From Elusimicrobiaceae bacterium (lineage in GTDB: Bacteria > Elusimicrobiota > Elusimicrobia > Elusimicrobiales > Elusimicrobiaceae), in the NCBI GenBank assembly GCA_016282685.1, contig JAEELM010000022.1:1-33917 (forward strand): a stretch of DNA of 33,917 nt, in the 5' to 3' direction. Within the stretch, counting starts at the first letter, position 1. Each line of letters opens with the position of its first letter. The notes under the pieces were generated by a model. That model was not told the origin of the DNA. It was given only the letters and a program-made list of their open reading frames with translations, and made no database searches. This document shows, in pieces, positions 1-33,917 of this stretch. The position numbers and the translations under genes were made by a program.

Positions 1-2
1 AG

Positions 3-92
3 GTGGGCGTGGGAGGAAATAAGCCAGTTGCGAAGAGTAACAGAGACGGGAAGACTCCTACGGTAACGTTAGACAATAACAGAAAAAATTAA
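3..92 (+). CDS. 3' end of an unidentified protein (partial)
   Basis: An open frame enters from the left edge and ends with TAA at 90-92, eight bases before a strong terminator. The visible 29 residues are Gly/Asn/Lys rich and end in LDNNRKN. Another frame is open only to 66. This frame is preferred because its stop sits where a last codon before the terminator is expected. The fragment is too short to assign a family, and no function is proposed. Confidence 0.4.
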   Translation: MGVGGNKPVAKSNRDGKTPTVTLDNNRKN

Positions 93-100
93 TACTTAAG

Positions 101-128
101 ATCCCCGGTGGAGACACCGGGGATTTTT
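101..128 (+). terminator. Rho-independent terminator
   Basis: A perfect 10-bp stem (ATCCCCGGTG, loop GAGA, CACCGGGGAT) is followed by a short T run. It closes the transcript of the partial gene at the left edge and separates it from the TPR gene. Confidence 0.9.
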
Positions 129-191
129 ATGGGTATTTAAATGAAAATTGGAATTTTCAAGTTGGGACACATTTGCTTCCTTTCAATTTTA

Positions 192-197
192 TATCAT
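192..197 (+). promoter_or_regulatory. Candidate -10 (TATCAT), leaderless start of the TPR gene
   Basis: TATCAT ends 6 nt before ATG 204, with no Shine-Dalgarno in the gap. A transcript begun about 7 nt after this hexamer would start at the ATG. No convincing -35 is seen. Confidence 0.35.
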
Positions 198-203
198 ATA
201 CAT

Positions 204-1889
204 ATGCAAAAATTTAGGAACTTTTGTATTGTTGCCTTTCTATCCGCATGGAGCGTAAATGTTTATGCGGGGTTCCCTTTTTCCTTTCGTAAACAAGAGG
301 TTAAAACCGATTATTCCCAAACTATGTGGGATCGTATTATGGAAGAACAATCACATACTGATATGAGGCGAGGCATGATGGAAATGGCCGGGGCGAATTA
401 TCAAGCTGCTTCCAATAGCTTTGCCCGTGCTGTTGTAAAGAACACCAAAGATCCCATGACCTATTTACTTTTGGGGGCTTCTTTGTATTGGGAGGGGAAA
501 GTGGACCAAGCTGTCAGCGAATACAAAGAGGCTCTTTCACTTAATCCCAATAATCCGATGGCCTATCAATTGTTGGGGATTGCAGCTGGTTGGAAAGGAA
601 ATGTGAAAGAGGCTCAAGATTATTTTCTTCAGGCCAATGCATTGGACCCTAATAAAGCAGACACGCATATGAATTTGGGTTCCACTTATGCGGTGGAACA
701 TAATTTGGATAAATCTTTGGAACATTTGCGGTTAGCTGTGGAATTGGCCCCGCGGGAAGCTTTGTTTCATTATCAATTGGGGTCTTTATATGAAGAAATG
801 GGAAGGGATGAACAAGCCGAAAGTTCATTTAAAAAGGCACTTAAATATTTCCCGCATTACGAGGATGCCCAATTGAGCCTAGGGGCTTTGTATGAAAAGT
901 TGGCCCGTCCCCAAGAGGCGCTTAAATACTATAAGCGCGCCGTAAAAACAAAGCCCGGGGATTTCGTGGCACGCTTACGTTATGGTTTTTTATTAATGCA
1001 ACAAAAAGAAAATAATAAGGCACGTGAAGTAATTGAACAAGCTTTTGCTATTACACGATTCAAAGCAGATGGCCTTGCTTTAAATGTGGTTTATCGGGCT
1101 AGCGGAAGGTCCGTAACGTCTTTTCAAAAACAAATCGATCAATTTAAGAAAAAATTGGAACGTATTTCTTCCTCTAAACCAATTCACATTGAAGTTACGA
1201 TGGCATTAGATCCTATTTCTGATAAGTCACAGAACAATAGTAACAATTCATCCTCTTTTGAGCGAGAATATGAACGTTTACGGTCGAAGACTTCTCAGCC
1301 TGGTTCATCAAAAGTACCCCAAACATTTAAACGAATTTTTTCTCTTCAACCTGTAGAAGAATCCGTCCGACAACAACAAATTGATGAATTAATCACTGGT
1401 TTGGAAAAAGGAGTCAGCGAAGCTGCCAGTAATGATTATCAAGTGAGTTTGTCCATGCAAGGGCGTACGCCTGACTATAACGCGCCTACTGCACTAACGC
1501 AAAACCGAACTACAGCCCCCAAAGCAGTGTATGATCCTCGTATTGTTGGAAACGACATGGGGCTATGGGTAATGGGACATTCTTGGATTGCATTTGTAGA
1601 GGAAGCAGAAGAAGCTTTACGGGAATATCCTTCCTGTCCGCAAGATGGTCTTTGTCAATTGCTACAAGGTTTGGCTGCTCTGGCTTCTGGAAATGGAATT
1701 GTTGCGGCACAAGTGTTTGAAAATTTTTCCACCCAATATCCTCAAGATGCTCTAGGATGGTTAGGGCGTGGTACAGCAGCTGTAATAGCGGCGGAAGATG
1801 ATAGAGCCCGTGAATATTATCAACAGGCTCTGAATGTGGATCCCGGTAATAAAGTTGCCCGTAAAAATTTAAAAATCCTGGAAGAATAA
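204..1889 (+). CDS. Secreted tetratricopeptide-repeat (TPR) protein
   Basis: A 561-residue protein that starts with a signal peptide (MQKFRNFCIVAFLSAWSVNVYA) and then carries TPR units, roughly residues 50-265 plus a C-terminal pair at about 465-560, separated by a low-complexity Ser/Asn/Gln-rich linker. Repeats such as DPMTYLLLGASLYWEGKVDQ and the following NPNNPMAYQLLGIAA show the usual A/G/Y/L spacing. TPR arrays are protein-binding scaffolds; here it probably acts in the periplasm, but the partner is unknown. An upstream ATG at 141 is open in frame, but it would put 21 odd residues before the signal peptide. ATG 204 is preferred because a TATCAT hexamer (192-197) lies 6 nt upstream, which fits a leaderless start. 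The stop abuts the ksgA start with no gap, so the two are probably co-translated. Confidence 0.8.
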   Translation: MQKFRNFCIVAFLSAWSVNVYAGFPFSFRKQEVKTDYSQTMWDRIMEEQSHTDMRRGMMEMAGANYQAASNSFARAVVKNTKDPMTYLLLGASLYWEGKVDQAVSEYKEALSLNPNNPMAYQLLGIAAGWKGNVKEAQDYFLQANALDPNKADTHMNLGSTYAVEHNLDKSLEHLRLAVELAPREALFHYQLGSLYEEMGRDEQAESSFKKALKYFPHYEDAQLSLGALYEKLARPQEALKYYKRAVKTKPGDFVARLRYGFLLMQQKENNKAREVIEQAFAITRFKADGLALNVVYRASGRSVTSFQKQIDQFKKKLERISSSKPIHIEVTMALDPISDKSQNNSNNSSSFEREYERLRSKTSQPGSSKVPQTFKRIFSLQPVEESVRQQQIDELITGLEKGVSEAASNDYQVSLSMQGRTPDYNAPTALTQNRTTAPKAVYDPRIVGNDMGLWVMGHSWIAFVEEAEEALREYPSCPQDGLCQLLQGLAALASGNGIVAAQVFENFSTQYPQDALGWLGRGTAAVIAAEDDRAREYYQQALNVDPGNKVARKNLKILEE

Positions 1890-2651
1890 ATGCAAAAATA
1901 CGGTCAGCATTTTCTAGTTAATCAGGGAATTATCCAACAAATCGTGGATGCAACCAGTTTGTTGCGTGCGGCACAATTAGTGGAGATAGGACCTGGAAAA
2001 GGAGCTTTGACGCAAGCTCTTTTGAAAAAAGGGAATAAGGGATTTACCGTTATAGAAATTGACCCCAAAATGGCTGCTTACTTAAAAATAAATTTACCTG
2101 CCGAAGCTCAAATTAAAATCATCTGCCAAAATTTTTTGGAATTTGATTTGACATCTTTGCCTCCAGTACCGACTCAGTTTGTGAGTAATTTGCCCTATAT
2201 TGATGCGGCCGCAATTTTGGATAAAGTTCTTTCGTGGTCTTATTTTAAAACAGCTGTTTTTATGTTCCAAAAAGAACAGGCACAAAAAATTACAGCCCGC
2301 CCTGGGGATGATTTGTATGGGCCATTATCCGTTTTAAGTCAACTACGTGCCCGAATAAATTTACTATGTGATGTGAGAAAAGGAAGTTTTAATCCTCCGC
2401 CGAAGGTAGATTCTCGCGTGTTGGTGTTTGAGCGAGTGGAACCTCCGAATGTACCGTGGCATAAATTGGCTCAACTGATAGAAAGTGCTTTTTTGCATCG
2501 TCGAAAAACACTATTTAATTCGCTTTGTTTATCTGGATATGATAAAGAAAAACTTGTTTTAGCTTGGCAGCGACTTCATTTAACACAAAAAATACGACCG
2601 GAGCAAGTTGCTCCGGTCGAGTATGTGTCGTTGTTAACTCAAATTAATTGA
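1890..2651 (+). CDS. rsmA: 16S rRNA (adenine1518/1519-N6)-dimethyltransferase KsgA/RsmA
   Basis: A 253-residue Rossmann-fold methyltransferase that dimethylates two adjacent adenines in helix 45 of 16S rRNA, using S-adenosylmethionine, late in 30S assembly. Visible signatures are the N-terminal GQHFL block, SAM motif I VEIGPGKGALT (about residues 32-42), acidic motif II ending VIEID, the catalytic SNLPY box (about 99-103), and a C-terminal helical domain with FLHRRKTLFNSL. Length is slightly below the usual 260-290. ATG directly follows the TAA of the TPR gene, so translation is likely coupled. Its 3' end overlaps the convergent formimidoyltransferase gene by 13 bp. Confidence 0.95.
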   Translation: MQKYGQHFLVNQGIIQQIVDATSLLRAAQLVEIGPGKGALTQALLKKGNKGFTVIEIDPKMAAYLKINLPAEAQIKIICQNFLEFDLTSLPPVPTQFVSNLPYIDAAAILDKVLSWSYFKTAVFMFQKEQAQKITARPGDDLYGPLSVLSQLRARINLLCDVRKGSFNPPPKVDSRVLVFERVEPPNVPWHKLAQLIESAFLHRRKTLFNSLCLSGYDKEKLVLAWQRLHLTQKIRPEQVAPVEYVSLLTQIN

Positions 2652-3610
2652 TTACGCTTGAGTGCGTATTCCAATACTTTTTCTTGTGCATCAAAACGAC
2701 GAATGCGATTGAGTAGCAGACGATCTGCAGCTGAAGCAATCAATGCATCTGTGTTGCTTTCATACGGCGAATAATGTTTCCCGGCTTGTACCATGACTTC
2801 TTGCGGTACCAACCCAATAATTTCTCCGGCCGTTACAGATAAATCAAATTTGGCAGCTTCCTTTTTACACGTCTCAAATAGCGTTACCAAATTAGTTTTG
2901 TGATAATCTACCACATTACAAGAAATTTGAGTACATCCATACCCTGACATGTACCACGCCATGGTTTTTATACCGGGGAGTCCTCCATCTTTTTCACGCA
3001 AACGGGCAGCAATCTGTTTGGCTATTTCCATATCTCTGCTATTTAAAGACATATTAAAAGCGATTAAAACATCACGTGCTCCTATGATGGTCGCCCCTAC
3101 CTTCTCGATAAAAGGAGTCATCGATTTCGGCCCGAAATCCGGAGGTAATGTTTTTAATTTTTCTTCCAAATTCTCATACTCTCCACGACGTAAAAAAGCA
3201 ATGTTTTTACGGTTGGGATCGGATGAATTTGCCTCATATAAATAGATAGGTAGATGCAATTCCTCGGCAATATTCCACGCCAATTCTTTTGCATAAACAG
3301 CAGTTTCAAAAAGAGAGATTTCTCTTAAAGGAACAAGCGGGCAAACGTCAGTGGCTCCTATACGCGGATGCATTCCCCGGTGAAGATGCATGTCAATGTA
3401 TCTAGTGGCGGAGGAAATTAATTCCACGCAGGCTTTTACTACTTCGGTGGGTTCCCCAGCGATAGTAAAAACAGTACGGTTTGCATCAGCGTTAGAGTCT
3501 ATGTGAAGAACTTTGGCCGAATTATTGCATACCGCGTCATCTGCAATTTGGCGGATGATTTCTAAGTCTTTTCCTTCCGATACGTTCGGGACAGCTTCTA
3601 TTAGTTGCAT
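2639..3610 (-). CDS. ftcD: Glutamate formimidoyltransferase (stand-alone FT domain)
   Basis: A 323-residue protein matching only the formiminotransferase half of bifunctional FTCD. The enzyme moves the formimino group from N-formimino-glutamate (from histidine breakdown) to tetrahydrofolate. The N-terminus EAVPNVSEGKD, the DANRTVFT segment and GMHPRIGATDVCPL are characteristic; His81 in that last block sits where the catalytic His82 lies in mammalian FT. No cyclodeaminase domain is fused, and no hut genes are adjacent, so folate one-carbon supply or histidine use must be completed elsewhere. A TATAAT lies 6 nt before the start with no Shine-Dalgarno, suggesting a leaderless mRNA. Confidence 0.9.
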   Translation of the reverse strand: MQLIEAVPNVSEGKDLEIIRQIADDAVCNNSAKVLHIDSNADANRTVFTIAGEPTEVVKACVELISSATRYIDMHLHRGMHPRIGATDVCPLVPLREISLFETAVYAKELAWNIAEELHLPIYLYEANSSDPNRKNIAFLRRGEYENLEEKLKTLPPDFGPKSMTPFIEKVGATIIGARDVLIAFNMSLNSRDMEIAKQIAARLREKDGGLPGIKTMAWYMSGYGCTQISCNVVDYHKTNLVTLFETCKKEAAKFDLSVTAGEIIGLVPQEVMVQAGKHYSPYESNTDALIASAADRLLLNRIRRFDAQEKVLEYALKRNQLI

Positions 3611-3616
3611 ATCTTT

Positions 3617-3622
3617 ATTATA
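3617..3622 (-). promoter_or_regulatory. Candidate -10 (TATAAT) of ftcD, leaderless
   Basis: On the minus strand, a consensus TATAAT is followed by 6 nt and then the ftcD ATG at 3610. Transcription would begin at or next to the A of the ATG. A T tract precedes it, and no clear -35 is present. Confidence 0.5.
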
Positions 3623-3669
3623 AAAAAAATACTTGCATTTTTGTTACTTATTTATCATAATACTAGTAG

Positions 3670-3700
3670 GTACTTATTAAGTTTAAGTACTTGATATAAT
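3670..3700 (+). promoter_or_regulatory. Cold-shock gene promoter with palindromic operator-like repeat
   Basis: A perfect inverted repeat, GTACTTA (3670-3676), 7 nt, TAAGTAC (3684-3690), ends four bases before a consensus TATAAT (3695-3700). The repeat covers where the -35 should be, and no good TTGACA is visible, so the repeat may be a regulator site that substitutes for or blocks the -35. A purine-rich AAAAGGAAG follows as Shine-Dalgarno about 10 nt before ATG 3723. Confidence 0.5.
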
Positions 3701-3722
3701 TATAAAAGGAAGTATTAGTAAC

Positions 3723-3926
3723 ATGCCTAAAGGAAAAGTAAAATGGTTTAACGACCAAAAAGGTTATGGTTTTGTAACCCCCGAAGATGGATCTAAAGAC
3801 CTCTTTGTACACTATCAAGAAATTCAGGGCGACGGATTTAAAACGTTGGCTGAAGGTCAAGAAGTGGAATTCGAAGTAGTAGAATCCGAAAAAGGCCCGA
3901 AAGCCGTAAAAGTCGTCAAATTATAA
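3723..3926 (+). CDS. Cold-shock protein, CspA family
   Basis: A 67-residue single cold-shock domain, the standard length for the family. It binds single-stranded RNA or DNA and melts secondary structure in mRNA. Both RNA-binding motifs are intact: KGYGFVTP (RNP1, residues about 13-20) and LFVHY (RNP2, about 27-31), and the N-terminal KGKVKWFN is typical. It is monocistronic, with its own promoter upstream and a perfect terminator downstream. The inverted repeat over its promoter suggests specific control in addition to any cold response. Confidence 0.95.
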
Positions 3927-3943
3927 TTTTGAAAGACTTTAAG

Positions 3944-3974
3944 GGAACCCTCATTTAAGAGGGTTCCTTTTTTT
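3944..3974 (+). terminator. Rho-independent terminator of the cold-shock gene
   Basis: Perfect 9-bp stem GGAACCCTC / GAGGGTTCC with a 6-nt loop and a run of seven T. The MATE gene begins only about 14 bp later. Confidence 0.95.
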
Positions 3975-3988
3975 ATGTAGTGGAAAAT

Positions 3989-5347
3989 ATGAAATGTAAG
4001 CAAGCTTCTTTAAGAGAATTATGGGTATTATCTTATCCGCTGATTGTCACGATGTCCGCACAAGTAGTAATGCAATTTGTGGATAGAATGTTTTTGTCTT
4101 GGTATTCCCCTGAAACATTAGGGGCGTGTGTTCCTGGCGGAATGTTGGCAATGACATTCGCTTCTCTTTTTATGGGATTGGCTAGCTATACCAGTGTTTT
4201 TATTTCTCAATTTCATGCCCAAAAGAAAAAAGCGGCAGTAACGATTTCTTTATGGCAAGGAATTTTGTTGGCGATATTATCCGCTATCATATTGGCCTGT
4301 TTAACTCCCGTTGGTAAAGGTATTATTCATATTTTTAATCATTCTTTTGAAGTTCAAACTTTAGAATTGGAATATTTTGGAATACTTAATTTATTTGGTG
4401 GATTTGCCATTATTAATAACGCCTTGGCTAGTTTTTTTAGTGGTAGGGGACGGACAAAAATTCCAATGTATGTAGCTTTGGCTGGAAATTTAGTAAATGT
4501 CTTACTAGACTATATGCTCATTTTTGGAAAGTTTGGATTTCCGAGAATGGGTATTAAAGGGGCCGCCTATGCTACAATTTTAGGAAGCGCTTTTATCACG
4601 CTCTTATTCTCCTGGATGATTTTTTCTAAATCTATTCGCTATCGTTTCAAGATATCAAGTTTAGCAGGGTTTTATCAGCCTATTTTCTCACGAATGGTAC
4701 GATTTGGCTTGCCAAATGGTTTTGGTTTTTTGATGGATGTAATTTCTTTTACTTTATTTACTTTTATGGTGGGCAATATTGATACAGTTTCGCTCCAGGC
4801 AAGTAATATTGTTATGTCTATGCAACCGGTGGTGTTCACGGTAATTTTAGGATTGGGTGTAGGGATTCAAATTTTAGTTAGTAAATATCAGGGGCTTAAA
4901 AGAGCCGATTTGAGTGTAAAAGTGGTAAAAAATGCTTGCATTATTGGATATAGTTATGCGGGGAGTATTGCACTATTATTTTTCTTTGGGACATCACTCT
5001 TTTTGCATTTATTTATTCCAGATGGAACGGTTGGAGCAGCTGACATTGCATCAAAAACAGTTCCTCTAATAAAAATGGTCAGCTTGTTTGTATTATGTGA
5101 TGCTACTTATTTAATTTTTGGGGAAGCTATTCGCGGAGCGGGAGATACAAAGTTTTATATGTATGTCATGATATTTTGTGCATGGTGTTTGCTGATACCC
5201 GGTACGTTTATATTGGTATACTGGATAAAGACTTCTATTTTGTGGGTGTGGGGATGGCTAACATTTTACGCCGGATTAACGGCAGTGTTCATGTTATGGC
5301 GTTTCTTGCGCGGAAAGTGGAAACATTTGCAAATTACGACAGATTAA
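3989..5347 (+). CDS. MATE-family multidrug/metabolite exporter
   Basis: A 452-residue integral membrane protein with about 12 hydrophobic segments, the normal size of a MATE transporter, which exports drugs or metabolites in exchange for Na+ or H+. The start region (LRELWVLSYPLIVTMSAQVVMQFVDRMFLSW, broken here for length only by its helices) and the mid segment GIKGAAYATILG are typical of the two-lobed MATE fold, as is GAGDTKFYMYVM in the second half. A GTG at 3980 is in frame, but ATG 3989 is preferred. Ribosome-binding signal is weak (GGA). Because it starts right after the cold-shock terminator and has no clear promoter of its own, expression may depend on read-through. Substrate cannot be told from sequence. 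Confidence 0.88.
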   Translation: MKCKQASLRELWVLSYPLIVTMSAQVVMQFVDRMFLSWYSPETLGACVPGGMLAMTFASLFMGLASYTSVFISQFHAQKKKAAVTISLWQGILLAILSAIILACLTPVGKGIIHIFNHSFEVQTLELEYFGILNLFGGFAIINNALASFFSGRGRTKIPMYVALAGNLVNVLLDYMLIFGKFGFPRMGIKGAAYATILGSAFITLLFSWMIFSKSIRYRFKISSLAGFYQPIFSRMVRFGLPNGFGFLMDVISFTLFTFMVGNIDTVSLQASNIVMSMQPVVFTVILGLGVGIQILVSKYQGLKRADLSVKVVKNACIIGYSYAGSIALLFFFGTSLFLHLFIPDGTVGAADIASKTVPLIKMVSLFVLCDATYLIFGEAIRGAGDTKFYMYVMIFCAWCLLIPGTFILVYWIKTSILWVWGWLTFYAGLTAVFMLWRFLRGKWKHLQITTD

Positions 5348-5437
5348 TTGCAAAGGAAAGAGAAATACCTGGATAAACACCTAAAAAGATTTTGAGTAGT
5401 TAGTAAAGTTTTGATGAGAGAAAATGAAAGATTTTTG

Positions 5438-6901
5438 CTACTTGCTTTCCAACAATTCTTTGATAATATCTTCATGAATGCGAAACAATGATTCGTCTTT
5501 TTTCCCTAAGTTATTGGCCATGAATGCAAAAGCTATTAAACGTCCGTTCTTATCATATACGTAACCTGCCAGTGCTTTGACATTATCGATAGTTCCGCCC
5601 TTGACGCGTACCTGTTGAACTTTTTGTTGCGGTTTTAAAAATCGTCGTAATAATAGCAAATCACCGCGATCATCAGGGGTAGCCATGGAATTGTAATAAT
5701 CTTCGAAGTAAGGGCTTTTGGCCATAAAGGAGAGCGTATTGACCAAAGTCTGGGGAGTGAGTAAATTGTCCCGGGAAAGGCCGCTTCCATCAAAAAGAAT
5801 GGTATTTTCGGAAGAGGCAATTTTATTGCTTTTTAGAAAATGACTTAAAGCTGCTAATCCATTTTCAACACTTCCTTTTTTCCCTTCTTTGACAGCCAAG
5901 TAACGTAACAACATTTCTGCATATAAGTTAAAACTGCGTTTATTTACAATAATGATAATATCCTTTAATTCAGGTGAAGTATAAGTATGTAACAACTTCA
6001 TAGATTTATAATTAGGTTGTTCGGCGATTGTATATGGTTTTTGTGTAATAGAAATACCATTCTTTTTTAATTTTTTAGTTAGCTCTTGTGCAGCGAATAA
6101 AGCCGGGTCTGGTAGCGCGCCCTTGATGGTAAATCCTTTTTTGCTGGTGGGAATTGTTCCAAAAATTTGGAGGTCATATAACTTCGGAGCCCCATACACA
6201 TATGCATTATCCTGCTTCGTTTTGCTGTCAGTTGTGACAAAACTTTTTAAAGTCAAATTATCAATGGATGGAGAAATAGAAGAGACTTGTACCAATTTAT
6301 TTCCTTGTGTTTGGGGTTGAAATTGAATAGTAAAAAGATTATCGTTAAAACAAAGGGGACTTGCGGGTGCGGCAAAATAATTGCCGATATTTCCCCAGTT
6401 AACTTTTGAAGGGATGGAAGGTCCTTCAAAAAGAGATTCATCCGCAATAATGGATCCATTTATTTTCTTAATCCCCATTTTTTGGATAGATTCAACCCAT
6501 TTTTGTAAAACAGTTTCATAGGTTTCTGCCCCGGGAACACGAGTAGAACCTAAAGTGGGATCTGCACCGCCCCGGATATAAATGTTCCCATTTAGTTCTC
6601 CTTTTTTATTGGGGAGTGCGGAAGAATAGAGTTTTGTTTCAAACCGATGATGTGGACCTAACAGTTCCAAAGCCGCCGCAGTAGTAAGCAGCTTAAGAGT
6701 AGATGCTGGTGTCAGACGCATGTCGGCATTTATGGAGAATAACGGCTGTTGGGGGGAATCTGTATAAGTGGCCAAACCTCCCCATACAGCTCCTTGTAAA
6801 ACGGGATGTTCCAACTGTTTTTGTACAGTATTTTGTAAGTCCAGTGCCGCTACGAAAGGAGAACTGGCGCAAATGAGAATGAAAGAAAGAAGATGCTTCA
6901 T
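5438..6901 (-). CDS. dacB: D-alanyl-D-alanine carboxypeptidase/endopeptidase, PBP4 (S13) family
   Basis: A 487-residue secreted serine hydrolase of family S13. Such enzymes trim D-Ala from, and cut cross-links in, peptidoglycan in the periplasm. A signal peptide (about residues 1-19) precedes PASTLK, the SxxK nucleophile motif (Ser67, Lys70). FDGSGLSRDN carries the second motif. The third box reads VKGGT (Lys434) where most S13 enzymes have KTG, a substitution worth noting, although the following NVKALAGYV is normal. It follows the 549-residue membrane protein by 3 bp, so both are probably one transcript. No terminator is evident in the 90 bp between this gene and the convergent MATE gene. 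Confidence 0.9.
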   Translation of the reverse strand: MKHLLSFILICASSPFVAALDLQNTVQKQLEHPVLQGAVWGGLATYTDSPQQPLFSINADMRLTPASTLKLLTTAAALELLGPHHRFETKLYSSALPNKKGELNGNIYIRGGADPTLGSTRVPGAETYETVLQKWVESIQKMGIKKINGSIIADESLFEGPSIPSKVNWGNIGNYFAAPASPLCFNDNLFTIQFQPQTQGNKLVQVSSISPSIDNLTLKSFVTTDSKTKQDNAYVYGAPKLYDLQIFGTIPTSKKGFTIKGALPDPALFAAQELTKKLKKNGISITQKPYTIAEQPNYKSMKLLHTYTSPELKDIIIIVNKRSFNLYAEMLLRYLAVKEGKKGSVENGLAALSHFLKSNKIASSENTILFDGSGLSRDNLLTPQTLVNTLSFMAKSPYFEDYYNSMATPDDRGDLLLLRRFLKPQQKVQQVRVKGGTIDNVKALAGYVYDKNGRLIAFAFMANNLGKKDESLFRIHEDIIKELLESK

Positions 6902-6904
6902 AAA

Positions 6905-8554
6905 TTAATTAAACCATGGATACCATTTGTCTCTGTCTCGTAAACTGATAAGAGCCGTAATAGCAAGCGCATGTCTGGCTGGGAGTTCGTCGGTAAAAGA
7001 GACATTACACACAAATCTATTAAACAATGCGTGTGTATTAGTTAATGTTCCTTGTAAATGCTTCGGGCCTAAAATATTATAGTCCGTACGCAAAAAACCC
7101 CACAGGTGTCCGAATAATCGTCGCAAAATAGATTTCACCAAACTGCTTTCCACAAATGTCGAAGTAACAACTCCTTGTTCATTCAATAATTGCCATTGGC
7201 GCAATATGGAAAAACGTTTTCGAAGGATACATAAAGAGTCTTTTGTTAAGAGAAAATTAATTTCATATTTTTCGTAGAGAAGAGGAAAGCCTTTTTGTGT
7301 AATTGTGACGGCTTTTTTCCCCTTTCGGTCAAATAAAGTTACTTCCCGTAAAATAAGAAGGCCCCAAATAATGCCGGTTAAAATGAGTAAACAGCCCAGT
7401 GGAAGAATAAGGGTGCAAGTTGCATAAATGGTGCTGTAGGTTAATGAAGAAATTGAGAGTAATTGTGCATGCTCTGCGAGACTGGTGAATGTTAAAATCG
7501 AAAGAGTTAATAACAAAGCGCTTATCCCGAAACAAATACAAATACTATTCCAACGAGAGCCAGAAGAAATTAATACATTTCCCCGGTTATCTTTTGTCCT
7601 CCAAATAAGAGCCGGTGTACCATAAAGGCGTTTTGCGCGAATGGGGTACAAAGAAGTGGAGGAAGGGCTTTCCATTTCTTTCCGGGGAGATATGAACGGT
7701 CGGAGGAGTAAAGCTCCGAACCATACACTGAAATAAATAGCAATTAGTGCTATGAGCAAGTCAAGGAATCTTCCCGTTGAACGCAATCCGGGCGGCATAT
7801 TGGGAGAAATAAGGGTTTTACTTCTCAAATTTAAAAGAGTATTTTTAAATCGAGTAACTCTAGAGGTTTTTTCGACGAGAGGAATAGAAGATGATCCTGC
7901 TTCTATTGCTATTGGATCGGAAAAATCCTCTTGTTCTATAGGAGGTTCTATGGCTTCTACAGATTCCACCTCCACTTCTGGTAGAGAAGATATTTCATAA
8001 GAAAGGGGAGAATTTTCATCTACTTCTATGGAAATTTCTTCAGAAGAAGCAGAAGGTTCTAATGCTTTACGTGCCGGAGAAAAGAAGGAAAATAATAAAT
8101 CGGCTTCTGCATAGGTAATATTCTTAGCCAAAATAGAATACGCATGCCCATTGATTAGAAAATAACCAGCGCTAAAATCATTTTTTTGAGTAAAAAAACT
8201 AATATAATACAACGGTTCGCCTGTTGCAAATTCAATACGTTTGATTTCTTCTCCGGTATATGTATTGGTGATAACAGTCATTTTTTTGGATTTTACATCA
8301 GCCAAATCATGGTTGATTCTGCTGTCCAGACAAGTTTCCGTCTCGCATGAAATTGATTTAATATCCATGGCCGACGTGTTTTTGCGCAGCGCCAGCACGG
8401 TATGTGAATCTGAAGTAGTAGCTTTTTTCCAACCGGGGGGAAGGTCTAACGTAAATACTCCGTCGGTAGAAGTAAACGAGGCAGCCCAGGCGCTGTAAGA
8501 CAACAGAAGGCAAGCTACCTCTATAAATAAACGAGAAAATTTAATCATTTTCAT
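6905..8554 (-). CDS. Unknown secreted/membrane protein with three TM helices
   Basis: I do not recognise this 549-residue protein as a named family. It has a signal peptide (to about Ala24), then a periplasmic domain opening FTSTDGVFTLDLPPGWKKA, reminiscent of PsbP/DUF-type domains, then an acidic Glu/Ser/Pro-rich linker (about 165-225). Hydrophobic segments lie at about 263-286, 335-360 and 376-403. The C-terminal part (about 404-549) is soluble, and its WQLLNEQG...ILRRLFG...LRTDYNIL pattern faintly recalls LURP-one/scramblase-type domains; that is inference only. It is the first gene of a two-gene operon with the PBP4-type enzyme, so an envelope role is likely. A TATAAT lies 8 nt before the start, without Shine-Dalgarno. 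Confidence 0.75.
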   Translation of the reverse strand: MKMIKFSRLFIEVACLLLSYSAWAASFTSTDGVFTLDLPPGWKKATTSDSHTVLALRKNTSAMDIKSISCETETCLDSRINHDLADVKSKKMTVITNTYTGEEIKRIEFATGEPLYYISFFTQKNDFSAGYFLINGHAYSILAKNITYAEADLLFSFFSPARKALEPSASSEEISIEVDENSPLSYEISSLPEVEVESVEAIEPPIEQEDFSDPIAIEAGSSSIPLVEKTSRVTRFKNTLLNLRSKTLISPNMPPGLRSTGRFLDLLIALIAIYFSVWFGALLLRPFISPRKEMESPSSTSLYPIRAKRLYGTPALIWRTKDNRGNVLISSGSRWNSICICFGISALLLTLSILTFTSLAEHAQLLSISSLTYSTIYATCTLILPLGCLLILTGIIWGLLILREVTLFDRKGKKAVTITQKGFPLLYEKYEINFLLTKDSLCILRKRFSILRQWQLLNEQGVVTSTFVESSLVKSILRRLFGHLWGFLRTDYNILGPKHLQGTLTNTHALFNRFVCNVSFTDELPARHALAITALISLRDRDKWYPWFN

Positions 8555-8562
8555 ACTTATCT

Positions 8563-8568
8563 ATTATA
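8563..8568 (-). promoter_or_regulatory. Candidate -10 (TATAAT), leaderless start of the 549-residue protein
   Basis: Minus-strand TATAAT is followed by 8 nt and ATG 8554, with no Shine-Dalgarno between. It is divergent from the M24 peptidase promoter. Confidence 0.5.
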
Positions 8569-8622
8569 GTATATTTTGCTTGGAACGACCTTGAAAAAAT
8601 CATAAAAAATAGTGAATTTTGA

Positions 8623-8652
8623 TTGATAGGATACCGTCAAAAATAGTATTAT
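8623..8652 (+). promoter_or_regulatory. Promoter of the M24-efp operon
   Basis: TTGATA (8623-8628) and TATTAT (8647-8652) are separated by 18 bp, predicting a start near 8659. The short leader has GAGG (8659-8662), 7 nt before ATG 8670. An in-frame ATG at 8619 lies upstream of this promoter, which argues against it as the true start. Confidence 0.55.
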
Positions 8653-8669
8653 ATAAACGAGGTATTTTT

Positions 8670-9731
8670 ATGGTACAGAAAAACGGTGTTATGCCAAGGA
8701 TAGCGGCTTTTCAGGACTTTCTCCGAAAAAATCAGCTAGATGGCTTTTTAATTACTGGCTATTTAGATCAATTCTACTTGATGAATTTTATGTTTAACCC
8801 AAAAGAAACTGTTTTACTGGTTTCCGGGAAAAAAGTCGTGTGCTTTACTCGTAATTTGTACGTTGAGACGTTGCGCCGAGAAAAGTCTTTCTTAACGATT
8901 GTCGGAGAAGATGGAGACCGTTTGGAAGCGGCTATTTTATGTGCGCAAAAGATGGGATTGAAAAAAATCGGTTTTGATGCAGCTAAAGAGAGTTATTTGT
9001 CCGGTGAAACATTGATAAAAAAAGGATGTAAAGCTTCAATTGGCTGGATCACTCTTATGCGTCAACGTAAGGACAAAATTGAACTTAAAAATATGCGTGC
9101 TTCTAACCGTTTGGCTTACCAAACCTATTGTTATATTCGCCCACGTATTAAAACGGGGATGACAGAAAGTCAGGTGGCGGCCGAAATGGAACAATTTATG
9201 CGCGCACATGGGGCATCAAGTACGTCGTTTGCTACGATTGTGGCTTTTGGAAAAAATGCAGCCAATCCGCATCATGTAACTGGTAAAACAAAACTCAAAG
9301 CAGAAGAATGTGTATTAATCGATTTTGGATGTGTGTATAATGGATATTGTTCGGATATGACACGCAGTTGGTGGCATGGGAAAAAGGCCCCAGCGCAATA
9401 TACTGAGATTTGGAATTTAGTAGATAAAGCTCGTCAGAAAGGTATCAAAACGGTAAAGCCCGGCCACACCGGAAAACAAGTGGATACCGCTACACGTAAC
9501 ATTATCGTACAAGGCGGGTATGGCTCGTTTTTTACCCACGCAACAGGGCATGGTGTTGGAATTGAGATTCATGAGGACCCTTACAATAGCCAGCAATGTA
9601 ATGCCGTTTTAGCTGAAGGGAATGTGGTAACAGTAGAACCGGGTATTTATTTGCCGGGGAAATATGGAGTACGTTTGGAAGATACAGTAGCCGTTACAAA
9701 AACGGGTGCTAATATTTTAACGAGGAAATAA
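8670..9731 (+). CDS. Xaa-Pro aminopeptidase-like M24B metallopeptidase (first of a tandem pair)
   Basis: A 353-residue cytoplasmic protein with a creatinase-like N-terminal domain and a C-terminal pita-bread catalytic domain. The family removes the N-terminal residue from peptides with proline at position two, using two metal ions. All five ligands are visible: Asp218, Asp229, His294, Glu323, Glu337. Start at 8670 is chosen over the in-frame ATG at 8619: it has a GAGG at good spacing, and it makes the protein exactly as long as its tandem paralog with every ligand at the same number. An unusual shared stretch is SDMTRSWWHGKK. It heads a six-gene operon with efp. Exact substrate (Xaa-Pro dipeptides or longer peptides) is not decided by sequence. 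Confidence 0.9.
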   Translation: MVQKNGVMPRIAAFQDFLRKNQLDGFLITGYLDQFYLMNFMFNPKETVLLVSGKKVVCFTRNLYVETLRREKSFLTIVGEDGDRLEAAILCAQKMGLKKIGFDAAKESYLSGETLIKKGCKASIGWITLMRQRKDKIELKNMRASNRLAYQTYCYIRPRIKTGMTESQVAAEMEQFMRAHGASSTSFATIVAFGKNAANPHHVTGKTKLKAEECVLIDFGCVYNGYCSDMTRSWWHGKKAPAQYTEIWNLVDKARQKGIKTVKPGHTGKQVDTATRNIIVQGGYGSFFTHATGHGVGIEIHEDPYNSQQCNAVLAEGNVVTVEPGIYLPGKYGVRLEDTVAVTKTGANILTRK

Positions 9732-9735
9732 ACGT

Positions 9736-10797
9736 ATGAAAAAAAATTTTTCTGCACAACGGATGAAGGATTTTAGAGCCAAATTAAAAAAAGCCGGTTG
9801 GGATGGTTATGTAATGCCGACGGCGTTGGAACAGCGTTATGTGTCGGGTGTTGAGCTTTCTGACGGAGAGGCAGTTTTTGTAGTTACTCCGCGGCAGGCT
9901 TATTGTTTTACGAAAAAATTAATTGTTAGCAAAATACAACCGGCATGCGATTTTATTAAAGTAAAGGCGGTCCCCTTTGGAGGAATGTTAGATGGAGCTC
10001 TTGATTTCATTAAGCAGCAAAAAATAAAACGGGTAGCCTTTGACCCTGCCGTTGTTTCTTTGTCCGTAGGAGAACAATTGGAGAAAGCCGGTTGCGTGAG
10101 AAGTAAAAGTTTGATTGGAGAAATGCGTCTTCAAAAATACGAAGACGAAGTAGCTAAACTTAAAAAAGCTTGCAAAATTGCGGCTCAAGCGTTTGAAGAA
10201 GTGAAACCCAAAATTAAAACCGGCATGACGGAAGAAGATGTACGCATTTTAATGGCAATTGCTATGCATAAGCGCGGGGCAGATTCCGTTCCGTTTAACA
10301 TTGTTTGTTTTGGAGAAAATACAGCAGATGCTCATCATACACCTTCCAAAACACGTAAATTAAAAGCAGAAGAAGCTGTCTTGATGGATTTTGGTTGTTT
10401 CTACGAAGGTTACACTTCGGATATGACCCGTAGTTGGTGGCATGGGAAAAAAGAACCCGCTTTCTATACGAAGATCTGGCATATTGTGGACAAAGCCCGC
10501 GTAGCAGGGGTAAAGGTTTTGCGCCCAGGCGTCACGGCAGAAGATATTGATAAAGCCGCTCGTACACTAATTACGAAAGAAGGATATGGAAAAGAGTTTT
10601 TCCATACCACCGGTCATGGAATTGGACTGGAAGTACATGACCAACCGATTTTGCGTTCCGGGTGCGCTGTGCGCTTGGAAGAAAATTTTGTGGTTACCGT
10701 AGAACCCGGCATTTATTTTGATGGGAAATGGGGTATCCGCTTGGAAGACAGTTTTTTAGTTACAAAAACTGGTTCTAAAAAATTGACGCAAAAATAA
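9736..10797 (+). CDS. Xaa-Pro aminopeptidase-like M24B metallopeptidase (second of a tandem pair)
   Basis: A 353-residue paralog of the preceding gene, starting 4 bp after its stop; the GAGG Shine-Dalgarno lies inside the end of the upstream gene. Metal ligands Asp218, Asp229, His294, Glu323 and Glu337 are at the same positions as in the neighbour. The catalytic half is roughly half identical by eye, while the N-terminal halves differ much more, suggesting an old duplication with change in substrate choice. The SWWHGKK block is kept. Both copies look active. Location just before efp resembles the common bacterial pairing of an M24 peptidase gene with efp. Confidence 0.9.
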   Translation: MKKNFSAQRMKDFRAKLKKAGWDGYVMPTALEQRYVSGVELSDGEAVFVVTPRQAYCFTKKLIVSKIQPACDFIKVKAVPFGGMLDGALDFIKQQKIKRVAFDPAVVSLSVGEQLEKAGCVRSKSLIGEMRLQKYEDEVAKLKKACKIAAQAFEEVKPKIKTGMTEEDVRILMAIAMHKRGADSVPFNIVCFGENTADAHHTPSKTRKLKAEEAVLMDFGCFYEGYTSDMTRSWWHGKKEPAFYTKIWHIVDKARVAGVKVLRPGVTAEDIDKAARTLITKEGYGKEFFHTTGHGIGLEVHDQPILRSGCAVRLEENFVVTVEPGIYFDGKWGIRLEDSFLVTKTGSKKLTQK

Positions 10798-10831
10798 ATA
10801 ATGGACTTTGTGTCCTAAAAAGAGGTACAAA

Positions 10832-11398
10832 ATGCTTAGCACGACAGAATTTCGGGAAGGTTTGATCTTCCAAGATGAAAATGGACAATTGGTGGAAATT
10901 ATTGAATTTCAACACCATCGTAAAAGTCAGGCCCGCGCTGTAGTACGTGTCAAATTGCGCAATATTCGCACCGGGGCTATGATTGAAACGGCGTATCGCC
11001 CAGAAGATAAATTTAATGAAGTGGAAGTAGAAAAACGCCCCTTTCAATACTTGTACACCACAGGCGATATGGCTACTTTTATGAATACGGAAACGTATGA
11101 TCAAGTAGAAGTACCGACCTCCAAATTGGGAGAGTTAACCAAATATCTTAAAGATAACATGGATGCTATTGGTATTTATATCAACAATGAGCTTTTTAAT
11201 GTGGAGTTGCCTATCAAAGTACCGCTTAAAATTGCTTCTACTGTTCCCGGTGTAAAAGGCGATACGGTAGCCAATACTACCAAAGAGGCTACTTTGGAGA
11301 CTGGTGCTGTGATTAAAGTGCCGCTTTTTATCAATGAAGGTGATACAGTGTTGGTAGATACCCGTACGGGTAATTACGTAGAACGTGTTAATGCATAA
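10832..11398 (+). CDS. efp: Translation elongation factor P
   Basis: A 188-residue EF-P with KOW-like N-terminal domain and two OB-type domains, normal length. EF-P binds between the P and E sites and rescues ribosomes stalled on polyproline. ATG 10832 is preceded by AGAGG at 6 nt; an in-frame TTG at 10808 is rejected. The loop that reaches the peptidyl-transferase centre reads HHRKSQAR, with Lys31 in the place of the modified lysine of E. coli (Lys34) but without the usual flanking glycines (PGKG). No modification enzyme is seen in this window. Pairing with two proline-specific peptidases upstream is common in bacteria. The next gene overlaps its stop by 8 bp. Confidence 0.95.
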   Translation: MLSTTEFREGLIFQDENGQLVEIIEFQHHRKSQARAVVRVKLRNIRTGAMIETAYRPEDKFNEVEVEKRPFQYLYTTGDMATFMNTETYDQVEVPTSKLGELTKYLKDNMDAIGIYINNELFNVELPIKVPLKIASTVPGVKGDTVANTTKEATLETGAVIKVPLFINEGDTVLVDTRTGNYVERVNA

Positions 11399-11858
11399 AT
11401 TTGTATCAAGGCTGACAATATTGGGGATTTATCTATTATCATCCCCGATATTGTGGGCATTGGAAGTACAGATAGATCCGTTCTTTAAAATTGACAAAAT
11501 TTCCTATAAGAAGGGACGCCTTGTATTGCCTGTGACTCGTCGGAAGTATCACAATATAAAGGTGTTAGATGAACATACGTTTACATGGTTGCAAACGTGT
11601 GCTTCGGAAACAAAGTGCGTTCAGGAAAAGAAAAAATTGCCCTTCCGGGTAGAAATGATTCGCCCTGTTGTTACTCGGCAAAATATGTGGATTGCAGAAG
11701 TTTCTTTTGCAGAACAGTGGTTGATTGTATTTTTGCTGTTTAAGAATCCCAATGGATATGTATTGAAGGAACCAGATCATTTTAAGTTTTTAGATGTTAC
11801 ATTGGCGACAAAGATACGGCAAGAGCTTGAACAAATGGTACAAGGAACAACACTATGA
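11391..11858 (+). CDS. Small secreted protein of unknown function
   Basis: A 155-residue protein not recognised as a named family. Residues 1-23 (MHKFVSRLTILGIYLLSSPI and following) form a signal peptide or anchor. The mature part has no further membrane segment, is rich in Lys and aromatic residues, and carries two Cys (CASETKC) that could form a disulfide. ATG 11391 overlaps the efp stop; an in-frame GTG at 11385 is less likely. It overlaps the DUF192 gene by 4 bp (ATGA), so it is embedded in the operon and likely co-translated. Confidence 0.7.
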   Translation: MHKFVSRLTILGIYLLSSPILWALEVQIDPFFKIDKISYKKGRLVLPVTRRKYHNIKVLDEHTFTWLQTCASETKCVQEKKKLPFRVEMIRPVVTRQNMWIAEVSFAEQWLIVFLLFKNPNGYVLKEPDHFKFLDVTLATKIRQELEQMVQGTTL

Positions 11859-12190
11859 AATGTGTTTTAGAAAAAACGGGGCAGCCTTTGGCTTGCGAAG
11901 TAGAAATGGCTAATACTTATTTTACGCGTTTAAAAGGGCTGATGTTCCGTAAGGTTTTTGACAAGAATAAAGTATTGGTGTTGGATCCTTGTCCGCAAAT
12001 TCACACGTGTTTTATGCGCTTTTTATTAGATGCTGTCTTTTGTGCGCCAGACGGAACGGTTCTTTATGTGATAGAAAATATGAAACCCTGGCGATTTAGT
12101 AAATTTATATCAGGGGCTCGTTATACCCTGGAATTTTCGGGGGGAACCCTACAAGGGCGTGTACAGGTTGGAGACAAGATTTTATTTTAA
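11855..12190 (+). CDS. DUF192 (UPF0127) family protein, cytoplasmic form
   Basis: A 111-residue small beta-rich protein. The segments RLKGLMFRK, HTCFMRFLLDAVFCAPDGTVLYV and ARYTLEFSGG follow the DUF192 pattern (GLM..., F-M---L-LD--F------V--). The family has no established reaction. Unlike the second DUF192 protein in this window (minus strand near 16.5 kb) it has no signal peptide. It overlaps the gene before it by 4 bp and precedes the outer-membrane-type gene by 18 bp, so it belongs to the efp operon. Confidence 0.8.
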   Translation: MKCVLEKTGQPLACEVEMANTYFTRLKGLMFRKVFDKNKVLVLDPCPQIHTCFMRFLLDAVFCAPDGTVLYVIENMKPWRFSKFISGARYTLEFSGGTLQGRVQVGDKILF

Positions 12191-12208
12191 TATAAGAGGA
12201 TTGTGGGT

Positions 12209-12970
12209 ATGAAAAAATGGATTGTGATGGGACTTGTATACCTTATGGGTACGTCAGTAGCCTTTTCCCGGCAGATTTGGGATGATTTTAGTGAACATGT
12301 ATCGCCGCAAAATATACACGCATTTACTCAGGATTTGGGGGGAGTAATTGGCTCTGGTACTTATACAACCGGACGCATTTTAGGCTGGGGTGGTTTTCAA
12401 ATTGGTCCGCGTGCCAGTATGGTAGGCAAATTGAGTAAAGCTTCCGGTGATACGGCAGAACAACGCAATAGTACTGCTTTGGGAGATCGTGACGAAGTAG
12501 GAACAATTTTTTATCCATGGTTGCAGGCAGATATCGGCCTTCCTTTCCGCATAGATGGGTTTATCCGTGCCAGTAGCTTTCAAGGAATGACTATTGCTGG
12601 TGGAGGACTCAGATGGGGAATTACACGCCCTAGTGAGAAGGTAGGTGCCTTTCAACCCATGTTGGTAATAGCCGCTCACAGCGCTAGTGCCCGTGATTTC
12701 TCTGCGACCCATTACAATGCCAGTTTAGTATTGTCAATGAAATTTAAATATTTTGTTCCTTACATTGGTGGCGGCGTCGATTACACGACGGTGCACATCA
12801 ATGGGGCAGACAATTATACATATATGGAAGGTACCAATGATTACGCTGCCACTGCCCGCGGAACATTGGGTTTTAATTTTAAATTACCTTCATATATGGA
12901 TTTGAGTTTGGCCGCACATTATGCGCATTACGGTTTGGGAGGAGAAGCCTCTTTAACAGTGCGATTTTAA
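12209..12970 (+). CDS. Predicted outer-membrane beta-barrel protein
   Basis: A 253-residue exported protein with signal peptide MKKWIVMGLVYLMGTSVAFS. The rest shows alternating hydrophobic/aromatic strands with Gly turns (for example FVPYIGGGVDYTTVHI and TARGTLGFNFKLP) and ends in Phe (VRF), as many outer-membrane barrels do for BAM recognition. About 8-10 strands could be fitted. ATG 12209 is chosen over in-frame GTG 12203 because AAGAGGA lies 8 nt upstream. It is the last gene of the efp operon, closed by a strong terminator. Specific function is unknown; it may be a structural or small-porin-type protein. Confidence 0.7.
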   Translation: MKKWIVMGLVYLMGTSVAFSRQIWDDFSEHVSPQNIHAFTQDLGGVIGSGTYTTGRILGWGGFQIGPRASMVGKLSKASGDTAEQRNSTALGDRDEVGTIFYPWLQADIGLPFRIDGFIRASSFQGMTIAGGGLRWGITRPSEKVGAFQPMLVIAAHSASARDFSATHYNASLVLSMKFKYFVPYIGGGVDYTTVHINGADNYTYMEGTNDYAATARGTLGFNFKLPSYMDLSLAAHYAHYGLGGEASLTVRF

Positions 12971-12980
12971 GATGAATAAA

Positions 12981-13005
12981 AAGGCCCCGGTAAGGGGCCT
13001 TTTTT
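12981..13005. terminator. Bidirectional terminator
   Basis: Stem AAGGCCCC / GGGGCCTT with loop GGTAA and T-rich flank on either strand. It sits between convergent stops of the outer-membrane protein gene and the DJ-1/PfpI gene. Confidence 0.9.
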
Positions 13006-13546
13006 AGTTGCTTTTATAGTAGATGCTGTTTTTTACTTCTTCTGTTTTTTCTTTTCCGATTAGTTTTTCAATAATTGCAAAGGCAAACTCTATGGTGGCG
13101 GCGGCACTTTGGCCTGTGATGATGTTTCCGTCAACGGCTACATATTCTCCTGTAAAATGTCCGCCAAAATCTTCATTCATGGAAGAAAAACAGGTATAGT
13201 TTTTCCCTTTTAAGTAGCCGGCTCTTCCTAAAATAGTGGGGCTGGCACAAATGGCGGCTACTAATTTTTGTTCTTGAATGAAATTGCGAATTATTTTCTG
13301 TAAGTTAGAATCTTTTTCTAACGCCTGGTATTGAGGTCCTCCCGGAAGAACAAGCGCTTGATAGGTATTGGCTTGTAATTGGGAAAAGGGTTTTAAGTGG
13401 GTACAAGTGAGGCCGAATCTTCCGGTGGCATTTGCATCCGTAAGGGAAAAAACATCTACCTCCATTCCGGCTCGGCGTAATAAGGCAAAAGTGCCAATGG
13501 CTTCCATTTCTTCAAATCCGTCTGTAATTATCATGCAAATTTTCAT
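13004..13546 (-). CDS. DJ-1/PfpI (ThiJ/YajL) family protein
   Basis: A 180-residue protein of the DJ-1 superfamily with a flavodoxin-like fold. Members act as glyoxalase/deglycase-type enzymes, chaperones or redox sensors, and the exact role here is not clear. GFEEMEA near the N-terminus supplies the conserved Glu15; the nucleophile-elbow Cys100 lies in AAICASP; and VLPGG is the usual strand end. The upstream AGGAGG is a near-perfect Shine-Dalgarno. A terminator between it and metK means it is probably transcribed partly by read-through or from an unseen promoter. Confidence 0.88.
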   Translation of the reverse strand: MKICMIITDGFEEMEAIGTFALLRRAGMEVDVFSLTDANATGRFGLTCTHLKPFSQLQANTYQALVLPGGPQYQALEKDSNLQKIIRNFIQEQKLVAAICASPTILGRAGYLKGKNYTCFSSMNEDFGGHFTGEYVAVDGNIITGQSAAATIEFAFAIIEKLIGKEKTEEVKNSIYYKSN

Positions 13547-13561
13547 ATAGGCTCCTCCTAT

Positions 13562-13586
13562 AAAAGCCCCGCATAGCGGGGCTTTT
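13562..13586 (-). terminator. Terminator of metK
   Basis: Perfect 11-bp stem AAAAGCCCCGC / GCGGGGCTTTT with a 3-nt loop. It lies directly after the metK stop and before the Shine-Dalgarno of the DJ-1 gene on the same strand. Confidence 0.85.
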
Positions 13587-13587
13587 T

Positions 13588-14748
13588 TTAGTGAATTAAT
13601 TTTTTTAGGATTTCCACTTTATCTGTTTTTTCCCAGGGGAAATTTTTCCGTCCGAAGTGTCCAAAAGCGGCGGTTTGTTGATAAATGGGATTTCTGAGTT
13701 TGAAATGCTCAATAATCCCACGTGGAGTGAGGGGAAAAACCTGACGTGCAATTTGGGCTAATTTTTCATCAGGTACAATTCCGGTCCCATCTGTATCCAC
13801 GTAAAATCCGACAGGTTCATCCCGCCCGATAGCATACGCAATTTGTACGGTGCATTCCGGAGCAAGTTTAGCGGCTACGATATTTTTGGCAATATAACGT
13901 GCCATATAAGCAGCGGAGCGATCCACTTTGGTGGGATCTTTTCCAGAGAAAGCACCTCCTCCATGTGGGCAGCGCCCCCCGTAGGTATCTACAATAATTT
14001 TTCGCCCGGTTATGCCTGTGTCAGATTGTGGCCCGCCGATAACGAATTTCCCGGTAGGATTGATGTAGATTTTTGTATTTTTATCTATCCATTTTTTTAC
14101 GACAGGTAAAATGGCGACATTGATAATTTCTTTTTTAGATTTTTCAGTAATTTTAGAACCGGTTTTATCCAAAATATCCTCGGTGTGTTGCGTGGACAAA
14201 ATAATAGTATCTATTCGGGTAGGTTTCCCGTCATTATACTGGACTGTTACTTGAGATTTTGCGTCAGGCCCTACAAAGGGAAGAGTTTTATTTTTGCGAG
14301 CTTTTTCAAGATTTTTTAAAATTTCATGAGAAAGCACCAAAGGCAAAGGCATGAATTCCGGTGTTTCATTTACGGCGTAACCCACCATTAACCCCTGGTC
14401 TCCTGCACCACCTACATCTACCCCTTGGCTGATATCAGGAGATTGTTGACCAATTACATTAATTACAGCACAAGTGTTTCCATTGAATCCCCAGGTTGCA
14501 CAATCGTAACCGATTTCTTTGATAACATTGCGTGCGATAGCTTCTACATCCACCCAAGTGCGGGTGGTAATTTCTCCACCGATAACAACGAGGCCTCTTG
14601 TGATATATGTTTCGCAAGCCACACGGGCGGTACGATCTTTTTTTAAAATTTCATCCAATACGGCATCAGAGATTTGGTCACATACTTTATCGGGGTGACC
14701 CTTAGAAACAGACTCTGAAGTAAAATAGCATTTGCCTTGTTTAATCAT
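13588..14748 (-). CDS. metK: S-adenosylmethionine synthetase
   Basis: A 386-residue enzyme that makes S-adenosylmethionine from methionine and ATP, supplying the methyl donor used by KsgA and RimO in this same window. Signatures: [17 protein letters not shown] near the N-terminus (ATP and Mg2+ site), [13 protein letters not shown], and the P-loop-like [19 protein letters not shown]. Length is normal. ATG 14748 is chosen: AGGAG lies 9 nt upstream, while an in-frame TTG at 14754 is too close to it. Leader is only about 30 nt, too short for any known SAM riboswitch. Confidence 0.97.
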
Positions 14749-14786
14749 ATACAACTACTCCTAAGCAGATTTGAGGGGTTTCTTAT

Positions 14787-14792
14787 ATTATA
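14787..14792 (-). promoter_or_regulatory. Candidate -10 (TATAAT) of metK
   Basis: Minus-strand consensus TATAAT, predicting a start near 14780 and a leader of about 32 nt that contains the AGGAG. No strong -35 is visible; it overlaps the end region of the M20 peptidase gene. Confidence 0.5.
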
Positions 14793-14804
14793 CTACTTCC
14801 GATA

Positions 14805-16253
14805 TTATTTCACTTCATTGGTTGAAGAAGTTGATTCGGCAAGGGGCAACAATTCTTCTCCGTAAGCGAAGTCAAATATTACCCCGGCTAAAAATTGCAA
14901 TTGTTGAAAAAAATCTTTTTCATTGATAAATTCATCCGCACTATGAGCTGCGTTGGTTTCTAACGGAACCATTTGTGGCCCTAAACCGTAGGAGATAATC
15001 CCCCGGCGGCGTAAAAATTCACTATCATTTGAAGCAGGACTCATACCCGTAACGGTAATGGCTCCAGGGATTAATTTTTCGGCTGTTTTTTTGATAGAGA
15101 CAAACAAAGGATCATTTCCATCCATGGCAGGCGCTTCCGGTGTTTGCGGACGTTCTACAATTTCCAACGATATATTTTTTTGTTCTTCTAATAACTGGCG
15201 TAATTGTTCCAGAAAAGCATCGGGATCTGTTCCCGGTAATAAACGAACATTTAACAAAGCGGAAGCCTCTTTGTTGGAAACATTGGTGTCCGTTCCAGCG
15301 AAAAGTTCCGTGGGAGTAATGACGTCTTTGAGTTGAGAGCGGAAAAAAAGATCTTGTGACATTATTTCCGCTGCGCTTTGTTGGTTAACGGATTTTCCAT
15401 TTAGCAGGACGTCAATTGTTGTTTTCCCATCTTCTGTTTGAATGGGAGTAATGGCTTGAAAAAACTGCCGGGCAGTTGGGGTGAGCTTAGCGGGAGGATC
15501 ATATGCAGCAATTTTAGATAACGCCTGAGATAGCGTATAAACAGCATTATTTTGTGCAGGTAAAGCAGCATGGCCGCCTTCCCCCGTAGCGGTTACTTTT
15601 ACATCCATGTACTGTTTGGTGGCGGCTTCCACAAACACCAAAGGGGTAGAATTTTGTACGTTGATAATCCCGCCTCCTTCGTTAAGGGCAAAACCGGGAT
15701 TTATTTTATCCCAATGGGTACCGAGTAACCATAAAAGGCCGGTTTCACTGCCAGCTTCTTCACCGGAAGTTGCCAAAAAGATAATATCCCGTTTAGGTTG
15801 TTGCGGTTGGTTTTTAAGCCACGTGAAAAGGGCAAGGTGAATAGCCGTATAATTTTTATCATCTGTTGTCCCTAATCCATAAATACGGCCGTCGCGTTCC
15901 GTTGCTTTGAAAGGAGGAAAATTCCATTCCGGAGTGGCGGAAACCGTATCCAAGTGAGAAATTAAAAGTAGTGGCTTTTGGGAAGGGTCACTTCCTTTGA
16001 TGCGGGCCATCAAATTAGCATGCCCCTTGCTGGGAATGAAGATATCCCAATCAATATGGTTTTTGTTCAATTCCTTGTATATATAACGTGCGGCCGCTAA
16101 TTCATTGGCATTGGGTTGGGCAGTGTCAATATTAACAAGTTTCAATAAATGTTTTTTGGCGCTTTGTTGCAATGGTTCCCATTGCTCCGTTTGTGCAAAA
16201 CCGGGGAAGGCTATAAGGCTTATTAAACCGACTGACAAAAATTTTTTCATCAT
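14805..16253 (-). CDS. Secreted M20 family metallopeptidase
   Basis: A 482-residue zinc exopeptidase-like protein with a signal peptide (MMKKFLSVGLISLIAFPGFA, cut before QTEQ), so probably periplasmic or exported. M20 ligands are present: His100 and Asp102 in SHLDT, Asp131/132 in TTDDK, Glu165/166 in SGEEAGS, a further acidic site in LNEGGG, and His in NAAHSADEF near the C-terminus. A lid/dimerisation insert occupies the middle. It would release amino acids from peptides before uptake, fitting the peptide-transport operon nearby. It begins 1 bp after the stop of the DUF192 lipoprotein gene, so they form an operon. Confidence 0.9.
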   Translation of the reverse strand: MMKKFLSVGLISLIAFPGFAQTEQWEPLQQSAKKHLLKLVNIDTAQPNANELAAARYIYKELNKNHIDWDIFIPSKGHANLMARIKGSDPSQKPLLLISHLDTVSATPEWNFPPFKATERDGRIYGLGTTDDKNYTAIHLALFTWLKNQPQQPKRDIIFLATSGEEAGSETGLLWLLGTHWDKINPGFALNEGGGIINVQNSTPLVFVEAATKQYMDVKVTATGEGGHAALPAQNNAVYTLSQALSKIAAYDPPAKLTPTARQFFQAITPIQTEDGKTTIDVLLNGKSVNQQSAAEIMSQDLFFRSQLKDVITPTELFAGTDTNVSNKEASALLNVRLLPGTDPDAFLEQLRQLLEEQKNISLEIVERPQTPEAPAMDGNDPLFVSIKKTAEKLIPGAITVTGMSPASNDSEFLRRRGIISYGLGPQMVPLETNAAHSADEFINEKDFFQQLQFLAGVIFDFAYGEELLPLAESTSSTNEVK

Positions 16254-16254
16254 G

Positions 16255-16683
16255 TTAAAACCGTATCTCCGCTTGAGGAACTACCTGATGCTTTTCGGCC
16301 GTTTTGGAAGACAGTTCCAACACATATTTCCCGTAACCGGTAGCACGGGCTACTTCTGCATCCGGTGTGTAGGTGTAAGAATGGGGGACTTCTGCAGCGA
16401 TATTATTTACTTTTTTATCTGCTCCAATGAAGACCATGTCCAAATCGATTAGTGTGTTTTTCATCCAAAATAACTGCGGTTGCTCTTCATCAAACACAAA
16501 AAGCATTCCTTGGTTTTCCGGCAGATTCGTTACAAACATAAGGCCTTTTTCTTGCTTGTTGGGTGTGTCAGCTATGAGGGCATTTACCACAAATCCATCC
16601 GGCAATGTTACCGAAACGGTCCGGTATGGATTGCAGGCTGCTAGTCCCATAAGAACAAGACTTATAAAAAGGAATTTTCTCAT
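16255..16683 (-). CDS. DUF192 lipoprotein
   Basis: A 142-residue exported protein with a lipobox (LAAC, lipidated Cys17) followed by a DUF192 domain: KGLMFVTNLPENQGMLFVF, FWMKNTLIDLDMVFIGADKKV and the Tyr/Gly-rich end are classic. The family is small and uncharacterised. It is the second DUF192 protein in this window; the other lacks a signal. Co-transcribed with the secreted M20 peptidase. A TAAAAT hexamer lies 6 nt before the start without Shine-Dalgarno. Divergent from the pilin gene. Confidence 0.88.
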   Translation of the reverse strand: MRKFLFISLVLMGLAACNPYRTVSVTLPDGFVVNALIADTPNKQEKGLMFVTNLPENQGMLFVFDEEQPQLFWMKNTLIDLDMVFIGADKKVNNIAAEVPHSYTYTPDAEVARATGYGKYVLELSSKTAEKHQVVPQAEIRF

Positions 16684-16689
16684 ATCTAT

Positions 16690-16695
16690 TTTAAT
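16690..16695 (-). promoter_or_regulatory. Candidate -10 (TAAAAT) of the DUF192-M20 operon, leaderless
   Basis: TAAAAT on the minus strand ends 6 nt before ATG 16683, and no Shine-Dalgarno occurs in the spacer. -35 is not convincing. Confidence 0.4.
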
Positions 16696-16716
16696 ATAGC
16701 ATAAATAAATTTAAAA

Positions 16717-16739
16717 TTGTGGCGGAAATGGGCCCACAA
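16717..16739. promoter_or_regulatory. Inverted repeat between divergent pilin and DUF192 promoters
   Basis: TTGTGG (16717-16722) and CCACAA (16734-16739) form a perfect 6-bp inverted repeat around 11 bp. It ends 5 bp before the pilin -35, and its left arm lies where the divergent -35 would be, so it may be an operator for one or both genes. Confidence 0.35.
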
Positions 16740-16744
16740 AATAC

Positions 16745-16774
16745 TTGACTATTTTAAATTTTTGTTGGTAAAAT
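16745..16774 (+). promoter_or_regulatory. Promoter of the pilin gene
   Basis: TTGACT (16745-16750), 18-bp spacer, TAAAAT (16769-16774). Predicted +1 is about 16781, exactly where the first stem of the leader RNA begins. This is the best two-box sigma70 promoter in the window. Confidence 0.65.
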
Positions 16775-16780
16775 AAAGTT

Positions 16781-16855
16781 GCGGTCTTTATAGTAAAAAA
16801 ATTTCCGCAATCCTAAAGACCGCCCTAGCAATAGGAAAAGGTGCGCGGAAAGGAG
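16781..16855 (+). ncRNA. Structured pilin 5' leader, candidate cis-regulatory pseudoknot
   Basis: Three nested elements are visible. Stem 1 is a perfect 10 bp, GCGGTCTTTA (16781-16790) with TAAAGACCGC (16814-16823), around a 23-nt loop. Directly next to it is CCTA-GCAA-TAGG (16824-16835), a 4-bp hairpin with a GNRA tetraloop. The loop of stem 1 holds TTTCCGC (16802-16808), which matches GCGGAAA (16845-16851), fused to the Shine-Dalgarno AAAGGAG. Stem 1 plus this long-range pairing make an H-type pseudoknot with an inserted hairpin, able to cover the edge of the ribosome site. No named riboswitch consensus was recognised. The function (stabilising a very abundant mRNA, or a ligand- or protein-controlled switch) is inference. 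Confidence 0.5.
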
Positions 16856-16862
16856 AAAAGTT

Positions 16863-17453
16863 ATGAATAATAAAGGGTTCACCCTGATCGAATTATTGGT
16901 AGTGGTGCTCATCATCGGTATTTTGGCCGCTATGGCATTGCCCCAATATTTTAAAGCAGTTGAACGCAGCCGCATGAGCGAAGCTGTAACGTTGTTAGCC
17001 AACATTGCTCAAGCACAACAACGCAAATATTTGCAAATCAACAGATATGCCGGTGTTTTCACCGGTTTAGACGTTGCCCCAAAAGGTGCTTCTGGTGCTG
17101 CCTATTGTACAAAAGGTGAAAACACCACGACGCCGACCTTTACCTCTGGTGAAGAAAATGATGCGTGCGGTGGTGCTAACGGTTTCGTAGTCGGTTTGAA
17201 CGGTACTGCCTTTACAGATGGTGTTGCTCGTGCTGCTCGCTCTGGTGCAAATAACTTGCAATATGCCTATGTATTGGAACGCTACTATGCCAACAATGGT
17301 ACCAAATGCACTGGTTTAAACGACAACGGAAAATCCTTGTGTGCTGACTTCTGCGGTTTGGATACCTATCCTACCAACGGTTGCTGCTCTACCGGTGATA
17401 CCGCTCTTGCTTCTGGTGATGGTGCTTGTGGTGTACCGTCTGGCAACGACTAA
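16863..17453 (+). CDS. Type IV pilin (prepilin), major-pilin-like
   Basis: A 196-residue prepilin with a five-residue leader MNNKG, cut before Phe, then FTLIELLVVV with the conserved Glu five residues after the cleavage point and a long hydrophobic N-terminal helix. The globular part has eight Cys (82, 102, 149, 160, 164, 174, 175, 189), enough for four disulfides. Codons are strongly biased (GGT, GCT, ACC, AAC) unlike neighbouring genes, which with the strong promoter, AAAGGAG site and terminator suggests very high expression. No pilus assembly genes are present, so it is a lone pilin, as often seen in Elusimicrobium relatives. A general secretion pseudopilin is less likely given the expression signals. 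Confidence 0.9.
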   Translation: MNNKGFTLIELLVVVLIIGILAAMALPQYFKAVERSRMSEAVTLLANIAQAQQRKYLQINRYAGVFTGLDVAPKGASGAAYCTKGENTTTPTFTSGEENDACGGANGFVVGLNGTAFTDGVARAARSGANNLQYAYVLERYYANNGTKCTGLNDNGKSLCADFCGLDTYPTNGCCSTGDTALASGDGACGVPSGND

Positions 17454-17476
17454 TCAAACTGCTTAATGCAATTTGT

Positions 17477-17502
17477 AACCCACCCTTCGGGGTGGGTTTT
17501 TT
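17477..17502 (+). terminator. Terminator of the pilin gene (UUCG tetraloop)
   Basis: Perfect 9-bp stem AACCCACCC / GGGTGGGTT closed by a TTCG tetraloop and followed by a T run. Confidence 0.95.
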
Positions 17503-17554
17503 ACGCTCTTTCCCATATAAATTTCTTTTTCTTCATTTATCGTACGTCTATAAT

Positions 17555-17563
17555 TGGTATAAT
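17555..17563 (+). promoter_or_regulatory. Extended -10 promoter of the opp operon, leaderless
   Basis: TGG followed by TATAAT (17558-17563) forms an extended -10. ATG 17571 comes 7 nt later, with no Shine-Dalgarno, so transcription should begin at or next to the start codon. A weak TTTATC (17536-17541) may be the -35. Confidence 0.6.
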
Positions 17564-17570
17564 ATAGATA

Positions 17571-18548
17571 ATGACGCAAGACAATACTCCGCTTTTGCAG
17601 GTAAAAGATTTGGCGGTTTGTTTTACTACAGATGAAGGTACTACACCGGTTCTTCATGGCCTCTCTTATACTTTGCCTAAAGGAAAAATTTTAGCAGTGG
17701 TGGGTGAGTCCGGTAGTGGTAAAACCGTTCATGCACTTGCTTTGCTACGCCTTTTACCGCCTACGGCGCATATTACCAAAGGGCAAATTTTGCTCAATGG
17801 GCAAAATATCTGCCGTTTGGGAGAAAAAAAATTACGTGCCTTGCGTGGTGCTAAAATAGCAATGATCTTTCAAGATCCGACCGCTAGTTTAAACCCTGTG
17901 TTGACCATTGGCGAGCAATTGACAGAAACGCTTTTGGCACATGAAAAACTTACTCAACAACAAGCCCGCGCCAGAGCTATTGAATTACTGGAAAAAGTAG
18001 GTATACGCGAACCCGAAAAACGATTGGAAGAATATCCGTTCCAATTTTCCGGCGGAATGTGCCAGCGCGTAATGATTGCTATGGCACTGGCTTTGAACCC
18101 TGATGTGTTGATTGCGGATGAACCTACCACCGCCTTAGACGTAACTATACAAGCCCAAATTTTAAAATTAATTCGTAGCTTGCAGCAACAAAGCCAAATG
18201 TCTGCGGTATTTATTACCCATAATTTGGCAGTAGTAGCCGGAATTGCCGACGAGGTTTTAGTATTGTATGGCGGACTTTGCATGGAACAGGCCCCAGTGG
18301 AGGAATTATTTGCGCGCCCCTTGCACCCGTATACACAAGGGTTATTAAAATCGTTGGTGTCCATTACCAAAAAAGAAGAAATTTTACCTGCTATAGAAGG
18401 TCAACCACCTTTGCCGGGGCAAATTAAACAGGGGTGTCCGTTTGCGCCACGTTGTGCAAAAGCAAGCGACAAATGTTTTAAAATATGCCCGCCTCTGTTT
18501 GAAAAAGCAGAGCGCCGTGTACGGTGTTGGTTGGAGGAAAATGTATGA
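17571..18548 (+). CDS. oppD: Oligo/dipeptide ABC transporter ATP-binding protein (OppD/DppD-like)
   Basis: A 325-residue ATPase subunit of a peptide importer, working on the inner face of the membrane with OppF, OppB and OppC. Walker A is GESGSGKT (about 45-52), the signature is FSGGMCQR, Walker B is VLIADEP followed by TTALD. The C-terminal oligopeptide-transporter extension holds four Cys spaced C-x5-C-x6-C-x3-C (GCPFAPRCAKASDKCFKICP), the pattern that binds a [4Fe-4S] cluster in some DppD proteins. It is the first gene of the operon and appears leaderless. It overlaps oppF by 4 bp. The substrate (dipeptide or oligopeptide) is not decided. Confidence 0.92.
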   Translation: MTQDNTPLLQVKDLAVCFTTDEGTTPVLHGLSYTLPKGKILAVVGESGSGKTVHALALLRLLPPTAHITKGQILLNGQNICRLGEKKLRALRGAKIAMIFQDPTASLNPVLTIGEQLTETLLAHEKLTQQQARARAIELLEKVGIREPEKRLEEYPFQFSGGMCQRVMIAMALALNPDVLIADEPTTALDVTIQAQILKLIRSLQQQSQMSAVFITHNLAVVAGIADEVLVLYGGLCMEQAPVEELFARPLHPYTQGLLKSLVSITKKEEILPAIEGQPPLPGQIKQGCPFAPRCAKASDKCFKICPPLFEKAERRVRCWLEENV

Positions 18549-19372
18549 GTTTACCGATAGAAATTAAACATTTGGTAAAAACATATATTCGTCATCCTTG
18601 GCTAGGCAAACGGGTGGAAAAAGAAGTGCTCAAAGATGTTAGCCTTACGCTGCAACCGGGGCGTGTATTAGGCCTGGTGGGTGAATCGGGTTGTGGAAAA
18701 AGTACCTTGTGCAAAGTGTTACTGGGTATTGAAAAACCTACCGCCGGAGAAGTGTATGTCAACGGAAAAGATGTAGCTCGTATTTCCAAAGCACAATTTA
18801 AAAAACTTCGGCGTGAAATGCAAGTGGTCTATCAAGATCCTTATAGCAGTTTGGACCCACGTATGAATGTGCGTCAAATTTTAAGTGAACCCTTGGAAAT
18901 TCACGGTCTTAAAAAGGAAAAGGAAGAACGTGAAAAATATCTAAAAGAATTGTTAGAGGCGGTGGGTTTATCGGATTTGTTTTTAACACGTTATCCACAT
19001 GAATTTTCCGGCGGGCAGCGTCAACGTATTTGCATTGCACGGGCATTGGCATTGAGTCCCCAGATTTTAATAGCAGATGAGCCGGTGTCTGCGTTGGATG
19101 TTTCTGTGCAAGCGCAAATTTTAAATTTATTGAAACGTATCAAACAACAACGTAATTTGTCTATGTTGTTCGTAACGCATGATTTTGGCGTCGCACGTTT
19201 TTTGTGTGATGATATTGCTGTTATGGAACAGGGTAAGATTGTAGAGTTTTCAACAGCGGAAGAATTGTTCTGCCATCCGCAGAATGAATATACAAAAAAA
19301 TTATTGGCCTCGGTTCCCAAGGCAGACCCTGCTTTGCGTGAACAATGGTTAAATGTAACTAAGGAGAATTAA
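18545..19372 (+). CDS. oppF: Oligo/dipeptide ABC transporter ATP-binding protein (OppF/DppF-like)
   Basis: A 275-residue partner ATPase. Walker A GESGCGKST, signature FSGGQRQR and Walker B ILIADEPVSALD are intact, and the N-terminal insert (TYIRHPWLGKRVEKEVLKDV) is typical of OppF, which contacts the second permease. Unlike its neighbour, it lacks the Cys cluster. ATG 18545 overlaps the oppD stop (ATGA) and has GGAGGA 7 nt upstream; an in-frame GTG at 18524 is less likely. Its stop abuts the peptidase gene, so translation is coupled throughout. Confidence 0.92.
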   Translation: MSLPIEIKHLVKTYIRHPWLGKRVEKEVLKDVSLTLQPGRVLGLVGESGCGKSTLCKVLLGIEKPTAGEVYVNGKDVARISKAQFKKLRREMQVVYQDPYSSLDPRMNVRQILSEPLEIHGLKKEKEEREKYLKELLEAVGLSDLFLTRYPHEFSGGQRQRICIARALALSPQILIADEPVSALDVSVQAQILNLLKRIKQQRNLSMLFVTHDFGVARFLCDDIAVMEQGKIVEFSTAEELFCHPQNEYTKKLLASVPKADPALREQWLNVTKEN

Positions 19373-20512
19373 ATGAAAGCCCCTCGTTTATTAAATACAT
19401 TTTTAGAACTGGTGGAAATCAATAGTGAGTCTTTCCACGAAAAAGAAATTCACCGTTTTTTAATGCAACGTTTACAAGAAATGGGATGCCGTGTGGTAAC
19501 AGATAATGCCGGTAGCCACTACCAGACGGATGCCCCCGGGAATATATTTGGCTTTTTGAAAGGAACGGTAAAGAGCAAGCCTATTTTATTATGTGCCCAC
19601 ATGGATACGGTTACTCCCGGGCAAGGGGTAAAGCCTGTCGTTAAAAAAGACCGTGTTACTTCTGACGGTACCACGATTTTAGGCGCTGATGATAAGGCAG
19701 GACTGGCTATTATTTTGGAAGTATTGCAAACACTTAAAGAAGAAAAAAAACCACATCCTCCGATAGAAGTACTTTTTACACTTACGGAAGAAAACGGTAT
19801 GTGCGGAGCAAAACGGGCTGATTATAAACAACTTAAAAGCCGTGAAGGATTAATTTTGGACAATGAAGAAGGAGCCGAAGTTTTAATTCAAGGGCCTGCC
19901 GTTAATACGATTGAAATATGGGTAAAGGGATTGGCTTCCCATGCGGGAGTCTATCCGGAAAAAGGAATTTCTGCTGTGGAAGTTGCCGCTTATGCCATTA
20001 GCCGTATGAAGTTGGGCCGCATTGATAAAGATACGGTGGCAAATATGGCTATTATTCAAGGTGGAAAAGCTACTAATATCGTTACGGACGAAGTATATAT
20101 CAAGGGAGAGGCCCGCAGTTTGAGTAATGCAAAATTAGCCAAACAAACTGCGCATATGAAAGCCTGTTTTGATGAAGCCGTAAAACACTATACCAAAACA
20201 ATTGATGGAAAAATATGCAAACCTTCTGTTAAATTTATGCCGGTGTTGCGCTATCCGGCTGTAAATGTGCCCAAAAATCATCCTTTAATTAAACAGTTGA
20301 TCTCTTGTGCCAAGAAAGAAGGAATTGTAATGCGTGCTTGTGCTTCGGGCGGTGGTTGTGATGCCAATGTATTAAGTGGCTATGGATTTACATTACCCAA
20401 CTTGGGGGTAGGCGTACGCAATTGCCATACCAAACAGGAATATTTGTTGCTGAAAGAATTTTTTGCTGCGTGTAACGTTGTGCTAGATGTAGTACGTAAT
20501 TACAAAAAATAG
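19373..20512 (+). CDS. PepT-like M20 family aminopeptidase
   Basis: A 379-residue zinc exopeptidase resembling the tripeptidase T branch. No signal peptide, so cytoplasmic. Ligands: His76 and Asp78 in AHMDT, Asp106/107 in GADDK, Glu139/140 in TLTEENG, a further acidic residue in LDNEEG, and a final His in RNCHTKQEY. A lid domain follows SHAGVYPEKG. It lies between the ATPases and permeases of the peptide importer, with no gap before it and 7 bp after, so imported peptides probably meet it immediately. ATG follows AAGGAG at 6-7 nt. Substrate length cannot be told. Confidence 0.9.
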   Translation: MKAPRLLNTFLELVEINSESFHEKEIHRFLMQRLQEMGCRVVTDNAGSHYQTDAPGNIFGFLKGTVKSKPILLCAHMDTVTPGQGVKPVVKKDRVTSDGTTILGADDKAGLAIILEVLQTLKEEKKPHPPIEVLFTLTEENGMCGAKRADYKQLKSREGLILDNEEGAEVLIQGPAVNTIEIWVKGLASHAGVYPEKGISAVEVAAYAISRMKLGRIDKDTVANMAIIQGGKATNIVTDEVYIKGEARSLSNAKLAKQTAHMKACFDEAVKHYTKTIDGKICKPSVKFMPVLRYPAVNVPKNHPLIKQLISCAKKEGIVMRACASGGGCDANVLSGYGFTLPNLGVGVRNCHTKQEYLLLKEFFAACNVVLDVVRNYKK

Positions 20513-20519
20513 AGGAACT

Positions 20520-21545
20520 ATGCTGCGCTATATTATCCGTCGTCTTATTTTGTTGCCTCTTGTTGTGCTGGGTGTTACGTTTGTGTTATTCTTTTTAACC
20601 CAACGTTTAAGCCCGGAGATGCGCGCTTCTTTGTATATTAAAGATCCACGGCAAATGAATGCGATGGAAGAGGTAATCCGTCAATATGGCTTGCGAGATA
20701 ATGTATTTAAGCAATATGGTCGTTGGTTGGGCAATGTACTGAAAGGGGATCTGGGATATAGCCCTAGTGCGAATATGCCGGTTTCTCAAGCCATTAAAGA
20801 GTATTTGCCTGCTACTATTCAGTTGGCGCTTGTTACTATCGTATTGGTGGTGTTTTTCGGAGTTTGGTTTGGTAGTGCATCAGCAGTGCATAAAGATAAA
20901 TGGCAAGACAATGTGGCACGGTTTATATCGGTGGGGGGGTTTTCACTGCCTATTTTTGTGTTGGGTTTATTGTTGCTAATGATTTTTTATGGGAAGTTAG
21001 GATGGTTTGCCCCGGGAGGATATTCTGTCCAATCCAATATGATTATTCACGCAGCTTCCTTCAAAACTTATACCGGGTTCTTGTTAATTGATACTTTGTT
21101 AAACGGTCATCCACGTGTATTTTTGGATGTACTTTTTCATTTGGTCTTACCGGCAGTTACACTTTGTATCGGTTCATTTGCCTTAATGGTGCGTGTGATG
21201 CGTTCAAGTATGTTGGAAGAATTAAATAAAGATTATGTGCGTACAGCACGTGCGAAAGGATTGCCGGAGTGGAAAGTAGTTTATAAACATGCAGGAAAAA
21301 ATGCCATTATTCCCGTGATTACATTAGCTAGCATTCAATTTATCCGTTTGCTTGGTGGAACCGTAATTGTGGAAACAATCTTTGATTATCCGGGTATCGG
21401 CCGTTTTGGCGTGATAGCTGCGCAACAGTTAGATATTGCCGGAATTTTAGGATTCTCTTTAATGGTGGCTATTTTGTTTGTATTGGGGAATTTATTGTCG
21501 GATATTCTTTATACAGCGGTGGATCCGCGAATTCGATTAGAGTAA
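20520..21545 (+). CDS. oppB: Peptide ABC transporter permease (OppB/DppB-like)
   Basis: A 341-residue inner-membrane permease with about six hydrophobic segments. The start MLRYIIRRLILLPLVVLGVT is typical of the OppB/DppB family, and the EAA loop that docks with the ATPases is the stretch around RTARAKGLPEWKVVYKH followed by NAIIPV. AGAGGA lies just before ATG 20520. It pairs with the oppC product to form the channel. Length is normal. It is followed 1 bp later by oppC. Confidence 0.92.
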   Translation: MLRYIIRRLILLPLVVLGVTFVLFFLTQRLSPEMRASLYIKDPRQMNAMEEVIRQYGLRDNVFKQYGRWLGNVLKGDLGYSPSANMPVSQAIKEYLPATIQLALVTIVLVVFFGVWFGSASAVHKDKWQDNVARFISVGGFSLPIFVLGLLLLMIFYGKLGWFAPGGYSVQSNMIIHAASFKTYTGFLLIDTLLNGHPRVFLDVLFHLVLPAVTLCIGSFALMVRVMRSSMLEELNKDYVRTARAKGLPEWKVVYKHAGKNAIIPVITLASIQFIRLLGGTVIVETIFDYPGIGRFGVIAAQQLDIAGILGFSLMVAILFVLGNLLSDILYTAVDPRIRLE

Positions 21546-21546
21546 T

Positions 21547-22419
21547 ATGAACGAACGTATTTGGAAACGTATTTATAAAAATAAAACTTCCTTTATAGGA
21601 TTAATCTTGGTGGCATTATTTGGTTTAATGGCACTGTTGGCCCCGGTGTTAGCGCCTGTAGAGAATAAAAATAATCCCTATCAACTGCCCCAGAAAAGTT
21701 ATCAAATTGCGCCTCAGCCTCCTTCCAGTCAAAATTGGTTTGGAACTACTGAGCAACAATATGACCTTTATTACGGTGTAGTGTGGGGGGCTCGCTTGGC
21801 TTTTAAGATAGGCATTACGGTTACTTTTTTTGCTTTTTTGATTGGTTTGTTTGTAGGGGGAGTGGCCGCCTATTTTGGGGGAAAGATAGACGAAGTGTTG
21901 ATGCGATTGACGGATGTTGTATTTGCAGTGCCCTCTTTGGTGTTGGCAATGGTAATTGCCGCTATGTTGGGGCCAGATATCAAAAATATGATGATTGCAT
22001 TAACAGCAGTAGCCTGGCCTTCTTATGCACGTTTAGTGCGCGGAGATATTTTATCCGTAAAACAACGTGATTACGTAACTGCAGCCCGTACGCTTGGAGC
22101 GCGTGGTCCGCGTGTGTTATTGCGACATATTTTGCCTAATTCCATTTACCCTTCTGTAGTGGTGGCCAGCTTGGATATCGGGTATGTAGTATTAACGGCG
22201 GCTTCTTTGTCTTTCCTGGGATTGGGGGCCCAGCCGGGCACTGCCGATTGGGGACAATTAATTGCTATGGCGCGTAACTGGGTGCTTGGCACGCCGGGAA
22301 ATACGTTTGCTTATTGGTATACGGTGGTCGCTCCGGGAGGGGCCATTTTCCTATTTGCATTGGGATGGAATTTGTTGGGGGATGCTTTCCGCGATATTTT
22401 AGACCCACGACAAGGCTGA
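21547..22419 (+). CDS. oppC: Peptide ABC transporter permease (OppC/DppC-like)
   Basis: A 290-residue inner-membrane permease with an N-terminal helix and the OppC-type segment ARLAFKIGITV, followed by about five more helices. The EAA loop is around TAARTLGARGPRVLLRHILPN. It ends in RDILDPRQG, the standard C-terminus of this family. With it, the operon has two ATPases and two permeases but no substrate-binding protein; that component must be encoded elsewhere. It starts 1 bp after oppB. Confidence 0.92.
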   Translation: MNERIWKRIYKNKTSFIGLILVALFGLMALLAPVLAPVENKNNPYQLPQKSYQIAPQPPSSQNWFGTTEQQYDLYYGVVWGARLAFKIGITVTFFAFLIGLFVGGVAAYFGGKIDEVLMRLTDVVFAVPSLVLAMVIAAMLGPDIKNMMIALTAVAWPSYARLVRGDILSVKQRDYVTAARTLGARGPRVLLRHILPNSIYPSVVVASLDIGYVVLTAASLSFLGLGAQPGTADWGQLIAMARNWVLGTPGNTFAYWYTVVAPGGAIFLFALGWNLLGDAFRDILDPRQG

Positions 22420-22461
22420 TTTTTATACAATAAAGATAGATACTATTAAAAGAGGTGCTTT

Positions 22462-24090
22462 ATGATTCGTCGCAAAGATTTATATACGGCTTTATCGGAT
22501 AGTGCTTTCCGTTTTCCAGACAAGGTAGCTCTAGTAGAGGCCGGAACGAATAAAAAGGTTTCTTTTCATGAATTATTGATGCAGGTGGACCGTGCGGCCG
22601 ATATGTTTTTCGAACATGGTATCCGCAAAGGAGATCGTGTGGCTATTGCCCACCGTAATGCCATTGATACTGTAGTAGCCAATTTTGCACTTTATAAATT
22701 GGGAGCGGTATCTATCCCAATGAATTTTATGGTTACCAAAGCCGAAGAAATTGAATTTATTTTGAATAATGCTTCCGCAAAGGCTGTGGTAACACAAGCG
22801 GAATTCATCCGTCATTATGTAAAATGCGTTGCCAATATTCCTTCCCTGCAGTTTATTTTTACAACAGATGAAATTCCTTCTTCTGCGGCGGATTGCGAAA
22901 AAGTTCAATTATTCTGGACACAGATAGAAAAATCTACCGCTCACGAGGAAACAGCAGTTGCCCAGGCTGGGTTGGATGATTTGGCTTTCATTCTTTATAC
23001 TTCTGGTACAACCGGACTTCCCAAAGGAGCTATGATCACTCATGGAAATTTGGCTTCAAATGTAATTTCTTGTGCACAAATTTTTAAAATTATGGGTGAT
23101 GACGTTTTCTTGTGTTTGCTACCAATGTTTCATTCTTTTGCGTGGACGACATGTGTGGTCATTCCAATGTATTTGGGTTTGAAAGTAGTTATTGTAGCCA
23201 ACGTCATGCCGGCAAGCAAATGGTTGGGAGCCATGGGGACAGAAAATGTTACGTTGATTTTGGCTGTTCCTCAAATTTATGCTGTGCTGTCCAAAGAAGC
23301 AAAAGGACTTAAACAGCTGTATTTGCGTTTTTGGCCGTTTAAAAATGTTCGTTTTGCAGTATCGGGAGCGGCTCCTCTTACACAAGAAATTAAAGATCGT
23401 TTTGAGGAAAAGATAGGAGTAAAGATTTTGGAAGGTTATGGTTTGACGGAAACAAGCCCTGTGGTAAGTGTGAATACCGAGGAACTTCAAAAAATCAAGT
23501 CAGTAGGACCGGCACTTCCGGCTGTCAGTACACGTGTGTTAGATGATGACGGAAATGAAGTTCCCCGCAATCATGAAGGGGAATTATGTGTAAAGGGACC
23601 TAATTTGTTTAAAGGATATTGGGGCAACGAAAAAGCTACTAAAGATGCTTTTACTGAAGACGGTTGGTTCCGAACGGGGGATATTGTGGTAATTGATGAT
23701 GATGGTTTTATTTTCATCAAAGATCGTAAGAAAGACATGATTATTATTAAAGGTTTGAAAGTCTTTTCCGCCCAAGTAGAAGCTGTTATTTGTGAACACC
23801 CGGCTATTGAGGAGTGTGCTATTATTGGCGTGCCCGATGGACGTGGTGGAGAATTTATTAAACTTTATGCCGTTAAGAAAGAAGGTGCGGAAGTATCAGA
23901 CGCAGAATTTAGAAAATTCTTAAAGACGCATCTCGATAACTACAAACGCCCGCGTGATTTTGAATTTGTAGAATCTCTTCCTAAAAATGCACTTCGCAAA
24001 GTACTTAAACGCAAATTGCGTGAAGATGCCGTGGCCAAATTAGCAGCTCGTACGGCTACGCAAACTGCGACGGAGGAATCCGTTGTTTAG
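22462..24090 (+). CDS. Long-chain acyl-CoA ligase / AMP-forming synthetase (FadD-like)
   Basis: A 542-residue adenylate-forming enzyme that activates a carboxylic acid, probably a fatty acid, with ATP and then CoA. The P-loop YTSGTTGLPKGAMITH lies at residues 179-194, EGYGLTETSP is the A5 motif, and GWFRTGDIVVIDDDG is A8. The C-terminal LPKNALRKVLKRKL holds the A10 catalytic Lys, although the usual Gly before it is replaced. AGAGGTG precedes the start. A 42-bp gap from oppC holds a possible -10 (TACAAT, 22426-22431), so it may also have its own promoter. The exact acid is not known. Confidence 0.88.
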   Translation: MIRRKDLYTALSDSAFRFPDKVALVEAGTNKKVSFHELLMQVDRAADMFFEHGIRKGDRVAIAHRNAIDTVVANFALYKLGAVSIPMNFMVTKAEEIEFILNNASAKAVVTQAEFIRHYVKCVANIPSLQFIFTTDEIPSSAADCEKVQLFWTQIEKSTAHEETAVAQAGLDDLAFILYTSGTTGLPKGAMITHGNLASNVISCAQIFKIMGDDVFLCLLPMFHSFAWTTCVVIPMYLGLKVVIVANVMPASKWLGAMGTENVTLILAVPQIYAVLSKEAKGLKQLYLRFWPFKNVRFAVSGAAPLTQEIKDRFEEKIGVKILEGYGLTETSPVVSVNTEELQKIKSVGPALPAVSTRVLDDDGNEVPRNHEGELCVKGPNLFKGYWGNEKATKDAFTEDGWFRTGDIVVIDDDGFIFIKDRKKDMIIIKGLKVFSAQVEAVICEHPAIEECAIIGVPDGRGGEFIKLYAVKKEGAEVSDAEFRKFLKTHLDNYKRPRDFEFVESLPKNALRKVLKRKLREDAVAKLAARTATQTATEESVV

Positions 24091-25588
24091 TTTAGCGGAT
24101 GTACTGGCAGAAGAAATTCCTAATGCCCATTATGTGGGAGGGATCGTTCGTAGTAGTTTACTCAACCGTTTTTCCTCCGATATAGACATTGCGTTGCCAG
24201 CAAGTGAAATAAAGCCGGCCGCTGCCCGTTTAGCCAAACGCCTGAATGCAGCCGTTTTTGAAATGGACCCCGAATTAGGGGTTTGGCGTTTAGTTACCCA
24301 TCAAGAAAAAATTCAATTAGATCTTACCGCTTACCAGGGAGCCAATCTAAAAGAAGACTTGCTCCGACGTGATTTTGCTTTTAATGCACTGGCTTATCCA
24401 GTAGCTGCTCGGCCAGAAATTGTGGTGATGCCGCGTGAAAATGATACGGCACATTTGCTATTAAAAGGCTTGCAGAATAATTTGATTGTAGATGAATGTG
24501 ACGGTATTACAGATATTAAAAAGAAACTAATTCGTCTAAATGGCCCTCATCATTTTCAAGAGGATCCGCTACGGATGTTACGTGCCTTTCGCAGTGCGGC
24601 GGAATTGAATTTTACGATTGATTCTCGAACTCTAGCCCAAATTAAAACAGATCATGCTTTGATTGTTTCTTCTGCAGGAGAGCGTGTCCGAGAAGAATTG
24701 GAACGTTTATTGGCGACCTCAAAAAGTTATGAAATGATAAATGAGATGGATCAGTGTGGCCTTTTGACATCTATTTTCCCGGAATTAGAAGCGCAGCGTA
24801 CCTGTGCGGAAGTATATTATGGAAAAGGAGGCGTTCTAAAGCATACGTTGTATGTTTTAAAACGGATGGAATATTTGTTGGAACATCTGGAAGTTGCCTT
24901 TCCCAAATATGCCCCTGCGTTAATTCCTTTTACTAAAAATAAAGCCCTGTACAAGATGGCGGCCCTTTTGCATGATATAGCAAAGCCTACTACGGCAAAA
25001 ATACAAGGAGATCGGTTGCGATTTTTTTACCATGAGCAAAAAGGGGCTCAAATGGCAAAGGTGGTTTTGGACCGTTTGCATTATAGCAGAGCTGATATAC
25101 GTCTTATCTGTTCTATGATAGGGGAACATCTGCGCCCTTCCAATTTGGCCAGCAATAATGTGTTGACAGACCGTGGAATTTATCATTTCTTTAGAGATTT
25201 AAAAGAAGCAGCAATCCCGATGCTTTTGTTATGTTGGGCGGACTATACCAGTTATATAACAGAAGACCAGTTGCAACAAATTATACCGAGAACGGAACAA
25301 CGGCTTATGACAATTGAACAAGCCAAACGAGAGAAAAATATTGGTAAAACATTGCGACATTTGCAGGTATTGTTTGTTTTGTTTGGAAAGTATTTTGAAT
25401 CTCCACAAAAAGTTCGTCCAACGCGTTTGGTTACGGGGCAAGATGTAATGTTGATTTGCCATTTACCCCCCTGTCCACGGGTAGGGGAAATTTTAGAAGC
25501 AGTTTCTATAGCCCAAGTGGAAGGAGAAGTGACTTCACGCGAAGAGGCTTTGACGTTTTTACAGCAAACTTTTTGCACTAAAAAATAG
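24083..25588 (+). CDS. cca: tRNA nucleotidyltransferase / CCA-adding enzyme with HD domain
   Basis: A 501-residue class II nucleotidyltransferase. It adds or repairs the 3' CCA of tRNAs; relatives can be split into A-adding and CC-adding forms, or poly(A) polymerase, which sequence alone does not decide. The head motif GGIVRSSLLNRFSSDIDIA supplies the catalytic pair Asp33/Asp35; RRDFAFNALAY is motif B; EDPLRMLRAFR is typical; and ALLHDIAKP about residue 297 begins an HD hydrolase domain. The likely start is TTG at 24083 with GGAGGAA 6-7 nt before it, overlapping the acyl-CoA ligase by 8 bp. The following tRNA gene does not encode CCA, so its product would need such an enzyme. Confidence 0.88.
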   Translation: MFSLADVLAEEIPNAHYVGGIVRSSLLNRFSSDIDIALPASEIKPAAARLAKRLNAAVFEMDPELGVWRLVTHQEKIQLDLTAYQGANLKEDLLRRDFAFNALAYPVAARPEIVVMPRENDTAHLLLKGLQNNLIVDECDGITDIKKKLIRLNGPHHFQEDPLRMLRAFRSAAELNFTIDSRTLAQIKTDHALIVSSAGERVREELERLLATSKSYEMINEMDQCGLLTSIFPELEAQRTCAEVYYGKGGVLKHTLYVLKRMEYLLEHLEVAFPKYAPALIPFTKNKALYKMAALLHDIAKPTTAKIQGDRLRFFYHEQKGAQMAKVVLDRLHYSRADIRLICSMIGEHLRPSNLASNNVLTDRGIYHFFRDLKEAAIPMLLLCWADYTSYITEDQLQQIIPRTEQRLMTIEQAKREKNIGKTLRHLQVLFVLFGKYFESPQKVRPTRLVTGQDVMLICHLPPCPRVGEILEAVSIAQVEGEVTSREEALTFLQQTFCTKK

Positions 25589-25611
25589 TGTACGCAATAG
25601 AAAAATTTTGC

Positions 25612-25617
25612 TAGAAT
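25612..25617 (+). promoter_or_regulatory. Candidate -10 (TAGAAT) of tRNA-Gly
   Basis: TAGAAT lies 20 bp before the tRNA, which would give a 14-nt 5' leader to be removed by RNase P. No clear -35 is visible, so co-transcription from the upstream operon is an alternative. Confidence 0.4.
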
Positions 25618-25637
25618 AAAGTAGCGTAGTTCGTAAT

Positions 25638-25708
25638 GCGGGCGTGGTTCAATGGTAGAATGGAAGCTTCCCAAGCTTTAGACGAGGGTTCGATTCCCTT
25701 CGCCCGCT
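25638..25708 (+). tRNA. tRNA-Gly (anticodon CCC)
   Basis: A full cloverleaf folds by hand: acceptor GCGGGCG / CGCCCGC, D stem GTTC / GAAT, anticodon stem GAAGC / GCTTT with loop TTCCCAA (CCC at 25670-25672), a 4-nt variable loop, and T arm GAGGG-TTCGATT-CCCTT. Discriminator is T25708. The genome does not encode the terminal CCA; a T run follows directly and may act as its end signal. Confidence 0.95.
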
Positions 25709-25724
25709 TTTTTAGAGGATTCTT

Positions 25725-26372
25725 ATGGCAGACGAACAAAATATAGAAACAGATTCTTCTTTTCCCGATCACAGCACAGGCAATAAAGATTTATGGCTTT
25801 TTTTGATTGTTTTAGATGCCATCTTCTTGTGTGTGTTTGGCTTTTTTATCTATAAGCATTTTTCCGGAAAGATTTTTACACCTTCAACATCTTCCGAAGT
25901 AGTGCAGAAAGAAGAAGCCCCTTCTGCCGAAATGGTTACTGTGGAAGATGAGGCTGTTTGGGTGGAAACTCCAAATGCAGATGGCGAACCTAAAAAGGAA
26001 ATACAGCCAACGCAAGAAACAGAATCTTCAGAAACAACGGTTGCAGAATTGTTTAAAGGAGTTGTGCAAGAGGAGCAATCGCTTGTAAAAGAGCAGCCAG
26101 AAGAACAAAAACAGAGTGTAATCATCTCGAACGAAAAAGGCAAATACCGTCAAGTTACTTTCCGCTGGTTTGGAGACGGAGATAAGGTCGCGATTGTGAG
26201 TGGTTTTACCATGTCAAAACCCAAAGAGTTAAAAAAAGTAGGAACCTACTGGGAAACTACTTTGGCAATTGCTCCCGGTTCTTATAAATTTTTGTATATT
26301 GTAGATGGGAAGAATAGGTTAGATCCCTATGTCCCAGAGAAAGATGGGCGTTCTGTGTTAGAAGTAAAATAA
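25725..26372 (+). CDS. Membrane-anchored protein with C-terminal CBM48/glycogen-binding-like domain
   Basis: A 215-residue protein with one hydrophobic anchor (about 23-46, LWLFLIVLDAIFLCVFGFFI), an acidic Glu/Ser/Thr linker (about 55-130) and a C-terminal domain from RQVTFRWFGDGDKVAIVSGF to the end. This last domain matches the CBM48/AMPK glycogen-binding pattern (VAIVSGF--S--E-KK-G-YWETTLA-APGSYKF-YIVDG--R-DP). Such domains bind alpha-glucans or serve as enzyme partner modules. GAGG lies just before ATG 25725. No catalytic domain is attached, so a scaffold or binding role is inferred. It is the last gene before a strong terminator. Confidence 0.7.
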   Translation: MADEQNIETDSSFPDHSTGNKDLWLFLIVLDAIFLCVFGFFIYKHFSGKIFTPSTSSEVVQKEEAPSAEMVTVEDEAVWVETPNADGEPKKEIQPTQETESSETTVAELFKGVVQEEQSLVKEQPEEQKQSVIISNEKGKYRQVTFRWFGDGDKVAIVSGFTMSKPKELKKVGTYWETTLAIAPGSYKFLYIVDGKNRLDPYVPEKDGRSVLEVK

Positions 26373-26390
26373 AATTTAATTCGTTTGAGA

Positions 26391-26417
26391 CCCCCGGCCT
26401 TTGCCGGGGGTTTTTTA
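26391..26417 (+). terminator. Rho-independent terminator
   Basis: Perfect 9-bp stem ACCCCCGGC / GCCGGGGGT with loop CTTT and a six-T tail. Closes the gene with the CBM48-like domain. Confidence 0.95.
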
Positions 26418-26422
26418 TAAGT

Positions 26423-26520
26423 GCGTAAGAGGCACGCAAAACGGGGACTGCTGGAAGACAATCCCCGTTAAGGTTACGACTAATCGCCCCAGGGTTTCGG
26501 TTCTCCCCGAGACGGCAGGA
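26423..26520. other. GC-rich structured intergenic segment, possible RNA
   Basis: This segment between the terminator and the lexA stop is clearly richer in G and C than nearby intergenic DNA. TGCGT / ACGCA (26423-26427, 26435-26439) and AACGGGGA / TCCCCGTT (26441-26448, 26463-26470) form hairpins. CGGGGA can instead pair with a second TCCCCG at 26505-26510, and the loop CTGC (26449-26452) with GCAG at 26516-26519, so two folds compete. A TATAAG (26417-26422) could start a plus transcript. It may instead be the lexA 3' UTR. It fits no tRNA, 6S, SRP or tmRNA pattern that I know. Confidence 0.35.
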
Positions 26521-26524
26521 AATT

Positions 26525-27133
26525 TTAATTATTTAAATAGCGTTTAATGATACTACGTACGATTCCTTCTACGTGGAAGGAATTTTTATCAGCCACAATG
26601 GGCGTGTAAGCTGGATTGACCGATTGTAAAATGACGTTATCTCCGTCTTGGGTAAAACGTTTTACCATTACTTCCCCTTCATTAACGCATACCACTACGT
26701 CTTTATTTTTAGGTTGAGAACTTTGTTCTACAATTAACCAATCGTGAGGGGCAATAAGTGTTTGCATAGAATCTCCCTTTGCTTCCACCATAAACCCCCT
26801 GCTAGCCGGGAAATAAATCATACTGGGGTCCACCGGAATGATACGCGTGGGCATTCCATCCAAAATAGTTCCTTCCGGCCCGCATTTGGCCATCCCATAC
26901 ATTTTTAGATATACTACATTGCGTTCAGGATCTTTTAAAATAATGTAGTCTCGTGGGTTAGCCGGATTACGCTTTAAATACCCCTTTTTTTCCAACTGTT
27001 TGATGTGATGAAAGACTACGCTTTTAGCACTTACGTTTAAGTGTGTGGCTAATTCTTCCATAGTAAGAGGATCGGAAATATTAGATTTTAGAATTTCCAA
27101 AAGTTCAGCTTGCTTGGGATGTAGTGCTTTCAT
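26525..27133 (-). CDS. lexA: LexA-type SOS repressor / S24 peptidase-like autoprotease
   Basis: A 202-residue protein with an N-terminal winged helix (about 1-56; VSAKSVVFHHIKQLEKKGYL) and a C-terminal S24 self-cleavage domain. Nucleophile Ser122 lies in GDSM and Lys158 in VMVKRF, close to the E. coli pair (119 and 156). The expected cleavage point is Cys84-Gly85 rather than Ala-Gly; UmuD also uses Cys-Gly. Such repressors block SOS genes until RecA triggers cleavage. AAGGAG precedes the start at 6 nt, and an inverted repeat overlies the presumed transcript start, so it may repress itself. It could be a LexA-like regulator with another role. Confidence 0.85.
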   Translation of the reverse strand: MKALHPKQAELLEILKSNISDPLTMEELATHLNVSAKSVVFHHIKQLEKKGYLKRNPANPRDYIILKDPERNVVYLKMYGMAKCGPEGTILDGMPTRIIPVDPSMIYFPASRGFMVEAKGDSMQTLIAPHDWLIVEQSSQPKNKDVVVCVNEGEVMVKRFTQDGDNVILQSVNPAYTPIVADKNSFHVEGIVRSIIKRYLNN

Positions 27134-27145
27134 TTTAAACTCCTT

Positions 27146-27200
27146 GAACTTATTTTCTTGTTCTATATATTATTCTATATTTTTTTAATATAAAAGTCGA
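27146..27200 (-). promoter_or_regulatory. lexA promoter with GAAC-N10-GTTC operator candidate
   Basis: On the minus strand, TCGACT (27200-27195), 17-bp spacer, TAGAAT (27177-27172) predict a start near 27165. GAAC-N10-GTTC (27146-27163; also readable as TTGAAC-N10-GTTCTA) sits just after it, ending next to the AAGGAG. An operator here would block transcription. Confidence 0.45.
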
Positions 27201-27209
27201 GTTAATTTT

Positions 27210-27236
27210 AAAAATACTTAAAAAATAAGTATTTTT
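27210..27236 (-). terminator. AT-rich hairpin after galE, weak terminator
   Basis: Perfect 10-bp repeat AAAAATACTT / AAGTATTTTT with a 7-nt loop, downstream of galE on the minus strand and upstream of the lexA promoter. It is AT-rich, so termination strength is uncertain. Confidence 0.4.
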
Positions 27237-27275
27237 ATATATCATAAGATTTTGTTTAATGTTTTATTTTAACGG

Positions 27276-28250
27276 CTAATATTTCCTGTTTTTTTCCCAA
27301 TTCCATGCCGTTTCTATGATGCGAGTTAGTGAATAGCGGGGGGACCAGCCTAATACATTTTTAGCTTTTGTACTGTCTGCAATTAAAATGGCAGGGTCTC
27401 CTTTTCTGCGAGGAGCTGTTTCTACTTTAAAGTCAACCCCGGTGATTTGTTTCGTTTTTTCTATAATTTCTAAAACGGAAAATCCATTTCCGCTTCCCAA
27501 ATTAAATTGATCGCTTTTATTCTCCTGTTCCATTTTTTCAAGTGCCAAGATATGAGCTTGTGATAAATCGTTTACGTGAATAAAGTCTCTTATACAAGAA
27601 CCATCTTTAGTAGGATAATCGGTTCCAAAAATCTTTACGTTAGGCCTTTTCTTTGCAGCTGCTTGCAAAACAATAGGGATGAGATGTGTTTCCGGAGTGT
27701 GGGATTCCCCTATTTCTCCGCTATCATCGGCGCCCGCAGCATTAAAATAACGCAAGACGGTTGATTTTAATCCATATGCTTTTTCAAAATCTTTCAACAT
27801 CTTTTCCACAATTAACTTTGTGTTCCCATAAGGATTGCAGGGATGTTGCGGATGGGTTTCATCTATTTTCTTTTGAACAGGTTCTCCGAAAGTAGCAGCC
27901 GTGGAGGAAAAAACAAAATAGGGAATATGATTTTCAACCATACAATCTAATAAATGAAGTACATTTTCTACATTGTTATGATAATATTTGGAAGGGGATT
28001 GAATGCTTTCTGCTACTTCAATAAATGCTGCGAAATGCATGACAGCTTCTATTTTGTACTTGCAAAAAATTTCATTGAGTCGTTCCCTATCACGGATGTC
28101 TCCTTGTTCAAAAGGATAAGATTGCACGGCTGCCAAGTGGCCTTTGGATAAATTATCAAATACGATAGGACAATATCCCTTTTGGTCTAACATTTTTACT
28201 ACGTGGGAGCCGATATATCCCGCACCCCCTACTACTAAGATATTTTTCAT
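27276..28250 (-). CDS. galE: UDP-glucose 4-epimerase
   Basis: A 324-residue short-chain dehydrogenase-fold enzyme that interconverts UDP-glucose and UDP-galactose with tightly bound NAD. The N-terminus has VGGAGYIGSHVV (NAD glycine motif), and YGNTK is the catalytic Tyr-x3-Lys motif, preceded by the FSSTAATFG serine-threonine block. LRYFNAAGAD and the region with RDFIHVNDLS are typical of GalE. Length is normal. A GGAAAGAG site precedes the start. Supplies sugar nucleotides for LPS or capsule; the lpt-kds genes lie nearby. Divergent from the SGNH hydrolase gene. Confidence 0.93.
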   Translation of the reverse strand: MKNILVVGGAGYIGSHVVKMLDQKGYCPIVFDNLSKGHLAAVQSYPFEQGDIRDRERLNEIFCKYKIEAVMHFAAFIEVAESIQSPSKYYHNNVENVLHLLDCMVENHIPYFVFSSTAATFGEPVQKKIDETHPQHPCNPYGNTKLIVEKMLKDFEKAYGLKSTVLRYFNAAGADDSGEIGESHTPETHLIPIVLQAAAKKRPNVKIFGTDYPTKDGSCIRDFIHVNDLSQAHILALEKMEQENKSDQFNLGSGNGFSVLEIIEKTKQITGVDFKVETAPRRKGDPAILIADSTKAKNVLGWSPRYSLTRIIETAWNWEKNRKY

Positions 28251-28300
28251 ATTTTTCTCTTTCCTTATTCTACTATTTTTTCATCATATAATATTTTTGT

Positions 28301-28306
28301 TAAAAT
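28301..28306 (+). promoter_or_regulatory. Candidate -10 (TAAAAT) of the SGNH hydrolase gene, leaderless
   Basis: TAAAAT ends 6 nt before ATG 28313, with no Shine-Dalgarno. A second candidate, TATAAT at 28287-28292, would give a leader of about 14 nt, also without Shine-Dalgarno. Confidence 0.45.
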
Positions 28307-28312
28307 AATTTT

Positions 28313-28912
28313 ATGAGAAAAGTGATTATAACACTTGTAATTATTGCAGGGTTAGCTTATTTATTTATGGGGAAAAGAGAAATTAAAAATTTTCCTAATT
28401 CCAATCAAAATATAGTGGCTTTTGGAGATAGTTTAACGGCGGGATATGGGGCTCCTAAAGGGAATTCTTATCCGGATTATTTGGGGCAGCGGTTAAATAG
28501 ACCCGTAATTAATATGGGGGTATCTGGTGAATTGGCTGTTCAAGCCTCCGCCCGTCTTCCGGAAGTTTTGGCACAACAACCCTATATGGTTCTTATTGAA
28601 TTTGGAGGAAATGATTTTATGCAACAACGCAGTGCACAGGCTGCGGTGGAAGCTGTTTCCCAATTGGTAGATGCTGTGCAAGAAGCGGGAGCAATAGCAG
28701 TAATTGTGGATATTGGTGGGCCCGGAATGGGGAAATATACAACAGCTTATAAGAAAATAGCAAAAGAAAAAGGAGCCATTTTTGTACCGGGAATATTAAA
28801 CGGTATATTTGCAAAACGAGCTTTTAAATCAGATGCAGTCCATCCCAATGCGGCCGGCTATGAGCAGGTTGCTGATAAAGTGTATCAAAAAATTAAAACA
28901 TATGTGAAATAA
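28313..28912 (+). CDS. SGNH/GDSL-type esterase (TesA/arylesterase-like), membrane anchored or exported
   Basis: A 199-residue serine hydrolase. Residues 1-19 form a hydrophobic signal or anchor. Block I FGDSLTAGYG (Ser40), Gly in NMGVSGE, Asn in EFGGNDF and the Asp174-x2-His177 pair (SDAVHPNAAGY) give the complete SGNH catalytic set. Related TesA enzymes cut thioesters and esters of fatty acids or lysophospholipids; the substrate here is unknown. Monocistronic and probably leaderless, its stop overlaps a terminator shared with the convergent lptB. Confidence 0.88.
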   Translation: MRKVIITLVIIAGLAYLFMGKREIKNFPNSNQNIVAFGDSLTAGYGAPKGNSYPDYLGQRLNRPVINMGVSGELAVQASARLPEVLAQQPYMVLIEFGGNDFMQQRSAQAAVEAVSQLVDAVQEAGAIAVIVDIGGPGMGKYTTAYKKIAKEKGAIFVPGILNGIFAKRAFKSDAVHPNAAGYEQVADKVYQKIKTYVK

Positions 28913-28936
28913 AATCCCTTCTTTCGAAGGGATTTT
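28911..28936. terminator. Bidirectional terminator
   Basis: Perfect 11-bp stem AAAATCCCTTC / GAAGGGATTTT with a 4-nt loop. It overlaps the stop of the SGNH gene and lies 1 bp after the lptB stop on the other strand, so it serves both. Confidence 0.9.
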
Positions 28937-28937
28937 A

Positions 28938-29657
28938 TTACATCTTAAAGTCTTCTCCCAAATACAATTTACGGGCATTAGGATCATTGAGTAAGGTATT
29001 TTGGTCTCCTTCTACTAGGATTTTGCCGTCGTATATGAGATAAGCGCGTTCTGTTAGGGGCAAAGTTTCGCGCACGTTATGATCCGTAATAAGAACACCA
29101 AGCCCTTTGTCTTTTAGTTTAAAAATCATTTTGCGAAGATCTGCCACGGTAATAGGGTCTATTCCAACAAAAGGTTCATCTAAAAGGATAATTTGTGGGT
29201 TACTAATCATGCAACGAGCAATCTCCATACGGCGCTTTTCTCCGCCGGACAATGTCCAGGCTTTTTGTTTAGCTAACTTTGTGAGGCCGAATTCTTCTAA
29301 AAGAGAATCTACGCGGCGCTTTTGTTCTTTTTTATCATCTAAAATGCGTTCCAATACAGCCAACAAATTTTCTTCTACCGTCAGACCCTTAAAAATAGTA
29401 GGTTCTTGAGCTAAGTAGCCTAATCCATGACGGGCGCGTTCGTACATGGGTAAATTTGTTACGTCTTGTCCATCAATAAATACTTGGCCTTGCGTGGGAC
29501 GTATAAACCCAACCATCATGTAAAAAGAGGTAGTTTTTCCGGCGCCGTTTGGGCCTAATAACCCCACAATTTCGCCGGACTTAACGTGAAGATCTACCCC
29601 TTTCACAACCATGCGGTCCTTGTATACTTTAACGATTTTATTGCTGCGTAGTTCCAT
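28938..29657 (-). CDS. lptB: LPS export ABC transporter ATP-binding protein
   Basis: A 239-residue ATPase that powers LPS extraction from the inner membrane. Walker A GPNGAGKTT, signature LSGGEKRRMEIAR and Walker B IILLDEPFVGIDP are intact; the sequence closely fits LptB. The start is taken at ATG 29657 (MELRSNKIVKVYK), with AAGGA 8 nt upstream; a start at 29762 would add 35 residues lying inside lptA. It overlaps the end of lptA by 20 bp, and it is the last gene of the operon, ended by the shared terminator. LptF/G permeases are not in this window. Confidence 0.95.
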   Translation of the reverse strand: MELRSNKIVKVYKDRMVVKGVDLHVKSGEIVGLLGPNGAGKTTSFYMMVGFIRPTQGQVFIDGQDVTNLPMYERARHGLGYLAQEPTIFKGLTVEENLLAVLERILDDKKEQKRRVDSLLEEFGLTKLAKQKAWTLSGGEKRRMEIARCMISNPQIILLDEPFVGIDPITVADLRKMIFKLKDKGLGVLITDHNVRETLPLTERAYLIYDGKILVEGDQNTLLNDPNARKLYLGEDFKM

Positions 29658-30558
29658 AACTAAGTCCTTGATTAAATTTTGAAAAATCCACTTGATTAAC
29701 TTCCGGTGAGACAAACCATCCTTGAACTTTTCCATCCAACGAAATTTGGTTTCCCTCAGCATCCGAAGACACTCTATCGGCTATTATAGCAAAAGTACCT
29801 TGTTCGGTTGTTCCTTTCAAGAGTGGCCGTGAACCATAAGCATATGATTGATTATGTGTCCCGTCATATACAATAGTTTCCGCTTCTAAAAAGCGTAGGC
29901 CATCCGATAAGACGGCATTTCCTTCTAATTGGATATAATTTTCTGTTTGTCTGATTATCATTTTATTGGCAGATAATGTTTGCATTCCTTCGGGGGAAGG
30001 GCGTTCCATCTTTACATTCCCTTCTAGGGTAAAAATTTGTTGTTCCAAATCAAACGTAACTTTTTGAGCGGTTGCTTTAACGGTTGGTTGTAGAGGATCG
30101 GTATAAATAAGGCGAACAGGAGCTGTTTTGTTAGCAGTAAGGGAACCCTGTTGGGTTTTGTAATTAAAAATAGCTTTATGGGCATAAGCTTCGTAGGAAG
30201 AGCCTTTTTGATCCTGTTGTTTAAGATAGACATTCCCAGTGGCGGTAAAACGGTTCAGGGTTCTTTCGGATAGAGCATAATCTGCTTTGAACGTATACGT
30301 GCCATTATCATAAAACACATGGCCGGAAAATTCTTCTTGTTGTTTGTCGCGATGTATAATCCAACTATCACTCTGTATAATTCCACCCAGGACCGAGGGA
30401 AGTTCTTTGGCGTTTGTTTTTTTGGCTTGTAAAATTTTTTTTGCCTGTTTAGCGCGATTAACGACGGGTGTTTGTATTTGCGAATCATCTAATTGCACTG
30501 ACTTGGTACATCCTGTCAATAAAAAAGCGATTGAAAAGAGAAGAAAAAATCGTTTCAT
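29638..30558 (-). CDS. lptA: LptA-like LPS transport protein (OstA fold), lipoprotein
   Basis: A 306-residue exported protein. The beginning MKRFFLLFSIAFLLTGC is a lipobox with Cys17, unlike soluble E. coli LptA. The rest holds OstA-type beta-jellyroll repeats, such as FSGHVFYDNGTYTFKADYAL and FTLEGNVKMERPSPEG. It is much longer than the 185 residues of E. coli LptA, so it may carry extra jellyroll units. LptA forms the periplasmic bridge for LPS; this one sits between lptC and lptB, the standard order. Starts 3 bp after lptC. Confidence 0.8.
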   Translation of the reverse strand: MKRFFLLFSIAFLLTGCTKSVQLDDSQIQTPVVNRAKQAKKILQAKKTNAKELPSVLGGIIQSDSWIIHRDKQQEEFSGHVFYDNGTYTFKADYALSERTLNRFTATGNVYLKQQDQKGSSYEAYAHKAIFNYKTQQGSLTANKTAPVRLIYTDPLQPTVKATAQKVTFDLEQQIFTLEGNVKMERPSPEGMQTLSANKMIIRQTENYIQLEGNAVLSDGLRFLEAETIVYDGTHNQSYAYGSRPLLKGTTEQGTFAIIADRVSSDAEGNQISLDGKVQGWFVSPEVNQVDFSKFNQGLSYGTTQQ

Positions 30559-30561
30559 AAT

Positions 30562-31092
30562 TTATTTTTGTTTGAAATCTTGAATAGAATCCGGAAGGCG
30601 CGTTGATTGCTTCTTAAATTCTATAGTATTTAATTGAGAATCTGTTACAATTCCGTTTTTGGCTGTTATACTGGCGTTTCCACGTGTAACAATTGTTTTT
30701 CCATTTGACCAAATTTGATCCGTATCTATGTTGTACAGAAAACAATTTGCGGAGATGACTAAATTTTCGGCCAAAGATTCAATCCGGGCATTCCCTTCGA
30801 TACTCACGAGATGTTTTGTATAGTCAAATGAACCTACTTTACCGGTAATACGGGCGCTGTCCTCTCCATTTTGTTTTAAATTGAGGAAGGGATTATTCAA
30901 AGTGGCACTTTGTAAATCAGCAAAGTTAACGGTATCGGCCAGGAGAAGCCATTCTTTTTGATTTTCTTTAGAGGAAAAAATAGATACATTGGTAGCCAGT
31001 TGAGCGTGCTCCTCGTTGGCCTCCATTTCGTCATTATTTCCACTACAGGCCATAAGAAGAAAACATAATAAAAATAAACAACTGTATCTCAT
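30562..31092 (-). CDS. lptC: LptC-like LPS transport protein, lipoprotein
   Basis: A 176-residue exported protein with a lipobox (LMAC, Cys16), then a beta-rich domain with WLLLADTVNFADLQSATLNNP and TRGNASITAKNGIVTDSQLNTIEFKK, matching the LptC/OstA pattern. In E. coli LptC is held by a transmembrane helix; here lipid seems to do the job. It overlaps kdsD by 4 bp (ATGA) and lies before lptA. It hands LPS from LptBFG to LptA in the periplasm, as known for the family. Confidence 0.75.
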   Translation of the reverse strand: MRYSCLFLLCFLLMACSGNNDEMEANEEHAQLATNVSIFSSKENQKEWLLLADTVNFADLQSATLNNPFLNLKQNGEDSARITGKVGSFDYTKHLVSIEGNARIESLAENLVISANCFLYNIDTDQIWSNGKTIVTRGNASITAKNGIVTDSQLNTIEFKKQSTRLPDSIQDFKQK

Positions 31093-32093
31093 TTTTTATC
31101 AAGCAGAGCTATAAATTCAATAAGGTCTTTTTCGTCTATAATTCCTACGACTTTTCCTTCTTTATTTAAAACGGGTAAATTGTCTACGTGGGTTTTATGA
31201 ATCATTTTTGCCGCTTCAATAGCAGGCAAAGTATCCAGCAATCGGTAAGGGTTTTTGGTCATTACTTCGGTAATGTTTTTACGAAGCACATCGCCGCCTT
31301 CTTTTTGTAAAATGCGGCGTAAATCTCCGTCTGTAAAATAACCGATCAGTTTTCCTTTTTTATCCACGACGCTTGTGGCTCCTACTGCCCCGGTTTTGGT
31401 CATCACAAAGAGAGCATCTTGCACGGTTTCTTTTTCCGTTACTACCGGATTATTCCTTCCCTTACGCATTAAATCTTTCACAGATTGGGTAAGTAATTTC
31501 CCTAAAGAGCCACCGGGATGAAAAGTAGCAAAATCTCTTTTCTTAAAATGTTTTATTTCCATTAAACATACGGCCAATGCATCTCCTACAGCCAAAGTAG
31601 CAGTGGTAGAGGCCGTAGGAGCCAAATTATAGGGACAGGCTTCTCGGTCAATATGGACAGTAATGGCAATATCCGACATGAGCGCTAATTTGGAATGTTT
31701 GTGCCCTGTTATAGAGATGATGGTTAAATTTTGTCGTTCTAAAGAAGGCAAGATTTTGTTAATTTCTTCTGTTTGTCCGGAGAATGAAATGGCAATGATG
31801 ATATCACCGGGAGTAATCATACCCAAATCCCCATGAAGAGCTTCTACGGGGTGTACGAAAAAGGAGGGGGTTCCTGTAGAGGCCAGGGTGGCAGAAATTT
31901 TGCGACCGATAATGCCGCTTTTTCCAATTCCCAATACGACTACTCTACCCTTGCAATGAGCAATGGCTTCTACTGCTTTCAAAAAATGAGCATCTATACT
32001 TTTGTGACTTAATTGGAGTGCTTCTGTTTCAATGTTGAGCACATGGGTGGCGATACGCTTAATCGTTGAAGGCGAAAAGGTTATTTTTTTCAT
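31089..32093 (-). CDS. kdsD: Arabinose-5-phosphate isomerase (KdsD/KpsF)
   Basis: A 334-residue enzyme that isomerises ribulose 5-phosphate to arabinose 5-phosphate, the first step to Kdo. An N-terminal SIS sugar-isomerase domain (GRVVVLGIGKSGIIGRKISATLAS, and further GDLGMITPGDIIIAISFSGQTEE) is followed by two CBS domains (from about residue 205). The length is normal. It sits 9 bp after kdsA and overlaps lptC by 4 bp, so Kdo synthesis and LPS export are joined in one operon. Confidence 0.95.
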   Translation of the reverse strand: MKKITFSPSTIKRIATHVLNIETEALQLSHKSIDAHFLKAVEAIAHCKGRVVVLGIGKSGIIGRKISATLASTGTPSFFVHPVEALHGDLGMITPGDIIIAISFSGQTEEINKILPSLERQNLTIISITGHKHSKLALMSDIAITVHIDREACPYNLAPTASTTATLAVGDALAVCLMEIKHFKKRDFATFHPGGSLGKLLTQSVKDLMRKGRNNPVVTEKETVQDALFVMTKTGAVGATSVVDKKGKLIGYFTDGDLRRILQKEGGDVLRKNITEVMTKNPYRLLDTLPAIEAAKMIHKTHVDNLPVLNKEGKVVGIIDEKDLIEFIALLDKK

Positions 32094-32102
32094 AACATTC
32101 CC

Positions 32103-32936
32103 TTATTTGAATTTTTTTACAACTGTATCAATGGCACATAACTCTCGTACCATTTTAGTCGTCAATTCAAAATCCAATGAATTAGGTCCATCTGACAAAG
32201 CTTTTTCCGGATGGGGATGCGCTTCAAAAAATACGCCTGCAATTCCCAAGGAAACGGCCGCTTTGGCAAGCACAGGAGCCAGCTTACGGTTCCCACCGGT
32301 TGCCGATCCTAATGCACCCGGCTTTTGCACGGAGTGAGTGGCATCAAAAATGACGGGGTAGCCGAACTGTTTCATTATCTCTAACGAGCGCATATCTACG
32401 ACCAAGTCTCCATATCCGAAACAAGATCCTCGCTCGGTAAGTAAAATTTTATAGTTTCCCCGGGATTCTATCTTTTTTATCACTTGTTCCATCGCCTGGG
32501 GAGCTAAAAATTGACCTTTTTTTACGTTGATAACTTTCCCTGTATCGGCACAAGCTAGGAGTAAATCCGTTTGACGACAAAGAAAGGCCGGAATCTGCAG
32601 AACGTCGGCTACTTGAGCCGCTTCCTCTGCTTGCCATGGCTCGTGAACATCTACCACTACAGGTAAGTGGGTCTTTTCTTTTGCTTTTGTTAAAATTTCC
32701 AGGCCTTTACAAAGCCCAGGGCCTCTGTATGCTTCTACGGAAGTGCGGTTAGCTTTATCGAAAGAGGCTTTTAAGATAAAAGGGTGGTGTGTGCGCGAAA
32801 GAATATTCTTTAATTGTGATGCTGTCTCCAAATAGTGCTTTTCCCCTTCAATCACGCAGGGCCCCGCCATAAACGCAATGGGGCGTGTATTGGAAATTTT
32901 ATAAGTACCGACAGTAATCGTTTTTTGCATACTCAT
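32103..32936 (-). CDS. kdsA: 3-deoxy-8-phosphooctulonate synthase, metal-dependent class
   Basis: A 277-residue TIM-barrel enzyme that joins arabinose 5-phosphate and phosphoenolpyruvate to Kdo 8-phosphate. MAGPCVIEGEKH has Cys27, where the metal-free E. coli type has Asn. Cys27, His201, Glu238 and Asp249 have the same spacing as the metal ligands of Aquifex aeolicus (Cys11, His185, Glu222, Asp233), so this is a metal-dependent form. The start may be ATG 32936 or ATG 32930. A TTGACA (32969-32964) lies in the 45-bp gap after rimO and may begin the kds-lpt operon; a matching -10 is uncertain. Confidence 0.95.
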   Translation of the reverse strand: MSMQKTITVGTYKISNTRPIAFMAGPCVIEGEKHYLETASQLKNILSRTHHPFILKASFDKANRTSVEAYRGPGLCKGLEILTKAKEKTHLPVVVDVHEPWQAEEAAQVADVLQIPAFLCRQTDLLLACADTGKVINVKKGQFLAPQAMEQVIKKIESRGNYKILLTERGSCFGYGDLVVDMRSLEIMKQFGYPVIFDATHSVQKPGALGSATGGNRKLAPVLAKAAVSLGIAGVFFEAHPHPEKALSDGPNSLDFELTTKMVRELCAIDTVVKKFK

Positions 32937-32981
32937 ATCTTATCAAATTTCGGTCAATTATTTTGTCAATCGTACTTAGAA

Positions 32982-33917
32982 TTAAAGAGGAATTAATTCC
33001 CGTTCGTAGCCTTCAGCTGCCACTACGCGGGCCTTGAAAACACTGCCTACTGTGACCGGATGAGTAAAGGTTACCTTTCCATCAATATCGGGGGCATCTT
33101 TGTATGTTCGCCCAAAATCTGTTCCATCTGCAATGGCTTCTAAGGTGGTGTTTAGTAAACGCTTATTTATTTTATCGATTACGCGGCTTTGCGTTTCTAT
33201 TAATTCGCGGGCTCTTGAGTGCTTTATTTTAGCCGGAATTTGTTCCATTGTGTAAGCGGCAGTTCCCTTTTCGCGGAAATATTCAAAAACACCCATGTTA
33301 TCAAATTCATAATCTTGCACAAATTTCTTGAGTTCATTGAAATCTTTTTGTGTTTCTCCCGGAAACCCTACAATAAAATTAGTCCGTAGTGAAATATCGG
33401 GCACCTCTGTTTTCAACATGTCCAATGTACGACGAATTTGTGTTCCATCACAATGGCGATTCATACGTTTGAGGACAGGGTCTGCAATATGTTGCAAAGG
33501 AATATCTAAATAGTGAAAAATTTTATCTGTGCTAGCCATTAATCGAGCCAGTTCTCTTGTTACTCGGTGGGGATAGCCATACATGATACGTAAACGGCAC
33601 AATCCTTTCAATTTTAATAGTTTTTCCAATAAAGATAACAAATTTGGTTTGCCATATAAATCTATTCCATAGGAAGTAGTATCTTGTGCAATGAGGGAAA
33701 TTTCTTTTACGCCAGCTTCAATCATTATTTTCGCTTCTTGCAGAATGTCTTTTAAGGGTTTGGAACGGTAATTTCCACGAATAAAAGGAATGGTGCAGTA
33801 GGCGCAACGGTTGTTACAGCCGTCGGCTATTTTTAAATAAGCTGTGTGGGGAGCCGTAAGACTCATCTTGTACTCCGGTAGATACAAAGAAGTTGGCAGA
33901 GGTTGTAAGATAGAGCC
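32982..33917 (-). CDS. rimO: Ribosomal protein S12 methylthiotransferase RimO (5' part missing)
   Basis: The frame is open to the right edge, so the start is beyond the window; about 311 residues are visible of roughly 430. RimO adds a methylthio group to an Asp of ribosomal protein S12. CNNRCAYCTIP holds the Cys-x3-Cys-x2-Cys that binds the radical-SAM [4Fe-4S] cluster, followed by IRGNYRSK; IVGFPGET is a further conserved block; and the C-terminus is a TRAM RNA-binding domain (IDGKVTF to EGYERELI). The missing part would hold the UPF0004 domain and its second cluster. MiaB is a paralog, but the S12-type sequence supports RimO. TTG at 33887 is not the start. It lies 45 bp before kdsA. Confidence 0.9.
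   Translation of the reverse strand, partial: GSILQPLPTSLYLPEYKMSLTAPHTAYLKIADGCNNRCAYCTIPFIRGNYRSKPLKDILQEAKIMIEAGVKEISLIAQDTTSYGIDLYGKPNLLSLLEKLLKLKGLCRLRIMYGYPHRVTRELARLMASTDKIFHYLDIPLQHIADPVLKRMNRHCDGTQIRRTLDMLKTEVPDISLRTNFIVGFPGETQKDFNELKKFVQDYEFDNMGVFEYFREKGTAAYTMEQIPAKIKHSRARELIETQSRVIDKINKRLLNTTLEAIADGTDFGRTYKDAPDIDGKVTFTHPVTVGSVFKARVVAAEGYERELIPL

Follow-up and report, generated by a model that had tools for sequence, protein, structure and literature searches.

A predicted pseudoknot at the ribosome-binding site of a type IV pilin-like mRNA in Elusimicrobiaceae, and the complementarity of its loop to a second pilin message in related genomes

A pilin leader with an anti-Shine-Dalgarno helix

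We read the 5' leader of a type IV pilin-like gene from an Elusimicrobiaceae bacterium as a real HLout-type pseudoknot that would occlude part of the Shine-Dalgarno (SD) sequence of the pilin mRNA. The leader occupies positions 16781 to 16862 of the window, by which we mean the whole stretch of 33,917 nucleotides that was analyzed (contig JAEELM010000022.1). Three elements can form in it: a first stem, S1, of 10 bp, a GNRA hairpin of 4 bp inserted after it, and a helix, S2, of 7 bp that joins the S1 loop to the SD region (Table 1). The initial annotation, made from the letters alone, had placed all three correctly, as a re-reading of the sequence confirmed. Its main proposal, a pseudoknot with an inserted hairpin reaching the SD, is supported by compensatory changes and by coupled changes of loop and tail in relatives. 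With its conserved loop-SD helix and compensatory change, the leader falls within the general class of translational leaders with an anti-SD pseudoknot. Half of the SD GAAAGGAG (4 of 8 bases) lies inside S2 and GGAG itself is left unpaired, which makes the degree of repression uncertain.

Table 1. Features of the pilin locus, in coordinates of the window
Feature	Position	Strand	Basis or remark
Sigma-70-like promoter: -35 TTGACT, 18 nt, -10 TAAAAT, TG before the -10	16745..16774	+	Promoter scan; -10-to-S1 spacing in relatives
S1 5' arm GCGGTCTTTA	16781..16790	+	First base is the predicted +1
L1, A-rich loop segment	16791..16801	+	A-rich in every member
S2 5' arm TTTCCGC, anti-SD loop segment	16802..16808	+	CTCCTACAG at the homologous position in relatives bearing a class B pilin (see text)
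S1 3' arm TAAAGACCGC	16814..16823	+	Pairs with 16781-16790
Inserted hairpin CCTA-GCAA-TAGG	16824..16835	+	4-bp CCTC-AAA-GAGG in G017
L3 linker AAAAGGTGC, from hairpin to S2 3' arm	16836..16844	+	A-rich in relatives
S2 3' arm GCGGAAA	16845..16851	+	Overlaps the SD by 4 nt
Shine-Dalgarno GAAAGGAG	16848..16855	+	Pairs with the assumed 16S 3' end CUCCUUUC
Type IV pilin-like gene, 196 aa	16863..17453	+	Domain search (N_methyl and ComP_DUS matches)
Terminator-like hairpin AACCCACCC-TTCG-GGGTGGGTT with T tail, 3' of the pilin gene	17477..17502	+	Read from sequence; absent from the terminator scan listing

The transcript probably starts with S1. The spacing of the promoter agrees with a +1 at about 16781, the first base of S1, as had been predicted before, and the gap between the -10 box and S1 is kept at 6-7 nt in the window and in the six relatives checked. 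From this position and this conserved spacing, S1 would be the 5' end of the mRNA. Transcription attenuation was considered and rejected, the terminator scan having found no terminator on the + strand of the leader.

The decisive support for the leader structure is comparative, not energetic. A perfect 10-bp stem arose in 0.1% of shuffled leaders (frequency 0.001), and an S2 as strong as that of the window in 0.4% of loop/tail shuffles (0.28% in a narrower test). The plain minimum-energy fold of the window leader was not unusual (z = 0.18), because S2 is invisible to the program and the long loop carries an energy penalty. We dropped minimum-energy folding as evidence, since it was not significant.

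The surroundings of the gene have features of their own. The heptamer of the S2 3' arm, GCGGAAA, occurs once more within an inverted repeat, TTGTGG-CGGAAATGGG-CCCACAA (16717-16742), that lies just upstream of the pilin promoter and outside the predicted transcript. A DUF192 gene (16255-16683, - strand) is divergent from the pilin gene and was covered by the domain search; an ORF at 11855-12190 (+) looks like it, a likeness judged by eye. The window genome (1.42 Mb) has 38 matches to the N_methyl pilin motif, far above the need of one pilus system, and the pseudoknot leader precedes only one of its retrieved pilin genes.

Conservation of the pseudoknot among relatives

The window genome, G000, is that of a gut Elusimicrobium relative with a completeness of 91%, and our sample of its genus has 66 genomes. 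We gathered 182 pilin leaders, most of them from the family, and the named homologs belong to Elusimicrobium or Elusimicrobiaceae MAGs. The gene metK lies at 1-2.5 kb in most members. The closest leaders are near metK, as in the window (G017, G035, G057, G013, G051, G059, G010, G008, G063, G047, G007, and G061), hence we regard these loci as orthologous.

S1, the inserted hairpin, and S2 occur together in six leaders of the genus, which share little sequence beyond a TCC/GGA core and A-rich linkers. Their S2 arms are UUUCCGC/GCGGAAA in G000 (shuffle P = 0.0028), UUCCUGC/GCGGGAA in G017 (P = 0.028), UUCCUGCGC/GCGUGGGAA in G035 (P = 0.0016), UCCUACA/UGUAGGA in G032 (P = 0.0004), UCCUAC/GUAGGA in G065 (P = 0.065), and UCCUACAGU/ACUGUAGGA in G057 (P = 0.0002), P values that are not independent because the six members share the TCC/GGA core by descent. 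Each of the six 3' arms of S2 stops 0-2 nt short of GGAG. Loops also prefer their own tails: the summed energy of the native combinations ranked 4th among 720 permutations, and 1st among 120 when G065 was left out. These tests used extracted loops and tails, since the MAFFT alignment of whole leaders put the 3' half in the wrong place. The initial annotation had named covariation in homologs as the check on its proposal, and S2 passes a test of this kind in what is a small sample, with only six clean members. Two further leaders, G054 and G040, can pair only with a bulge, and their longest continuous helix is 5 bp (P = 0.11 and 0.34).

The other two elements change in sequence while keeping their place. 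In the sister genome G017, a U-A pair of the window S1 is replaced by C-G and pairing is kept; in other relatives the S1 arms are very different and still paired. At the site of the inserted hairpin, G032, G035, G065, and G057 have other hairpins. The covariation energy given by RNAalifold for the S1 region is small (-0.2), because the register of S1 shifts between groups.

Two search strategies were abandoned. A covariance model (R1) built from the window and G017 only recovered its two source leaders from 90 genomes and nothing else except three weak matches that look like coding sequence. The pattern TCCTAC-N-GTAGGAARG found 3 true leaders, the remainder being mostly an unrelated terminator-like repeat. 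This repeat, TCCTACCACCATTTAA(A)CCCC-hairpin-GGGGTTTT..GTAGGAAAG, is present in many genomes of the genus (L148, L150, L151, L153, L156/L166, L157, L160, L161, and L163), with two copies 200 bp apart in G048, and resembles a repeated terminator with a flanking inverted repeat.

Complementarity between the loop and a second pilin message

In 20 related genomes, the loop of the leader (hereafter the A loop) has the canonical sequence (A)CTCCTACAGT; in G040 it is TTCCTACAGT. A second group of pilin leaders, class B, opens with a short hairpin and carries a near-invariant AAACTGTAGGAGGTTTT directly or a few bases before ATG (37 leaders), although the rest of the class B leader is variable. The A loop and the B site AAACTGTAGGAGGTTTT-ATG are perfect reverse complements over 10-17 nt in the 20 genomes, against 7 nt at most for altered loops. 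The predicted A:B duplex has an energy of -19.5 to -26.4 kcal/mol, compared with -7.4 to -14.7 for the same loops in cis. This predicted antisense relation to the ribosome-binding site (RBS) of a second pilin lay outside the view of the initial annotation.

The strict B motif was counted about 75 times over 90 genomes and its reversed control 4 times; in the family the motif is thus about 20 times as frequent as this control. It is confined to the genus of the window: beyond it, matches fall to the control rate, and we rejected a wider taxonomic range. B is present in 20/20 genomes with the canonical loop and in 1/11 of those with an altered or lost loop, G014 being the sole genome with an altered A loop and B (Fisher test, P = 2.5e-7, not corrected for phylogeny). 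On a metK tree there are about 13 changes in the presence of B and four independent pairs, all in the same direction, which are too few (P = 0.125). About 15 genomes have B and no detected canonical A loop, so that B does not depend on A; the pattern fits A either regulating B or sensing it.

Within class B leaders (L036, L022, L008, and 34 others), AAAAC-TGTAGGAG-GTTTT is shared just before ATG; it could form a 5-bp hairpin whose loop would hold the SD. As this SD is near invariant even where the A loop is lacking, something else may bind it. A strong 5' stem is combined with a non-canonical loop in the pilin leaders L191 (G035), L024 (G004), L226 (G039), and L261 (G014). The one of G035 retains a 9-bp S2; in the one of G004 a hairpin sits within the loop of S1, and an S2 is not clearly present.

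The picture in the window genome is different. The B motif was not found there, the retrieved pilin leaders have no complement to the window loop, and none of the TTGCGGAAA sites examined is a convincing RBS. One candidate partner, a TTGCGGAAA site before GAGG and a possible start (G000:C47:62439), was judged to be chance. Hence, the cis helix is the only pairing supported in this genome, where the loop has drifted together with its cis partner. Given a completeness of 91%, a partner may have escaped detection.

A probable translational brake and its possible origin

We think it probable that the leader is a cis-acting element of translational control, a brake on the pilin mRNA. We infer repression by S2, a change of state, and a cause for that change, as follows. 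In the nascent mRNA the strong hairpin S1 would form before anything else. Once the SD region has emerged, the loop of S1 could pair with GCGGAAA and close the HLout-type pseudoknot, with the inserted hairpin as a spacer. S2 would then occupy half of the SD and abut the remainder, reducing ribosome entry until it opens by melting, by competition with the ribosome, or through a partner RNA. In the relatives, the opener (or the target) could plausibly be the class B pilin mRNA, whose RBS complements the A loop over a greater length and more strongly. In the lineage of the window, where both the loop and its cis partner changed, the element would work in cis.

A reading that extends this brake, and does not exclude it, is that the A loop was originally antisense in trans to the SD of the B-type pilin, a partner that the lineage of the window lost. 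The A mRNA would repress B, or the B mRNA would pull the loop off the SD of A, or both. For the relatives we regard this dual role as a serious possibility, if short of an even chance. The perfect complementarity, the near-invariant B site, the excess over the reversed control, and a duplex stronger in trans than in cis all argue for it, as does the restriction of the canonical loop to genomes with B, with which the four independent pairs agree; moreover, homology on the same strand cannot pass on reverse complementarity. Against it stand the genomes with B and no detected canonical loop, where some other constraint must act on the motif, the few pairs of the phylogeny-corrected test, the exception of G014, and the absence of B or any other partner in the window genome. 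The window brake is perhaps the descendant of such a dual pilin-to-pilin switch. More tentatively, the genus could possess an RNA device that chooses between paralogous pilins. An A loop on its own SD would mean off, and one on the SD of the second pilin would silence the latter, free A, or do both, giving mutual control of the two messages. Where the second pilin was lost, as in G000, loop and cis arm would drift together as a self-switch.

We weighed three other explanations. The element could be an RNA thermometer, or simply a stabilizer of the mRNA with a 5' terminal stem, with S2 incidental. S1 lies at +1 in all members, B-type leaders also start with a hairpin, as is typical of 5' end protection, and G007, G061, and G048 have S1 stems without an anti-SD loop. 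We still hold this unlikely, because S2 is retained by coupled changes and ends 0-2 nt from GGAG, and stability alone needs neither. A ligand-sensing riboswitch of a new class with a preQ1-II-like topology seems quite improbable to us. The HLout pseudoknot, the inserted hairpin, and the occluded SD are those of known translational riboswitches (PMC11625349), and c-di-GMP riboswitches are reported to act on type IV pilin genes elsewhere (PMC6200980). Yet no Rfam family matches, no pocket-like bases are conserved outside the TCC/GGA core, S1 and the inserted hairpin vary freely, and the element is limited to the pilins of one genus. The proposal of the initial annotation that the leader regulates pilin translation in cis stands as the best reading; its ligand variant has gained no positive evidence. 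Finally, short matches are frequent when pyrimidine loops face purine-rich SDs, and G040 and G054 are at chance level. Chance complementarity as the whole explanation is nevertheless most improbable, given the preference of loops for their own tails and the P values of 0.003 or less obtained with different arms in each of G000, G035, G032, and G057.

If our reading is true, this would be a new class of leader, from a phylum whose RNA biology has hardly been described and from genomes that carry pilin-like genes by the dozen. If the pairing in trans is real, paralogous pilins would be switched directly from mRNA to mRNA, a system for which lineages that lost the partner are natural controls.

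Comparison with known systems

The initial annotation had noted that the leader fits no known class and pointed to Rfam. No Rfam family, including those of c-di-GMP riboswitches, matches the leader or its relatives (the window leader was searched at E values up to 10), and in the whole window Rfam recognizes only a tRNA, at 25638-25708. A literature search for RNA-based regulation of pilins in Elusimicrobiota found nothing. To our knowledge, the structured leaders that regulate pilins are mainly c-di-GMP riboswitches. Those of Clostridioides difficile resemble our case in that a type IV pilin gene is controlled by its 5' leader, as is predicted here, but have a different fold.

The likeness to the preQ1-II riboswitch that had been proposed holds for topology and fails for Rfam, gene context, and phylum. 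In that riboswitch, too, an inserted hairpin precedes the 3' arm. It is an HLout pseudoknot: the loop of its 5' hairpin pairs with bases beyond that hairpin, and the resulting helix contains or borders the SD (PMC11625349). The window leader shares this topology and the involvement of the SD. It differs in having no Rfam match and no conserved pocket, and in an S1 that sits at +1 and measures 8-14 bp. Furthermore, preQ1-II controls the queuosine transport gene queT in Bacillota, whereas our leader precedes a pilin gene in Elusimicrobiota.

Two systems bear on the possible action in trans. In Neisseria meningitidis, an antisense RNA at the pilE locus affects pilin expression or variation (PMC4402397); this RNA is reported to be encoded in the pilin locus itself and is not known to involve a leader pseudoknot or a second pilin mRNA as target. 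The SreA leader of Listeria acts in cis on the gene it precedes and in trans on the translation start of another mRNA, prfA (PMC8079631). Our case shares with it the idea of one 5' leader acting both in cis and in trans, the step in trans being a proposal here. Conserved complementarity to a second mRNA of the same genome was found in the 20 related genomes and not in G000. SreA works in the form of a short, terminated RNA, and its binding site is about 80 nt upstream of the SD (PMC8079631), whereas the complement of the A loop spans the SD and the spacer of the mRNA of a paralogous gene.
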